NCBI GenBank assembly: GCA_903829945.1
Contig: CAIKRV010000080.1
Coordinates: 1 to 58,674 of the forward strand
Direction: 5' to 3'
DNA from: an uncultured bacterium
GTDB taxonomy: Bacteria > Bacteroidota > Bacteroidia > CAILMK01
DNA: 58,674 bases
The notes under the pieces are model-generated. The model was not told the origin of the DNA, did not search any database, and saw only the letters and a program-made list of their open reading frames with translations. A program made the translations under genes and the position numbers. Of this stretch, positions 1 through 58,674 are shown in pieces; position 1 is the first letter of the stretch; the number at the start of each line of letters is the position of its first letter.

Positions 1-1
1 A

Positions 2-74
2 GCGGGAGTAGCTCAGTTGGTAGAGCATCAGCCTTCCAAGCTGAATGTCGCGGGTTCGAGCCTCGTCTCCCGCT
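2..74 (+). tRNA. tRNA-Gly (anticodon TCC)
   Basis: A complete cloverleaf is visible. The acceptor stem GCGGGAG pairs with CTCCCGC, the D arm contains AGCTCAGTTGG, the anticodon loop reads CTTCCAA with anticodon TCC, and the T arm is GCGGGTTCGAGCCTCGT. The 3' CCA is not encoded. It heads the usual Bacteroidota tRNA-tuf-secE cluster. Confidence 0.95.
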
Positions 75-192
75 CAAAAATTTGAGCGGCACAATAAGAT
101 TGGGTCGGTAAACTTGACTGAAAGGTTTCTGATAAAGTTCAGAAACTGAAGGGTAAATCCCTGAGAAAGAACAGTTGATGGGCACAAAAAAT
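75..192 (+). other. tRNA-Gly/tRNA-Thr spacer with stable hairpin
   Basis: This 118-nt spacer is longer than needed between two co-transcribed tRNAs and has no cloverleaf. It holds a perfect 8-bp hairpin, GTTTCTGA (125-132) pairing with TCAGAAAC (139-146) over a 6-nt loop. A smaller GGG-TAAAT-CCC hairpin follows directly. No T tract follows either, so a role in tRNA precursor processing is more likely than termination. That role is inference. Confidence 0.4.
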
Positions 193-265
<73 letters not shown>

Positions 266-412
266 CAAAAGATTGGAAGATAGTGGATTGGAAGATTAAT
301 TCTTTAGGTAACACCTCTTGTTTTATTCTTACATTTCATTGTATTCTAAGTTGATAGATTATACATTTATAACTTATAATTATTAATAATTTAACTTAAC
401 TATTTAAACGTC

Positions 413-1600
413 ATGGCAAAAGAAAAATTTGAGAGGACAAAACCTCACGTCAACATTGGCACGATCGGGCACGTAGACCATGGAAAAACAACCCTGACCG
501 CTGCTATTACGCACGTATTATCTAAAAAAGGATTCGCTCAGGTCCGCTCTTTCGATTCAATCGATAATGCTCCTGAAGAAAAAGAAAGGGGTATTACTAT
601 CAATACTTCACACGTAGAATATGAAACTGACAACCGTCACTATGCACACGTTGACTGTCCAGGTCACGCTGACTATGTAAAGAACATGGTTACCGGTGCT
701 GCACAAATGGATGGCGCTATTCTTGTGGTTGCTGCTACAGATGGTCCAATGCCTCAAACACGCGAACATATCCTTCTTGCTCGTCAGGTTGGTGTGCCTC
801 GCTTGGTGGTTTTCATGAATAAAGTGGATAGCGTTGATGATCCTGAACTTCTTGACTTAGTTGAGATGGAAATCAGAGATTTATTAACCTTCTATAACTT
901 TGATGGTGATAATACCCCAGTTATTCGTGGTTCTGCACTTGGTGCATTGAACGATGATCCGAAATGGGCTGAAACAGTTGTTCAATTAATGAATGCTGTG
1001 GATGAATATATTCCAATTCCTCCACGTTTGGTGGAACTTCCATTTGCTATGTCTGTGGAAGACGTATTCTCTATTACCGGTCGTGGTACTGTTGCTACCG
1101 GTCGTATTGAGCGTGGTGTGACTAACACTGGTGATGCAGTTGATATCGTTGGATTTAACGAAGATCCTTTGAAATCTACCGTAACTGGTGTGGAAATGTT
1201 CCGTAAAATACTTGACCGTGGTGAAGCCGGTGATAACGTAGGTCTTTTATTACGTGGTATTGAAAAAACTGATATCCGTCGTGGAATGGTGGTATGCGCT
1301 CCGGGTTCTATCAAACCTCATACTGATTTCAAAGCTGAAATTTATGTATTGAAGAAAGAAGAAGGTGGACGTCACACTCCGTTCTTTAACAAATACCGTC
1401 CGCAATTCTATTTCCGTACCACAGACGTAACCGGCGAAATTACTTTACCGGAAGGCGTTGAAATGGTAATGCCTGGTGATAATATCACAATTTCTGTGAA
1501 ACTTATTGCTCCGGTAGCTATGGAAAAAGGTTTACGTTTCGCGATTCGTGAAGGTGGCCGTACAGTTGGTGCAGGTCAGGTAACTGAAATTGTAAAATAA
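413..1600 (+). CDS. tuf: translation elongation factor Tu
   Basis: Full-length EF-Tu of 395 aa. This cytoplasmic GTPase delivers aminoacyl-tRNA to the ribosomal A site. The G1 motif GHVDHGKT lies near residues 19-26, the switch II motif DCPGH near 81-85, and NKVD for guanine recognition near 136-139. Domain 2 (near [15 protein letters not shown]) and domain 3 (ending [11 protein letters not shown]) are intact. The ATG has no Shine-Dalgarno sequence; it follows an AT-rich leader, normal in this phylum. tRNA-Thr lies upstream and a strong terminator plus tRNA-Trp follow, so the gene can be expressed separately from secE-nusG. Nothing is missing. Confidence 0.98.
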
Positions 1601-1612
1601 ATAGTTTATAGA

Positions 1613-1650
1613 AAAAGTGAGTGGGTTTTTGCTCACTCACTTTTCACTAT
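1613..1650 (+). terminator. intrinsic terminator of tuf
   Basis: An inverted repeat pairs AAAAGTGAGTGGG (1613-1625) with its complement at 1632-1644 (one G-T pair) over a 6-nt loop. The 3' arm ends in TTTT. It lies 12 nt after the tuf stop and before tRNA-Trp. Confidence 0.85.
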
Positions 1651-1661
1651 TTTAAATACAA

Positions 1662-1734
1662 AGGGGCGTAGCTCAATTGGTAGAGTGGCGGTCTCCAAAA
1701 CCGTAGGCTGTGAGTTCGAGTCTCCCCGCCCCTG
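1662..1734 (+). tRNA. tRNA-Trp (anticodon CCA)
   Basis: The acceptor stem AGGGGCG pairs with CGCCCCT and is followed by discriminator G. The D arm is AGCTCAATTGG, the anticodon loop CTCCAAA contains CCA, and the T arm holds GTTCGAGTC. The position between tuf and secE is the classic bacterial location of trpT. Confidence 0.96.
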
Positions 1735-1764
1735 CAAAACCATAGAGATAAACGATTAGATAAT

Positions 1765-1965
1765 ATGCTGCAGAAAATAAGAAATTCCTTGAGCCTTACC
1801 TTCGATGAGTTGGTACACAAAACTACTTGGCCTACTTGGGCGGAATTGCAGAATAGTGCAATCGTTACCCTTGTGGCATGTTTAATTATCGCAATTATTG
1901 TATTCGCTATGGATACTGTATTCGATAACTTTTTTAAGTACGTGGTTTATACTTTGATAAAATAA
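1765..1965 (+). CDS. secE: preprotein translocase subunit SecE
   Basis: A 66-aa single-span SecE, the small essential membrane subunit that stabilises SecY in the SecYEG protein-export channel. The amphipathic N-terminus carries the family motif around TTWPTWAEL (residues 20-28). One hydrophobic helix follows (about 33-50). The length matches the short single-TM SecE of most bacteria rather than the three-TM form of E. coli. It starts 30 nt after tRNA-Trp and ends 3 nt before nusG, so the two are surely co-transcribed. Confidence 0.95.
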   Translation: MLQKIRNSLSLTFDELVHKTTWPTWAELQNSAIVTLVACLIIAIIVFAMDTVFDNFFKYVVYTLIK

Positions 1966-1968
1966 ACA

Positions 1969-2508
1969 ATGGCCGACTTCAAATGGTACGTGATTCGGGT
2001 TATATCCGGTCAGGAGAAAAAAATTAAAACGCATCTCGAAAACGAGTTGAAGAGGGAAGGCTATGATACCAGAGTCAACCAAATCCTTATTCCAATGGAA
2101 AAAGTGATTCAGTTGAAAAATGGTAAAAAAGTAGCTAAGGAAAGAAATTATTTCCCTGGCTATGTATTATTAGAAGCTGTATTGGAAGGAGAATTAGCAC
2201 ATATTATTAAAAGTATTAATGGTGTAGTCGGTTTCCTTGGTGCAAAAAATGGTGAACCGGATGCTTTGCGTCCTTCGGAAGTTAATCGTATCCTCGGTAA
2301 AGTGGATGCTATTAATGAAGCGGGAGATAACGTGGAAATTCCTTTCCATATTAATGAAGCCGTAAAAGTAATTGATGGACCATTCAATGGCTTTAGCGGA
2401 GTAATTGAGGAAATCAACGAAGAGAAAAAGAAATTAAAGGTAATTGTAAAAATATTTGGCCGCAGAACTCCTTTGGAATTAGGATATATGCAGGTTGAAA
2501 AAGAATAA
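1969..2508 (+). CDS. nusG: transcription termination/antitermination protein NusG
   Basis: NusG of 179 aa binds RNA polymerase, reduces pausing and links it to Rho or the ribosome. The N-terminal NGN domain starts with WYVIRVISGQEKK and includes NYFPGYVLLE near residue 63. The C-terminal KOW domain contains VIDGPFNGFSGVI (about 126-138). The ATG is 3 nt after the secE stop, and rplK follows after 63 nt. Confidence 0.96.
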   Translation: MADFKWYVIRVISGQEKKIKTHLENELKREGYDTRVNQILIPMEKVIQLKNGKKVAKERNYFPGYVLLEAVLEGELAHIIKSINGVVGFLGAKNGEPDALRPSEVNRILGKVDAINEAGDNVEIPFHINEAVKVIDGPFNGFSGVIEEINEEKKKLKVIVKIFGRRTPLELGYMQVEKE

Positions 2509-2571
2509 ATTTTAGAGATTTTTGCATAGGTAGTTATAAAACTTCTTATTCAATATTAACATTTTTAGCAA

Positions 2572-3015
2572 ATGGCAAAAGAAATATCAACATTCATCAA
2601 ATTACAGGTAAAAGGCGGCGCAGCTAATCCTGCACCTCCAATTGGTCCGGCTTTAGGTTCCAAAGGTGTAAACATCATGGAATTCTGTAAGCAGTTCAAT
2701 GCAAGAACGCAGGATAAGGCCGGTAAAGTGCTCCCGGTAGTTATTACCGTTTACACGGACAAATCCTTCGAATTTATTATTAAGAACCCTCCGGTTCCTG
2801 TACAATTGATTGAAGCAACCAAAATTAAAGGTGGTTCTCCACAACCTAACCGTAACAAAGTTGGTAACATCTCCTGGGATCAGGTACGTACCATTGCTAC
2901 GGATAAAATGTCCGACCTCAACTGCTTTACCGTTGAATCTGCCATGAGAATGGTAGCCGGTACCGCAAGAAGTATGGGGATCAATGTAACCGGAAACGCA
3001 CCTTGGAACAATTAA
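2572..3015 (+). CDS. rplK: 50S ribosomal protein L11
   Basis: L11, 147 aa, forms the GTPase-associated stalk base on 23S rRNA together with L10. The family signature from [20 protein letters not shown] to [13 protein letters not shown] is intact, with the proline-rich hinge near residues 19-25 and the C-terminal rRNA-binding domain ending in ARSMGINV. The gene lies 12 nt before rplA, the usual L11-L1 pair. Confidence 0.97.
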
Positions 3016-3027
3016 GCAATTATTAAA

Positions 3028-3726
3028 ATGGCAAAGATTACTAAAAAGAGAAAGCTGGCTATAACTAAAATACAGCCTGACAAACAATATAGCCTGGAGC
3101 AGGCAGCAAACTTAGTGAAGGAAATTACTTCTACTAAGTTCAATTCATCGGTGGATATTGATATCCGCCTAGGTGTTGACCCTCGTAAAGCAAACCAAAT
3201 GGTACGTGGTACCGTAGCCTTACCGCATGGTACCGGCCGCGAATTACGTGTATTGGCATTAGTATCTGCTGATAAAGAAGCTGATGCTACCGCAGCCGGT
3301 GCAGATTTTGTAGGGTTAGATGAATACTTAAAGAAAATTGAAGGCGGTTGGACTGATATTGATGTAATTATCACTACCCCGGATGTAATGCCTAAATTAG
3401 GTAGATTGGGTAAAGTATTAGGCCCTCGTGGTTTAATGCCAAATCCTAAGGCGGGTACCGTAACTACTGATATCGGAAAAGCTGTAAAGGAAGTAAAAGC
3501 CGGTAAAATTGACTTTAAAGTTGATAAGTTTGGAATTATCCATGCTTCTATCGGTCGTGTAGCATTTAGCCCGGAACAAATTTTACAAAATGCTACAGAA
3601 ATGTTGCAAACCGTTTCAAAATTGAAACCTTCTTCTGCTAAGGGTGCCTATTTTAAAAGCATCACTCTTTCCAGTACCATGAGCCCGGGAATTCCAGTAG
3701 ATAGTAAAACTGTATCCGGCATTTAA
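3028..3726 (+). CDS. rplA: 50S ribosomal protein L1
   Basis: L1, 232 aa, binds 23S rRNA and forms the mobile L1 stalk that helps eject deacylated tRNA. In many bacteria it also represses its own L11-L1 mRNA. Visible landmarks are [20 protein letters not shown], the central [16 protein letters not shown] block (near residues 130-146) and the C-terminal SSTMSPGI. Length is normal. It sits between rplK (12 nt) and rplJ (34 nt). Confidence 0.97.
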
Positions 3727-3760
3727 TTCTTTAAACAGGATTTTTTTAACTTAGAAACCA

Positions 3761-4282
3761 ATGAAAAAGGAAAATAAAGAAGAAGTTATAGCAGGCCTAG
3801 TTGCATTGCTAAACTCGAATACCAATTTTTATGTAGTGGATTCTTCTGCGCTAACCGTTAATCAGGTTAATAATTTGCGTAGAATTTGCTTCAACCAAGG
3901 TGTAAGCTTACAAGTGGTAAAGAATACGCTTATTCAAAAAGCACTTGAACGCGTAGGAATGAATGAAGATTTTTCAAGTATTTTGAAAGGTTCTTCTTCT
4001 ATCATGACCGCAGCTGACCCAACCTTGCCGGCTAAATTAATTAAGGAATTTCGTAAAACACACGAACGTCCGGTATTAAAGGCGGCTTATATCCAAGAAT
4101 CATTATACGTTGGTGATGAAAATTTAGATAACTTATTAAAGATAAAGAGCAAGGCTCAATTAATCGGCGAAGTTATCGGAATGTTACAATCTCCAATACA
4201 AAATGTTATCAGTGGTCTTCAAGGTCAAGGAGGCAAAATTGCCGGTATCTTGAAAACACTGGAAGAAAAGAAAAGCGCATAA
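3761..4282 (+). CDS. rplJ: 50S ribosomal protein L10
   Basis: L10, 173 aa, anchors the L7/L12 dimers to the ribosome. The N-terminal rRNA-binding half has the family pattern LRRICFNQGVSLQVVKNTLI (about residues 40-59). The C-terminal helix that binds L7/L12 ends GGKIAGILKTLEEKKSA. The 34-nt gap before it is too short for the long L10 leader known in other bacteria; any autoregulatory site would have to overlap rplA or lie in the 106-nt gap before rplL. Confidence 0.96.
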   Translation: MKKENKEEVIAGLVALLNSNTNFYVVDSSALTVNQVNNLRRICFNQGVSLQVVKNTLIQKALERVGMNEDFSSILKGSSSIMTAADPTLPAKLIKEFRKTHERPVLKAAYIQESLYVGDENLDNLLKIKSKAQLIGEVIGMLQSPIQNVISGLQGQGGKIAGILKTLEEKKSA

Positions 4283-4388
4283 GATATCAAATAAAAACTG
4301 TAAAGTCCGGGCTCCAATCTGAGCTTCCAACAGAAGGAAACCCCGGCAAGAATAACTTAACAATAATAATATTAAACTCTAAATTAAA

Positions 4389-4769
4389 ATGGCAGACGTT
4401 AAATCTATTGCTGAAACACTCGTTAATCTTACTGTAAAAGAAGTAACTGAGTTGGCACAAATCTTAAAAGACGAATATGGCATTGAGCCGGCAGCAGCAG
4501 CTCCAGTAATGATGGCAGCAGCAGGCGGTGGCGATGCAGCAGCAGCTCCTGCAGAAAAAACTGAGTTCACTGTAATCTTAAAAGAAGCAGGTGGATCAAA
4601 GCTTAATGTTGTTAAGCTTGTTAAAGACCTTACCGGACTTGGCTTAAAAGAAGCTAAAGAATTAGTTGACGGCGCTCCAAAACCAGTGAAGGAGAACGTT
4701 TCTAAGGATGAAGCTGAAAAAATTAAAGCCCAGTTAGAGGAGGCCGGTGCTGCAGTTGAATTGGCATAA
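4389..4769 (+). CDS. rplL: 50S ribosomal protein L7/L12
   Basis: L7/L12, 126 aa, is the multicopy stalk protein that recruits translation factor GTPases. The N-terminal dimerisation domain (residues 1-33) is followed by an Ala-rich hinge, with [20 protein letters not shown] around 35-55. The C-terminal factor-binding domain contains [20 protein letters not shown]. The gene follows rplJ after 106 nt and is separated from rpoB by a terminator-like hairpin, consistent with higher output of L7/L12 than of RNA polymerase. Confidence 0.97.
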
Positions 4770-4793
4770 ACAATCAACTCATTATCAGCTTAT

Positions 4794-4821
4794 AGACCTG
4801 TGTATTTTATGCAGGTCTTTT
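4794..4821 (+). terminator. rplL-rpoB attenuator
   Basis: AGACCTG (4794-4800) pairs with CAGGTCT (4812-4818) over an 11-nt loop and is followed by TTT. It lies between rplL and rpoB, where other bacteria have a partial terminator that lowers rpoBC expression relative to the ribosomal genes. A partial terminator fits because no promoter is obvious before rpoB. Confidence 0.65.
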
Positions 4822-4865
4822 GTCGTTTATATATAATTTACTTGTAAATCCTTAAAATTAAAGCC

Positions 4866-7800
4866 TTGGCAAAAGAAAAGAGCGCAGGCAGAATTAGTTT
4901 CGCCAGCTACGAAAACGCACTTGATTACCCAGATTTTCTTGAGGTGCAGTTGCAATCCTTTCAGGATTTTTTCCAATTGCAAACCTCTGATGAAGGAAGG
5001 ATTGAAGAAGGCCTTTATAATGTGTTCGCGGAAAATTTTCCTATTTCCGACTCACGCGGCTTGTTTGTCCTGGAATTCCTGGACTACTTTGTTGATCCTC
5101 CAAAATACTCTATCGATGAGTGTATTGAAAGGGGATTATCCTATAATGTTGCTTTAAAGGCAAAATTGAAGCTCTCTTGTACCGATCCGGATCATGAAGA
5201 CTTCGAAACTATTGTACAAGATGTGTACTTAGGTACTATTCCTTATATGACTAAAAATGGCACCTTTATTATTAATGGTGCTGAACGTGTAGTTGTATCA
5301 CAATTACATCGTTCTCCCGGTGTATTTTTTAGTCAAACCTTCCACACTAATGGTACTCGTTTATACTCAGCCCGTGTTATCCCTTTCAAGGGCTCATGGA
5401 TGGAGTTTGCAACTGATGTAAACAACGTTATGTTTGCTTACATTGACCGTAGAAAGAAATTTCCGGTTACTACCTTACTTCGTGCTATCGGTTTTGAGTC
5501 GGATAAAGATATTTTACAAATCTTTGGTCTTGCCGAAGAAATTAAAGTATCTAAAGCTCGCTTAAAACAATTAGTGGGTCGTAAGCTTGCTGCAAGGGTG
5601 TTGCGCAAATGGGTAGAAGACTTCGTGGATGAAGATACAGGAGAAGTAGTATCCATTGAACGTAATGAAATTATTCTTGAACGTGATACTATCCTTTCTG
5701 ATGATAATGTTGATTTAATTACCAATGCACAGGTAAAAACCATTATCCTTCATCGTGAAGACATGGAAGGAAGTGATTACGAAATCATTTATAATACCTT
5801 ACAAAAAGACCCTTCCAATTCCGGTAAAGAGGCATTGGAACATATTTACCGTCAATTGCGTAATGCTGATCCTCCTGATGAAGAAACCGCTCGTGGTATT
5901 ATCGAAAGATTATTCTTCTCTGATAAGCGTTATGACTTAGGTGATGTAGGTCGTTATCGTATAAATAAAAAATTGAATTTGGTAGAATCATCTGATACTA
6001 AGGTGTTGACTACCAATGATATTATTTCTATCATAAAATATCTCATCGAGCTTTCTAATTCTAAAGCTGATGTGGATGATATTGACCACTTAAGTAATCG
6101 TCGTGTGCGTACCGTTGGTGAACAATTGTATGCTCAGTTTGGTGTTGGTTTAGCTCGTATGGCACGTACCATTCGTGAACGTATGAACGTTCGTGATAAC
6201 GAGGTATTTACTCCTACGGATTTGATCAATTCCCGTACCTTAAGTTCGGTAATTAATTCGTTCTTCGGAACTAATCAATTATCTCAGTTCATGGACCAAA
6301 CCAATCCATTGGCTGAAATTACACACAAACGAAGAATGTCTGCACTAGGTCCCGGTGGTTTATCCCGTGAGCGTGCAGGATTTGAGGTTCGTGACGTACA
6401 CTATACGCATTATGGTCGTCTGTGTACTATCGAAACACCGGAAGGTCCGAATATCGGATTGATTTCTTCGCTTTCCGTGTATGCAAAAATCAATAGCATG
6501 GGCTTCATTGAAACGCCTTATCGCCGTATTACGGATGGTAAAGTAATGCTTAATGAACCTGTAGTATATCTAAGTGCTGAGGAAGAAGATGATAAAGTTA
6601 TTGCACAGGCTAATGTGGAAATTGACAAGAAAGGTAACTTCCTTGTAGATCGTATCCAAGCACGCCAAGGTGGTGAATTTATTATTTTAGAACCATCCAG
6701 GTTGGACTTCATGGATGTTTCTCCTAACCAAATCGTTTCTATTGCTGCATCATTAATCCCATTCTTGGAACATGATGATGCAAACCGTGCCTTAATGGGA
6801 TCCAACATGCAACGCCAAGCAGTTCCACTGATGCGTCCATCTGCTCCTATTGTAGGTACCGGTATCGAAGAACGTATTGCGAAGGATTCTCGTGCCATCA
6901 CTATTGCTGAAGGCAATGGCGTGGTGGATTATGTAGATGCTGACAAAATTATTGTTCGCTACGAACGTACTCCTGATCAAGAAACGCTTGAATTTAACGA
7001 CGAATACAAAACATATAAACTTACCAAATATCGTAGAACCAACCAAAATACTGCCATTACTTTAAAGCCTATCGTAAGAAAAGGTCAAAAAGTAAAACTT
7101 GGCGATGTGCTTTGTGAAGGTTTTGCTACTGAAAACGGTGAATTGGCCTTAGGAAGAAACTTATTGGTGGCATTCATGCCATGGCAAGGGTATAACTTCG
7201 AGGATGCCATCGTGATTTCAGAAATTGTGGTAAAAGATGATTTGTTTACTTCAATCCATATTGAAGAATATGAAATGGATGTTCGCGATACCAAACGTGG
7301 TATGGAAGAATTTACCAATGATATTCCAAATGTGAGTGAAGAAGCAACCAGAAACTTGGATGAGAATGGCTTAATACGTGTAGGTGCAGAAGTGAAGGAA
7401 GGAGACATCCTAATTGGTAAAATTACACCTACAGGTGAATCAGAGCCTTCTCCGGAAGAAAAACTTCTACGTGCAATCTTCGGTGAAAAAGCCGGGGATG
7501 TAAAAGATGTATCTTTACGCGTTCCTCCATCCGGTGGCGGTGTGGTTATTGATAAAAAATTATTTGAAAGAGCTAAAAAAGAAAAATCTTCCAAGGATAA
7601 AGACAAAATTGTACTTACTAAGCTTGAAGCTGAGTACAAGAAAAATCTGAATGCCTTGAAGGAAATGGCCAATGCTAAACTTTTAACAATTTTGGAAGGA
7701 AAAACTTCAGCCGGAATTGTAAATGTTTATGGCGAAGAAGTATTGGCTAAAGGCTCTAAATTCAATGCTAAAAATATTAGCAAATTGGATTTATTAGAAA

Positions 7801-8675
7801 CTGATCTTAATCATTGGACCAGTGATGCTGAGAAATCTGATTTTGTTAAGCAAATCATTCAGAATTACAAAACCAAAGTGAATGAAGAAACCGGTCGTTA
7901 TAAACGCGAACAGTTTGCCATCAGCATTGGTGATGAACTTCCAACCGGCGTTATGAAACTTGCGAAAGTTTATGTTGCGGAAAAGAGAAAATTGAAAGTA
8001 GGGGATAAGATGGCCGGTCGTCACGGTAATAAAGGGGTAGTTGCTAAAATTGTTCCTTTTGAAGATATGCCATTCTTGGAAGACGGTACTCCTATGGATA
8101 TCGTATTGAACCCACTGGGTGTACCTTCTCGTATGAATCTTGGACAGATTTATGAATCTGTTCTAGGCTGGGCGGGATTGAAACTGGGATTAAAGTTCTC
8201 TACACCTATTTTTGATGGTGCTACTTTGGAGGAAATTGATGGATATATGGGTCAAGCCGGCTTACCTAGATTAGGTAAAACTCGTTTGAGAAATGGACTT
8301 ACCGGAGATAAGTTTGATCAACACACTACAGTTGGAGTAATTTATATGATTAAATTAAGCCACATGGTGGACGATAAAATGCATGCTCGCTCCATTGGTC
8401 CATATTCACTCATTACACAACAGCCGCTTGGTGGTAAATCTCAATTTGGTGGTCAGCGTTTCGGGGAAATGGAAGTTTGGGCACTGGAAGCTTTCGGTGC
8501 ATCTAATATCCTACAGGAAATGCTTACAATCAAATCCGATGATATTATTGGACGTGCTAAGACTTATGAAGCCATTGTAAAAGGTGATAATTTACCAGAA
8601 GCCGGCTTACCTGAATCATTCAATGTATTATTGAATGAGCTTAAGGGTCTTGCATTGGATATAAAAATGGATTAA
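4866..8675 (+). CDS. rpoB: DNA-directed RNA polymerase subunit beta
   Basis: RpoB, 1269 aa, forms one jaw of the RNA polymerase active-site cleft. The chosen start is TTG at 4866, giving [18 protein letters not shown], the N-terminus expected for Bacteroidota; no ATG lies nearby in frame. The rifampicin region (about residues 467-500, [20 protein letters not shown], then [18 protein letters not shown]) keeps the equivalents of D516, H526 and S531, so the sequence is of the rifampicin-sensitive type. The C-terminus has the switch and clamp regions, including [17 protein letters not shown]. It is co-transcribed with rpoC, 134 nt downstream. Confidence 0.98.
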
Positions 8676-8702
8676 AAGCAAATTATTGCTTTGAAATATA
8701 CC

Positions 8703-8732
8703 TTATCGGGGGAAAGAAATTTCCCCCGATAA
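8703..8732 (+). other. rpoB-rpoC intergenic RNA hairpin
   Basis: A perfect 13-bp inverted repeat, TTATCGGGGGAAA (8703-8715) and its complement (8720-8732), is closed by a GAAA tetraloop. No T tract follows (next bases TAACTGTCC), so it is not an intrinsic terminator. It may stabilise mRNA or be a processing site; that is inference. Confidence 0.6.
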
Positions 8733-8809
8733 TAACTGTCCGAAAGGATAGCTTACACATGAATGATTTTTTTGATTACAAGCACTAAGCATATTAATAA
8801 AATTTAAAT

Positions 8810-11800
8810 ATGGCCTTAAAAAAGGAAAAGCAAAAGCTGCAAAGCGATTTTAAACAAATTTCAATCGGATTGGCTTCCCCGGAACAAATCCTTGAATGGA
8901 GTAATGGAGAAGTTAGTAAGCCTGAAACTATAAACTATAGAACTTTCAAACCGGAAATGGGAGGATTGTTCTGTGAAAGAATTTTTGGTCCTGTAAAGGA
9001 TTATGAATGTCATTGCGGTAAATACAAACGTATTCGCTACAAAGGCATCGTTTGTGATCGCTGCGGTGTGGAAGTTACTGAAAAGCGTGTACGTCGTGAA
9101 CGTATGGGACATATCAACTTGGTAGTTCCTGTAGCGCATATTTGGTACTTCAAATCACTTCCGAATAAGATTGGTTACCTACTTGGCTTACCGGCCAAAA
9201 AGTTGGAATTAATCGTTTATTATGAAAGATATATTGTTGTTCAGCCGGGCATCAAAGGAAATGATGGTATCAGTTACTTGGATTTCTTGACTGAAGAAGA
9301 ATATTTAGATATTTTGGAAACGCTTCCAAAAGAAAACCAATTATTGGAAGATGCGGATCCAAACAAGTTCATCGCTAAAATGGGTGGTGAAGCTTTAATT
9401 GACCTTTTAGGTCGATTAAGCCTGGATGATTTATCTTTCTCACTTCGTGACCAAGCTTATCGTGAAACTTCTCAGCAACGTAAAAACGAAGCTTTGAAGA
9501 GATTAAAAGTAATCGAGGCTTTCCGTTCTGCAAATTTAAATTTTGAGAACAAACCGGAGTGGATGATTATCAAAACGCTTCCTGTTATTCCACCGGAATT
9601 GAGACCTTTAGTTCCTTTGGATGGCGGTCGTTTTGCTTCTTCCGATTTGAACGATTTATATCGTCGTGTGATTATTCGTAATAATCGCTTAAAAAGATTA
9701 ATTGAAATCAAAGCTCCTGAAGTAATCTTACGTAATGAAAAACGTATGTTGCAAGAAGCTGTTGATTCTCTATTTGATAATAGTCGTAAAGCGAATGCAG
9801 TAAAAACTGAGGGCAACCGTCCTTTGAAATCTTTAAGCGATATGCTGAAAGGTAAACAAGGTCGTTTCCGTCAAAACTTACTCGGTAAACGTGTGGATTA
9901 TTCCGGTCGTTCTGTAATTGTGGTGGGACCTTGGCTCAAAATGCATGAGTGCGGATTGCCTAAAAATATGGCCGCAGAATTATTTAAACCGTTTATCATT
10001 CGTAAACTCATTGAAAGAGGTATAGTTAAAACTGTAAAATCTGCGAAAAAAATCGTAGATAGAAAAGATGCAGTTATTTGGGAAATACTTGAAAATGTAT
10101 TGAAAGGTCACCCGGTTATGTTAAACCGTGCCCCTACTTTGCATAGATTAGGTATTCAATCTTTCCAACCAAAATTGGTAGAAGGTAAAGCCATTCAATT
10201 GCACCCATTGGTATGTACCGGATTTAATGCGGACTTTGATGGTGACCAAATGGCCATCCACGTACCACTTGGAAATGCTGCTGTTTTGGAAGCGCAATTA
10301 TTAATGTTGGCTTCTCATAATATTTTAAATCCTGCCAATGGTAATCCTATATCAGTACCTTCTCAGGACATGGTATTAGGTTTGTATTATATTACTAAAG
10401 GTCGTAAATCTGTTCCGGATCACAAAGTGAAAGGTGAAGGAACAATATTTTACTCTCCTGAGGAAGTACTAATCGCGAATAATCACCAAATGGTGGATCT
10501 GCATGCTTGGATCAAAGTAAAAGTAAATGTATTGGATACTGAAACGAATACAATTAAACCAACTTTACTTGAAACTACAGTAGGTCGAGTTATTTTCAAT
10601 GAAGTAGTTCCAAAAGAAATGGGCTATATAAATGAACTTCTAACCAAGAAGTCATTGCGTGAAATTATTACTCGCATTTACCAAGAAACAGGCTTGGCAA
10701 CGGCTTCTAAATTCCTAGATGATATTAAGGATTTAGGATTTACTTACGCCTTCCGCGGTGGATTATCCTTTAATTTATCCGATGTGCCGGTACCTGCTGA
10801 AAAGGCGGCTATTATTGCTGAAGCGCAAGTGGAAGTTGATGAAATTACCGAAAACTATAACAATGGTTTTATTACCAATAATGAAAGATATAATCAGGTA
10901 ATTGATATTTGGACGCGTATCACCAATCGTGTAACCGAGCAATTATTAAAGCATCTTTCAACCGATCAACAAGGATTTAATTCCGTGTATATGATGTTGG
11001 ATTCCGGTGCGCGTGGTTCCAAAGAGCAAATTCGTCAGCTTGGAGGTATGCGTGGTTTGATGGCAAAACCAAGAAAGCACGTGTCAGGCGGTGGTTCCGG
11101 GGAAATTATTGAAAATCCAATTCTTTCTAACTTCTTGGAAGGTTTGAGCGTATTGGAATACTTTATTTCTACACACGGTGCTCGTAAAGGTCTTGCGGAT
11201 ACGGCTCTTAAAACTGCGGATGCTGGTTACTTAACGCGTAGGTTGCATGACGTAGCTCAGGATGTTGTAGTTCGTGATGTGGATTGCGGTACACTTCGTG
11301 GATTGGTGGTTTCTGCATTAAAAGATAACGAAGATGTTGTTGAAACATTATTCGAACGTATTTTAGGCAGAACATCTCTGCATGATATATACCATCCGAT
11401 TACGGGTGAAATGATAGTAGTTGCAGGTCAGGAATTGGATGAAAGAATTGCTAAAATCATAGATGAAAGTCCGATTGAAACCATTGAAATTCGTTCAACC
11501 TTAACCTGCGAAACCAGACATGGAATTTGTGAAAAATGTTATGGTCGTAACTTAGCTACCGGTAGAATGGTTCAGCGTGGTGAATCTGTAGGTGTAATCG
11601 CCGCACAGTCCATCGGTGAGCCGGGTACACAGCTTACCTTACGTACTTTCCACGTGGGTGGTACTGCATCAAAAATTGCTTCTGAAAGTCAAATCGTTTC
11701 AAAATTTGATGGTAAGTTGGAATTTGAAGGTGTGCGTACGGTACCATTTGAAACTGAAGATGGCACTGTAGAAGTAGTAGTAGGTCGTGGAGGTGAAATT

Positions 11801-13093
11801 CGTGTAGTAGATAAAAATACAAAGGCGATTTTAATTTCTTACAACGTACCTTACGGCTCTCACCTAAATATGAAACCTGGTGCAAAAGTTACCAAAGGTG
11901 ATAAGATTTGCGGATGGGACCCATACAATGCTGTTATCCTTTCAGAATTTACCGGTAAGGTGAAATTCGAAAATATTATTGAAGGAACTACATTCCGTGA
12001 GGAAGTGGATGAGCAAACCGGTCACCGTGAAAAAGTGATTACGGAAATGCGTGATAAAACAAAAATCCCTACAATTCGTGTATCCGATAAAGGCGGTAAA
12101 ACTACCAGAGAGTATAACTTGCCGGTAGGTGCACACATTGTGGTTGATGATAATAAAGGCGTAGTAGCAGGACAAGTACTTGTAAAAATACCACGTGCTA
12201 CTTCCAAGACTCGAGACATTACCGGTGGTCTTCCACGTGTAACCGAGCTTTTCGAAGCACGTAACCCAAGTAATCCGGCTGTTATTTCTGAAATTGACGG
12301 CGTAGTAAGTTTCGGAGGTATTAAGCGTGGTAATCGTGAAATCATGGTGGAAAGTAAAGACGGAGAAATCAAGAAGTATCTTGTTCCGCTTTCTAAACAT
12401 ATCTTGGTTCAAGAAAATGACTTTATCAAGGCGGGTGATCCATTATCCGACGGTGCCGTTACACCAGCTGATATTTTGAAAATTAAAGGTCCTTATGCCG
12501 TACAACAATATATCTTGGATGGTATCCAAGAAGTATATCGTTTGCAAGGTGTAAAAATCAATGACAAACATATTGAAACCATTGTTCGCCAAATGATGCA
12601 AAAAGTATTGGTGGACAATCCGGGTGATACACGTTTCCTTGAAAATGAAGCCGTGGATAAGTTTGATGTTATTGAAGAAAACAACTGGATCTTTGATAAA
12701 AAGATTGTTACTGATATCGGTGATTCACCAAACTTTAAACTTGGACAAATTATATCTACCCGTCAATTGCGTGAAGAAAATTCAAGCTTGAAACGTAAGG
12801 ATAAAAAAGTAGTAGAAGCGCGCGATGCCATTGCAGCTACTACCAGTCCGTTATTACAAGGTATTACACGTGCCAGCTTAGGTACGCATAGCTTCCTTTC
12901 TGCAGCTTCCTTCCAGGAAACTACGAAAGTATTAAATGAAGCAGCGATTTCCGGAAAAGTTGATACGCTCATGGGATTAAAAGAAAATGTTATCGTAGGT
13001 CATCGTATTCCGGCAGGAACTGGCATGCGAGATTATGATGATTTAATCGTAGGTTCCCGTGCTGAATACAACCAGCTATTAGCTGCGAAATAA
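8810..13093 (+). CDS. rpoC: DNA-directed RNA polymerase subunit beta'
   Basis: RpoC, 1427 aa, carries the catalytic magnesium site. The N-terminal zinc site appears as CHCGKY followed by CDRCGV (residues about 66-85). The catalytic loop NADFDGDQM is near residue 472. The bridge helix and trigger loop region holds [21 protein letters not shown] (split here as [10 protein letters not shown] and [10 protein letters not shown]). A second zinc site is in [13 protein letters not shown]. The C-terminus is intact. A hairpin that looks like a terminator follows the stop. Confidence 0.98.
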
Positions 13094-13121
13094 TTTAATT
13101 AATCAATAATTATTGGGTTAT

Positions 13122-13164
13122 TAAGTGTTAAGTTCTTCTTTGCATTTTAATAACCCAATATTTT
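13122..13164 (+). terminator. terminator after rpoC
   Basis: ATTGGGTTATTAA (13122-13134) pairs perfectly with 13147-13159 over a 12-nt loop and runs into ATTTTT. It lies between rpoC and the DUF3467 gene, so it either ends the rpoBC message or acts as a partial terminator before the last gene. Confidence 0.75.
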
Positions 13165-13182
13165 TAAAAAATATTTATAAAT

Positions 13183-13506
13183 ATGTCTAAACAAGATACT
13201 GAAAACCCAAACCCAAACCAATTGAATATTGAGCTCCCTGAAGAGATTGCGGAAGGTATATATTCAAATTTGGCCATCATTACTCATTCCAATTCTGAAT
13301 TTGTACTTGACTTTATACGCATTATGCCGGGGGTACCTCAGGCAAAAGTAAAATCAAGAATAGTACTTACGCCTCAACATGTAAAACGTTTGTGGAAGGC
13401 ATTGAGTGATAATATTTCAAAGTTTGAATCTATCAATGGCAAAATTGAAGATAAAGATGGTATGGATGTTCCATTCCATTTTGGTGGTCCTACCGCTGAA
13501 GCTTAG
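13183..13506 (+). CDS. DUF3467 family protein
   Basis: Small soluble protein, 107 aa, of the DUF3467 family, which in Bacteroidota sits directly after rpoC. The conserved core is EIAEGIYSNLAIITHSNSEF, then VLDFIRIMPGVPQAKVKSRI and LTPQHVKRLWKAL. The low-complexity N-terminus (NPNPNQ) and acidic linker are typical. The function is unknown; the fixed position suggests a link to RNA polymerase or ribosome biology. No signal peptide or membrane segment is visible. It begins 89 nt after rpoC, beyond a terminator-like hairpin. Confidence 0.88.
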   Translation: MSKQDTENPNPNQLNIELPEEIAEGIYSNLAIITHSNSEFVLDFIRIMPGVPQAKVKSRIVLTPQHVKRLWKALSDNISKFESINGKIEDKDGMDVPFHFGGPTAEA

Positions 13507-13613
13507 TAGCTAGCCGAATAAAATTTTTATGAGGTCCCGTATTGAATATTATTTCATACGGGACTTTTATTTTATCATAATTAGCAATTTTCCGGCGTTA
13601 TCAAAGTATTCTA

Positions 13614-13621
13614 TATATTTG
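13614..13621 (+). promoter_or_regulatory. -7 promoter element TATATTTG
   Basis: A match to the Bacteroidota sigma-ABfr -7 consensus TAnnTTTG, ending only 6 nt before the ATG of the VWA gene, so the mRNA would have almost no 5' leader. Confidence 0.6.
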
Positions 13622-13627
13622 CAAGGT

Positions 13628-15016
13628 ATGAAAACGGCAAAAGCGTACACTTTAATCCTTGTGGTTTTTTTCTGCACAGCTTTCTTGCTGGCGCCAAAGA
13701 TTTCGTACGCTAAAAATCCCGATAAAACTCGAATTTTGATTATTCTGGACTGTTCGGGGAGTATGTATTCCAAATTTGGGAAAGCTGATCGAATTACAGC
13801 AGCCAAAAAGATTTTAATTCATTTGGTGGATAGTATGCGCAAAGTACCCAATGTACAATTGGCATTGCGTTGTTACGGCCATCAACACGCCGCTAAGGAG
13901 CACGATTGTAAGGATTCCAAGCTTGAAATTCCATTTGGAGATAATAATGCCGATGAAATTGTTTCTTTTGTTAAGCAGGTTAAACCTAATGGATGGACGC
14001 CAATAGCGTATAGTTTAACTGAGGCGGCATCGGACTTCCCGGATAGTAAGGAGCGGAACGTGATAATGCTTATTACAGATGGGCTCGAAGAATGTGATGG
14101 AGATCCATGTGCGGCCTCCAAGGCACTATTGGAAAAAAAGGTTACACTGCAGCCTTTTATTATCGGCATTGGGCTTACCGATAAAATGATGAAAGAATTT
14201 GATTGCGTAGGGAAAAATTATAATCCTAAGAATGAAAAAGATTTCGGCAGGGTGGTTTCCGGTGTTATATCTCAGGCTTTAGATAATACTACCGTGCAAG
14301 TTCAATTATTGGATGAAAAGAAGATGCCATATAATACCAATGTCCCAATGGTCTTTACTGGTAATGTAAGTGCAAAATCGAATGCTTATTTTATGCATAC
14401 TTTGGATGCTGCAAATAAGCCTGATACCTTTTCCATTGATCCGAATTATACTTATGATTTGAAAATATTCAGTGTACCTATGGTGGAACAAAAGAATATC
14501 CCTTTACAAATAGCGCATCATAATATAATAAGCTTGAATGTCCCGATGGGTTATTTATCCGTTAATGCAGCGTCTTATGAATATAATAATGTGTCCTGTT
14601 TGGTTAGGCGTGCAGGAAGTACAGATATTATAAATGTACAAAACATGAATAGTTGGCAACGCTACCTCAGCGGATTATATGACATTGAAGTATTGTGCAT
14701 GCCACGTATTAAAATAAAGAATGTATCCATCAGTGGTAGTGAGCCCGGGAAAGTCCAAGTACCGGATCCGGGGAAATTGGAGCTAAATTACAAAGGGGAC
14801 GAAGTAATTGGCAGTGTATATGTCCTGCGAGATCAGAAACAAGAATGGTTATTCGATTTTAAAGGAAGTTTGAGCACAAAAAAGGAAATATACCTCTTAC
14901 AACCGGGGAAATATTTATTTATTTATCGCCCTTTAAAATCTACGACTGTGCTAGATACCCATGCCGAGAAATTCAATATTTACTCAGGGCAAAGTACCAG
15001 TATGAAGACCGAATAA
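13628..15016 (+). CDS. secreted von Willebrand factor A domain protein
   Basis: Predicted 462-aa exported protein. I start it at ATG 13628 rather than at upstream in-frame codons, because this gives a clean signal peptide (basic MKTAKAY, hydrophobic core to about residue 22, likely cleavage after SYA-KN) and lies just after a promoter element. A VWA domain covers roughly residues 34-215. Its metal-binding MIDAS motif is DCSGSMYS (41-48), with the supporting TDGLEECDGDPC segment near 150-160. The C-terminal half is probably beta-rich and unassigned. It is a single gene after the rpo cluster. A loop-free palindrome CCTTAAGCTTAAGG (15018-15031) follows. The ligand is unknown. Confidence 0.82.
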   Translation: MKTAKAYTLILVVFFCTAFLLAPKISYAKNPDKTRILIILDCSGSMYSKFGKADRITAAKKILIHLVDSMRKVPNVQLALRCYGHQHAAKEHDCKDSKLEIPFGDNNADEIVSFVKQVKPNGWTPIAYSLTEAASDFPDSKERNVIMLITDGLEECDGDPCAASKALLEKKVTLQPFIIGIGLTDKMMKEFDCVGKNYNPKNEKDFGRVVSGVISQALDNTTVQVQLLDEKKMPYNTNVPMVFTGNVSAKSNAYFMHTLDAANKPDTFSIDPNYTYDLKIFSVPMVEQKNIPLQIAHHNIISLNVPMGYLSVNAASYEYNNVSCLVRRAGSTDIINVQNMNSWQRYLSGLYDIEVLCMPRIKIKNVSISGSEPGKVQVPDPGKLELNYKGDEVIGSVYVLRDQKQEWLFDFKGSLSTKKEIYLLQPGKYLFIYRPLKSTTVLDTHAEKFNIYSGQSTSMKTE

Positions 15017-15050
15017 TCCTTAAGCTTAAGGTATTTAAGCAAAATAGCAT

Positions 15051-15120
15051 CCTTTTATTAATTCAAAGTTGCCGTTCCTTAATTCCGACTTTTTTGATTG
15101 TGGAATCCAAAATATCTTTG
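15051..15120 (+). promoter_or_regulatory. promoter P1 with 21-bp-spaced direct repeats
   Basis: Two direct repeats, CCTTTTATTAA (15051) and CCGTTCCTTAA (15072), start 21 bp apart. The second starts 41 bp before the -7 element TATCTTTG (15113-15120). A TTTG at 15093-15096 could serve as the -33 element (spacer 16). The identical layout occurs at 15885-15954. Repeat spacing and sequence resemble LytTR-family sites; that assignment is inference. Confidence 0.6.
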
Positions 15121-15146
15121 GTTCAACATTTAAAAGCAAAGGAACG

Positions 15147-15731
15147 ATGAACAAGATATCCAAACTTCAATTAAGAATAAACAACCAAGCGATGACCAAA
15201 GTTGCTTATTTGGAACAAAACAGCCCGTTTTTACCGGGTCTGGCGGAAGCAATTTCAAATGCTGAAGAGGGAATTGGGAAGTTATTTCCTAAAAGGATGA
15301 GCAGAAATCAAAATAATTCGAAAATAAATCGAACCCGCCAGCATAAAATGGATGAACAGAACGTTATATCAATTATACATGTGTTGCCCGGAAAAGAAGG
15401 AGGATTTTTTATGCCATTAAACAAGAAGTATATTGATACTATAAGCCTGCAAAAAATATTATCTATTAAAGCAGGAAGCTTAAGTTTTAAAAAAGCACAT
15501 TTTTTATCAATTTTTACCAATCGTCGTGCCATTGTTTTTACCGGAAGCGGTGCCTCTGCCGAGGAAGCTAAGTTCATGGCTGATTTGTGGTATCATGAAT
15601 GGAGAAAGGATCAAAAGCATAAAAACATTGCCGTTAAAATTTTAGACAAAGAATATGATTTTACTCTTAAAACCAATGGGCATATATATGCCGAGGTAAA
15701 AATAAAATACGCCTTTAAAGTTTTACACTGA
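15147..15731 (+). CDS. uncharacterised protein, 194 aa
   Basis: I do not recognise this protein. The start at ATG 15147 gives MNKISKLQLRINN and lies 26 nt after a TATCTTTG promoter element. An upstream in-frame extension to 15069 would overlap the promoter and is rejected. The protein is basic, without a signal peptide or clear membrane helix. The middle (about residues 35-75) is polar and low in complexity (NQNNSKINRTRQHK) and looks like a linker between two parts. The C-terminal part contains RRAIVFTGSGASAEEAKFMA and may bind a partner. A strong terminator follows. Its promoter shares operator-like repeats with the next small gene, so the two are probably co-regulated. Confidence 0.65.
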   Translation: MNKISKLQLRINNQAMTKVAYLEQNSPFLPGLAEAISNAEEGIGKLFPKRMSRNQNNSKINRTRQHKMDEQNVISIIHVLPGKEGGFFMPLNKKYIDTISLQKILSIKAGSLSFKKAHFLSIFTNRRAIVFTGSGASAEEAKFMADLWYHEWRKDQKHKNIAVKILDKEYDFTLKTNGHIYAEVKIKYAFKVLH

Positions 15732-15788
15732 TTATCCGTAGATAATATGCGTAATTATTTATGCGCAGTCTATCATAGTTTTTTTGGT

Positions 15789-15820
15789 AATAAGCTCTGT
15801 TTTTCAGAGCTTATTTTATT
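15789..15820 (+). terminator. intrinsic terminator
   Basis: AATAAGCTCTG (15789-15799) pairs perfectly with 15805-15815 over a T5 loop, and the 3' arm runs into TTATTTTATT. It ends the transcript of the 194-aa protein gene and isolates it from the next promoter. Confidence 0.85.
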
Positions 15821-15884
15821 TGGTGTAATCTGTTGTGCTTTATAATAGTAAATCCAGTTTTTTACTGTTTAAATAAAAATTTTT

Positions 15885-15954
15885 CCGTTCCTTAAGTGAA
15901 ATCCACCGTTCGTTAATTTCCCCTTTTAGTAGTAAAGTGTTACAATTATCTTTG
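15885..15954 (+). promoter_or_regulatory. promoter P2 with 21-bp-spaced direct repeats
   Basis: Direct repeats CCGTTCCTTAA (15885) and CCGTTCGTTAA (15906) start 21 bp apart. The second begins 41 bp before TATCTTTG (15947-15954), exactly as in P1 at 15051-15120. ACCGTTCGT in the second repeat fits the published LytTR half-site pattern. Binding by such a regulator is inferred only. Confidence 0.65.
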
Positions 15955-15972
15955 ATTTAAATATTTGAGATA

Positions 15973-16125
15973 ATGAAATATTACTACTTCTATACCTTAA
16001 TCAATTCCAAAACAAATAAGGAGTACATCATGTTGACCAATGGCCATTTGATGGGTTCTTCCTTATTGTTTTGTAGGCAATACAAGGGCGCAATAGGTAG
16101 TCTATTAGCAGGTGCAAATATTTAA
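15973..16125 (+). CDS. small uncharacterised protein, 50 aa
   Basis: A short reading frame from ATG 15973 to TAA 16123-16125 follows TATCTTTG by 18 nt. The product begins MKYYYFYTLINSKTNKEY and ends GAIGSLLAGANI. The aromatic N-terminus and the Gly/Ala-rich end resemble a small secreted or membrane-active peptide, but there is no true signal peptide. No Shine-Dalgarno site is expected in this phylum. Support is its promoter with operator-like repeats shared with the upstream gene, not homology. It lies 58 nt before the glycosyltransferase and could be its first co-transcribed gene. Confidence 0.5.
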   Translation: MKYYYFYTLINSKTNKEYIMLTNGHLMGSSLLFCRQYKGAIGSLLAGANI

Positions 16126-16183
16126 AGTAGTGTATGAATAATGAATGGTGGGTTGAATTTTGGTAGGATTAAAATAGATTTTT

Positions 16184-17491
16184 ATGCAAGACATTCATAA
16201 GGGAAAAAATGTGCCAAGGTTATTAATATTTGATGATCAACTATTTCATAATGATGGAGAAAATTACTTTGGTACCGATGCACGTATTACTTTTTTAATG
16301 GGTCTGAAAGGACAATTTAAAAGTGTTCATTTTTTTGCAAAAGCAAAATTAGTTTCGGATAAATACATAAATGAATCTTTTATCTTGAATAAGGATATAA
16401 AGTTTCATGAAATTTCATATCCATCCGGTATTATAGAAACTATGATTACTCGCATTTTGTTTTTGCCAAAAATAATTCGACAAATAAAAAACGTATATAC
16501 CAAGGAAGATTATATGGCACTACCATGGCCTCATCCCTTGAGTTATTTGATTTGGCATACCTGTAAGCAATGGAAAAATAAGCCTGAATTTATATTTTTT
16601 GCCCGTCAAAATGGATATACGGCCATGGAGCATAACAAAGCTACTTTAGAAAATAATTTAAAACGTAGCATACTCCATCGTATGGGATCTTATTTTTACA
16701 AGAATGCCTCCAATGAAATTGTATTTGCTGTTGGGAAAAGAATGAAAGAACGTTATGAAAATAAAATTGCCAAAATTTATGAAATTCAATTTTCAAGAAT
16801 AAGTGAAAAAGATATAGCGAAGGCGAAATCCAGTTCCGGCAATGCTAAATTGAAATTGCTTTATGTAAGTGGACATACTGATTATGGTTTAGAATCAATG
16901 TTACTTTCAATGGAATCCTTGCTTAAAATTGGGGTGGACCTAGAACTTCATATTATTGGCAGATGTAAAGATATAAGTACATGGCAACTTTTAGTCAATC
17001 AGAAAGCGCTTACAAATAATGTTTACTTTCATCCCGAGATAAATCATGCCAATGGATTGTATTCCTATTATGCTAATTCGGATTTGATGGTGGTGCCGGT
17101 CTTAAAGGGTAATATGCCTAAAAGCATAACAGAAGCCTTAAGTTTTGGATTGCCCATTGTTGCTCCCTATTCGATAGCAGTTGAAGATGTTTTAACCCAT
17201 CAGGAAAATGCCTGGTTATTTAAAACCAATGATTTTTGTAGTATGGTAGACGGTATTTACTATTTATACAAAAATAAAAAAATAAGAGAAGGCTTAAAGG
17301 CAAGTTTTGACTTACAAAATAAAGTGTATACTATTGAATATCAATATAAAATATTAAGAAATGCCTTAGCGGATGCTCATCAAAGACCTACAATTAAAAC
17401 AGGTAATATTGTTAAATTGAATAATGATGGAGCTAATCAAGGCTTAAAACCTTCAAAAGTAAGTATGCAATGGTTGATGCGTTTATTATGA
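16184..17491 (+). CDS. GT4-type glycosyltransferase
   Basis: A 435-aa cytoplasmic protein of the GT-B fold, probably family GT4, which transfers sugars from nucleotide donors onto glycans or lipids. The C-terminal Rossmann domain begins near KLKLLYVSGHTDYGLESML (about residue 222). It contains the donor-binding region VVPVLKGNMPKSITEALSFG followed by LPIVAP, matching the family pattern in which a Glu precedes the G-hP-hhA motif. The N-terminal acceptor domain is divergent, so the substrate cannot be read. Its nearest neighbours are two small unknown proteins; no sugar-synthesis genes adjoin. The gene is AT-rich like its surroundings. Confidence 0.7.
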   Translation: MQDIHKGKNVPRLLIFDDQLFHNDGENYFGTDARITFLMGLKGQFKSVHFFAKAKLVSDKYINESFILNKDIKFHEISYPSGIIETMITRILFLPKIIRQIKNVYTKEDYMALPWPHPLSYLIWHTCKQWKNKPEFIFFARQNGYTAMEHNKATLENNLKRSILHRMGSYFYKNASNEIVFAVGKRMKERYENKIAKIYEIQFSRISEKDIAKAKSSSGNAKLKLLYVSGHTDYGLESMLLSMESLLKIGVDLELHIIGRCKDISTWQLLVNQKALTNNVYFHPEINHANGLYSYYANSDLMVVPVLKGNMPKSITEALSFGLPIVAPYSIAVEDVLTHQENAWLFKTNDFCSMVDGIYYLYKNKKIREGLKASFDLQNKVYTIEYQYKILRNALADAHQRPTIKTGNIVKLNNDGANQGLKPSKVSMQWLMRLL

Positions 17492-17564
17492 GTTAACAAG
17501 CAGATAATCATATAGTATATAATTAAAAAACTTAAAAATTAGATATTCCTAGCTTAATTTGTAA

Positions 17565-17572
17565 TAATTTTG
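17565..17572 (+). promoter_or_regulatory. -7 promoter element TAATTTTG
   Basis: This matches TAnnTTTG and lies 40 nt before the ATG of the 45-aa membrane protein gene. Confidence 0.5.
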
Positions 17573-17612
17573 CACTTTAAGCGTTTCTAATAACGGCATT
17601 AATTTAGAACGA

Positions 17613-17750
17613 ATGTTTTTATCGCATATTATTTCCCAATTCAGCTTTAGCGATCATAGTAGTTTGTCTATAGCGCTTATGGCATTGGTAGTATTAAATG
17701 GCTTAGGCATCATTATAGGTGTAGTGAAAGCTTTAAAAGCCGATAAATAG
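17613..17750 (+). CDS. small single-pass membrane protein, 45 aa
   Basis: A reading frame from ATG 17613 to TAG 17748-17750 encodes 45 aa. The N-terminus is polar (MFLSHIISQFSFSDHSS). A hydrophobic helix of about 22 residues (IALMALVVLNGLGIIIGVV) follows, then a basic end KALKADK. That layout predicts one membrane span with the C-terminus in the cytoplasm. A TAATTTTG promoter element precedes it and the next gene has its own promoter, so it may be monocistronic. No family recognised. Confidence 0.5.
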   Translation: MFLSHIISQFSFSDHSSLSIALMALVVLNGLGIIIGVVKALKADK

Positions 17751-17790
17751 TCTCTTTATTATTTTATTTAGCTAAGTCTATATTCATTTG

Positions 17791-17798
17791 TACCTTTG
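17791..17798 (+). promoter_or_regulatory. -7 promoter element TACCTTTG
   Basis: This matches TAnnTTTG and lies 41 nt before the TPR lipoprotein start. Confidence 0.55.
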
Positions 17799-17839
17799 TT
17801 ATAAGTTTGCATGCTTAGTCAAACTTTATAAGCCGTTTC

Positions 17840-18808
17840 ATGTTATTTGCTATTTCAAAAATAATAATCAAACCTTTTCAGTTAGTCCTATTATTGGGGC
17901 TCATGCTATTAAATTCCTGTCATTCATCAAATAATAAGGATGATTTTAAAATTACAAATTTTTCGGTTAAAGGTTTAGATTCATTACATAAAGCATTAGA
18001 CGGGGAAATTAAGGAGCAACCTAATGCTATATGGCCGCTGTTTCATCGTGCGCAATTATTTGTAGCCTTAAAGGATACCAATAATGCTTTAGCAGATTTA
18101 GAAACAGCCTTGCAAAAGGATACAACTAAGGAGCAGATTTATCTTTATTATGCCAAATTAAATGAAGATCATGCCATTATTACTAAAGCAGTAAATGCTT
18201 ATAAGCGCGTCCTACAATTGAATGTAAAAAATACTCAGGCATTATTAGGTTTAGGGCGTATTTATTACCATATTCAAAATAGGGATGAATCCTTTAAGTA
18301 TCTTAATAAAGCTATTGAAATTGATCAATATGCTGCCGAGGCCTATTATTATCGAGGGCTAAATTTTAAAGAATTGGGTATGACTGAAAATGCATTAAAA
18401 AGTTTGCAAACAGCAGTATCTGTAAACAACAGATATTATGAGGCATATATGCAATTGGGTTTGATAAATTCATTGACTAAAAAACCTATAGCCGCTGCGT
18501 ATTATGAAAATGCAATTCGCATTAATCCGGCGGATCCGAGAGCATTTTTTTCCAGGGGATATTATTTCCAAACTGTGGATAGCACCGCCCTTGCCATAAA
18601 AGATTATTTGGAAGCCATTAAGAGGGAACCGGGGGATAAGCATGCACAATATAATTTAGCTTTTAATTATTACACGCAAAAGAATTACCCTAAAGCATTA
18701 GAGCATTTTAGCCTAGCTTATCAATTAGATTCAACCTTTGAATATGCAAAATCCGGCATTGATTCATGCAATTTCATGATGCATAAGCCAATAAATAAAC
18801 GGAAATAA
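17840..18808 (+). CDS. TPR-repeat lipoprotein
   Basis: Predicted 322-aa lipoprotein. The N-terminus is basic and hydrophobic and ends in the lipobox-like LLNSC-HSS, so the mature protein would be lipidated at Cys near residue 28. The rest is a run of tetratricopeptide repeats of about 34 residues from roughly residue 58 to the end. Recognisable helix pairs include AEAYYYRGLNFKELGMTENA and HAQYNLAFNYYTQKNYPKAL. TPR arrays bind partner proteins, so this is a likely periplasmic or envelope scaffold. The partner is unknown. The downstream gene is convergent. Confidence 0.82.
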   Translation: MLFAISKIIIKPFQLVLLLGLMLLNSCHSSNNKDDFKITNFSVKGLDSLHKALDGEIKEQPNAIWPLFHRAQLFVALKDTNNALADLETALQKDTTKEQIYLYYAKLNEDHAIITKAVNAYKRVLQLNVKNTQALLGLGRIYYHIQNRDESFKYLNKAIEIDQYAAEAYYYRGLNFKELGMTENALKSLQTAVSVNNRYYEAYMQLGLINSLTKKPIAAAYYENAIRINPADPRAFFSRGYYFQTVDSTALAIKDYLEAIKREPGDKHAQYNLAFNYYTQKNYPKALEHFSLAYQLDSTFEYAKSGIDSCNFMMHKPINKRK

Positions 18809-18843
18809 TAATAGGTGTACTTGTTAAATTACCCGGTTAAATA

Positions 18844-19257
18844 CTAAATAATTTTCTTTTTAGCCACAAAGCATTTTTTTAAAATACTTTTTAAAACATC
18901 AGTATCAATATCTGCCATCTTTTTAAAATGAAGGCATGAACCTTCCCATTTATATTTTCCCAATTTCTCTAAATCTTGTTCCATTTCCGGATATTTGGCT
19001 CCATAATAGATAGTGATATTTGCCTTCCTTGGAGAAAATCCTATAATAAAAATTTCACCACTGCGGCCACTATCATGGGTATAGGTGTATGATCCGTAGC
19101 CAATCATGGCAGGCCCCCACATTTTGGCTTCCATTTTGGTAATTTCTTCAAGCATCTTTAAAATTTTAATGCTGTCTTCCGATTTTACTACATCTTCCAA
19201 ATTTTGAAGGAACTGCAGCGGACTTTGTTCCGTTTGTTGTGTCTTATTTTTTGCCAT
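18844..19257 (-). CDS. DUF1801 domain protein
   Basis: A 137-aa soluble protein. The start chosen is MAKNKTQQTEQSP at 19257, because a promoter element lies just upstream and the N-terminal extension to 19323 has no family features. The family motifs are MLEEITKMEAKMWGPAMIGYGSYTY (split at MEAKMWGPAMIGYG), GFSPRKANITIYY and KGSCLHFK-like WEGSCLHFKKMADID. DUF1801 (YdhG/YjhT-like) proteins have no agreed function. It is convergent with the TPR lipoprotein, with 35 nt between stops. Confidence 0.78.
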   Translation of the reverse strand: MAKNKTQQTEQSPLQFLQNLEDVVKSEDSIKILKMLEEITKMEAKMWGPAMIGYGSYTYTHDSGRSGEIFIIGFSPRKANITIYYGAKYPEMEQDLEKLGKYKWEGSCLHFKKMADIDTDVLKSILKKCFVAKKKII

Positions 19258-19301
19258 AATTATGCAAATTAATAACTTTAATTCGTTTAAAACATTACAA
19301 G

Positions 19302-19309
19302 CAAAATTA
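19302..19309 (-). promoter_or_regulatory. -7 promoter element TAATTTTG (minus)
   Basis: The complement of CAAAATTA matches TAnnTTTG, 44 nt upstream of the DUF1801 start. Confidence 0.45.
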
Positions 19310-19399
19310 TTCATTTTAAACATGGAAAATTTAATGAATCAGGTTATTATAATTTGATTAAATTCGCATTTGAGAATTAACCAACAATAAATTTACATC

Positions 19400-19960
19400 A
19401 TGAAAATTAAATTAAGTGCATTAATGATGCTCTCTTTGGGCATATTTTTAATCTGTTTAGAAGCATGCAAAAAATCCATAACCATAGGTCCTACGCCGGC
19501 AAATGTGGATATTACCTGGACCGTGGCAGGAGGCAAGTTTACCTTTAGAGGTTTAGGTAAAAGTGGCCCATTAACAATTGATTCAGTTATGGTTCCCGGG
19601 AAATTGGATAGTTTTGTGAAAGCAAAGGGATATGCATTGACGGATATTGTTTCTTGCACGATTAACAGCGTCAATGCCAGAATTACAACTCCTTCTTTTC
19701 AAAGATTTGATAAATTTAGTAATATGTCTGTTTATTTGAACGCCAAAGGTCAAAGCCCTTTGCAAGTTGCAAGTTTGCCAAATGTACCTAAAAATGCAAG
19801 TCAGGTAGATTACTCTAGCTTTAGCAGCACAGATTTACGCAATTATTTAACAGCAGATTCGGTTCGTGTAACTGCAAATGCCACTGCTTCGGATACAATT
19901 GCAAATTCATTTAAAATGGATTTGACTTTGAGGTATAAAATCACTTTTAAAGGTCAATAA
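19400..19960 (+). CDS. small uncharacterised lipoprotein
   Basis: Predicted lipoprotein, 186 aa. The signal peptide runs through LMMLSLGIFLICLEAC-KK, with the lipidated Cys near residue 25. The mature part is probably all-beta: alternating hydrophobic segments such as VDITWTVAGGKFTFRGLGK and NSFKMDLTLRYKITFKGQ at the C-terminus. No catalytic motif is visible and no family is recognised. It stands alone between the divergent DUF1801 gene and thrS. Confidence 0.7.
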   Translation: MKIKLSALMMLSLGIFLICLEACKKSITIGPTPANVDITWTVAGGKFTFRGLGKSGPLTIDSVMVPGKLDSFVKAKGYALTDIVSCTINSVNARITTPSFQRFDKFSNMSVYLNAKGQSPLQVASLPNVPKNASQVDYSSFSSTDLRNYLTADSVRVTANATASDTIANSFKMDLTLRYKITFKGQ

Positions 19961-19999
19961 ATTATTAAATCAGTCCGGTAAAAATTACCTGTAGGGTAG

Positions 20000-20007
20000 T
20001 ATCTTTG
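20000..20007 (+). promoter_or_regulatory. -7 promoter element TATCTTTG of thrS operon
   Basis: This matches TAnnTTTG 25 nt before the thrS ATG. No T-box or clear hairpin leader fits in the short 5' leader. Confidence 0.6.
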
Positions 20008-20032
20008 CAAATCTGAAAAAAAATATAGCAGA

Positions 20033-21964
20033 ATGATTACAGCACGATTCCCCGATGGTAGGGAGCAGCAATACGAAAGCGGCATAACCGGTCAAGAAAT
20101 AGCTCAGAAAATTAGTCAACGATTAGGCAAAGAAGCTTTAGCAATAAAAGTGGATGAAGAAGTTTGGGATTTATCACGACCAATTACTAAGGATGCCGGT
20201 ATTCGGATTTTGACTTGGGAAGATGAAGAAGGCAAAAAAGCCTTCTGGCATTCCTCGGCGCATTTAATGGCTGAAGCTTTAGAGGCTTCATTTCCCGGAA
20301 TAAAATTTGGGATTGGCCCCCCGGTGGATAAAGGATTTTATTATGATGTAGATCCTGGACAAAATGAAATTACTCCTGATAAACTTGAGGATATTGAGAA
20401 AAAAATGATTGAACTTGCCAGGCAAGGCAATAAATATATTCGCACGGATGTAAGTAAAGCAGATGCAATTAAATATTTTACAGAAAAAGGTGATGAGTAT
20501 AAATTAGAACTATTAGAGGATTTAAATGACGGCCAAATTACTTTTTATCAACAGGGTAATTTTGTAGATTTATGTCGTGGTCCTCATATCCCTGATACCG
20601 GTTTTATTAAAGCAATAAAATTAACAAGTATTGCAGGCGCCTATTGGAGAGGAAATGAAGACAATAAACAATTAACCCGAATTTATGGTGTAACCTTCCC
20701 TAAACAAAAAGATTTAGAGGAATATTTAGTTATGTTGGAGGAAGCGAAAAGACGCGATCACCGCAAACTGGGGAAGGAAATGGAGATTTTTACCTTTAGT
20801 GATGATGTAGGAAGCGGATTACCTTTATGGTTACCCAATGGCGGTATTATTATTGAGGAATTGGAGGCGCTGGCTAAACGAACCGAGCGCGAGGCCGGCT
20901 ACCATAGGGTTCGGACCCCTCATATAGCTAAAGAAAACCTATACTTAACTAGCGGGCATTTGCCTTATTACGAGGATAGTATGTTCCCTGCCATGGAAAT
21001 GGAAAATACAAAGTATTATCTCAAGTCAATGAATTGTCCGCACCACCATAAAATTTTTGATGCAGTACCAAGGAGTTATAAGGACTTGCCTTTACGATTG
21101 GCAGAATATGGCACTTGTTATCGTTATGAAAAATCCGGAGAATTGTTTGGTTTGATGCGTGTACGTTCATTACAAATGAATGATGCCCATATTTATTGTT
21201 CGCGCGAACAATTTGAACAAGAGTTTAGGGCGGTTAATGATATGTACCTGAAATATTTCAAGATATTTAATATTGAAAAATATGTGATGCGATTTTCCAC
21301 CCATGATCCGGCAAAATTGGGACAAAAATATGTAGATGCACCGGAATTGTGGTTAAAAACAGAGGATATGGTTCGCAAAGTGTTGATTTCCTCAGGGATA
21401 CCTTATATAGAGGTGGCAGATGAGGCAGCATTTTATGGGCCAAAAATTGATGTACAGGTTTGGAGTGCAATAGGCAGAGAGTTTACTTTAGCAACGAATC
21501 AAGTTGATTTTGTGCAACCTACGCGTTTTAAACTGACCTACCGTAATGAAAATAACGAACCTGAAACTCCAATTTGTATTCATAGGGCCCCACTGGGAAC
21601 GCATGAACGATTTATTGGCTTTTTAATAGAGCATTATGCCGGAGAATTCCCGATTTGGCTGGCACCGCAACAAGTTTCGATCCTGTTAATCAGTGATAAA
21701 TATGCGAATTATGCAGAAAAGCTTGGAAAACTCTTGAATAATGCCGAAATTCGCGCTTCTATTGACAATAGGAACGAGAAGATCGGCAAAAAAATTAGAG
21801 ACGCTGAACTCAAAAAAACTCCTTATATGTTGATAATCGGCGAGAAAGAAGCCGGAGAAGAAATGCTTTCCGTAAGGAGACATAAACAAGGAGACTTGGG
21901 AAGCATGAGCGTAGAGCAGTTTATTGCTCACGTTAAGGAAGAAATAAATAGAACATTAAATTAA
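20033..21964 (+). CDS. thrS: threonyl-tRNA synthetase
   Basis: ThrRS, 643 aa, charges tRNA-Thr and edits Ser-tRNA-Thr. Domains in order: TGS (residues 1-60), the editing domain with the HSSAHLMAEA motif (about 75) and the second-half CRGPH (near 183), a class II catalytic core with motif 2 around YRYEKSGEL and motif 3 around HRAPLGTHERF, and an anticodon-binding domain (about 540-640). Zinc ligands are consistent with CPHHHK. The gene heads thrS-infC-rpmI-rplT, a common bacterial order. Confidence 0.98.
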   Translation: MITARFPDGREQQYESGITGQEIAQKISQRLGKEALAIKVDEEVWDLSRPITKDAGIRILTWEDEEGKKAFWHSSAHLMAEALEASFPGIKFGIGPPVDKGFYYDVDPGQNEITPDKLEDIEKKMIELARQGNKYIRTDVSKADAIKYFTEKGDEYKLELLEDLNDGQITFYQQGNFVDLCRGPHIPDTGFIKAIKLTSIAGAYWRGNEDNKQLTRIYGVTFPKQKDLEEYLVMLEEAKRRDHRKLGKEMEIFTFSDDVGSGLPLWLPNGGIIIEELEALAKRTEREAGYHRVRTPHIAKENLYLTSGHLPYYEDSMFPAMEMENTKYYLKSMNCPHHHKIFDAVPRSYKDLPLRLAEYGTCYRYEKSGELFGLMRVRSLQMNDAHIYCSREQFEQEFRAVNDMYLKYFKIFNIEKYVMRFSTHDPAKLGQKYVDAPELWLKTEDMVRKVLISSGIPYIEVADEAAFYGPKIDVQVWSAIGREFTLATNQVDFVQPTRFKLTYRNENNEPETPICIHRAPLGTHERFIGFLIEHYAGEFPIWLAPQQVSILLISDKYANYAEKLGKLLNNAEIRASIDNRNEKIGKKIRDAELKKTPYMLIIGEKEAGEEMLSVRRHKQGDLGSMSVEQFIAHVKEEINRTLN

Positions 21965-21973
21965 GAAAGAGTT

Positions 21974-22537
21974 ATTACTACACCAGGACGGCCAAACAAC
22001 AATTTTAGAAGACCGGATGATTCTTCCAAGATTACGAATAGAATCAACCGGGAAATTTTTGCAACTCATGTACGATTGGTAGGCAACGACATAGAGCCGG
22101 GCATTTATCCAACAAGTGATGCATTACGCATGGCCGAGGAGATGGAAAAAGATTTAGTAGAGATTTCTGATAAATCTAATCCTCCTGTATGTAAGATAAT
22201 TGATTATAGTAAGTTCGTTTACGAACAAAAGAAGCGTCAAAAGGAAATGAAGGCGAATGCTTCAAAACAAATCATGAAAGAGATTCGTTTTGGACCAAAC
22301 ACCGATGAGCATGATTTGGAATTTAAAATTAAACATGCTCGTACATTTTTGGAAGAAGGTTCTAAGATAAAGGCTTACGTTCATTTTAAAGGACGTACCA
22401 TTATCCACTCGGAAAGGGGCGAATTACTTCTTTTACGTTTTATTCAGGCTTTGGAAGAATATGGAAAAGTAGAACAAATGCCTAAGATGGAAGGTAAAAG
22501 AATGTTTGTTTACCTCAATCCTAAGCCTAAAAAATAA
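21974..22537 (+). CDS. infC: translation initiation factor IF-3, AUU start
   Basis: IF-3, 187 aa, prevents premature 50S joining and checks the start codon. I start it at ATT 21974, 9 nt after the thrS stop. From there the frame reads [20 protein letters not shown] then [16 protein letters not shown], the complete N-domain; no ATG, GTG or TTG occurs in frame before the TTG at 22076, which would delete about 34 residues of the conserved N-domain. The C-domain has [20 protein letters not shown] (split). An AUU start is the known basis of infC autoregulation, since IF-3 itself discriminates against AUU. Confidence 0.93.
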
Positions 22538-22598
22538 GGAGTAGCTTAGTTCAACTCCCATTAAGTAGTTATTTAACAATTATATATAAACAGCATTT

Positions 22599-22799
22599 AT
22601 GCCAAAGATGAAACCAAATTCCGGTGCGAAGAAGAGATTCCACCTCACCGGTTCCGGTAAAATTAAGAGGAAGCATGCGTACAAACGTCATATCCTTACC
22701 AAAAAATCCACGAAGCAAAAACGCAGATTGGGTAAATTTGTATTGGTAGGTAAAACAGACGAAGGTAACGTAAGACGTCTTCTTTGTATCGGAAAATAA
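22599..22799 (+). CDS. rpmI: 50S ribosomal protein L35
   Basis: L35, 66 aa, highly basic. The family signature [20 protein letters not shown] and [20 protein letters not shown] is intact. Lies 61 nt after infC and 76 nt before rplT in the conserved infC-rpmI-rplT order. Confidence 0.97.
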
Positions 22800-22875
22800 C
22801 AACCTTTACTGCCGCCAGGGTCCAATTTTGTGATACTGAAGCGGTTTTTATTAACTAACAAAGTAAAAATTAAAA

Positions 22876-23220
22876 ATGACAAGAGCAACCAACAATCCTG
22901 CCGCAAGAGCCCGCAGGAAAAAAGTCCTCAAAATGGCCAAAGGCTATTGGGGTCGTCGTAAAAATGTATTCACCGTCGCTAAAAATGCCGTAGACAAAGG
23001 ACTTGTTTACGCTTATCGTGACCGCAAAAACAAAAAGAGAACTTTCCGTGCTATTTGGATTCAACGTATTAATGCTGCTGTTCGCGAACAGGGTATGAGT
23101 TATTCTGAATTTATCGGCAAGGCAAATAAAGCTAATTTAGGTATTAATCGTAAAGTTTTAGCTGACTTAGCGATGAACAATCCTGAAGCTTTTAAAGCCA
23201 TTGTTGATTCTGTAAAATAA
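22876..23220 (+). CDS. rplT: 50S ribosomal protein L20
   Basis: L20, 114 aa, needed for early 50S assembly. The basic N-terminal helix carries [20 protein letters not shown], and the globular C-terminus has [17 protein letters not shown]. In other bacteria L20 represses this operon by binding its mRNA; I cannot identify a site here. A strong terminator follows. Confidence 0.97.
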
Positions 23221-23236
23221 GCATATGCATGATATG

Positions 23237-23267
23237 AAAAAGGCAGCCCAATGGGTTGCCTTTTTTT
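23237..23267 (+). terminator. intrinsic terminator of thrS-infC-rpmI-rplT
   Basis: AAAAAGGCAGCCC (23237-23249) pairs with 23253-23265 (one G-T) over a 3-nt loop, and the 3' arm ends in a run of seven T. Confidence 0.92.
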
Positions 23268-23366
23268 ATGGATTTTTCCGAACCTCTCTTTTTCGTAATT
23301 GACCTATGCTAAATGGTAATTACTAATGAATTTACTAACTTGCCCCCAATAATTGCATTTAACCCT

Positions 23367-24263
23367 ATGAGATTTTTATTTTTCACCTTTATAAGTTTAT
23401 TTTTTCTTCAAGCTTCAGCTCAAACTAAGGGTCCTTCTGTTTTGATTGTGATTGCCCATCCTGATGATGAAAGCGGTTTCGCAGCTACTATATATAAGAT
23501 CACACATGAACTACACGGCAATGCAGATTTACTGTTGGTAACCAATGGAGAAGGGGGATATAAATATTCTACCTTAGCAGAAAGTATTTACGGTGTAGAA
23601 CTGACTGATGAAAAAGTTGGACGCAAGGAATTACCGGCCATTCGTAAAAAAGAATTAATGAATGCCGGTAAAATTTTAGGCATTCATAATTTTTACTTTA
23701 TGGATCAAAAAGACGCACATTATGGATTAGATGAAAGGGAGCCTTTGGATACCAGTTGGAATGTGGCGGCAGTATCACAAAAATTGCATGATGTATTACT
23801 TAAAAACAAATACGATTATGTGTTTTGCTTATTACCGGTTCCGGAAACGCATGGAGGTCATAAAGGGGCCAGTTTGCTTGCCCTGCGCGCGGTTAAAGCT
23901 CTTCCTGAGAATCAAAGACCGATTATTTTGGGCGGTGGTGTTTCTTTAAAAAGTGATACTACGCAACGTAAATTTTCACAATTAAAAGATTATACTGAAA
24001 CCCACGTGGAGGGAAATGGTTTAGCCATGTTTGCCATGGATAGAACTACTAAATTTGGCTTTAAAAATGCCCTCAATTATAAAATTATTGTAAACTGGGA
24101 AATAGCCGAACATAAATCCCAAGGGGTAATGCAAATGGGAATGGGCTATGGAGATATTGAAAACTTTTGGTATTTTTCCATTAATCCGGCAGGTGGTCAG
24201 GAAAAATGCAAGGCACTTTTTGAAGCCTTAAAGATAGCGCCTTATAAGACCAAAAAATACTAA
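23367..24263 (+). CDS. secreted PIG-L/LmbE family deacetylase
   Basis: A 298-aa zinc-dependent de-N-acetylase of the PIG-L family. ATG 23367 gives a short signal peptide (MRFLFFTFISLFFLQASA). The zinc motif AHPDDE is at residues 30-35, and a second motif containing PVPETHGGHKGA lies near residue 174. Family members remove acetyl groups from GlcNAc-containing lipids or small sugar conjugates. The exported form suggests an envelope or extracellular substrate, which cannot be named. It follows the rplT terminator. Confidence 0.85.
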   Translation: MRFLFFTFISLFFLQASAQTKGPSVLIVIAHPDDESGFAATIYKITHELHGNADLLLVTNGEGGYKYSTLAESIYGVELTDEKVGRKELPAIRKKELMNAGKILGIHNFYFMDQKDAHYGLDEREPLDTSWNVAAVSQKLHDVLLKNKYDYVFCLLPVPETHGGHKGASLLALRAVKALPENQRPIILGGGVSLKSDTTQRKFSQLKDYTETHVEGNGLAMFAMDRTTKFGFKNALNYKIIVNWEIAEHKSQGVMQMGMGYGDIENFWYFSINPAGGQEKCKALFEALKIAPYKTKKY

Positions 24264-24298
24264 TACTACGTGTACATATTAATTATTTAAATTAATAT

Positions 24299-25633
24299 AT
24301 TATCGAAGCCAAACCTCATCTACAACGTGGGCTTAATTTAATTCAAGCTACCTCCATCAATATGATTGACATGGTTGGTATTGGCCCATTTATATCCATG
24401 TCGCTCATTATAGGAGCTATGAATGGACCCGCTTGTATATTAGCATGGATATTGGGTGCAGTTTTATCACTATGCGATGGGATGGTTTGGAGTGAACTTG
24501 GTGCAGCCTATCCGGAAGCCGGTGGAAGTTATGTCTTTCTTCAAAAACTCTATCCCGGCAAATGGGGGAAGTTGTTTTCATTTTTATATATTTGGCAAAC
24601 TACCTTGCAAGCTCCTTTAGTAATTGCCTCCGGTGCCATTGGTTTTTCTTCTTATTTAACCTATATTCTTCCTTTAGAGGAATGGCAAAAGCATGTTATT
24701 AGCGGAGCCTTAGTGATTGCAATTACATTATTATTGTATAGGGACATTAAAACGACAGGAAAGATGGGCGTTATCATGTCCATAGTGGTAATTGGGGTAT
24801 TGTTGTGGTTAATTTTTGCAGGATTTACACATTTTGACACTCAACTGGCCTTTGGAGATTTTTCTAAAGGAATAAATTTTTCATCTGTATTTTTTGCGGG
24901 TTTAGGCATGGCTTCAGTAAAGTCTATGTACAGTTTTCTAGGTTATTACAATGTTTGCCACTTAGGAGGAGAAATTAAAAACCCCTCTAAAAATATTCCA
25001 AGAAGTATAATTATTTCCATCCTTGGCATTGCAATACTTTATTTATGCATGCAAACTTCCGTACTTGGGGTATTGCCGTGGAAGGAAGCAAGGGATTCCA
25101 AATTTGTAGCCAGTTTGTTTTTTGAAAGGATTTATGGTCATCAGGTGGCATTGGTTGCTACCGGATTAATATTATTAGTGGCCATTTCATCACTTTTTGC
25201 AGTGATGTTGGGCTATTCCAGGGTTTTGTATGCTGCAGCAGCTGAAGGCAATTATTTTAAGGTTTTTGCTAAAGTGCACCCAAGATTACATATTCCACAT
25301 GCCAGTATTCTGATTTTAGGCGGTATTGCCTTTGTATTTAGTTTGTTTTTTACACTGGGTGATGCCATTAAAGCAATTTTAGCCATGCGAATTTTGGTTC
25401 AATTTGTAAGTCAGGCAATAGGCATTGTTCTCCTACATAGAAAAAAAGAGTCGCATGAAATTTTAAAGTTTAAAATGCCCTTTTTCCCGCTGCCGGTAGT
25501 TTTGGCCATAGGGATATGGATTTATATTTATTTGGCTACCGATTTAAAATTTATTTTGGGCTCACTAGGTGTTTTGGGGTTAGGCTTGATAGTTTTTCGC
25601 GTTTGGAGAGGTAATTTAAGCAAAATTTCATAA
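24299..25633 (+). CDS. APC-family amino acid permease, non-canonical start
   Basis: An integral membrane transporter with about 12 predicted helices. The first ATG is at 24362, but the frame upstream of it reads EAKPHLQRGLNLIQATSINM, which is the normal cytoplasmic N-terminus and part of helix 1 of the family (before MIDMVGIGPFIS). No ATG, GTG or TTG lies between the upstream stop (24293-24295) and 24362. The best start is ATT 24299, giving 444 aa. Family landmarks: YPEAGGSYVFLQ near helix 3, LGGEIKNPSKNIPRS after helix 6, and RVLYAAAAEGNYFK. Substrate unknown. It may instead be a gene with a damaged start. Confidence 0.75.
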   Translation: MIEAKPHLQRGLNLIQATSINMIDMVGIGPFISMSLIIGAMNGPACILAWILGAVLSLCDGMVWSELGAAYPEAGGSYVFLQKLYPGKWGKLFSFLYIWQTTLQAPLVIASGAIGFSSYLTYILPLEEWQKHVISGALVIAITLLLYRDIKTTGKMGVIMSIVVIGVLLWLIFAGFTHFDTQLAFGDFSKGINFSSVFFAGLGMASVKSMYSFLGYYNVCHLGGEIKNPSKNIPRSIIISILGIAILYLCMQTSVLGVLPWKEARDSKFVASLFFERIYGHQVALVATGLILLVAISSLFAVMLGYSRVLYAAAAEGNYFKVFAKVHPRLHIPHASILILGGIAFVFSLFFTLGDAIKAILAMRILVQFVSQAIGIVLLHRKKESHEILKFKMPFFPLPVVLAIGIWIYIYLATDLKFILGSLGVLGLGLIVFRVWRGNLSKIS

Positions 25634-25647
25634 GCTTAGGCACTGAT

Positions 25648-25739
25648 ATAAAAGAAGAAGCACGCCAGAAGGCGTGCTTCGATTGTAAACTTAAATCACA
25701 AAGACAAGAAAAAAAACCATCAAAAAACTTGGCTCAGTG
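25648..25739 (-). ncRNA. candidate small RNA, minus strand
   Basis: On the minus strand a TTG (25778-25776), 23-nt spacer and TATATTTG (25752-25745) form a promoter. About 80 nt downstream is a strong terminator: GAAGCACGCC pairs with GGCGTGCTTC (25657-25680) and is followed on this strand by TTCTTTTA. On the plus strand no T tract follows, so the hairpin belongs to the minus transcript. Within it lies a 9-codon hydrophobic frame, MVFFLVFVI (25720-25691). No family is recognised. The rest of 25634-25974 holds only the promoter of the next gene. Confidence 0.55.
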
Positions 25740-25948
25740 TGATACAAATATAACGAAAGTTTTTACGAAAGGTTACAATCTGCCTTACTTTTTTTATACA
25801 TTTTATAAAGTAATTGTTAAATAAGCATTTAATTTTAATTTATGTAGTCGATATTTCAATTAAACCATAAATTGGCAGGGAACTTGATTGAAAGCTTATA
25901 CTCAATAAAACATCGCTTCGGATATTAAACCAATAAGAAGCAATTCAC

Positions 25949-25956
25949 TAATTTTG
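25949..25956 (+). promoter_or_regulatory. -7 promoter element TAATTTTG
   Basis: This matches TAnnTTTG 18 nt before the response-regulator ATG. Confidence 0.55.
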
Positions 25957-25974
25957 TAAACTAATATTATACTA

Positions 25975-27231
25975 ATGGCACGCATCCTTATCGCTGATGA
26001 TGAAGAATTAATTCGGGAAACACTTAGAGATATCCTTGAACATGAGGGATATAAAACCGATCAAGCCAAAGACGGGGAAAGTGCTATCCAATTAATTAAG
26101 AAAACCAAATATGATATTATCCTTTGTGATATAAAAATGCCCAAATTGGATGGCATGGAGGTATTAGAGCAAAGTTTAGAAATTGCACCTGACGTTCCTG
26201 TAATAATGATTTCCGGCCATGGAACTATTGAAACTGCAGTTGATGCCGCTAAAAAAGGTGCTTTTGATTTTATTGCTAAGCCTCCTGATTTGAATAGGCT
26301 CTTAATTACCATTCGAAATGCCTTAGATAAATCCACCTTGATTTCTGAAACCAAAACCTTAAGAAGGAAGGTTTCTAAAACCAGAGAGATTTTGGGAGCT
26401 TCAGCGCCGATTTTACACATTAAGGAAACCATTGATAAGGTTGCACCTACGGAAGCTCGTGTTTTAATTACAGGCTCCAACGGTACAGGTAAGGAACTGG
26501 TGGCACGTTGGCTTCATGAAAAGAGCAATAGGGCAGAGGGGCCCTTGGTAGAGGTTAATTGTGCAGCTATTCCGTCTGAGCTGATCGAAAGTGAACTATT
26601 TGGGCATGAAAAGGGATCCTTTACTTCTGCAATTAAGCAAAGAATTGGGAAATTTGAACAAGCCAATGGCGGTACCCTCTTCCTTGACGAGATCGGCGAT
26701 ATGAGTTTATCTGCACAAGCTAAAGTTTTGCGTGCCCTGCAAGAGAATAAAATTACGCGCGTAGGCGGTGATAAAGAAGTGGGAGTAAATGTTCGTGTTG
26801 TGGCAGCAACCAATAAGGATTTGTATGAAGAAATTAAAAAAGGAAACTTTAGAGAGGATTTGTATCATCGCTTGGCGGTGATTCTTATTCATGTACCTTC
26901 ATTAAATGAGCGAAGAGATGATATTAGTATATTAGCTGAAAGCTTTTTAGAGGAAATTGTTGAAGAGTATAGTATGGGTAAAAAGGCCTTCGCTAAAGAT
27001 GCCATGCAGGAATTACAACGCATTGATTGGACAGGAAATATAAGAGAACTTAGAAATGTTGTGGAACGTTTAGCTATTTTATCTCAGGATAAAATTACAC
27101 TAAATGATGTGCAATTATATGCTCGTCCGGGGAATAAACCGAGTGGAGGCTTGGCGATTGCTTTGGAAGAATTTAAAAGTAAAGCTGATTTTTTGAAATG
27201 GGCCGAGGACCAGTGGGAAAAAAGAAAATAA
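25975..27231 (+). CDS. NtrC-type response regulator lacking a DNA-binding domain
   Basis: A 418-aa protein with a receiver domain (1-120; phosphoacceptor D52 in LCDIKMP, acidic pair DDE at 8-10, K102 in FIAKPP) and a sigma-54-type AAA+ domain (about 140-375; Walker A GSNGTGKE, Walker B GTLFLDEIGDM, and an arginine-finger region LYHRLAVILIHVP). The GAFTGA loop that contacts sigma-54 reads GSFTSA. After the AAA+ domain come only about 45 residues ending ADFLKWAEDQWEKRK; the Fis-type helix-turn-helix usual in relatives is absent, and only 48 nt separate the stop from the next gene. It may act on sigma-54 from solution or through a partner. Confidence 0.85.
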   Translation: MARILIADDEELIRETLRDILEHEGYKTDQAKDGESAIQLIKKTKYDIILCDIKMPKLDGMEVLEQSLEIAPDVPVIMISGHGTIETAVDAAKKGAFDFIAKPPDLNRLLITIRNALDKSTLISETKTLRRKVSKTREILGASAPILHIKETIDKVAPTEARVLITGSNGTGKELVARWLHEKSNRAEGPLVEVNCAAIPSELIESELFGHEKGSFTSAIKQRIGKFEQANGGTLFLDEIGDMSLSAQAKVLRALQENKITRVGGDKEVGVNVRVVAATNKDLYEEIKKGNFREDLYHRLAVILIHVPSLNERRDDISILAESFLEEIVEEYSMGKKAFAKDAMQELQRIDWTGNIRELRNVVERLAILSQDKITLNDVQLYARPGNKPSGGLAIALEEFKSKADFLKWAEDQWEKRK

Positions 27232-27279
27232 TTTTGCATTACATTAAAACTTTAAATTTTAAGAGTCTTTGAATTTGAT

Positions 27280-27885
27280 ATGTCATTAGATGCATTAGAA
27301 AAATATTTGCCTTATGGAACTTTGGAATCAGTTTCCACACTGGTAAGGGATTGCTCTGTACTGATACGCATCAAGGATGAACGCAAAACCAAATATGGCG
27401 ATTATCGTCCTTTAGGGCAAGGTTGGAAACACCAAATCACCATTAATAACAATTTAAATCCGTATGCTTTTTTGGTAACTTTATTACATGAAATTGCACA
27501 TTTGCAAGTGCAAGAAAGATTTGGTAATCGAGTAAAACCACACGGAGAAGAATGGCAACATACCTATAGCACTTTATTAAAAAGATATTTGAATAAAGGG
27601 TATTTCCCTCAGTCCTTGGAAATGGCATTAGTAGAACACATAAATAGGCCTTCTGCTACAAGCTGTACAGATTTGGATTTATTTAAGGCCTTGCGTAAAC
27701 ATGACCGTTCGTACCATGCACATACTCATGTTGAGGATATTCCTGAAGGTGGCAAGTTCGTTTGGCGGGATAACCAGGTATTTGTAAAAGGATCAAAAAT
27801 GAGAACCAGATATAGATGTAATGAATTGAAAAGTGGTAGAGTATATTTCTTTCATCCCTTGGCAGAAGTGGAGAAATTAAATTAA
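27280..27885 (+). CDS. SprT-like zinc metalloprotease domain protein
   Basis: A 201-aa cytoplasmic protein. The SprT-type active site HEIAHLQ is at residues 70-76, with a third metal ligand His in KPHGEEWQ (88). The C-terminal part (FVWRDNQVFVKGSKMRTRYR) resembles the small beta domain found after the catalytic core in SprT proteins, but the four Cys of a zinc ribbon are not evident. Eukaryotic Spartan proteases cleave DNA-protein crosslinks; the bacterial role is unsettled. Its stop overlaps the next start by 1 nt, so the two are co-transcribed. Confidence 0.8.
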   Translation: MSLDALEKYLPYGTLESVSTLVRDCSVLIRIKDERKTKYGDYRPLGQGWKHQITINNNLNPYAFLVTLLHEIAHLQVQERFGNRVKPHGEEWQHTYSTLLKRYLNKGYFPQSLEMALVEHINRPSATSCTDLDLFKALRKHDRSYHAHTHVEDIPEGGKFVWRDNQVFVKGSKMRTRYRCNELKSGRVYFFHPLAEVEKLN

Positions 27886-29471
27886 TGAATAATTATTTCC
27901 TTCAATATACCCTGCAAATCTTTAAGCAATTTAAAGGCACGCTTTTTATTTTAGTATTTTTATTCTTAAAACTTACTGCTTTTTCTCAAGGTCATATTCA
28001 AATTGATAATTCCGACTTACTCACTACTGTTCCGCAAAATGGAAAAATAGTCAAACTTCTTAAAGGACATGTGCAGTTTCACCAGCAGGATGTAATTATG
28101 AATTGTGATAGCGCGTATCTTTATTCGGAGGAAAATACGATGAAAGCATTCGGACACGTTCACATTCGCCAAGGAGACAGCTTAAATATATTTGGGGAAA
28201 CCTTGGATTATGATGGAAATAATAAAAAAGCCATTTTAAATAATAATGTTAGTATGCTCTCGGGTAAGATGCGTTTGGTAACAGATCGTTTAGATTATGA
28301 TTTAAATACAAAACAAGGTTTTTATACCCATGGTGCTGTTATTACAGATGAGGATAATAAACTTACTTCATTAAGAGGATATTTTTTTGCTGCTTCTAAG
28401 GATATGTTTTTTAAGACAAATGTAGTGCTTACTAATCCTGATTTTAAAATGCTTTGCGATACCTTGCAATATAATTTAAATTCGCGACGAGCAATATTCC
28501 ATGGGCCCACCAATATTATCAGTAAAAAGGATAGTATATATGCAGAAACTGGTTGGTACCATACGCCTAGCGGTGAAGCGCATTTTGGAAAGAATGCACA
28601 TATACAAAGCTCAGGTCAGGTATTATATGGGGATAGTATTATATATAATCGAAAAAAAGCCACCGGAATGTCCTTCGGGAATGTTAAAATTGTGGATACC
28701 GGCCAGCGGATGATTATTATTGGTGATGCTGCCGAGCACTTTCAAAAACTAAAGAAAACATTTATTACCGGTAAGGTTTTAGCAACCAAATTAATGGATA
28801 ATGATACGATGCATTTAACCGCGGATTCATTGTGGTCTGAATACGATAAAACCGGTGTATATAAAATTTTGCGCGGCTTTCATCATGCTAAAATATTTAG
28901 CAGGGAGTTCCAAGCTAAATGTGATTCTTTGCGTTATTCTTTTGTAGATTCAACCATTGATATGAAAGTTGATCCTGTTTTTTGGTTCGGTACTTACCAG
29001 GCCAGTGCCGAACATATTATTATCTTTACAAAGAGAAATAAAATCTCAAAAGCAAATTTATATAAAAGTGCATTTTTACTCATGCCTGAAGATTCCATTC
29101 GTTATAGCCAAGTTAAAGGCAGGGATATGGTAGGCTATTTTAAGGATAATGAATTGAGTGAAGTTATCGTTAATGGCAATGGCGAAAGTGTATATTATGT
29201 AAAAGATGATAATAAAGCCTATATTGGTGCCAATAGAATTGTTTCAAGTAACATTAAAATAAATGTTAAAAATAGAAAAATAGGCAGGATTAATTTTCAA
29301 AGGGATCCGGATGCTAAATTAACACCTATTAATAAATCAGATCCGCATGATTTGCTTTTGCCGGGCTTTAAGGATAGAAATTCTGAAAGGCCTAAAAATG
29401 TTCATGATTTGTATGGGGGTGTGGTGAGTATTCCATTTAAAAGTAAGGCCAAAATCGAATCTGCTCCATAA
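27885..29471 (+). CDS. OstA-like (LptA/LptD-like) envelope protein
   Basis: A 528-aa exported protein. A long basic N-terminus and hydrophobic core (to about residue 34, TAFSQG) form the signal peptide. The mature part is a repeat of beta strands typical of the OstA/LptA jelly roll, with segments like VKLLKGHVQFHQQDVIMNCD, NTMKAFGHVHIRQGDSLNIF and ILNNNVSMLSGKMRLVTD. In Bacteroidota this protein is thought to join the periplasmic LPS bridge between inner and outer membrane. ATG overlaps the SprT stop (ATAATG-type 1-nt overlap). Confidence 0.82.
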   Translation: MNNYFLQYTLQIFKQFKGTLFILVFLFLKLTAFSQGHIQIDNSDLLTTVPQNGKIVKLLKGHVQFHQQDVIMNCDSAYLYSEENTMKAFGHVHIRQGDSLNIFGETLDYDGNNKKAILNNNVSMLSGKMRLVTDRLDYDLNTKQGFYTHGAVITDEDNKLTSLRGYFFAASKDMFFKTNVVLTNPDFKMLCDTLQYNLNSRRAIFHGPTNIISKKDSIYAETGWYHTPSGEAHFGKNAHIQSSGQVLYGDSIIYNRKKATGMSFGNVKIVDTGQRMIIIGDAAEHFQKLKKTFITGKVLATKLMDNDTMHLTADSLWSEYDKTGVYKILRGFHHAKIFSREFQAKCDSLRYSFVDSTIDMKVDPVFWFGTYQASAEHIIIFTKRNKISKANLYKSAFLLMPEDSIRYSQVKGRDMVGYFKDNELSEVIVNGNGESVYYVKDDNKAYIGANRIVSSNIKINVKNRKIGRINFQRDPDAKLTPINKSDPHDLLLPGFKDRNSERPKNVHDLYGGVVSIPFKSKAKIESAP

Positions 29472-29485
29472 CATGCAAAATTTTG

Positions 29486-29493
29486 TAAATTTG
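29486..29493 (+). promoter_or_regulatory. -7 promoter element TAAATTTG
   Basis: This matches TAnnTTTG 51 nt before the TTG start of the GT22-like gene. Confidence 0.5.
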
Positions 29494-29544
29494 TATCGCT
29501 CACATATTTAGTAAAACATTAAAGTTTTAATTAAATTTTAAAAT

Positions 29545-31128
29545 TTGACTGCACAGGAACTTCCTTTAAAAAAACAAAGCATATTTCAATCCATACAATT
29601 TTGGATGGGATGTAGTTTGCTGGTGCATCTAATTACATCCTGGTTTTCTTTAGGCTTCCTTCATTATGATGAGCATTTTCAGATTTTAGAATTTGCAGGT
29701 ATGAAATTGGGATGGAATAGTCCTGCATCATTGCCTTGGGAATATCCTGCCAAAATACGTCCGGCTTTGCAACCTGCAATGGTGTACGGAATTATTAAGG
29801 CATTACATTTAACGGATAGCTTTACCATAACATTTTTATTAAGGTTAATTTCCGGTGTTTTTGCGTGGGCAGTACTTTGGTTTTTTACCTATTTGGTATC
29901 TCCGATGCTAAAATCAAATACGGCCAAACATTATCTTTATTTGCTCACTTGCCTATATGGTTTTTTAAGTTTTATTCATGTTCGTTTTGCTTCGGAAAAT
30001 TGGAGCGGCAGTACATGCTTTTTGGGGATAGGAATTTTATTATTGCTATGGCAAAAGGCAAGCAATTATTCATTAAAAAACATTTGGCTATTAATTGCCG
30101 GTTTTTGCTTTGGATTAAGTTATGTATTTAGGATGCAAGTGGCAGTAATACCATGCAGTTTGGTTATATGGGCATTGGTCTTTAAAAAAATAAATTTTAA
30201 AGACACCTTTTTTATAATGTTAGGTGGTATAGTAGCCGTAGCTATAGGTGTTTTGGCTGATCGATGGTTTTATGGTACTTGGGTAAATACTACTTTCAAT
30301 TATTTTCATGCCAATATTATTGAAAATAAAGCGGCACATTTTGGAATTATGCCTTGGTATTGGTTTTTTGTTTCTACTATTTTAGGTGAAGTTCCGGGAG
30401 CCTTAAATTGGACGATGTATCTACACAAAGTAGAACCATTTTCTGCAGGTTCTGCGTTCAGTATTATTGTAGTCATAAGCTTTATTGTTTTTTGGATCAG
30501 GTATCCAAAGCATTGGCTGACGGCCATTACCTTGCCTTTCTTTTTATTACATAGTTTAATTGCTCATAAAGAATTGCGATTTTTATTTCCGATGATAAAT
30601 TTCGTTCCAATAGTGGTGGTCATGGTTATTACAGAGTTTTTAGACGCGCGTAATTCACTTGGATTAAAATCGGTGAAGTATATTTTAAGTGGTTTATTAT
30701 TGGTGTTGGGATTCTTGAGTTTGAATTTTATCTTTACTCCCTATCAAAATGATTTTGCGGCTTATAAGTTTATGAATAACTACAAAGATCAGGAGCTGTA
30801 TTTTTTAGGATATCATAAGGACTGTTATCAAATGAAATCTGATTTGAAGCTTTTATTTTACAAACCAAAGGGATTTCATGTGAAATATATTAAGTCAATG
30901 ACACAAGTGGATAGTTTACTGAAACAAGCCAAATTCCCGGTTTATTTTTATTCCGGTGAACGGGGATTTTTTCATCCACAACCATTAGATTCTATTGATG
31001 TTTCCTATAAGATGGTTTATTGTTCGTACCCTGCTTTTTTAAGAGACATTAATATTAATCACTGGCAAGAACGAACTTCTGCCAATGGAATATATTTGTT
31101 AACTCCAAAAACATTTAGGCATGAATAG
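29545..31128 (+). CDS. GT22-like polytopic mannosyltransferase, paralogue A
   Basis: A 527-aa membrane protein with roughly 10 predicted helices. It shows the GT-C pattern of Alg9/PIG-B-type mannosyltransferases: a luminal-type acidic motif HYDEHFQILEFAG after helix 1 (about 40-52), RPALQP, and HKELRFLFP in a later loop (about 348), equivalent to the HKExRF signature. Such enzymes move mannose from polyprenyl-phosphate mannose to an outside acceptor. No ATG lies near the conserved start, so TTG 29545 is used. A close paralogue lies at 32679-34187, on the other side of glyA. Confidence 0.78.
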   Translation: MTAQELPLKKQSIFQSIQFWMGCSLLVHLITSWFSLGFLHYDEHFQILEFAGMKLGWNSPASLPWEYPAKIRPALQPAMVYGIIKALHLTDSFTITFLLRLISGVFAWAVLWFFTYLVSPMLKSNTAKHYLYLLTCLYGFLSFIHVRFASENWSGSTCFLGIGILLLLWQKASNYSLKNIWLLIAGFCFGLSYVFRMQVAVIPCSLVIWALVFKKINFKDTFFIMLGGIVAVAIGVLADRWFYGTWVNTTFNYFHANIIENKAAHFGIMPWYWFFVSTILGEVPGALNWTMYLHKVEPFSAGSAFSIIVVISFIVFWIRYPKHWLTAITLPFFLLHSLIAHKELRFLFPMINFVPIVVVMVITEFLDARNSLGLKSVKYILSGLLLVLGFLSLNFIFTPYQNDFAAYKFMNNYKDQELYFLGYHKDCYQMKSDLKLLFYKPKGFHVKYIKSMTQVDSLLKQAKFPVYFYSGERGFFHPQPLDSIDVSYKMVYCSYPAFLRDININHWQERTSANGIYLLTPKTFRHE

Positions 31129-31170
31129 CAATTCTTAAAGCTATCGTATGTGTGCCTATTAATGGTAGGG

Positions 31171-31204
31171 CAAAAAAAAGCTGCTCGTACAGTTACAAGC
31201 AGCT
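31171..31204 (-). terminator. intrinsic terminator of glyA (minus)
   Basis: AGCTGCT (31179-31185) and AGCAGCT (31198-31204) pair, with an inner GTA/TAC extension. Read on the minus strand the hairpin is followed by a run of eight T, 22 nt after the glyA stop. Confidence 0.85.
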
Positions 31205-31225
31205 CTTTCTAAATTTATAATTATA

Positions 31226-32509
31226 TTATTTTTTCAATTCGGGATACAAAGGGAATTGTGCTGCTAAAGCATGTACTTTTTTGGTAGCTTCTTTAATTCT
31301 ACTTTCGTTATCCAAATTCATGAGTACTTCATCTATCAAAGTAACGATTTGTTCCATTTGAGGTTCTTTCATGCCCCTGGTACTAACCGCTGGGGTACCA
31401 ATACGCATGCCTGAAGTTACAAAAGGTGATTTATCATCAAATGGCACCATATTTTTATTGATGGTAATATGGGCTAAGCCTAAACCATTTTCTGCTTGTT
31501 TACCGGTGAGTCCCTTGCTGCGGAGGTTAATAAGCATTAAATGATTGTCAGTACCACCGGTAATAATTTTATATCCAAGAGCAGTAAAGCTATTGGCCAT
31601 GGCTTGAGCATTTTTTACTACTTGTTGAATATATTTTCCATATTCATCCGTTAATGCTTCACCGAAGGCAACTGCTTTGCCGGCAATAACATGCTCCAAA
31701 GGGCCCCCTTGGGTGCCAGGGAAAACTGCGCCATCCAATATAGCAGACATCATTTTTGTTTCTCCCTTAGGTGTTTTTTCACCCCAAGGATTTTCAAAAT
31801 CCTGTCCCAACATAATAATCCCACCGCGTGGTCCGCGTAGGGTTTTATGCGTGGTTGAAGTTACAATATGACAATGCGGCATTGGGTTGTTTAATAAACC
31901 TTGGGAGATGATTCCTGCAGGATGCGCTATATCCGCCATTAATAAAGCACCCACCTCATCAGCTATTTCACGAAGTCTTTTATAATCCCAATCTCTAGAA
32001 TAGGCAGAAGCACCACAAATAATTAATTTTGGTTTTTCAGCTCTTGCTTTTTCCGCCACTTTTTCCCAGTCAATTAAGCCGGTTGCCTCTTCAACATTAT
32101 AAAATACCGGACGGTATAACTTGCCAGAAAAATTAACCGGTGAACCATGTGTTAAATGTCCGCCATGGGCTAAATTAAAACCTAAAATAGTATCCCCGGG
32201 TTTTAAAACTCCTAGCATTACAGAGGCATTGGCTTGTGCTCCTGAATGCGGTTGGACATTGGCCCATGCAGCTCCAAAAAGCTCCTTTAGTCGGTCAATA
32301 GCAATGTTTTCCACTTGGTCTACGATCTCACAACCGCCATAATATCTTTTACCCGGCAAGCCTTCGGCATATTTATTGGTCAATACACTTCCCATAGCCT
32401 CCATTACTTGAAGGCTGACAAAATTTTCTGAAGCAATTAGTTCTAAACCATTTTCCTGACGCTCGAGTTCTTGCGTTATTAGGTTGAAGATTTTTTCGTC
32501 TTTAATCAT
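31226..32509 (-). CDS. glyA: serine hydroxymethyltransferase
   Basis: A 427-aa PLP enzyme converting serine and tetrahydrofolate to glycine and methylene-tetrahydrofolate, the main one-carbon source. The PLP lysine is in [14 protein letters not shown] (about residue 225). Other conserved blocks are [25 protein letters not shown] and [12 protein letters not shown]. Length is normal. It is monocistronic, with its own promoter upstream and terminator downstream, and sits between two GT22-like genes. Confidence 0.97.
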
Positions 32510-32530
32510 AATTCATCCGTCTTATTGTGG

Positions 32531-32538
32531 CAAAGGTA
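32531..32538 (-). promoter_or_regulatory. -7 promoter element TACCTTTG of glyA (minus)
   Basis: The complement of CAAAGGTA matches TAnnTTTG, 21 nt upstream of the glyA ATG. Confidence 0.6.
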
Positions 32539-32678
32539 GTAAATTTATGCTTTTTAGGCACATTAGTTTGCGATTGGATATTTGAGGTTATTTTCATTTA
32601 ATTTGCTCTTTAACTGACCTTTTGTGTCATAAATCTAATTCTTGTGTTAATTTGCACCGCATTATTACCTCATTAAAT

Positions 32679-34187
32679 TTGAAAATTCAACCTGTATTTA
32701 ACAATAAAAGCTTTATGCTTTGGGGATTTATTGCCTTATTGGTGCATTTAGCAGCAATTTGGTTTACCCTAGGATTTATGCAGGAAGATGAACATTTTCA
32801 AATTTTAGAATTTGCCGGATTAAAATTAGGTTGGACACAGCCACAATTGCTCCCTTGGGAATTCGCGTCTAGAATTCGGCCGGCATTGCAACCAATCATG
32901 GTTCTGGCTACGAGTAGGTTTTTTAGTCTATTAAACCCTTATATCATTGCTCTAATCTTTCGTTTTTTTGCAGGAATATTTGGGTGGGCAGTATCCTTGA
33001 TTTTTATTTATCAGGCCTCCTGCAAATGGGAAAATTTAAGCGCGAAAAAAAATCTTTATATTTTCAATGCCATCTTTGGGTTTATGGCATTTTTTCATGC
33101 CAGGTTTTCCTCCGAAAATATGGCCGGTTCATTTTGTTTTCTGGGATTAAGTATTTTACTAATGCTTTGGAATAATCCTAATTTTAAAAGACAAGGTGTA
33201 TGGTTTTTTTTAATAGGCTTAGCTTTTGGATTGGCAACGGATTGTAGAATCCAAACTTTATTTATTCCATTGGGAATAATTATATGGGGTTTAATCAATC
33301 GAAAATTTACGCCCGGCGGTTTTCTTGTGTTGACTTTAGGTGGGTTAATGGCTATTGGTGTAGGAATTTATGCGGATTATATTTTTTATGACCATACCTG
33401 GATTTTTACTGCCTATAATTATTTCCAAGTTAATATGATTCAAGGAAAGGCTGCGGCTTTTGGTGTTTTGCCTTGGTATTGGTATTTTATTGGTTTGGGA
33501 TTTGTCCCTTTCAACCCGATTGGGATTATTTTAATAGTTTCTTTTTTATATTTTATTATCAGATATCCAAGATCAATTTTTACTTGGGTTTGTGTTCCAT
33601 TCCTATTAGTGCATTTTATAATTGGCCATAAAGAATTGCGTTTTTTATATCCATTAGTAGATTGCTGTCCATTTTTTATAATGTTTGCCATGGAGGACGG
33701 AATAAATTATTTAAAAGCACTTCGTCCTAAATTCGGTTCTTATCATCAAAAAATTATTAATTCTTTGTTTTTGATAATTGCCTTAACAAGTTTGCCGATG
33801 TGCTTGAAGCCAGCAAACCTTGAATTTAATATTTTTAAAACGGTACAGGATAAATACCCTGGTAGAAAGGTATTATTATTAGGATTACATCAATGGCCAT
33901 TCGGCATTAATACGCCATTGCCATTGATGTTTTATCGCCCGGGGAAATATCCTTTTGCACGTCTTGATCAAAGTTCACAATTGGATAGTTGTTTAAAAGC
34001 TTATTCACAACCATTGATTTTATATACCTATCAAAAGGGTATTCATCAGCCTGAAATTATAGATTCAGCCCATGCTCAGGCAAAATTATTATTTTGTTCG
34101 GCTCCTGAATTTTTAATGAAAAACAATTTTAATCATTGGCAAGAAAGGACTACCGTATTGAGTATTTATGAGGTATATCGTAAATAA
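32679..34187 (+). CDS. GT22-like polytopic mannosyltransferase, paralogue B
   Basis: A 502-aa membrane protein clearly homologous to the gene at 29545. Shared blocks in the same order are DEHFQILEFAG, RIRPALQP, FGVLPWYWY (FGIMPWYWF in A), HKELRFLYP and NHWQERT near the C-terminus. The start is uncertain: TTG 32679 (MKIQPVFNNKS) best matches the start of paralogue A; TTG 32622 and ATG 32715 are alternatives. A TTAATTTG element near 32647 could be its promoter. Likely mannosyltransferase of the GT-C fold; acceptor unknown. Confidence 0.75.
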   Translation: MKIQPVFNNKSFMLWGFIALLVHLAAIWFTLGFMQEDEHFQILEFAGLKLGWTQPQLLPWEFASRIRPALQPIMVLATSRFFSLLNPYIIALIFRFFAGIFGWAVSLIFIYQASCKWENLSAKKNLYIFNAIFGFMAFFHARFSSENMAGSFCFLGLSILLMLWNNPNFKRQGVWFFLIGLAFGLATDCRIQTLFIPLGIIIWGLINRKFTPGGFLVLTLGGLMAIGVGIYADYIFYDHTWIFTAYNYFQVNMIQGKAAAFGVLPWYWYFIGLGFVPFNPIGIILIVSFLYFIIRYPRSIFTWVCVPFLLVHFIIGHKELRFLYPLVDCCPFFIMFAMEDGINYLKALRPKFGSYHQKIINSLFLIIALTSLPMCLKPANLEFNIFKTVQDKYPGRKVLLLGLHQWPFGINTPLPLMFYRPGKYPFARLDQSSQLDSCLKAYSQPLILYTYQKGIHQPEIIDSAHAQAKLLFCSAPEFLMKNNFNHWQERTTVLSIYEVYRK

Positions 34188-34188
34188 T

Positions 34189-34920
34189 TTAATTCGCCTT
34201 TGTAAGTCGGCCTATACCAATACCTGCCAATAATCCCCATGAGGAGGTACTTGATTGTGGATTAAGTTGATGAACTGGATTGGTTTCATAATTTACATAT
34301 TTCCCATTTTGATATTTATATCCATATTGCCAGTCGAATAAATAGGCATTGACCATCGTATAGCCGCTAATACTTAAAAACAATAAATTTTTAGGATTAG
34401 GGAAATAACATAATTTAAATCCCGGATGGATAGCAATTCCTGATTGATATAAAAGCGCATCTTTGCCAAAGGGAACTTCTTTAATATTTTTTAAAAGGCT
34501 TGGTCTATCATCATGGAAATTCAATTCTGTATTGGTATAATAACAACCAATGGTAGGAAGCAATATTAATTTTGGATGAATGATAGCAGCATATCCAAAA
34601 TCCAATCCTGTGCTGATATACGTTGGTCCTGTGGAGGTTTGAAAATTCGCAGCGATATTAAGTCCGAATTTTATAATATAATTGTTAATTATACCATTAA
34701 TATCAAAATTAAATAATAATTGTGAAGGGCTACCTAGGGGATGCCCTATACTTGAACTCCATTTCCGAATATCATTGCCATAGCATTCCGAATAACCAAG
34801 CCCAAGATCAATTAATAAGCCATCTGCTTTCCGGAAAATTGAACCGGTGTAAATAGAATCATCAACTTGGGCATGTGTATTTAGACTTAAAAGTAAACAA
34901 AAAATGGTGAGATACTTCAT
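34189..34920 (-). CDS. uncharacterised outer-membrane-type protein
   Basis: A 243-aa exported protein. The signal peptide MKYLTIFCLLLSLNTHAQ is clear. The mature part is rich in aromatic residues and alternating strands (for example NYIIKFGLNIAANFQ, ISTGLDFGYAAIIHPKL) with a Gly-rich final strand WGLLAGIGIGRL, which suggests a small outer-membrane beta barrel. No family recognised. It is convergent with the GT22-like gene, with 1 nt between the stops. Confidence 0.6.
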   Translation of the reverse strand: MKYLTIFCLLLSLNTHAQVDDSIYTGSIFRKADGLLIDLGLGYSECYGNDIRKWSSSIGHPLGSPSQLLFNFDINGIINNYIIKFGLNIAANFQTSTGPTYISTGLDFGYAAIIHPKLILLPTIGCYYTNTELNFHDDRPSLLKNIKEVPFGKDALLYQSGIAIHPGFKLCYFPNPKNLLFLSISGYTMVNAYLFDWQYGYKYQNGKYVNYETNPVHQLNPQSSTSSWGLLAGIGIGRLTKAN

Positions 34921-35047
34921 AATTTAAATAAATACAAAAAGCATTCCCTTTTTTTCTTTTATTTGAAAATCAAGTTAAAATCAATTTTGTGAATAAAGTT
35001 TATGGATGAGCACTAATCTTATAAATTGTGCTATGTGTTTAATTTCA

Positions 35048-35055
35048 TACCTTTG
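35048..35055 (+). promoter_or_regulatory. -7 promoter element TACCTTTG (near-leaderless)
   Basis: This matches TAnnTTTG only 4 nt before ATG 35060, so transcription would begin at or next to the start codon. Confidence 0.55.
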
Positions 35056-35059
35056 TTTC

Positions 35060-36574
35060 ATGAGTAGTATTCGTAAATTAGCCTCGCAAACCGTATTGTA
35101 TGGGTTTACATACTTGGCGGCCCGACTGCTCAATTTCTTCCTTACCCCTTATTATACCAGAATTTTTAGTAGAGAGGAATATGGAAGTGTAATCTTTATT
35201 TATGCGTGGATTACATTTTTTAATGTGCTGTATACTTATGGTATGGAAACAGGTTATTTTTATTTTGCTAATAAAAAGGATAAATATGAGGAAGTAGCCG
35301 GTACTTCGTTTACTTCCATGCTTATCAGCTCTCTGTTTTTTTCCGCCGTATTAATTTTTGCTGCACCTTATCTCACCAATTACTTGGATGCTGGTGTGCA
35401 CAGTAGTTATATTATTTTCGCAGCCGCTATTTTATTTTTTGATACCATTAGTGTTATTCCCTTTGCACATTTGCGTAAAGAAGGAAAATCTTTTAGATTT
35501 GCATTGTTAAAGTTTCTAAATATTGCCTTTAATATTGGGTTTAATTTTTTCTTTTTATGGTTTTGCCCTTATGTGCTTTCCCATGATGGTTTCGGCACTA
35601 TACAAGCTTTTATTCAAGCAATTTACGTTCCGAATTTTGGCGTTGGATATGTGTTTTTATCCAATTTAATTTCGAGCGGCATCATGTTACTTTTTCTTAT
35701 TCCTGAACTTAAAAAGATTCCTTTACTGATCAATATGGAAGTTTGGAGAGAAATGTTTAAATACAGTTGGCCGATTTTGATACTTGGTTTTGCAGGAATG
35801 ATAAATGAAACTTTGGATAGAATTTTATTAAAATGGTTATTGGTAGCTCCTCCTCAAAATATGACTATGAAGGAAGCGATGGAGCAAATTGGAGTATATG
35901 GCGCTTGTTATAAACTTTCCATATTTATGACCTTAGCTATTCAAAGTTTTCGATATGCAGCAGAGCCATTCTTTTTTGCTCAAATGAAGAATGGAAATAA
36001 TAAGGATATTTACGCACGTATGCTCAAGTATTTTACTTTTGTTACCAGTTTAATATTTTTAGGAGTGATGTTATACATTCCTATTCTTATTAAAATTATA
36101 GGCCGTGATTTTAGGCATGCAGAAGCAGTTGTTCCGATACTACTGATTGCTAATTTATTTCTTGGTATATTTGTTTATCTCAGTCAATGGTATAAACAAA
36201 CTGAAAAGACATTATATGGCGCTTATTTATCTTTAGGAGGAGCGGGTATAACTTTATTGGTTAATTTTATTTTTATACCGTATTATGGTTATATGGCTTC
36301 CGCATGGGCAACATTAATTTGCTATTTTAGCATGGCCACGGCTTCTTATTTTATAGGTAAAAAACATTATCCCGTAGCCTATCAAACGGGAAGAATTTTA
36401 TTGTACTTAGGAAGTTCAATTGGATTATACTTATTAAGTATTGCTGTACGAAGAAGTTTCTTCACCGGATGGAATATTAATGCTTATGTATTTAATAGTG
36501 TCCTGATAATTTCCTTTATCGGTCTTTTTGTGTTTTTAGAAAAACCAAGTTTGGTGATGAAAAGATCCAGATAA
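35060..36574 (+). CDS. polysaccharide flippase (Wzx-like, MOP superfamily)
   Basis: A 504-aa polytopic membrane protein with about 12-14 predicted helices. The N-terminus RKLASQTVLYGFTYLAARLL and FLTPYYTRIFSREEYG is the pattern of polysaccharide biosynthesis exporters that flip lipid-linked sugars. I start it at ATG 35060 (MSSIRK) since upstream frame codons overlap the promoter. It could serve surface glycan or O-antigen-like synthesis, in line with nearby glycosyltransferases, but no complete glycan operon is present. It is convergent with dnaG, with 9 nt between stops. Confidence 0.8.
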   Translation: MSSIRKLASQTVLYGFTYLAARLLNFFLTPYYTRIFSREEYGSVIFIYAWITFFNVLYTYGMETGYFYFANKKDKYEEVAGTSFTSMLISSLFFSAVLIFAAPYLTNYLDAGVHSSYIIFAAAILFFDTISVIPFAHLRKEGKSFRFALLKFLNIAFNIGFNFFFLWFCPYVLSHDGFGTIQAFIQAIYVPNFGVGYVFLSNLISSGIMLLFLIPELKKIPLLINMEVWREMFKYSWPILILGFAGMINETLDRILLKWLLVAPPQNMTMKEAMEQIGVYGACYKLSIFMTLAIQSFRYAAEPFFFAQMKNGNNKDIYARMLKYFTFVTSLIFLGVMLYIPILIKIIGRDFRHAEAVVPILLIANLFLGIFVYLSQWYKQTEKTLYGAYLSLGGAGITLLVNFIFIPYYGYMASAWATLICYFSMATASYFIGKKHYPVAYQTGRILLYLGSSIGLYLLSIAVRRSFFTGWNINAYVFNSVLIISFIGLFVFLEKPSLVMKRSR

Positions 36575-36583
36575 TTCAGCGGC

Positions 36584-38494
36584 TTATTTTCCTAAAATGG
36601 AAACACCCATTTCTTCTGATAATTTCTTCTTGGTTTCATTAAGCGCTTTTTTCATCATAAGCAATTCGTCCTGCTTTTCAGGAGCAATTACTTCTTTAGA
36701 TAGCACATCAACTTCGTAAATCATTTGCATTACTTTCCGGAGTTTTAAATGATTTAAAGAGCTTTGAACTTCCGGAATATAATTTTCATCCGGCCCTATA
36801 ATTTCCCGATCCAGAAAGGTTTTCCATCCTTCGGCTAATTTATGTTTTTCCATAATTAGACTGGAAACGAAATGCTCTAATTCATCATCACCCGAACGAA
36901 TATATGTGGTGTAATCCGGTAAAGCTATTTGCTCTTGTATGGCTTTCTGGATTTCATCAAAAATACGTAAACAATTTGCTTCATTCCACTGTATTTCGTT
37001 AAGCTCTGAACACAAATACTGTGCTACTGTTTCATATCCCGGATACTCACGCGTTCCATATAATAATAAATCTCTGATAATCTTTTTTTCCTGATGTAAA
37101 GTGTCCTTGGGCTTTATCTCTTGTGGGTCTTCTTGGCTTACAAAGGGCAAAGCAATAGGTAGTCTATCTACATTGTTTTGTTCTTTAACTTTTTCAACTA
37201 ATATTCTACGCAATTCCTGATGCAATACTTGCTCGGACATGTTTAAAACCTTAGCTGCCTCCTGGAGAAATAAGCTTCGCTTGATAGTGTCATTTACTAA
37301 AGCCACCGAATGAATTATTTCTTTAACTAATACTGCCTTTTTTGCCGGGTCTGCCGATGCTTCATCCTTGTATAAATCATAACGAAAACGAACGAAGTTT
37401 TTGGCGTTTTCTTTTAAGTAAATTCTAATTTCATCTTCCTTTAACCTTTTGGCAAAAGTATCCGGATCGTCTTCCTCCGGTAAGGCCACCACTTGTACAT
37501 TCAAGCCCTCTTGAAGTGCCATATCTAAGCCGCGCAGGGCCGCTTTTTGTCCGGCCTTATCCCCGTCAAAAAGGAAAATAATATTTTCGGTAAATCTTTT
37601 TATAATTTTTAATTGGTCCTCGGTTAGGCTGGTACCACTGGTAGCACATATATTTTCAATACCATTTTGCACCATGGAAAGGACATCAATATATCCTTCC
37701 ACCATTATGCATTCATCCAATTGACGAATTGATTTTTTTGCTTGGGCTAAGCCATACAGTATCTTGCTTTTGCTATAAACATCCGTTTCCGGTGAATTTA
37801 TATATTTAGCTGTTTTTTCATTTGATTTTAAAATTCGGCCACCGAATCCTACTACCTTTCCGGAAACATTATGAATTGGGAAAATAATTCGTTCATGAAA
37901 ACGATCATAAAGTTTGCCGTCTTTTTCAGAAACAATAGACAATCCTGTTTTAACGAGGAGTTCCTGTGAAAAAGCATTTTTTAAAGCCCATTGTGAAAAC
38001 ACATCACGACCGCCGGGTGCCCAACCCAATTGAAAATTTGTAATTAGTGTCTGACTAAGTTCACGTTCTTTTAAGTAGGGTAGGGCAATGGTTTTACCTT
38101 CTTCACTATCTATTAATTGTTGCGTAAAATACTTTTGAGCCGCTGAAAGCAAGATAAACATGGCTTCACGTTCACTTTTTTCCTCAGGATTTTCATTGGT
38201 AGCGGATTCTTCAATTGGAATATGATATTTTTCTGCCAGATAGCGCAGGGCTTCCGGATAACCGATATGCTCATGTTCCATAATGAAATTAACAGCGTTA
38301 CCGGCTTTACCACAACCAAAACATTTAAATATTTCCTTAGTAGGGGAGACTGTAAAAGAAGGCGTCTTCTCGTTGTGGAAGGGACAATTTCCAAGATAGT
38401 TCACCCCTCGTTTTTTAAGTTTAACGAAGTCTGAAACAACTTCTTCAATACGTACAGTACTGAATATCTTGTCTATTGTTTCCTTTGAAATCAT
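36584..38494 (-). CDS. dnaG: DNA primase
   Basis: A 636-aa primase that makes RNA primers at the replication fork. The N-terminal CHC2 zinc finger shows CPFHNEKTPSF and CFGCGKAGNAVNFIME (residues about 37-72). The TOPRIM catalytic core has VEGYIDVLSM and LFDGDKAGQKAAL (near 266 and 312). The C-terminal DnaB-interacting helical region is present but diverged. Length is normal for the phylum. Apparently monocistronic. Confidence 0.96.
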   Translation of the reverse strand: MISKETIDKIFSTVRIEEVVSDFVKLKKRGVNYLGNCPFHNEKTPSFTVSPTKEIFKCFGCGKAGNAVNFIMEHEHIGYPEALRYLAEKYHIPIEESATNENPEEKSEREAMFILLSAAQKYFTQQLIDSEEGKTIALPYLKERELSQTLITNFQLGWAPGGRDVFSQWALKNAFSQELLVKTGLSIVSEKDGKLYDRFHERIIFPIHNVSGKVVGFGGRILKSNEKTAKYINSPETDVYSKSKILYGLAQAKKSIRQLDECIMVEGYIDVLSMVQNGIENICATSGTSLTEDQLKIIKRFTENIIFLFDGDKAGQKAALRGLDMALQEGLNVQVVALPEEDDPDTFAKRLKEDEIRIYLKENAKNFVRFRYDLYKDEASADPAKKAVLVKEIIHSVALVNDTIKRSLFLQEAAKVLNMSEQVLHQELRRILVEKVKEQNNVDRLPIALPFVSQEDPQEIKPKDTLHQEKKIIRDLLLYGTREYPGYETVAQYLCSELNEIQWNEANCLRIFDEIQKAIQEQIALPDYTTYIRSGDDELEHFVSSLIMEKHKLAEGWKTFLDREIIGPDENYIPEVQSSLNHLKLRKVMQMIYEVDVLSKEVIAPEKQDELLMMKKALNETKKKLSEEMGVSILGK

Positions 38495-38653
38495 AACCTA
38501 CGAATTTAGGGCAAATCCTTGATTTTAGGATTGTTCGGTCACATAAAGATACAGAATGAAGTTCAAATTTTAATTCTTTCATATTCAATTAAATACAAGA
38601 TTAGTTGATTAAAATCATTCTTTTTTTTGGACATAAATTATACCTTCGGATAT

Positions 38654-39268
38654 ATGAAAAAGATAGATTTAAAAAAGGATTTTGCAGGTTTATACACGGT
38701 ACCAAAAGGCAAAATTGTGATGGTTGATGTGCCCGAACTATCTTATTTAATGATCGATGGCAAGGGGGACCCGAATCATTCTACAGAATTTCAGGAGGCC
38801 ATCGAAGCGCTCTACAGTTTGTCTTACACCTTAAAATTTACCATAAAGAAGGGGCCATTAGCCATTGATTATGGTGTGATGCCCTTAGAAGGATTGTGGT
38901 GGAGTGATCATATGGAATCCTTTACAACGAATGATAGATCTAAATGGTTGTGGACATTAATGATTATGCAGCCTGATTTTATTAATACAAAAATGGTTAA
39001 TGAAGCGATGTCTGCACTTACACTGAAAAAGACATTAAAAGCTTTACCAAAGCTGCGTTTTGAAAAAATGAAAGAAGGTAAGGTTGCACAAATTTTACAC
39101 ATAGGTCCGTATGACCAGGAAACGGAAAACATATTGAAATTACACGCTTTTATTAAGGATAATGGTTTCCAATTATATGGAAAACATCGTGAAATTTATT
39201 TGAGTGATATGCGGCGGACAGCACCTGAAAAGCTAAAAACGATCATCCGGCAGCCAATGCGAAAATGA
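38654..39268 (+). CDS. GyrI-like small-molecule-binding protein
   Basis: A 204-aa soluble protein of the GyrI-like/SOUL-type ligand-binding fold. Start ATG 38654 gives MKKIDLKKDFAGLYTVPKG. Visible blocks are PELSYLMIDGKGDPN, YSLSYTLKFTIKK, PLEGLWW and KVAQILHIGPYDQE, the last matching the conserved H-x-G-P-Y pattern of these domains. Unlike AraC-type relatives there is no DNA-binding domain. Some relatives hydrolyse or sequester toxic small molecules; its own ligand is unknown. A TACCTTCG element, a near match to the promoter consensus, lies just before the ATG. Confidence 0.78.
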   Translation: MKKIDLKKDFAGLYTVPKGKIVMVDVPELSYLMIDGKGDPNHSTEFQEAIEALYSLSYTLKFTIKKGPLAIDYGVMPLEGLWWSDHMESFTTNDRSKWLWTLMIMQPDFINTKMVNEAMSALTLKKTLKALPKLRFEKMKEGKVAQILHIGPYDQETENILKLHAFIKDNGFQLYGKHREIYLSDMRRTAPEKLKTIIRQPMRK

Positions 39269-39375
39269 AATAAATGCTATAAATTTTATTTTTCTTAATT
39301 ACTTCAAAATTAAGAATTGATATTAATTCAAAAAAATAATTTGAAAAAGTGTATCAGTTTTATAAATTATTTTTA

Positions 39376-39643
39376 TATCTTTGGTATGCCAACATATTAA
39401 AATTACATTAATGAGGAATTCGAAATTGCCCTTTTCGGGGTGAGTATTTAACTCGCAGTATTTAAATTTCTGTGATACATCTTCAGGGATGTATCACTAT
39501 TTATTAGTGTGCAGTTAATTTAATTCTATGATTTAGTTTGAATACAAGGCTGGAACATTTGTGAGTCGGTAAAGATTTTGTGTTCTTGTTTTTTGTTTTC
39601 AGACCATACTCTCCCTCCCATTGCCGGGGGAGTATGGTTTTTG
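39376..39643 (+). ncRNA. putative structured ncRNA with own promoter and terminator
   Basis: TATCTTTG (39376-39383) fits the -7 consensus, though no TTTG lies at the ideal -33 distance. About 250 nt later a strong terminator, ACCATACTC (39603-39611) paired with GAGTATGGT around a short C-rich/G-rich stem, runs into TTTTT. Between them is a perfect 10-bp hairpin, GTGATACATC with GATGTATCAC (39471-39496), and a 10-codon frame MRNSKLPFSG (39411-39443). No long frame exists, and the downstream gene is convergent, so this is probably a free ncRNA. Size and isolation recall 6S RNA, but I cannot confirm it. The rest of 39269-39692 is AT-rich and empty. Confidence 0.55.
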
Positions 39644-39692
39644 GCTTTAAATTAAATTAGTCTTATTTCGGTCAAAATCAAATAGCCGCCGA

Positions 39693-40970
39693 TTAGTAAC
39701 CATATTTGTCTTTCCATCGGTCTTTTAGAAAACGTCTTATTTCTAATTCACGTGTGTTCTCTCCGGGTTCATATATTTTTTTACCGATAAGGCGATCGGG
39801 AAGAAATTCCTGAGCAATAAAATTTTGTTCATAGGAATGAGCATACTTATAATCCTTGCCATAATCCATTTGTTTCATTAATCGGGTAGGAGCATTGCGC
39901 AAATGCAATGGTACCGGTAGATCACCACTTTCCTGAATCATAGCTGAGGCCTTGTTGATGGCTTCATAAGAGGCATTGCTTTTAGGAGAACTGGCCAAAT
40001 AAATAGCACATTGAGATAAAATAATTCGACCCTCCGGCAATCCAATACGTTCTATAGCTTGGAAACATGCGGTTGCTAATAATAATGCATTTGGATTTGC
40101 ATTACCGATATCTTCAGAGGCTAAGATAAGCATGCGTCTGGCGATAAATTTTGGATCTTCACCACCTTCCAACATTCTTGCCATCCAGTACACCGCTGCA
40201 TTTGGATCGCTGCCTCGCATGGATTTTATAAACGCAGAAATAATATCATAATGCTGCTCCCCATTTTTATCATACTGACTGGCTTTTTTTTGGATAGCAG
40301 CCGCTACGCTTTCATTTTTAATAATTATTTTCTCAAGTTTTCCTGCTTGGTGAATGACCAGTTCAAGGGTGTTTAATAATTTACGAGCATCTCCACCTGC
40401 AAAATGAATTAAGGCCTCAGTTTCCTCCAGTTTTATCTGCATTTTAGAGAGAATTTCATCCTTTGAAATTGCATTAGTAAGTATACTTATTTGTTCTTCA
40501 TTTGTTAAAGTTTTAAGTACATATACTTGGCATCTGGAAAGTAAAGCGCCAATAACCTCAAAGGAAGGATTTTCAGTAGTAGCGCCAATTAATATAATGG
40601 TGCCACGTTCTACCGCACCCAGCAGCGCGTCTTGCTGTGCTTTATTAAAACGATGAATTTCATCAATAAATAAAATTGCTTTCCCGTTTTTTTCTGCCTC
40701 CTCAATAATTGCACGCATTTCTCTTACTCCGGATGAAATGGCACTTAAAGAAAAGAAAGGATAATTTAAGCTTTTAGCCATCAATAAAGCAAGAGTAGTT
40801 TTGCCAACTCCCGGCGGTCCCCAAAATATACATGATGGAATATTCCCGTTTTGGATAGCCTTACGCAGTACTCCATTCGTTCCTAATAGGTGCACTTGTC
40901 CGGTATAGGCTTCCAACGTATGAGGACGCATACGTTCAGCAAGAGGAGCAAGTTGGGATGGTGTAGCCAT
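39693..40970 (-). CDS. rarA: replication-associated recombination protein A
   Basis: A 425-aa AAA+ ATPase of the RarA/MgsA/WRNIP1 family, which acts at stalled replication forks and is related to clamp loaders. Walker A GPPGVGKTT is near residue 51, Walker B FIDEIHRFNKAQQDALL near 100, the sensor 1 GATTENPSFE near 132, and the C-terminal tetramerisation domain contains AVYWMARMLEGGEDPKFIAR (20). The promoter TATATTTG lies 4 nt before the ATG. Confidence 0.95.
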   Translation of the reverse strand: MATPSQLAPLAERMRPHTLEAYTGQVHLLGTNGVLRKAIQNGNIPSCIFWGPPGVGKTTLALLMAKSLNYPFFSLSAISSGVREMRAIIEEAEKNGKAILFIDEIHRFNKAQQDALLGAVERGTIILIGATTENPSFEVIGALLSRCQVYVLKTLTNEEQISILTNAISKDEILSKMQIKLEETEALIHFAGGDARKLLNTLELVIHQAGKLEKIIIKNESVAAAIQKKASQYDKNGEQHYDIISAFIKSMRGSDPNAAVYWMARMLEGGEDPKFIARRMLILASEDIGNANPNALLLATACFQAIERIGLPEGRIILSQCAIYLASSPKSNASYEAINKASAMIQESGDLPVPLHLRNAPTRLMKQMDYGKDYKYAHSYEQNFIAQEFLPDRLIGKKIYEPGENTRELEIRRFLKDRWKDKYGY

Positions 40971-40974
40971 AGTG

Positions 40975-40982
40975 CAAATATA
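40975..40982 (-). promoter_or_regulatory. -7 promoter element TATATTTG of rarA (near-leaderless)
   Basis: The complement of CAAATATA matches TAnnTTTG and ends 4 nt before the rarA ATG, predicting a leaderless or nearly leaderless mRNA. Confidence 0.6.
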
Positions 40983-41032
40983 CTTAGCTTTTAATTGATG
41001 TGTTATGCTAAGTTTTAAGGTGTCTTATAACG

Positions 41033-41063
41033 AAAAAAGCAGCCGTGAACGGGCTGCTTTTTT
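41033..41063 (-). terminator. terminator after rplP (bidirectional type)
   Basis: AAAAAAGCAGCC (41033-41044) pairs perfectly with GGCTGCTTTTTT (41052-41063) over a 7-nt loop. It lies 21 nt after the rplP stop and ends the ribosomal protein transcript before rarA. Confidence 0.92.
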
Positions 41064-41084
41064 AAATAATATATTTATTAAATA

Positions 41085-41507
41085 TTAATCTGCTGTATAA
41101 TCCGGACGAACCACCACGCGAGTTAATCCAGGTAATTTTTGAGATCCTAAACGGAATGCTTCACGAGCAGTAGCTTCATCCACACCGTCAATTTCAAATA
41201 AGATACGACCTGGTTTAGCAACAGCCACCCAAAATTCAGGATTACCTTTACCTTTACCCATACGTACTTCAGCAGGTTTTTTAGTCATCGGTTTATCAGG
41301 GAATACGCGGATCCATAATTGACCCTCCCTTTTCATAAAACGAGTGATGGCAATACGAGCTGCTTCTATTTGACGAGAAGTTAAATACTTTGGCTCTAAT
41401 ATTTTTAGACCGAAAGAACCAAATGCAATAGTACTTGCATTTTGAGAAACGCCTTTGATTCTTCCTTTCTGTACTTTTCTAAACTTAACTTTTTTAGGTT
41501 GTAACAT
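41085..41507 (-). CDS. rplP: 50S ribosomal protein L16
   Basis: L16, 140 aa, near the A-site tRNA in the peptidyl transferase region. The N-terminus [19 protein letters not shown], then [20 protein letters not shown] and [20 protein letters not shown] are all family hallmarks. It is the last gene of the local ribosomal cluster; the rpmC-rpsQ genes that normally follow are absent and a terminator follows instead. Confidence 0.97.
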
Positions 41508-41576
41508 TTCTGTATTCTATTATCAGTTGTCGGTTTTAAAAACTTTCAACACTATTAAATTCAAATTTTAATTCAA

Positions 41577-42434
41577 TTATCTTTTTCCGCCGCCGCCACG
41601 GTTTCCACCACCGCCACCGCGATTACCGCCGCCACCGCCACGGTTACCACCGCCGCCGCCTCTACGGTCACCGCCGCCTCCGCCACCACGTTCGTTTCTA
41701 TCACCACCGCGGTCACGATCACCACCTCTGGCACCAAAACGTTTTGGTACTACACCTTCACGGCCATCTTTTTCTTTTTGCGCACCAAAATTCATAGAAA
41801 GATCACGTTTGCCAAATACTTCACCTTTACAGATCCATACTTTAACACCAATTTTACCATAAACGGTTTGTGCTTCAGCCAATGCATAATCAATATCCGC
41901 ACGAAAAGTATGTAGTGGAGTTCTTCCTTCTTTATATCCTTCAGAACGTGCAATTTCTGCACCGCCTAAACGACCTGAAGTTTTAACCTTAATGCCTTCG
42001 GCACCTGCACGCATAGTGCTTTGTATTGCCATTTTCAATGCACGACGGAAAGAAATACGAGCTTCTAGTTGTTGTGCAATGTTTTCAGCTACTAAACGGG
42101 CTTCCAATTCCGGACGTTTAATTTCAAAAATATTAATTTGAACGTCTTTATTGGTAATATTTTTAAGTTCTTCACGCAATTTATCAACTTCTTGACCACC
42201 TTTACCGATAACGATACCGGGGCGAGAAGTATGAATAGTAACAGTGATTCTTTTAAGCGTTCTTTCAATAACAATGCGGGCAATACCGCCACGAGTAATA
42301 CGCGCAGAAATATATTTACGGATTTTAACGTCTTCAATAAGCTTCTCAGAGTAATCTTTATCTCCGAACCACATGGATTCCCATCCACGGATGAAACCTA
42401 AACGTACTGCTATCGGGTTGACCTTTTGTCCCAT
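41577..42434 (-). CDS. rpsC: 30S ribosomal protein S3 with RGG-type tail
   Basis: S3, 285 aa, part of the mRNA entry tunnel. The conserved core (1-220) has [13 protein letters not shown], the KH motif [11 protein letters not shown] and [12 protein letters not shown]. After [20 protein letters not shown] comes an extra tail of about 55 residues made of RGGDRDRGG and repeated GGGGGNRG units, ending GGGGKR. The encoding DNA (41580-41735) is a GC-rich tandem repeat. RGG tails bind RNA and may phase-separate; their presence on S3 is unusual and its effect unknown. Confidence 0.93.
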
Positions 42435-42443
42435 AATATTTGA

Positions 42444-42890
42444 TTAATTCTGAGCTTCCGCTTTCTTTTTAGTTGTTCTCTTTTTTGGTGCAGGTGCTGC
42501 TTCTGCGGCAGGAGCTTCTTTTGGAGCTGCTGCAACCGGAGCAGTTTCATTATTACCAATAGTTAAGGTAATATGGTTATATCTGGAACGTACACGGTGT
42601 GCACGACCTTGAGGTGCAGGTTGAACTCTTTTCAACATACGACCACCATCAATTTTAACTTGTTTGATAATGAGGCCACTATCTTCTACACGCTCATCAG
42701 GGAAATTTTGGGTCCAACTCGCTAAAGCTGAACGAAGAAGTTTCTCTAAATGACCTGCATAGGTTCTTTTAGCGTGTACTTTTAAAGTGTACATCGCTTT
42801 ATCCACTTTCATACCGCGAATAAGATCCGCCAATAGACGCATTTTACGTGGAGAATGTGCACAATTGCGTAAATATACTGTAGTTTCCAT
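42444..42890 (-). CDS. rplV: 50S ribosomal protein L22
   Basis: L22, 148 aa, lines the peptide exit tunnel. The family core includes SPRKMRLLADLIRGM and the loop region RMLKRVQPAPQGRAHRVR. The C-terminus is extended by about 28 residues of Ala/Pro/Lys-rich, low-complexity sequence (APKEAPAAEAAPAPKKRTTK), likely disordered. It overlaps nothing: 3 nt from rpsS and 9 nt from rpsC. Confidence 0.95.
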   Translation of the reverse strand: METTVYLRNCAHSPRKMRLLADLIRGMKVDKAMYTLKVHAKRTYAGHLEKLLRSALASWTQNFPDERVEDSGLIIKQVKIDGGRMLKRVQPAPQGRAHRVRSRYNHITLTIGNNETAPVAAAPKEAPAAEAAPAPKKRTTKKKAEAQN

Positions 42891-42893
42891 TGC

Positions 42894-43169
42894 TTATTTC
42901 TTAGCTGCTTTTTTAGCTTGGTGACCTCTGAATGTACGTGTTGGAGCAAACTCCCCGAGTTTGTGACCTACCATGTTTTCAGTGATATACACCGGAATAA
43001 ATTTATTGCCATTATGTACTGCAAAAGTATGACCAACGAATTCTGGTGTTATCATGCTTCTGCGTGACCATGTTTTTAGTACCGCTTTCTTGCCACCATC
43101 ATTCATCTTTTCCACTTTGCGCTCTAGCTTAAAGTGTACATAAGGACCTTTTTTAATTGAACGACTCAT
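42894..43169 (-). CDS. rpsS: 30S ribosomal protein S19
   Basis: S19, 91 aa, in the 30S head near 16S helix 42. Markers are [31 protein letters not shown] and the C-terminal [17 protein letters not shown]. Length normal. Located between rplB (63 nt) and rplV (3 nt). Confidence 0.97.
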
Positions 43170-43232
43170 GTTGTAAAATTCTTATTTCTAATTTCAAATG
43201 CTTGAGAATAAAAGTAATCCTACTTTAATTCT

Positions 43233-44057
43233 TTATTTCTTTCTTCTTTCAATGATCAAACGATTGGAAGGATTTTTCTTTCTTCTCGTTTTAAGACCTT
43301 TAGAGTATAAACCGTTTCTAGAACGAGGTTGGCCACCTGATGCACGACCTTCACCACCACCCATAGGGTGATCGACAGGGTTCATTGCAACACCACGGTT
43401 ACGTGGTCTTCTGCCCAACCAACGTCTACGACCGGCTTTCCCGTATTTTACTAGAGAATGATCGCCATTGGAAGTGGTTCCAATAGTAGCTAAGCAAGTA
43501 GTTAGCACCATTCTTGTTTCACCGGAAGGCATTTTTAAAATAGCGTATTTACCATCACGTGCCAATAATTGACAGTAGGTACCTGCGCTACGTGCAAATG
43601 TTCCTCCTTTGCCTGGTTGTGTTTCAATATTATGTACAATTGTTCCTAGTGGAATAAATTGTAATTGTAGCGTATTACCAATTTCAGGTGCCACATTGGT
43701 CCCTGAAATAATTTCTTGTCCAACTTTCAAACCTTGTGGAGCGATAATATATCTTTTTTCTCCATCAGCATATACCACTAATGCGATAAATGCAGTACGG
43801 TTTGGATCGTATTCTATGGTTTTAACTACAGCAGGGATATTGAATTTGTCCCTTTTGAAGTCAATAATACGGTATGCTTTTTTGTGCCCTCCACCAAGAT
43901 AACGCATAGTCATACGACCATCATTATTACGGCCACCACTTCTTTTGATGGAAGTAATCAAGCTTTTCTCAGGCTTGCTTGCTGTTAATTCCTCATAATT
44001 ATTGAGGTTAGCAAAGCGATTGCTTGGTGTTGTTGGGGATAATCTTTTAATACCCAT
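43233..44057 (-). CDS. rplB: 50S ribosomal protein L2
   Basis: L2, 274 aa, one of the oldest ribosomal proteins, needed for subunit joining and peptidyl transfer. Recognisable blocks are [20 protein letters not shown] (20), [17 protein letters not shown] and the active-site histidine region [17 protein letters not shown] near residue 223. Length normal. Confidence 0.97.
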
Positions 44058-44064
44058 TTTTTAC

Positions 44065-44355
44065 TTATATATTAGAGTAATAGTCTATTTGTTCACCTTT
44101 CTTTAAGGTAACTACTGCTTTTTTATAAGCAGGTTTTTTACCTTCTACAAATCCTTTTTTAGTATAGCGGGTTTTGGTTTTGCCTGCATACGTCATAGTG
44201 CGTATGTCAGTAACTGTTACCTCATATACTTTTTGAATTTCTTTCTTTATGATGTCCTTTGTAGCTTTTTTATCTACAATAAAGGCATACTGGTTCAGCT
44301 TTTCGCCAAGCTTAGTGTATTTCTCTGATGCTACTGGCTTCTTAAGTACGCTCAT
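44065..44355 (-). CDS. rplW: 50S ribosomal protein L23
   Basis: L23, 96 aa, at the exit tunnel where trigger factor and SRP dock. Family pattern: MSVLKKPVASEKYTKL, then VDKKATKDIIKKEIQKVYEV (20) and RTMTYAGKTKTRYTKKGF. Its ATG overlaps the rplD stop by 4 nt, so translation is coupled. Confidence 0.96.
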   Translation of the reverse strand: MSVLKKPVASEKYTKLGEKLNQYAFIVDKKATKDIIKKEIQKVYEVTVTDIRTMTYAGKTKTRYTKKGFVEGKKPAYKKAVVTLKKGEQIDYYSNI

Positions 44356-44978
44356 TTTAATATTTCGTTTAAAGTGTTAGCAGCACTTTCAGTCATTAAC
44401 AATGCTTTAGCATTCATTAGGCTGTAGGTAGAAACACTACTGGAAGCTGAAACTAAAGTGTTTGGTAAATTACGTGCTGATTTAATTACGTTTTCATTGT
44501 TCTCCCCGGCAAGGAAAAGAACTTTATTAGAACCTATATTCAAGGCTTTCAATACTGAAACGAAATCTTGAGTCTTAGGAACTTCATAGTTGAAATCTTC
44601 CACTACGTATATATTATTGTCTTTCGCTTTGTAGGCTAAAGCCGACTTGCGCGCCAATAATTTTACTTTTTTGTTTAATTTGATATCATAATCACGCGGT
44701 TGTGGACCATGAATACGACCACCGCCACGGAATTGAGGATTCTTGATAGAACCTGCACGAGCACCACCACCACCTTTTTGCTTGCGCAATTTGCGGGTAG
44801 ATCCGTGAATCTCATTACGTTGCTTCGCCTTGTGGGTGCCTTGGCGTTGGCTGTTCATAAAGCGCTTTACGTCAAGATAGATGACGTGGTCGTTTGGCTC
44901 TATGCCATAGATGCTGTCCGGCAGCTCAATAGAGCGTCCGGTCTTTTCACCCTTCGTATTTAAAACATCAAGTTTCAT
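44352..44978 (-). CDS. rplD: 50S ribosomal protein L4
   Basis: L4, 208 aa, has the extended loop that reaches the exit tunnel (QRQGTHKAKQRNEIHGSTRK, KQKGGGGARAGSIKNPQFRG) and a normal globular body. It is the first gene of this transcription unit; rpsJ and rplC, which normally precede it, are not present. A TACCTTTG promoter element lies 61 nt upstream. In E. coli L4 represses its S10 operon; no such leader structure is evident in the roughly 55-nt leader here. Confidence 0.96.
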   Translation of the reverse strand: MKLDVLNTKGEKTGRSIELPDSIYGIEPNDHVIYLDVKRFMNSQRQGTHKAKQRNEIHGSTRKLRKQKGGGGARAGSIKNPQFRGGGRIHGPQPRDYDIKLNKKVKLLARKSALAYKAKDNNIYVVEDFNYEVPKTQDFVSVLKALNIGSNKVLFLAGENNENVIKSARNLPNTLVSASSSVSTYSLMNAKALLMTESAANTLNEILK

Positions 44979-45039
44979 TACTTTGTCTAATTACAATAAT
45001 CCATTCACCAAAATAGACTACTCGCCAATTTTGGAAGTG

Positions 45040-45047
45040 CAAAGGTA
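45040..45047 (-). promoter_or_regulatory. -7 promoter element TACCTTTG for rplD unit (minus)
   Basis: The complement of CAAAGGTA matches TAnnTTTG and lies 61 nt upstream of rplD. With no other gene between, it makes rplD the first gene of its transcript. The intergenic stretch 44979-45305 holds this promoter, one hairpin and otherwise AT-rich filler. Confidence 0.6.
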
Positions 45048-45200
45048 TAACTTATTTTCAATTTAACATTCGCATTTTGGCTTTTTTTTATGCTTTATCG
45101 TAACAAAATGTATCACAAGCAGTTTTTATTTCCAAAATTGTCCTTTTTCTCCTATTTTTTAGCTTTAAAGCGATTTCTGACGGAGCAGCTATTTAAAATG

Positions 45201-45227
45201 GAAAGGCCTCCAAAATGGAGGCTTTTC
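45201..45227. terminator. hairpin between anti-sigma-like gene and rplD promoter
   Basis: GAAAGGCCTCC (45201-45211) pairs with GGAGGCTTTTC (45217-45227), with one G-T pair. T residues follow on both strands, but the tract is short. It lies about 80 nt after the stop of the minus-strand gene at 45306 and may terminate it. Confidence 0.5.
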
Positions 45228-45305
45228 TCACTTTCAAACAATTTTCGGCCTCGGCTTAAGGCCATTTGAATTATAACACCTTAAATTTCTTAAGTCTTTG
45301 TAAAT

Positions 45306-46901
45306 TTATTCTTCAAAGCCTAAATTAATCGGTGTTTTGAAGTAATCAGGGACCATTACATTGTGGTTAAGTGGTTCTATCTCAACGTTTAAGTTACTCA
45401 TCCAAATTTGCCCTTTATCACTCAACAATACACCATATCTAAAACTTGTGGCTGTTTCCGGAATATCTAAACTCAATTCTACTTTTTGCCAATTTGTATT
45501 TCCTTTAAAATTAACCTCTTTTACATTTTCCGGGCGCATGCCTGCAGTAAAATCATCCACCCTAAAAATAAAGGAGGCATGATCTATTACCCCTGCAGTT
45601 CTTACCCATGCACTGATTTTTATATGCTTATTTAGGTAATTACCAGCCTTGCAAACTTGTAGTAATGTATTCCAATCATTCTTGTACCCGTTTGATTGTA
45701 AACAAATTGAAGGTTTTCCGTTTTGCTGAATAGTCGGGTCGCCATAAATTCTGAAATGTTGGCTCTCCTGTCCAATGTACCAATGAAGTGGCTCATTTTT
45801 TTGGTTTAGCAGTTCAAAATTTAAGTTACTCGGTTGATTCACCATCATGGATAGTGCTTTTTGAAAAGCGTCTGTCATTACAAGGCTGGTATCCACCGCT
45901 TCGGTAGTAAGGGGGAAGTAAAGGGGGGTTTCTTTACCTACTACTTCCAAATTAATATCATCAATCCAAGCTTCGCCTGCATAAACTTTATACAAGCCAA
46001 AAGCGATTTCTCTTGTTTTTTCCGGTACATCGGCTACTAATTCACATTTAATCCATCCTGCGCTTGAAGGATGGATATTCTTGTCGTACATATTATTAAA
46101 ACCGGCATATTTAAATTCATCACCTCGCAGATTCATAAATAATCCTGCCCAGGCTTTTTTATCAGGGTCCTTGCATTTAATCCAGGCAGTTAGCCGAATT
46201 CTTTTTCCAATATATGATTCTGCACTTATTTGTTGCGTCAGCCATGCACTTTTAAAGTTTGTTTTACCTGATTTGATATATGCAGATGCCTGGCCACTAT
46301 GTGCCATATTTTTATCGATACCTACGGTAAAATCTCCTGATTCAGTTGAAGATAATTTCCATCCTTTCATGGTATAACGTGCATGTGCTAAGACTGGCAC
46401 TTCTGTCTTTAAGGCTACTTCTTCTTTTAAACTTGGCAATTGCATCGGGCCATATACGCCATCAACATTGGAAAGGTCAAAAATATCCTTGGTATTGGCA
46501 CGGGTATTAGCAATATTTTGATGTGCTATGGCAGGATTTTGTAAGCCTAACTTTTCTAATTTATTCGGCTCCTGTGAAATATTTTCCTCTTCGTTTAAGG
46601 TATTTTCAGTAGTAGGTTTTACAATTGCTTGCGTATTTGAGGACTTTTTTTCTGTTTGCGGCAGCATGAAGTTTTTGTCGGATTTTGGACGGGTATGTTT
46701 GATATATTTTGGATATAAATACATTCCGGATATTAATATCATCCATGCAGCAGCTGCAAGAAAAAGTCCTTTCCAGCCACGGGTACCGCCACTAGGTTTT
46801 CCTATACTTATTAAATCTTCCACCTCCACTAATGACATTAGTGCGGGCCGGTTTCTTGCCTCTTCAAATGCTTTCGATAGGGATGTATTATATTGTATCA
46901 T
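45306..46901 (-). CDS. single-pass membrane protein with two lectin-like beta domains (sigma partner)
   Basis: A 531-aa protein. The first 45 residues (SKAFEEARNRPALMSLVEVE) are cytoplasmic and helical; a membrane helix lies at about 46-63 (LFLAAAAWMILISGMYLY); the rest is periplasmic. A polar, disordered linker (65-140) leads to two related beta-sandwich modules (about 170-325 and 360-520). Each ends in a similar phrase: GEAWIDDINLEVV and GQIWMSNLNVEIE, a pattern of carbohydrate-binding jelly rolls. It starts 19 nt after an ECF sigma factor gene, so it may be its anti-sigma/receptor, but no zinc HxxxCxxC motif is present. No catalytic residues recognised. Confidence 0.65.
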   Translation of the reverse strand: MIQYNTSLSKAFEEARNRPALMSLVEVEDLISIGKPSGGTRGWKGLFLAAAAWMILISGMYLYPKYIKHTRPKSDKNFMLPQTEKKSSNTQAIVKPTTENTLNEEENISQEPNKLEKLGLQNPAIAHQNIANTRANTKDIFDLSNVDGVYGPMQLPSLKEEVALKTEVPVLAHARYTMKGWKLSSTESGDFTVGIDKNMAHSGQASAYIKSGKTNFKSAWLTQQISAESYIGKRIRLTAWIKCKDPDKKAWAGLFMNLRGDEFKYAGFNNMYDKNIHPSSAGWIKCELVADVPEKTREIAFGLYKVYAGEAWIDDINLEVVGKETPLYFPLTTEAVDTSLVMTDAFQKALSMMVNQPSNLNFELLNQKNEPLHWYIGQESQHFRIYGDPTIQQNGKPSICLQSNGYKNDWNTLLQVCKAGNYLNKHIKISAWVRTAGVIDHASFIFRVDDFTAGMRPENVKEVNFKGNTNWQKVELSLDIPETATSFRYGVLLSDKGQIWMSNLNVEIEPLNHNVMVPDYFKTPINLGFEE

Positions 46902-46920
46902 TTTATATTCAGTATTACAA

Positions 46921-47493
46921 TTAAAATAAAAAGGAATTTAGGACCATACTTACCATTCGTAAAGTGGAAAGTTTTGGTTTTTTTTCTCCCATCAATTTGA
47001 CTAATTCTTGTCGTGCTCGGCTAATTCTTGATTTTACAGCACTTTCACCGACTTTTTGTACCTCGCAAATTTCTTTTATACTTAAACCTGAAACTTCAAA
47101 TAATAGGAGCGCCATTTTTTGTTCTTCCGGCATTTTGCTAAGCGTATGGTATAGCAGACTTAAATCTGTACTCATTTCTGCATCGCTGTAGCTACCGCTT
47201 ACTTCCTCAGCTTTCTTTTGTTCAAAAACGCCCCACCATTTTTTTTGTCTGTTTTTGTTTTTGAAAATATTAGAGGCGGTTCCAAATAAATAGGAGAGAA
47301 ATGCTTCTTTACTTTTTAACTGATCAAAATGTTCAAAAGCGGTAAGGATGGTGTCACTCATTAAATCGCGGGCATCTTCTCTGTTTTTGGTTAATGCTTC
47401 ACAAAAACGGCTCAAACGTGCATTCAATGGAGTATATAATTCCATGAATTCAGTTTGTTTTTCCAAATCAGTATGAACTGCTTTTAATGCCAT
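46921..47493 (-). CDS. ECF-type RNA polymerase sigma factor
   Basis: A 190-aa sigma-70-family protein of the extracytoplasmic function type. Region 2 includes NREDARDLMSDTILTAFEHF (20) and YLFGTASNIFKNKNRQKK; region 4 contains LSKMPEEQKMALLLFEVSGL (20), then SIKEICEVQKVGESAVKSRI (20) with the helix-turn-helix, and SRARQEL. The stop is 19 nt before the membrane protein at 46901, so they form an operon. A TATATTTG promoter element lies upstream at 47627-47634 with a leader of about 130 nt. Confidence 0.9.
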   Translation of the reverse strand: MALKAVHTDLEKQTEFMELYTPLNARLSRFCEALTKNREDARDLMSDTILTAFEHFDQLKSKEAFLSYLFGTASNIFKNKNRQKKWWGVFEQKKAEEVSGSYSDAEMSTDLSLLYHTLSKMPEEQKMALLLFEVSGLSIKEICEVQKVGESAVKSRISRARQELVKLMGEKKPKLSTLRMVSMVLNSFLF

Positions 47494-47626
47494 TATAAAT
47501 GAAGCTCTAATAACGGTAAGTAGCTTAAGGACCCCAAAAAGTTGCAGGGCTTTCCAAAATATTTTTTATTATAATGATTTACAGGGAATTGCATTTGAAT
47601 AAAAATTCAGGATTGCATTTTAAAAT

Positions 47627-47634
47627 CAAATATA
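47627..47634 (-). promoter_or_regulatory. -7 promoter element TATATTTG (minus) for sigma operon
   Basis: The complement of CAAATATA matches TAnnTTTG, 133 nt upstream of the ECF sigma start, giving an unusually long leader for this window. Confidence 0.45.
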
Positions 47635-47731
47635 AGTTGATTTTCTAATCGTATTTTATTCAAAGGAAGAATTAAATCACAATGGCTCCTGCCTCATTTT
47701 TTTGAGGCCAAGAAAATAATTAAGTCCAATC

Positions 47732-49663
47732 TTATTTGATGGAAATAACTCGATCAGTATTAGAGCGAACGCCTAATATTTCACAAACAGATTCGGCAAT
47801 TCCTTCCGGATGTATTCCAATTTCTCTATACAATTCCATCGGTTCACCGTGCTCAATATAGGCATCAGGAATACCAAGCATTTTTATAGAGGATGTATAG
47901 CCATGAGCCTCCTTCCATTCTAATACAGCACTTCCAAAGCCACCACTGATACATCCGTCTTCCAAAGTTATCACATGTGGAAACTTACTAAAGACTTCAT
48001 GTAATAAATTTTCATCCAGCGGCTTTACAAAACGCATATCATAATGAGCAGGATAAACTTCATTTTCATTCAGCATGGCAATAGCTTTGATGGCGTGATT
48101 ACCGATATGCCCGATGGATAAAATTGCTATTTCTTCTCCGTCACAAATTTTTTGTCCTTGACCAATTTTTATTTCTTTTAATGGTTTGCGCCAATCGGTC
48201 ATTACTCCTTCGCCACGTGGGTAACGTATAGAAAAAGGCCCCATTCCTTCTAAGGAAGCAGTGTACATTAAATTACGTAATTCCTCTTCGTTTAAAGGTG
48301 CGGATACAATTAAATTAGGAATGCAACGGAAAAATGCCATATCATAAGCCCCGTGGTGGGTAGGGCCATCAGCGCCTACCAAGCCACCTCTATCCAGGCA
48401 GAATACTACATGCAAATTTTGCAAGCAAACATCATGAATTACCTGATCATAAGCACGTTGCATAAAACTAGAATAAATATTACAATAAGGAACCATGCCT
48501 TGAGTTGCTAAGCCTGCCGAAAATGTAACAGCGTGTTGCTCAGCAATACCTACATCAAATGCGCGATCAGGCATTTCTTTCATCATAATATTTAAGGAGC
48601 TGCCCGAAGGCATAGCGGGTGTAATTCCAACTATTTTAGGATTTTCTTTGGCTAATTCAACTATGGTATGACCAAATACATCTTGATACTTCGGCGGTTT
48701 AGGAGCAACACTTGAGCTTTTAATTATTTCACCGGTAACTTTATCAAATAAACCCGGAGAATGCCATTTGGTTTGGTCCTGCTCGGCCAACTTAAATCCT
48801 TTACCTTTGATGGTACGGGCATGCAATAATTTTGGACCCGGTATGTCTTTTAAATCAGTTAATACCTTTACCAATCGAATTACATCATGACCATCAGCCG
48901 GACCAAAATATCTAAATTTTAAACTTTCAAAAATATTACTTTGATTGAGCAATAAAGTTTTTACGGAATGCTCCAATTTGGAAGCTGCGCCTTGTGCTTT
49001 TACTTTACCGAGTGCCTTCCAAACATCATCTCTAAATTTATTATAAGTATGAGAAGTGAGGACATCGGTGAGGTAATCCTTTAAGGCACCTACCGGAGGA
49101 TCGATACTCATTGAATTATCATTGAGTATGACTAATATATTGGTATCTAAATATCCTGAATTGTTTAGTCCTTCAAATGCTAAACCTGCAGACATGGCTC
49201 CGTCTCCAATTACAGCAATATGTTGTCTTTTGGTATCTCCTTTCAATTTAGAGGCAGCTGCCATTCCCAAAGCAGCAGAAATGGAGGTAGAAGAATGTCC
49301 TACTCCAAATGTATCATACTCGCTTTCAGATCGTTTAGGAAAACCAGCAAGGCCATTATGTTTACGATTGGTATGGAAATTATCTCTTCTTCCGGTAAGA
49401 ATTTTATGACCATAGGCTTGGTGACCTACATCCCAAACCAATTGATCATAGGGGGTATCAAAAACATAGTGTAAGGCAACGGTCAAATCAACCACACCTA
49501 AGCTGGCTCCAAAATGTCCTCCATACACCGACACGACATCAATTATATACTGACGAAGTTCTTGGCATACTTGAGGGAGTTGCTCTAAAGATAATTTTTT
49601 AAGATCATCCGGCGAATTTATTGTAGCTAGCAATTTGCCCGGTTTGATTTCCATTTGCATCAT
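47732..49663 (-). CDS. dxs: 1-deoxy-D-xylulose-5-phosphate synthase
   Basis: DXS, 643 aa, makes DXP from pyruvate and glyceraldehyde 3-phosphate using thiamine diphosphate, the first step of the MEP isoprenoid route and a precursor source for thiamine and PLP. The ThDP motif GDGAMSAGLAFEGLNNSG is near residue 152; the catalytic His of HHGAYD in DRGGLVGADGPTHHGAYD is near 425. Transketolase C-terminal domain present. Promoter TAACTTTG lies 8 nt before the start. Other MEP genes are not in the window. Confidence 0.96.
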   Translation of the reverse strand: MMQMEIKPGKLLATINSPDDLKKLSLEQLPQVCQELRQYIIDVVSVYGGHFGASLGVVDLTVALHYVFDTPYDQLVWDVGHQAYGHKILTGRRDNFHTNRKHNGLAGFPKRSESEYDTFGVGHSSTSISAALGMAAASKLKGDTKRQHIAVIGDGAMSAGLAFEGLNNSGYLDTNILVILNDNSMSIDPPVGALKDYLTDVLTSHTYNKFRDDVWKALGKVKAQGAASKLEHSVKTLLLNQSNIFESLKFRYFGPADGHDVIRLVKVLTDLKDIPGPKLLHARTIKGKGFKLAEQDQTKWHSPGLFDKVTGEIIKSSSVAPKPPKYQDVFGHTIVELAKENPKIVGITPAMPSGSSLNIMMKEMPDRAFDVGIAEQHAVTFSAGLATQGMVPYCNIYSSFMQRAYDQVIHDVCLQNLHVVFCLDRGGLVGADGPTHHGAYDMAFFRCIPNLIVSAPLNEEELRNLMYTASLEGMGPFSIRYPRGEGVMTDWRKPLKEIKIGQGQKICDGEEIAILSIGHIGNHAIKAIAMLNENEVYPAHYDMRFVKPLDENLLHEVFSKFPHVITLEDGCISGGFGSAVLEWKEAHGYTSSIKMLGIPDAYIEHGEPMELYREIGIHPEGIAESVCEILGVRSNTDRVISIK

Positions 49664-49671
49664 TTGATTTA

Positions 49672-49679
49672 CAAAGTTA
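49672..49679 (-). promoter_or_regulatory. -7 promoter element TAACTTTG of dxs (minus)
   Basis: The complement of CAAAGTTA matches TAnnTTTG and ends 8 nt before the dxs ATG; the mRNA leader would be a few nucleotides at most. Confidence 0.55.
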
Positions 49680-49762
49680 ATAAAAAGTAAATAATATGTT
49701 GGCAGATAAATCTAAAGAAGCTTTTCCCAGCAGGACTTGCTATGGCGTACCGTGTATTTGTT

Positions 49763-49770
49763 TAATTTTG
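49763..49770 (+). promoter_or_regulatory. -7 promoter element TAATTTTG of the menE-like gene
   Basis: This matches TAnnTTTG 8 nt before ATG 49779. It is divergent from the dxs promoter about 85 bp away. Confidence 0.55.
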
Positions 49771-49778
49771 CAAAACAC

Positions 49779-50864
49779 ATGGCCATGCTTTATACACCCG
49801 GGTTTCAGTTTTCATTCTCAGCACTTTCTGAGGCAAAAATCATTCCCGTTGATGCATTTACAGAAAAAATAATTCAAATCTTTCAAAATTGGTACCGCGG
49901 CGAAGCCTTTTATTTAAATACTTCAGGCTCTACCGGTGCACCAAAACCAATCCGACTCCATCCGGAGGCCATGCGTGCATCTGTTATGCAAAGCGCTAAG
50001 GCTTTTGGACTTAAGAAGGGGGACACCCTCTTTTGTTGTTTATCGACAGAACATATTGCCGGATTGATGATGGTTATCAGAGCTATTGTTTTGGAAGCTG
50101 ATTTAGTTGTAATTCCTCCTGAAAGTACCCCATTTAAAACTTTATCTCAATTTAATAAAAATATTGATTTTGCTGCTTTGGTTCCTTTACAATTAGAGGA
50201 TGCCATGCAATTTGAGGGTATTAATTTATTGAAAGCCATAATTATTGGTGGGGCTCCACTCAATACTTGGCAGCGAGCAATGGTTAAAACCTTGAAAGTC
50301 CCTGCTTTTCAAACCTATGGGATGACTGAAACATATACCCATGTAGCCATTAGACCCTTAAATGGTGAAAAAAGCAGTGAATTGTACCAAGCCTTGGACG
50401 GTATTAGCTTCAGCACGGATAGTAATCATCGTTTAAAAATACATGCACCGGCTTTATTAATTCCTGAAATGCAAACGAATGACGTTGTTAATTTAAAAGA
50501 TGCCCATCATTTTGAATGGTTGGGGAGATTTGATAATGTAATTAATTCCGGCGGCATTAAAATTTCATTAGAACGAATGGAGGAGAGTGTAGAACTGGTT
50601 TTTCATCAACTAAATATGAAGCCCATCGCTATTTTTGCGCAAGGAATGAAGGATGAGCGACTCGGTGAGCGTTTAGTCCTTTATCTGGAATCCGAACCAT
50701 GGACTGAGGAGATAAGGTCCTATTTTGAAGAAGCACTAAAAAAGGAATTAAATAATTACTTCATGCCGAAGGAATTTATTTTTATTCCGAAATTTGAACG
50801 AACGAGTTTAGGGAAAATTGACAAAATTAACACATTAAAAAATAATAATAAGTACACCTATTAA
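49779..50864 (+). CDS. menE: o-succinylbenzoate-CoA ligase-like AMP-forming enzyme
   Basis: A 361-aa member of the acyl-adenylate superfamily. The ATP-binding P-loop STGAPKPIRL lies within TSGSTGAPKP (about residues 47-56), the A5 motif is YGMTET (near 184), A7-like ..WLGRFDNVINSGG near 246, and the C-terminal catalytic lysine is in SLGKIDK. It is shorter than typical 450-aa relatives, as usual for the compact MenE of Bacteroidota, which activates o-succinylbenzoate for menaquinone. No other men genes adjoin, so the substrate is likely but not certain. Start chosen from the promoter position. Confidence 0.78.
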   Translation: MAMLYTPGFQFSFSALSEAKIIPVDAFTEKIIQIFQNWYRGEAFYLNTSGSTGAPKPIRLHPEAMRASVMQSAKAFGLKKGDTLFCCLSTEHIAGLMMVIRAIVLEADLVVIPPESTPFKTLSQFNKNIDFAALVPLQLEDAMQFEGINLLKAIIIGGAPLNTWQRAMVKTLKVPAFQTYGMTETYTHVAIRPLNGEKSSELYQALDGISFSTDSNHRLKIHAPALLIPEMQTNDVVNLKDAHHFEWLGRFDNVINSGGIKISLERMEESVELVFHQLNMKPIAIFAQGMKDERLGERLVLYLESEPWTEEIRSYFEEALKKELNNYFMPKEFIFIPKFERTSLGKIDKINTLKNNNKYTY

Positions 50865-51628
50865 TGTGCTACCATGTTTCAACTTTAAATCATAAAAAGC
50901 TGAAAAAAGTCAGTTTGCATGATGTATTGGAGCTCAGTTCCGGAATACATGCAGATGATTTGAAATCCGCTCGATTTCATGTTAATGGGTTTAAATTTCC
51001 GATGGTGGATGTCTTTACCAATGAAAATCATAATTTAGTAGAAGAATATTATTGGGGCTTAATACCTTCTTGGGTTAAAGATAAAGCGCAAGCATTAAAA
51101 ATTCGAAGCGGAACACTCAATGCGCGTTCGGATGCTATGTTTGAAAAACCATCTTATCGAAATGCTAATGCATCCGGTCAGCGATTAATTATTCCTGTCA
51201 CCGGTTTTTTTGAGTGGCATGAATTTCATAAACATAAATATCCATTTTACGTCCATATGGATGATGCTGCAATTTTCTTTCTCGGAGGTATTTGGGATCA
51301 ATGGATGAATCCTGAAAATGGGGAGCTTATTAAAAGTTTTTCTTTAGTTACTACTGATGCCAACCCAATGATGGCAAAGATTCATAATGACGGTCAGCGA
51401 ATGCCGCTAATTATTCCAAAAGAACATATTTTTAAATGGCTGGATTCAAAATTAAGTAAGGACGAAGTTTTGGATTTTTGTCATCCTTTTCCTGAATTAC
51501 ACATGAAGGCTCACAGTATTGGAAAATTATTAAGTAGCAGAAACGAGGAAACTGATGTGGCTAAAGTTCAAGAAAAAGTTAATTATCCTGCACTAGAGTA
51601 TGATAAGTTATTAAAGGATATTATTTAA
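50864..51628 (+). CDS. SOS response-associated peptidase (HMCES/YedK-like)
   Basis: A 254-aa SRAP-domain protein. After removal of Met the N-terminal Cys2 (MCYHV) becomes the residue that crosslinks to abasic sites in single-stranded DNA, shielding them. The other family motifs are NARSDAMFEKPSYRN (about 83-97), GFFEWH (about 117) and HNDGQRMPLII near 175. Its ATG overlaps the menE-like stop by 1 nt, so both genes are co-translated although the functions look unrelated. Confidence 0.9.
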   Translation: MCYHVSTLNHKKLKKVSLHDVLELSSGIHADDLKSARFHVNGFKFPMVDVFTNENHNLVEEYYWGLIPSWVKDKAQALKIRSGTLNARSDAMFEKPSYRNANASGQRLIIPVTGFFEWHEFHKHKYPFYVHMDDAAIFFLGGIWDQWMNPENGELIKSFSLVTTDANPMMAKIHNDGQRMPLIIPKEHIFKWLDSKLSKDEVLDFCHPFPELHMKAHSIGKLLSSRNEETDVAKVQEKVNYPALEYDKLLKDII

Positions 51629-51669
51629 TTTTTAAAAGCTAAAAAGGGAGCATTAATATACCATGAATA

Positions 51670-51987
51670 TCAGATTAATTTAGCGCCATTCAAATGCTGA
51701 TTAATCCATTCGTTAAATTGTTTTTTCCACATCATGCCTTGGTATCTTCCCAGTTCATTTTCATTAAAAAATACGATAGTGGTGGGTACACTTCGTATAT
51801 TGAAATTTTTGCTCAGTTCGGGCAAGGCGTCAATATCAATTTTAATTAATTCCCATTTCCCGGTATTCAATGTTGCTAATTCATCCAAAATAGCGGCAAG
51901 CCATGTACATGGTTCGCACCAAACAGCACTAAACTCAATCACTAATGCATGATTTTTGCTTCTGTTTTGCAATTCATTAAGAGTCAT
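51670..51987 (-). CDS. thioredoxin-family protein with WCEPC active site
   Basis: A 105-aa thioredoxin fold. The redox site is WCEPC (23-27) rather than WCGPC. The cis-proline is in RSVPTT (about 67-72). No signal peptide is present, so it is cytoplasmic. Glu between the two Cys changes the redox potential in principle and suggests a specialised partner, but that is inference. It is convergent with the HMCES gene, with 41 nt between stops. Confidence 0.87.
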   Translation of the reverse strand: MTLNELQNRSKNHALVIEFSAVWCEPCTWLAAILDELATLNTGKWELIKIDIDALPELSKNFNIRSVPTTIVFFNENELGRYQGMMWKKQFNEWINQHLNGAKLI

Positions 51988-52084
51988 TATGAGGACAAAT
52001 TAATTAAGTATGCATTACAAAATTCAATGGTCATTGGTTCCTTTCTATGTAATTCATGAGCTACTTTATTGCGTTAATTATAAA

Positions 52085-52092
52085 TATCTTTG
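52085..52092 (+). promoter_or_regulatory. -7 promoter element TATCTTTG
   Basis: This matches TAnnTTTG and lies 14 nt before ATG 52107, which supports that start. Confidence 0.55.
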
Positions 52093-52106
52093 TTCGAATA
52101 AATAGT

Positions 52107-53279
52107 ATGAATGCCCCAAGGAAAATAATTGTTGTTTTGTGGTATGCCTTTAGTACATTATTTCCAAAAATAGCTTTGGCACAAGATTCCGTTTATGCGC
52201 AAACAGAAGATATATTAAGTGCATTAAATAATGATAGAGATTTTAGCCATGCAGCTATTAAGTTTTCAAATATTGGGGAGTATAAAAAGGCCTTAGAATA
52301 TTACGACTTGGGCAGAAAATGGTATCGCTATAATAGAAGTCAGGTAGATAGTATAGCCTTTGGGCAGCTTTATCATCCGGTAAATGCGCATGATTACATA
52401 TTGGCCCAAGCACAAAAGGCCAGGGTAATAATTTTTAATGAATCATATTTTCAGGCCAGGCACCGCATTTTTGTGGGTTCATATCTTCATGAATTGTCTA
52501 AAATGGGTTTTCATTATTTTGGCGCTGAATCTTTTTACAATATTGATGAAGATGAACTGAACCAAGCTTACCCGCTACGTAATGCCGGGAAATATAATGC
52601 TGAACCACAAATGGGGCATTTATTGCATCTGGCTATCAAGGAAAAATACCATTTTTTTGCTTATGGTGCCCATTCGGATACGGGGAATAAAGAACAAGTA
52701 CAAGCCTTAAATATTAAAAATTTTCTAGATCGTCATCCGAATGCTAAAATTATAATATTATGTGAGTCAGGGCAGGTCTATAAAGAAAGCTTTGGCACGT
52801 TTATACCAATGACTGCCAGGTTGGTTCAGCTTTGCGGCCCAGATGTATTAGCAATTGACCAAGAGGTTTTTAACGAACATTCTAGGCCTAAATATGAAGA
52901 AGCTTATTACAATTTTGCCTCCCCTGAAGGCGATGTTGTATATTTAGATAGTTTAGGTAAACCTTTTTACATGAATGGTTTAGTGGACATTCAAGTTTTT
53001 CATGATCGAACCAAATACATTGATACACGGCCGGCTTGGTTATTCAGCAATGGTAATAAGCCATGTTATTTTGCTAAAAAAATATCTAAAACATTAGCAT
53101 TCCCCTGTTTAGCAATGGCCTTTCGCAAAGGTGAGGATTCACAAAAGGCCATACCTTTGGATGTGATTGTAATTCATAGTTTGGTAGATGATCGTCCCTT
53201 GGCCTTGCCAAAGGGAAAGTATATTATTGAAATAAAGGACATTGACGGAAAGAAACAATTAATTAACTTGAATAATTAA
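52107..53279 (+). CDS. secreted Tiki/ChaN/EreA-superfamily-like protein
   Basis: A 390-aa exported protein. Start ATG 52107 (MNAPRKIIVVLWYAFSTLF) gives a signal peptide ending near residue 26 (ALAQ-DS). The central domain from about residue 105 has the pattern IIFNESYFQARHRIF and then LHELSKMGFHYFGAES, like the N-x-x-H motifs of the Tiki/ChaN/erythromycin-esterase superfamily: a conserved Glu near the N-term strand, a distal His (HRIF), and HSDTGN later. No family member has a proven activity that transfers safely here. Possible hydrolase or metal/haem binding. Monocistronic. Confidence 0.55.
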   Translation: MNAPRKIIVVLWYAFSTLFPKIALAQDSVYAQTEDILSALNNDRDFSHAAIKFSNIGEYKKALEYYDLGRKWYRYNRSQVDSIAFGQLYHPVNAHDYILAQAQKARVIIFNESYFQARHRIFVGSYLHELSKMGFHYFGAESFYNIDEDELNQAYPLRNAGKYNAEPQMGHLLHLAIKEKYHFFAYGAHSDTGNKEQVQALNIKNFLDRHPNAKIIILCESGQVYKESFGTFIPMTARLVQLCGPDVLAIDQEVFNEHSRPKYEEAYYNFASPEGDVVYLDSLGKPFYMNGLVDIQVFHDRTKYIDTRPAWLFSNGNKPCYFAKKISKTLAFPCLAMAFRKGEDSQKAIPLDVIVIHSLVDDRPLALPKGKYIIEIKDIDGKKQLINLNN

Positions 53280-53391
53280 TCCTTTATTTATACGATCTCA
53301 ATGATTTTTATAAAGTTACGAACAAATTCACCCCTTTAAAAATAATATGACTACGCATTTTAAAAATCGTAATTCATTAATTTTTTTGCCT

Positions 53392-53399
53392 TAATTTTG
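53392..53399 (+). promoter_or_regulatory. -7 promoter element TAATTTTG before nuoG
   Basis: This matches TAnnTTTG and lies 17 nt before the nuoG ATG, supporting nuoG as the first gene of the transcript. Confidence 0.55.
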
Positions 53400-53416
53400 A
53401 AGTCCGAAAGGTACTT

Positions 53417-54367
53417 ATGATCAAAGTTACAATTGATGGTCACGAACTGGAAGTTGAGAATGGAACGACCATTCTTAATGCAGCCAGATCTTTAGGCGGG
53501 GATAGTGTTCCGCCGGCCATGTGTTATTATAGCAAACTAGAGGGAAGTGGCGGCAAATGCCGTTGCTGTTTAGTAAAAGTAGCAGCCGGTTCAGCTAAAG
53601 ATCCTCGTCCGATGCCTAAATTAGTGGCAAGTTGTGTTACACAATGTCAGGACGGGATGATTGTTGAAAGCAAAAACTCCCAGGAGGTATTGGATACCCG
53701 CAAAGCCATTGTTGAATTTTTATTGTTAAATCATCCGCTGGATTGTCCTATTTGTGACCAAGCCGGTGAATGTCATTTGCAAGATTTAGGTTTTGAGCAT
53801 GGCAAAGCTGGAACGAGATACCAAGAGGGGAGAAGGGTATTTAATAAAATCGACATCGGTCCGTACATTAAATTGCACATGACCCGTTGTATTTTATGTT
53901 ATCGTTGTACCATGGTAGCTGATCAGTTAACTCCTGAACGTGTGCATGGTGTTATGTGGCGTGGAGAGGTTTCTGAAATTAGCACTTATGTTCACAAGGC
54001 CATTGAAAATGATTTTTCAGGAAATATGATTGATGTTTGCCCGGTAGGTGCATTAACCGATAATACTTTCCGTTTTAAAAGTCGTGTTTGGTTTTTAAAA
54101 CCATTCAATGCACATCGTTCCTGTACTAAATGTTCCGGCAACGTGGTGGCTTGGAAACACGGCAATGAAATTTATAGAATAACCGGAAGAAAAGACAAAT
54201 ACGGCGAAGTGGAAGAATTTATCTGTAATGATTGCCGATTTGAACATAAAAATGCAGCTGATTGGACCATTGAAGGACCAAGATTAATTGACAGACACAG
54301 TGTGATTGGGCAAAATCATTTTGAAGCGCCTTATCAAGACTTGCTGGCAAAAAATTTATTAAAATAG
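53417..54367 (+). CDS. nuoG: NADH-quinone oxidoreductase subunit G (short form)
   Basis: A 316-aa peripheral arm subunit of complex I. Domains in order: a [2Fe-2S] ferredoxin-like domain (Cys in AMCYYSKL, KCRCCLV, ASCVTQC), the His-Cys cluster region LNHPLDCPICDQAGECHLQD (20), and a [4Fe-4S] domain with RCILCYRC and DVCPVGALTD. A partial zinc/FeS-like region CTKCSGNVVAWKHG and ICNDCRFEHK closes it. The roughly 400-residue molybdopterin-like domain of E. coli NuoG is absent, as is normal in Bacteroidota. nuoH follows after 53 nt. Confidence 0.92.
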   Translation: MIKVTIDGHELEVENGTTILNAARSLGGDSVPPAMCYYSKLEGSGGKCRCCLVKVAAGSAKDPRPMPKLVASCVTQCQDGMIVESKNSQEVLDTRKAIVEFLLLNHPLDCPICDQAGECHLQDLGFEHGKAGTRYQEGRRVFNKIDIGPYIKLHMTRCILCYRCTMVADQLTPERVHGVMWRGEVSEISTYVHKAIENDFSGNMIDVCPVGALTDNTFRFKSRVWFLKPFNAHRSCTKCSGNVVAWKHGNEIYRITGRKDKYGEVEEFICNDCRFEHKNAADWTIEGPRLIDRHSVIGQNHFEAPYQDLLAKNLLK

Positions 54368-54384
54368 TTTAATATTAAGAAGCA

Positions 54385-54403
54385 GATAAAACTTGGTTTT
54401 ATC
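54385..54403 (+). other. nuoG-nuoH intergenic hairpin
   Basis: GATAAAAC (54385-54392) pairs perfectly with GTTTTATC (54396-54403) over a TTG loop. No T tract follows. A possible mRNA processing or stability element. Confidence 0.4.
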
Positions 54404-54420
54404 ATAACTCAAATAGAATA

Positions 54421-55461
54421 ATGGAATTTATTTTCATAGCCAAAGTCCTACTGGTGCTTGCTATATTGGCAATATCCTTATTAGTGGCTACCTATACTAC
54501 CTATGCCGAACGTAAGGTTGCTGCTTTCCTTCAGGATAGAGTAGGTCCGGACCGTGCAGGACCGATGGGTATTTTTCAACCTTTTATGGATGCCGCTAAA
54601 ATGTTTATGAAGGAAGAAATTTTTCCTAAGGACAGTAATAAGTTTTTGTTTATTCTGGGCCCTGCATTAGCGATGCTCACAGCTTGTATGACCAGTGCAG
54701 TAATCCCTTGGAGTAAGGATATTACACTTATGGGGCATCGTATCCCTTTGCAAGTGGCCAATATTAATATAGGCGTGCTATATGTATTCGGTGTGGTTTC
54801 CTTAGGGGTGTATGGTATTATGATTGGCGGTTGGTCCTCCAATAATAAATATTCCTTGCTGGGTGCTATTCGTGCCTCCTCTCAAATGATCAGTTATGAA
54901 TTGGCCATGGGACTTTCATTAATTGCCATATTGATAATGAGTGGCTCATTAGATCTGAAAGACATTGTTGAAAAGCAACACGGATTTTGGACCGGCAGTT
55001 ATTTCTCTTGGAATTTCTTTAGAGCACCGCTTAGCTTCCTGATTTTTATTATTTGCGCTTTCGCGGAATGTAATCGTGCGCCTTTTGATTTGGCGGAATG
55101 CGAATCCGAACTTATTGGAGGATATCATACGGAATATTCATCCATGAAATTAGGACTTTATTTATTTGCGGAATACGTAAATATGTTTATCTCTTCCGCA
55201 CTTATTTCTGCATTGTTTTTTGGGGGGTATAATTTCCCATTCATGGATAGTATTGGCAATGAAAATGCAGTTGCCATTATTGGATTGTGCGTGTTTTTTG
55301 CAAAAACATTTTTCTTCATGTTTGTATATTTATGGGTACGCTGGACCTTACCGCGTTTCCGTTATGACCAATTAATGCGTTTGGGCTGGCAATATTTACT
55401 TCCATTAGCGATATTTAATATTTTGGTGGTGGGCGCCATCATTATGTGGAGAATGATGTAA
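54421..55461 (+). CDS. nuoH: NADH-quinone oxidoreductase subunit H
   Basis: A 346-aa membrane subunit of complex I with about 8 helices, forming part of the quinone chamber. Family signatures are YAERKVAAFLQDRVGPDRAG (20), then PMGIFQPFMDAAKMFMKEE (19), SYELAMGLS and NRAPFDLAECESELIGGYHT (20). Length is normal. Lies between nuoG and nuoI (105 nt). Confidence 0.97.
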   Translation: MEFIFIAKVLLVLAILAISLLVATYTTYAERKVAAFLQDRVGPDRAGPMGIFQPFMDAAKMFMKEEIFPKDSNKFLFILGPALAMLTACMTSAVIPWSKDITLMGHRIPLQVANINIGVLYVFGVVSLGVYGIMIGGWSSNNKYSLLGAIRASSQMISYELAMGLSLIAILIMSGSLDLKDIVEKQHGFWTGSYFSWNFFRAPLSFLIFIICAFAECNRAPFDLAECESELIGGYHTEYSSMKLGLYLFAEYVNMFISSALISALFFGGYNFPFMDSIGNENAVAIIGLCVFFAKTFFFMFVYLWVRWTLPRFRYDQLMRLGWQYLLPLAIFNILVVGAIIMWRMM

Positions 55462-55566
55462 TACTGAATGACTCAAAAGAATTGAAATTATAATACGATA
55501 CAAAGTGTTTACTCTTGCAAATAACCCATGCAAAAGTTTACACCTTTAAAGGTTTAATTAAAAGAT

Positions 55567-56130
55567 ATGCAACTCACAAATAGAGCAAAACCCGTAGAAA
55601 AGAAGGCAATGAATTTTTCTGAAAGGATTTATTTACCTGCCATTATGAAAGGGATGAGTATCACGTTTCGACACATGTTCAAAAAAGAGCCGACGATTCG
55701 TTATCCTGAGCAAAAACGTGATTTCAGCCCGGTATATCGCGGTGTGCATATTTTGAAAAGAGATGAAAATGGTGCGGAACGTTGCACGGCTTGTGGATTA
55801 TGTGCTTTGTCTTGTCCGGCAGAGGCCATTACGATGACCGCAGCAGAACGCCAACCCGGGGAAGAAAATCTTTATCGTGAGGAAAAATACGCGTCAAAAT
55901 ATGAAATTAATATGCTGCGCTGTATTTTCTGCGGATTGTGTGAAGAAGCATGTCCGAAGGAAGCGATCTTTTTATCCAATAGCATTGCGATGTCCAATTA
56001 TGGTCGTAAGGATTTTATTTATGGCAAAGACCGTTTGGTAGAACCTGTAAGTCCGCCTGCGGAACATGTTAATAATTTCGAGGAAGTGCGCCGTGAAAAA
56101 TGGCTGAGCGATACCGGAAGAGAAAAATAA
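55567..56130 (+). CDS. nuoI: NADH-quinone oxidoreductase subunit I
   Basis: A 187-aa ferredoxin-like subunit with two [4Fe-4S] clusters: CTACGLCALSCPAEAI and CIFCGLCEEACPKEAI (Cys-x2-Cys-x2-Cys-x3-Cys-Pro). It passes electrons toward the quinone in the hydrophilic arm. The stop overlaps a terminator stem, so the transcript ends here; nuoJ, which usually follows, is absent. Confidence 0.96.
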   Translation: MQLTNRAKPVEKKAMNFSERIYLPAIMKGMSITFRHMFKKEPTIRYPEQKRDFSPVYRGVHILKRDENGAERCTACGLCALSCPAEAITMTAAERQPGEENLYREEKYASKYEINMLRCIFCGLCEEACPKEAIFLSNSIAMSNYGRKDFIYGKDRLVEPVSPPAEHVNNFEEVRREKWLSDTGREK

Positions 56131-56145
56131 TTTCCGGGTTTTTTA
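56114..56145 (+). terminator. intrinsic terminator of nuoGHI
   Basis: CCGGAA (56114-56119) pairs with TTCCGG (56132-56137) and is followed by GTTTTTTATTT. The 5' arm overlaps the end of nuoI. Confidence 0.65.
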
Positions 56146-56664
56146 TTTCAAATACATTTGCTGCAAGGCGCCCCAAAGTTTTTCGCGCAGGGGTTGTGAG
56201 CCTTGAATATCCGAAAGGCGATCGGTTAGGAATAAAAGTTTATCCCCTTGCTGACTGAGCGTGTATAATTGTAAATTAATGGGAAGTAATCCCATCGGAG
56301 AATCAAAAGCAATAATCTTTTTATAAGGTAATAACATGATATCCTGCGGACTGATTCCTTTCTCTGCACCGATATTGATGAGGGCTATTTTTTGCATATC
56401 CAATTTTACCGAACCAAGAATTTTATTTAAGTACTCAATATCAGAGGTAGGAATGGCGGTTCCCGGGGCATAATTCAGTAAGATTAAACTTTCGGAATTG
56501 GGGTTGCCTTGAATCTTTAACGCTTCTTTTACAGGCGTTTTATTAATTATATCCGGTGCTAAGGTTACTCCTTTTTTATCTTCAGCCAATAAATAAAGAC
56601 CTTCCGTATAAAATTCCGCATAAAATGATGCGTTAAATACTTCCTGATTTTCTTGCGTTTCCAT
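56143..56664 (-). CDS. uncharacterised protein, 173 aa
   Basis: I do not recognise this protein. It is soluble, without signal peptide, and has an alternating beta/alpha pattern: ESLILLNYAPGTAIPTSDIE, KIALINIGAEKGISPQDIML and KKIIAFDSPMGLLPINLQLY, each 20 or fewer residues. The core looks like a small Rossmann-type domain. It is convergent with nuoI (12 nt between stops) and divergent from ilvE (43 nt). Confidence 0.6.
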   Translation of the reverse strand: METQENQEVFNASFYAEFYTEGLYLLAEDKKGVTLAPDIINKTPVKEALKIQGNPNSESLILLNYAPGTAIPTSDIEYLNKILGSVKLDMQKIALINIGAEKGISPQDIMLLPYKKIIAFDSPMGLLPINLQLYTLSQQGDKLLFLTDRLSDIQGSQPLREKLWGALQQMYLK

Positions 56665-56679
56665 GTTAAATATTAGTGG

Positions 56680-56687
56680 TAAATTTG
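56680..56687 (+). promoter_or_regulatory. -7 promoter element TAAATTTG of ilvE
   Basis: This matches TAnnTTTG and lies 20 nt before ATG 56708. It overlaps the first upstream bases of the divergent 173-aa gene. Confidence 0.55.
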
Positions 56688-56707
56688 CCTTTGTCGAAAC
56701 AACTCTT

Positions 56708-57766
56708 ATGACTTACGAAATTACGGTTCAGGCCTCAAAAAACTCCAAGATAAATCAAGTAGATTTCCACAATATACCTTTTGGCAAAATATTTACAGAC
56801 CATATGTTGCTTTGTGAATATGCCGACGGAGATTGGAAATCGGCCGAAATACTGCCCTTTCAAAACATTTCCGTAAGTCCGGCGATGTCTGCCTTGCATT
56901 ATGGACAAGAAATATTCGAAGGAATGAAGGCCTATAAAAATCCTGAGGGGAAGGCCGGAATTTTCCGTCCTGAGATGAATCATCGCAGGATGAACCGTTC
57001 TGCCCATAGAATGTGTATGCCGGAAATTCCGGAAGAACTATTTATAAATGGATTAAATGAATTAATCCGCATGGATAGTGCATGGATTCCTACTACGGAA
57101 GGCGCCTCCTTATATATCCGACCATTTATGGTAGCTACGGATGAGTTTGTAGGTATCCGTCCCTCAGAAACCTATAAGTTTATTATTTTTTGCAGTCCGG
57201 TAGGAGCCTATTATACCGAGCCGATAAAAGTAAAAATAGAGGAACATTATACCCGTGCAGCACGCGGAGGCGTTGGCTCAGCAAAGAATGCAGGAAATTA
57301 TGGTGCGTCCTTATATCCAGCTGCCTTGGCCGCCAAAGAAGGATTTAAACAAATATTGTGGACGGATGATGTAGAACACCGATGGATAGAAGAATCCGGC
57401 ACCATGAATGTATTTTTTGTCATCGGCGATAAAATCATTACGCCCTCCTTGGATGGAAATATATTGGACGGCGTCACCCGTGATAGCGTAATCACCTTAT
57501 TTAGTGATAAAGGTGCTACGGTAGAAGAGCGCCCCATTTCCATTGAAGAAGTATTGACAGCCCATCAAAATGGCGAACTGAAAGAAGCCTTTGGCGCAGG
57601 TACCGCAGCGACGATTGCACAAATAACCGATATTGGATATCAAGGAAGCTTATTAAGCTTACATCCAATAGCGGCACGCAAATATTCCACTTGGGTATTG
57701 GAACAATTAGAAGGCATTAAACGCGGCACTCTGGAAGATAAATTTTCCTGGATGCATTGGTTGTAA
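56708..57766 (+). CDS. ilvE: branched-chain amino acid aminotransferase
   Basis: A 352-aa class IV PLP aminotransferase for the last step of valine, leucine and isoleucine synthesis or the first step of their breakdown. ATG 56708 (MTYEITVQAS) follows the promoter; an in-frame ATG at 56663 lies upstream of the promoter and is rejected. Motifs: LHYGQEIFEGMKAYKN near residue 75, SAKNAGNYGASLYPA with the PLP Lys, and EESGTMNVFFV near 240. Family C-terminus intact. Confidence 0.95.
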   Translation: MTYEITVQASKNSKINQVDFHNIPFGKIFTDHMLLCEYADGDWKSAEILPFQNISVSPAMSALHYGQEIFEGMKAYKNPEGKAGIFRPEMNHRRMNRSAHRMCMPEIPEELFINGLNELIRMDSAWIPTTEGASLYIRPFMVATDEFVGIRPSETYKFIIFCSPVGAYYTEPIKVKIEEHYTRAARGGVGSAKNAGNYGASLYPAALAAKEGFKQILWTDDVEHRWIEESGTMNVFFVIGDKIITPSLDGNILDGVTRDSVITLFSDKGATVEERPISIEEVLTAHQNGELKEAFGAGTAATIAQITDIGYQGSLLSLHPIAARKYSTWVLEQLEGIKRGTLEDKFSWMHWL

Positions 57767-57834
57767 AAAGGGAGTGGAATTTGATATTAATGGATAGTAA
57801 TATGATTATTGTCTAACATAAGCTTCCTTAGTAT

Positions 57835-57972
57835 TTAATTCAAAAGCAATATATTTTTTTGTCCGGGCAAGGGTTTTGAATCATCGTTTTCATTTGCACT
57901 AATCTCATCAGAGATTACATCAATAGCAGGACAAGTGCATTGCGCAAAATTTATAGCTTTACAAATAAGCAA
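57835..57972 (-). CDS. possible small Cys-rich protein or remnant
   Basis: A 45-codon frame on the minus strand, from TTG 57972 to TAA at 57835. The product has a Cys pattern CKAINFAQCTC and an acidic middle SDEISANENDD. It has no ATG. A second frame just upstream (MRAFEIQIPVCLFVKL, from ATG at 58000) overlaps it and could join it after a frameshift near 57970, which may mean a broken gene. Composition looks coding but evidence is thin. The remainder of 57767-58100 is AT-rich with nothing else seen. Confidence 0.25.
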   Translation of the reverse strand: MLICKAINFAQCTCPAIDVISDEISANENDDSKPLPGQKNILLLN

Positions 57973-58100
57973 ACAGGAATTTGAATTTCAAAAGCCCTCA
58001 TATAATTCTCTAGAATTTTTTTATAATAATCAATTTGTTTTTGTTCTTATGTTTTACTATTTTTCCTTGTGATTTGGATTTGGGTAGTTAAAAGGGCAAT

Positions 58101-58188
58101 AAAAAAAGTCGGAATAAATCCCGACTTTGGTGGTTCGAAGCATAGCTACTTTCGTAGTTAGCGGCTACAATCCATCGCAAAAATACGA
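58101..58188 (-). ncRNA. candidate small RNA, tandem copy 1
   Basis: On the minus strand a TTTG (58210-58207), 21-nt spacer and TATTTTTG (58185-58178) form a full Bacteroidota promoter. The transcript of about 70 nt contains a CTAC-GAAA-GTAG tetraloop hairpin and ends at an intrinsic terminator, AAAGTCGG paired with CCGACTTT (58105-58128), followed by seven T. No frame of note. A near-identical copy lies 157 bp away at 58259-58345. Confidence 0.65.
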
Positions 58189-58258
58189 ATATTTTTTTAA
58201 TTACAACAAAATTAAATAAAAAATTGCTAGTGATTTATTTTTAATAATTTAAGAGTAT

Positions 58259-58345
58259 AAAAAAGCCGGAATAAATCCCGACTTTGGTGGTTCGAAGCAT
58301 AGCTACTTTCGTAGTTAGCGGCTACAATCCATGGCAAATATACGA
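58259..58345 (-). ncRNA. candidate small RNA, tandem copy 2
   Basis: Copy of 58101-58188 with three differences in about 83 bp. On the minus strand TTTG (58369-58366), a 23-nt spacer and TATATTTG (58342-58335) form the promoter. The terminator stem is 58262-58269 with 58278-58285. The one stem difference makes a G-U pair in the minus-strand RNA but a C-A mismatch in the plus-strand RNA, which supports transcription from the minus strand. Confidence 0.65.
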
Positions 58346-58420
58346 CGATTGCTGCTTAATTATACCAAATTTCACTAAATTTTTTTTGTGGTTTGTGTTT
58401 AATTTATGATTTTAAAAATA

Positions 58421-58440
58421 ATTATATTTGCAAATATAAT
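58421..58440. promoter_or_regulatory. palindromic promoter/operator
   Basis: A perfect 20-bp palindrome built from ATTATATTTG and its complement. Each half carries the -7 element TATATTTG, one per strand. The plus-strand element (58423-58430) is 66 nt before ATG 58497; the minus-strand one faces the sRNA repeats. It could be a divergent promoter or a dimeric repressor site. Confidence 0.5.
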
Positions 58441-58496
58441 TATTCCTTTTCTGGAAGATTATTAAATAATTGATTACCATTAATAAAGATAAAACT

Positions 58497-58674
58497 ATGA
58501 CATTAACATTAGACCTCCTTTGTTCCAGATGTAAGCATTTTTTTCCCGGAGGATGTCATGCCTTTCCGGAAGGGATAGACCCTGCAGTTATATATGAAAT
58601 CTAACATGTTACGCCTTTGTCTCATCAAAAGAATACTATAGTATTTGAGCCCATTGAAGGGATTGATATTAATG
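58497..58674 (+). pseudogene. small Cys-rich CxxCKHF protein, interrupted by in-frame TAA and cut by window end
   Basis: From ATG 58497 the frame reads MTLTLDLLCSRCKHFFPGG, CHAFPEGIDPAVIYEI and then TAA (58602-58604). The same frame continues HVTPLSHQKNTIVFEPIEGI to the window edge without another stop. Small proteins with this CxxCKHF-x-GG-CxAFPEGIP pattern normally continue into H-x-x-P-x-x-x-Q-x-x-x-FEP, so the part after the stop looks like the same gene. Either the TAA makes a pseudogene or it is a sequencing error; read-through is also possible. Role unknown; the Cys pairs suggest metal binding. Confidence 0.6.

Follow-up and report, generated by a model that had tools for sequence, protein, structure and literature searches.

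Two nearly identical units lying in tandem on one contig of an uncultured member of the Bacteroidota are, in our judgement, likely to be sibling small-RNA (sRNA) genes, both read from the minus strand and each with its own promoter and terminator. An earlier note on this DNA had put forward this interpretation (duplicated sRNA genes in tandem, with full sets of Bacteroidota signals), and the anatomy of the units, set out below, makes it the best reading. Tandem sibling sRNAs comprise at least two highly similar genes, each with transcription signals of its own, and both properties are found here. Coordinates refer to the window, that is, the whole stretch of 58,674 nucleotides that was analyzed. 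The features of the two genes are as follows.

58102-58188, minus strand: unit 1, 87 nt
58259-58345, minus strand: unit 2, 87 nt
58178..58210, minus strand: candidate promoter of gene 1 (pattern scan and sequence), TTTG - 21 nt - TATTTTTG, box at 58185-58178
58335..58369, minus strand: candidate promoter of gene 2 (pattern scan and sequence), TTTG - 23 nt - TATATTTG, box at 58342-58335
58102..58173, minus strand: sRNA gene 1, predicted transcript of about 70 nt, start near 58173 and end within the T-tract at 58102-58106
58259..58330, minus strand: sRNA gene 2, predicted transcript of about 70 nt, start near 58330
58105..58128, minus strand: intrinsic terminator of gene 1, AAAGTCGGGA TTTA TTCCGACTTT, then a T-tract
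58262..58285, minus strand: intrinsic terminator of gene 2, AAAGTCGGGA TTTA TTCCGGCTTT, then a T-tract; holds a U-A to U-G change

Extent and age of the duplication

The two units start 157 nt apart, and their 87-nt cores are 97% identical in pairwise comparison; a repeat search of the window reports them as a direct repeat of 92 nt with 95% identity and the same spacing. Three substitutions separate unit 1 from unit 2, and thus the near-identity, the spacing of 157 bp and the three differences described earlier all stand. In both units the near-identity sets in immediately ahead of the -7 box and lasts until the T-tract ends. The downstream flanks resemble each other at the level of shuffled sequences (p 0.24-0.5), and the 60 nt upstream show a weak, gapped similarity above that of mononucleotide shuffles (p 0.0025, a value that may be generous in AT-rich DNA). 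Since near-identity is confined to the stretch from the -7 box to the T-tract and the flanks have drifted, the transcription unit is the conserved part. The residual similarity upstream indicates that the duplication is not brand-new and probably took in the -33 region. The pattern suggests an older duplication, after which only the transcribed unit was constrained, and this part was probably kept nearly constant in both copies by selection or gene conversion.

Promoters, terminators and predicted folding

The Bacteroides promoter has a -7 box, TAnnTTTG, and a TTTG element near -33 (PMC7366714). On the minus strand of each unit the earlier note had placed a TTTG, a spacer of 21 or 23 nt and a -7 box, and both arrangements were recovered by a scan of the two strands with a relaxed -33 element (NTTG) and spacers of 17-23 nt; the box that follows the spacer is TATNTTTG at both units. 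In the entire 58.7-kb window, both strands counted, the scan gave only around 10 such promoter pairs, including the two at the sRNA units. Because Flavobacterium psychrophilum has the TAnnTTTG box at -12 to -5 (PMC9723704), transcription is predicted to start near 58173 and 58330, which gives transcripts of about 70 nt.

Each unit closes with a terminator stem and a run of T, as had been noticed before; minus-strand terminators of 10 bp with a T-tract number two, versus 0.4 expected from shuffles of positions 57700-58674. The sole difference between the terminators, in unit 2, turns a U-A pair into U-G in the minus-strand RNA and into an unpaired A-C on the plus strand, so that the change does keep pairing in the minus-strand RNA only, as claimed, but it is a single event. 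On the plus strand the stem is followed by three T only and would make a poor terminator. The minus-strand folds are more stable than those of dinucleotide shuffles (z -3.9 for unit 1 and -2.6 for unit 2), and the plus-strand folds, against the same kind of shuffles, are comparable (z -4.0 and -1.8). Folding alone therefore leaves the strand unfixed, and it is the promoter and the T-tract that fix it.

The predicted minimum free energy of the gene 1 RNA is -22.9 to -23.1 kcal/mol. The body of each RNA is predicted to form a single long hairpin, in which blocks of 3 bp are split by single mismatches (3 bp, 1x1, 3 bp, 1x1, 3 bp), and the 5' region of the predicted RNAs is mostly paired, with little single-stranded sequence. 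The GAAA-capped hairpin proposed earlier (4 bp), when enforced, gives -22.5 kcal/mol versus -22.9 for the optimal structure with a slipped loop; it is one of a pair of structures of almost the same stability, within 0.4 kcal/mol of each other.

A mostly paired RNA and a plus strand that matches the minus strand in folding would also suit a recent or gene-converted copy of a structured intergenic element, such as a terminator or a protein-binding palindrome, any transcript of which would have no function in trans, and the lack of homologues and of a conserved position (including the same-genus aminotransferase neighborhood without a unit; see below) points in the same direction. Such an element would not, however, explain why each copy has a complete promoter and terminator, oriented alike, nor would it explain limits of conservation that match a transcription unit and not a palindrome, or the poor terminator on the plus strand, and we regard this explanation as unlikely.

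Surroundings of the units

The sRNA units occupy a stretch between protein-coding genes, near the contig end, and the two genes named in the following sections are these.

56663..57766, plus strand: aminotransferase-like gene (ORF of 367 aa), in convergent orientation to the sRNA genes
46921-47493, minus strand: ECF-type sigma factor gene (Pfam family search)

The former, whose product we take to be branched-chain amino-acid aminotransferase-like, is conserved in all 12 of the 12 genomes of the order. Directly downstream of sRNA gene 1, a minus-strand ORF of 45 codons (57835-57972) ending ...ISDEISANENDDSKPLPGQKNILLLN may be the remnant of a small protein gene; it has no credible Pfam or NCBIfam match. 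At 58417-58444 there is a perfect 28-bp palindrome, AATAATTATATTTGCAAATATAATTATT, in which either strand carries a TAnnTTTG box; it lies shortly upstream of a small plus-strand ORF and is possibly an operator or a two-way promoter. This small ORF, at 58498-58674, is rich in Cys (MTLTLDLLCSRCKHFFPGGCHAFPEGIDPAVIYEI) and has an in-frame TAA, beyond which the frame plausibly continues as far as the contig end. The ORF, which has no Pfam or NCBIfam match, is possibly a broken gene or an assembly error.

Copies in the genome and in relatives

The genome contains exactly two copies of the unit, and the small multicopy family envisaged in the earlier note is not borne out beyond this pair, no homologue having been found in relatives. 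The covariance-model search that it had recommended, of the genome and its relatives, found both units and neither further copies nor homologues. Its statement that the unit matches no familiar sRNA class holds: no Rfam 15 family matches the region at the gathering threshold, and relaxed thresholds yielded nothing credible, the best sub-threshold match being MicX (19.8 bits versus 75). No homologue was found in the other genome of the same genus (78% complete), in the family (four genomes, including the source genome), in the order (12 genomes), in 395 genomes of the class with the covariance model, or in 395 genomes of the phylum with BLAST. Plasmids and phages gave no real match to the unit, and scans for exact patterns in GTDB and viral contigs were either empty or returned coding coincidences. 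At the aminotransferase loci of 11 genomes of the order no unit occupies the orthologous position, and the genome of the same genus has the aminotransferase neighborhood without the unit. Because no homologue was found, the structure has no covariation or comparative support, two sequences with one informative pair being available. The RNA is specific to the source species or very near relatives.

Several matches were rejected. Those of the covariance model in 32 other genomes of the class scored 24-33 bits, versus 118-119 for the units themselves, and the best of them, when inspected, were plain terminator hairpins with no similarity to the body. Coding genes account for the BLAST matches in the phylum, for an exact match of 22 nt in Prevotella and for a match to a gapped pattern in Emticicia (by eye, a susD-like gene that holds the Prevotella 22-mer, an alpha-amylase-like gene, an acyl-CoA-ligase-like gene and one other gene), which are therefore coincidences. 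An origin of the units from a tRNA or tmRNA is rejected because ARAGORN reports only three tRNAs, at the other end of the window.

The frame that is open through both units is also the one in which the Prevotella coincidence and two of the BLAST ones are read, and tandem short protein-coding genes of 36 and 30 codons, M[P/R]WIVAANYESSYASNHQSRDLFRLF..., might be supposed. This is extremely improbable: the sole in-frame start (TTG) lies inside the -7 box, upstream of any transcript, the frame crosses the terminator and has a different end in each copy, there is no Pfam match, and near the expected start the sole ATG opens an ORF of five codons, MDCSR. An ORF scan found no convincing ORF in the units. 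We also consider it very unlikely that the units are part of a mobile element, such as the end of a transposon or a small repeat element. A sequence that is repeated and lineage-specific, and that lies at the end of a contig in intergenic DNA of otherwise degenerate appearance, could have such an origin, but the genome holds two copies only, 157 nt apart, phages, plasmids and viral contigs have no matches, and a repeat search found no inverted-repeat pair bounding the units.

Possible mode of action

As sibling sRNA genes, each would be transcribed from its own primary-sigma promoter (TTTG / TAnnTTTG), and both RNAs would be made, the product being an RNA of about 70 nt with one long interrupted hairpin and then the intrinsic terminator. 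The RNAs may act in trans by pairing with mRNAs near start codons; to this base-pairing mechanism we give an even chance. Their partner would probably be an RRM_1 (RbpB-type) protein rather than Hfq. Profile searches of the genome found a sole RRM_1 protein (G000:C86:49911-50120, E 3.5e-23) and no match to Hfq, which agrees with the setting of riboregulation in Bacteroides (PMC7366714, PMC11697453) and is what an RbpB-type partner would lead one to expect. Because the transcribed parts are virtually identical, the two RNAs would be redundant in target choice, and their upstream regions, which have diverged, could let them be expressed differently or could just raise the dose. Known siblings (PMC4211561) make redundant action plausible by analogy.

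No target scored above chance among the 46 window genes: the best net interaction was -11.3 kcal/mol, a value equalled or beaten by 96 of 150 shuffled sRNAs. This outcome and the mostly paired 5' region tell against the sibling-sRNA reading. The strongest duplex in the window, a long one, was with the leader of the ECF sigma-factor mRNA, and this candidate was dropped because of the same 96 shuffles. A quite different reading, that the units represent a new RNA class of one small uncultured Bacteroidota lineage, with the interrupted hairpin as a protein-binding or sequestering module, not an ordinary base-pairing sRNA, and with the copies kept identical by selection or gene conversion, seems to us distinctly improbable.

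Beyond Bacteroides and Flavobacterium few Bacteroidota sRNAs have been described, and those known to be multicopy work with an RRM protein, not Hfq. If the sibling-sRNA reading is true, a clean two-gene pair with all its signals, in a genome that encodes a single RRM_1 protein and in which Hfq was not detected, would offer a simple test case for the RRM arrangement, within the limits that the RNA is an orphan and that the organism is apparently known from draft genomes only.

Comparison with known small RNAs

The kind of gene found here is known (PrrF1/2, OmrA/B and FopS), whereas the RNA sequence itself is new, an orphan. Pseudomonas aeruginosa is an Hfq-using bacterium. Its PrrF1 and PrrF2 are two tandem sRNA genes with about 95% identity (PMC4211561), and the present genes resemble them as a tandem, near-identical pair; PrrF1/PrrF2 are iron/Fur-controlled, belong to another phylum, and differ in sequence and size. 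OmrA and OmrB of Escherichia coli are likewise tandem sRNAs (82-88 nt), but are near-identical at their two ends only (PMC4211561), whereas here the whole transcript is near-identical. GibS of Bacteroides thetaiotaomicron is, like the present RNAs, an intergenic Bacteroidota sRNA with an intrinsic terminator, but it is a single gene with a PM2 promoter and a long single-stranded 5' seed, in contrast to the mostly paired 5' region here (PMC7366714). Strain-specific sRNAs are nothing unusual in the phylum; in B. thetaiotaomicron, 27 of 49 high-confidence intergenic sRNAs are of this sort (PMC7366714).

FopS is a 14-member Bacteroides family of RNAs of about 65-70 nt with a TTTG/TAnnTTTG promoter, present in 12-15 copies per Bacteroidaceae genome and with an R1' seed in the 5' region (PMC11697453). 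The units described here differ in that there are only two copies, in tandem, that their 5' region is largely paired, and that they lack known homologues; since the copy number disagrees and the comparison covered such features rather than the sequence, we do not file them as FopS. They share with FopS of B. thetaiotaomicron a place in the Bacteroidota, paralogous genes, a defined 3' end, a genome with RRM_1 and no detectable Hfq, a length (70 nt predicted here) within 65-70 nt, and the canonical sigma-ABfr promoter.
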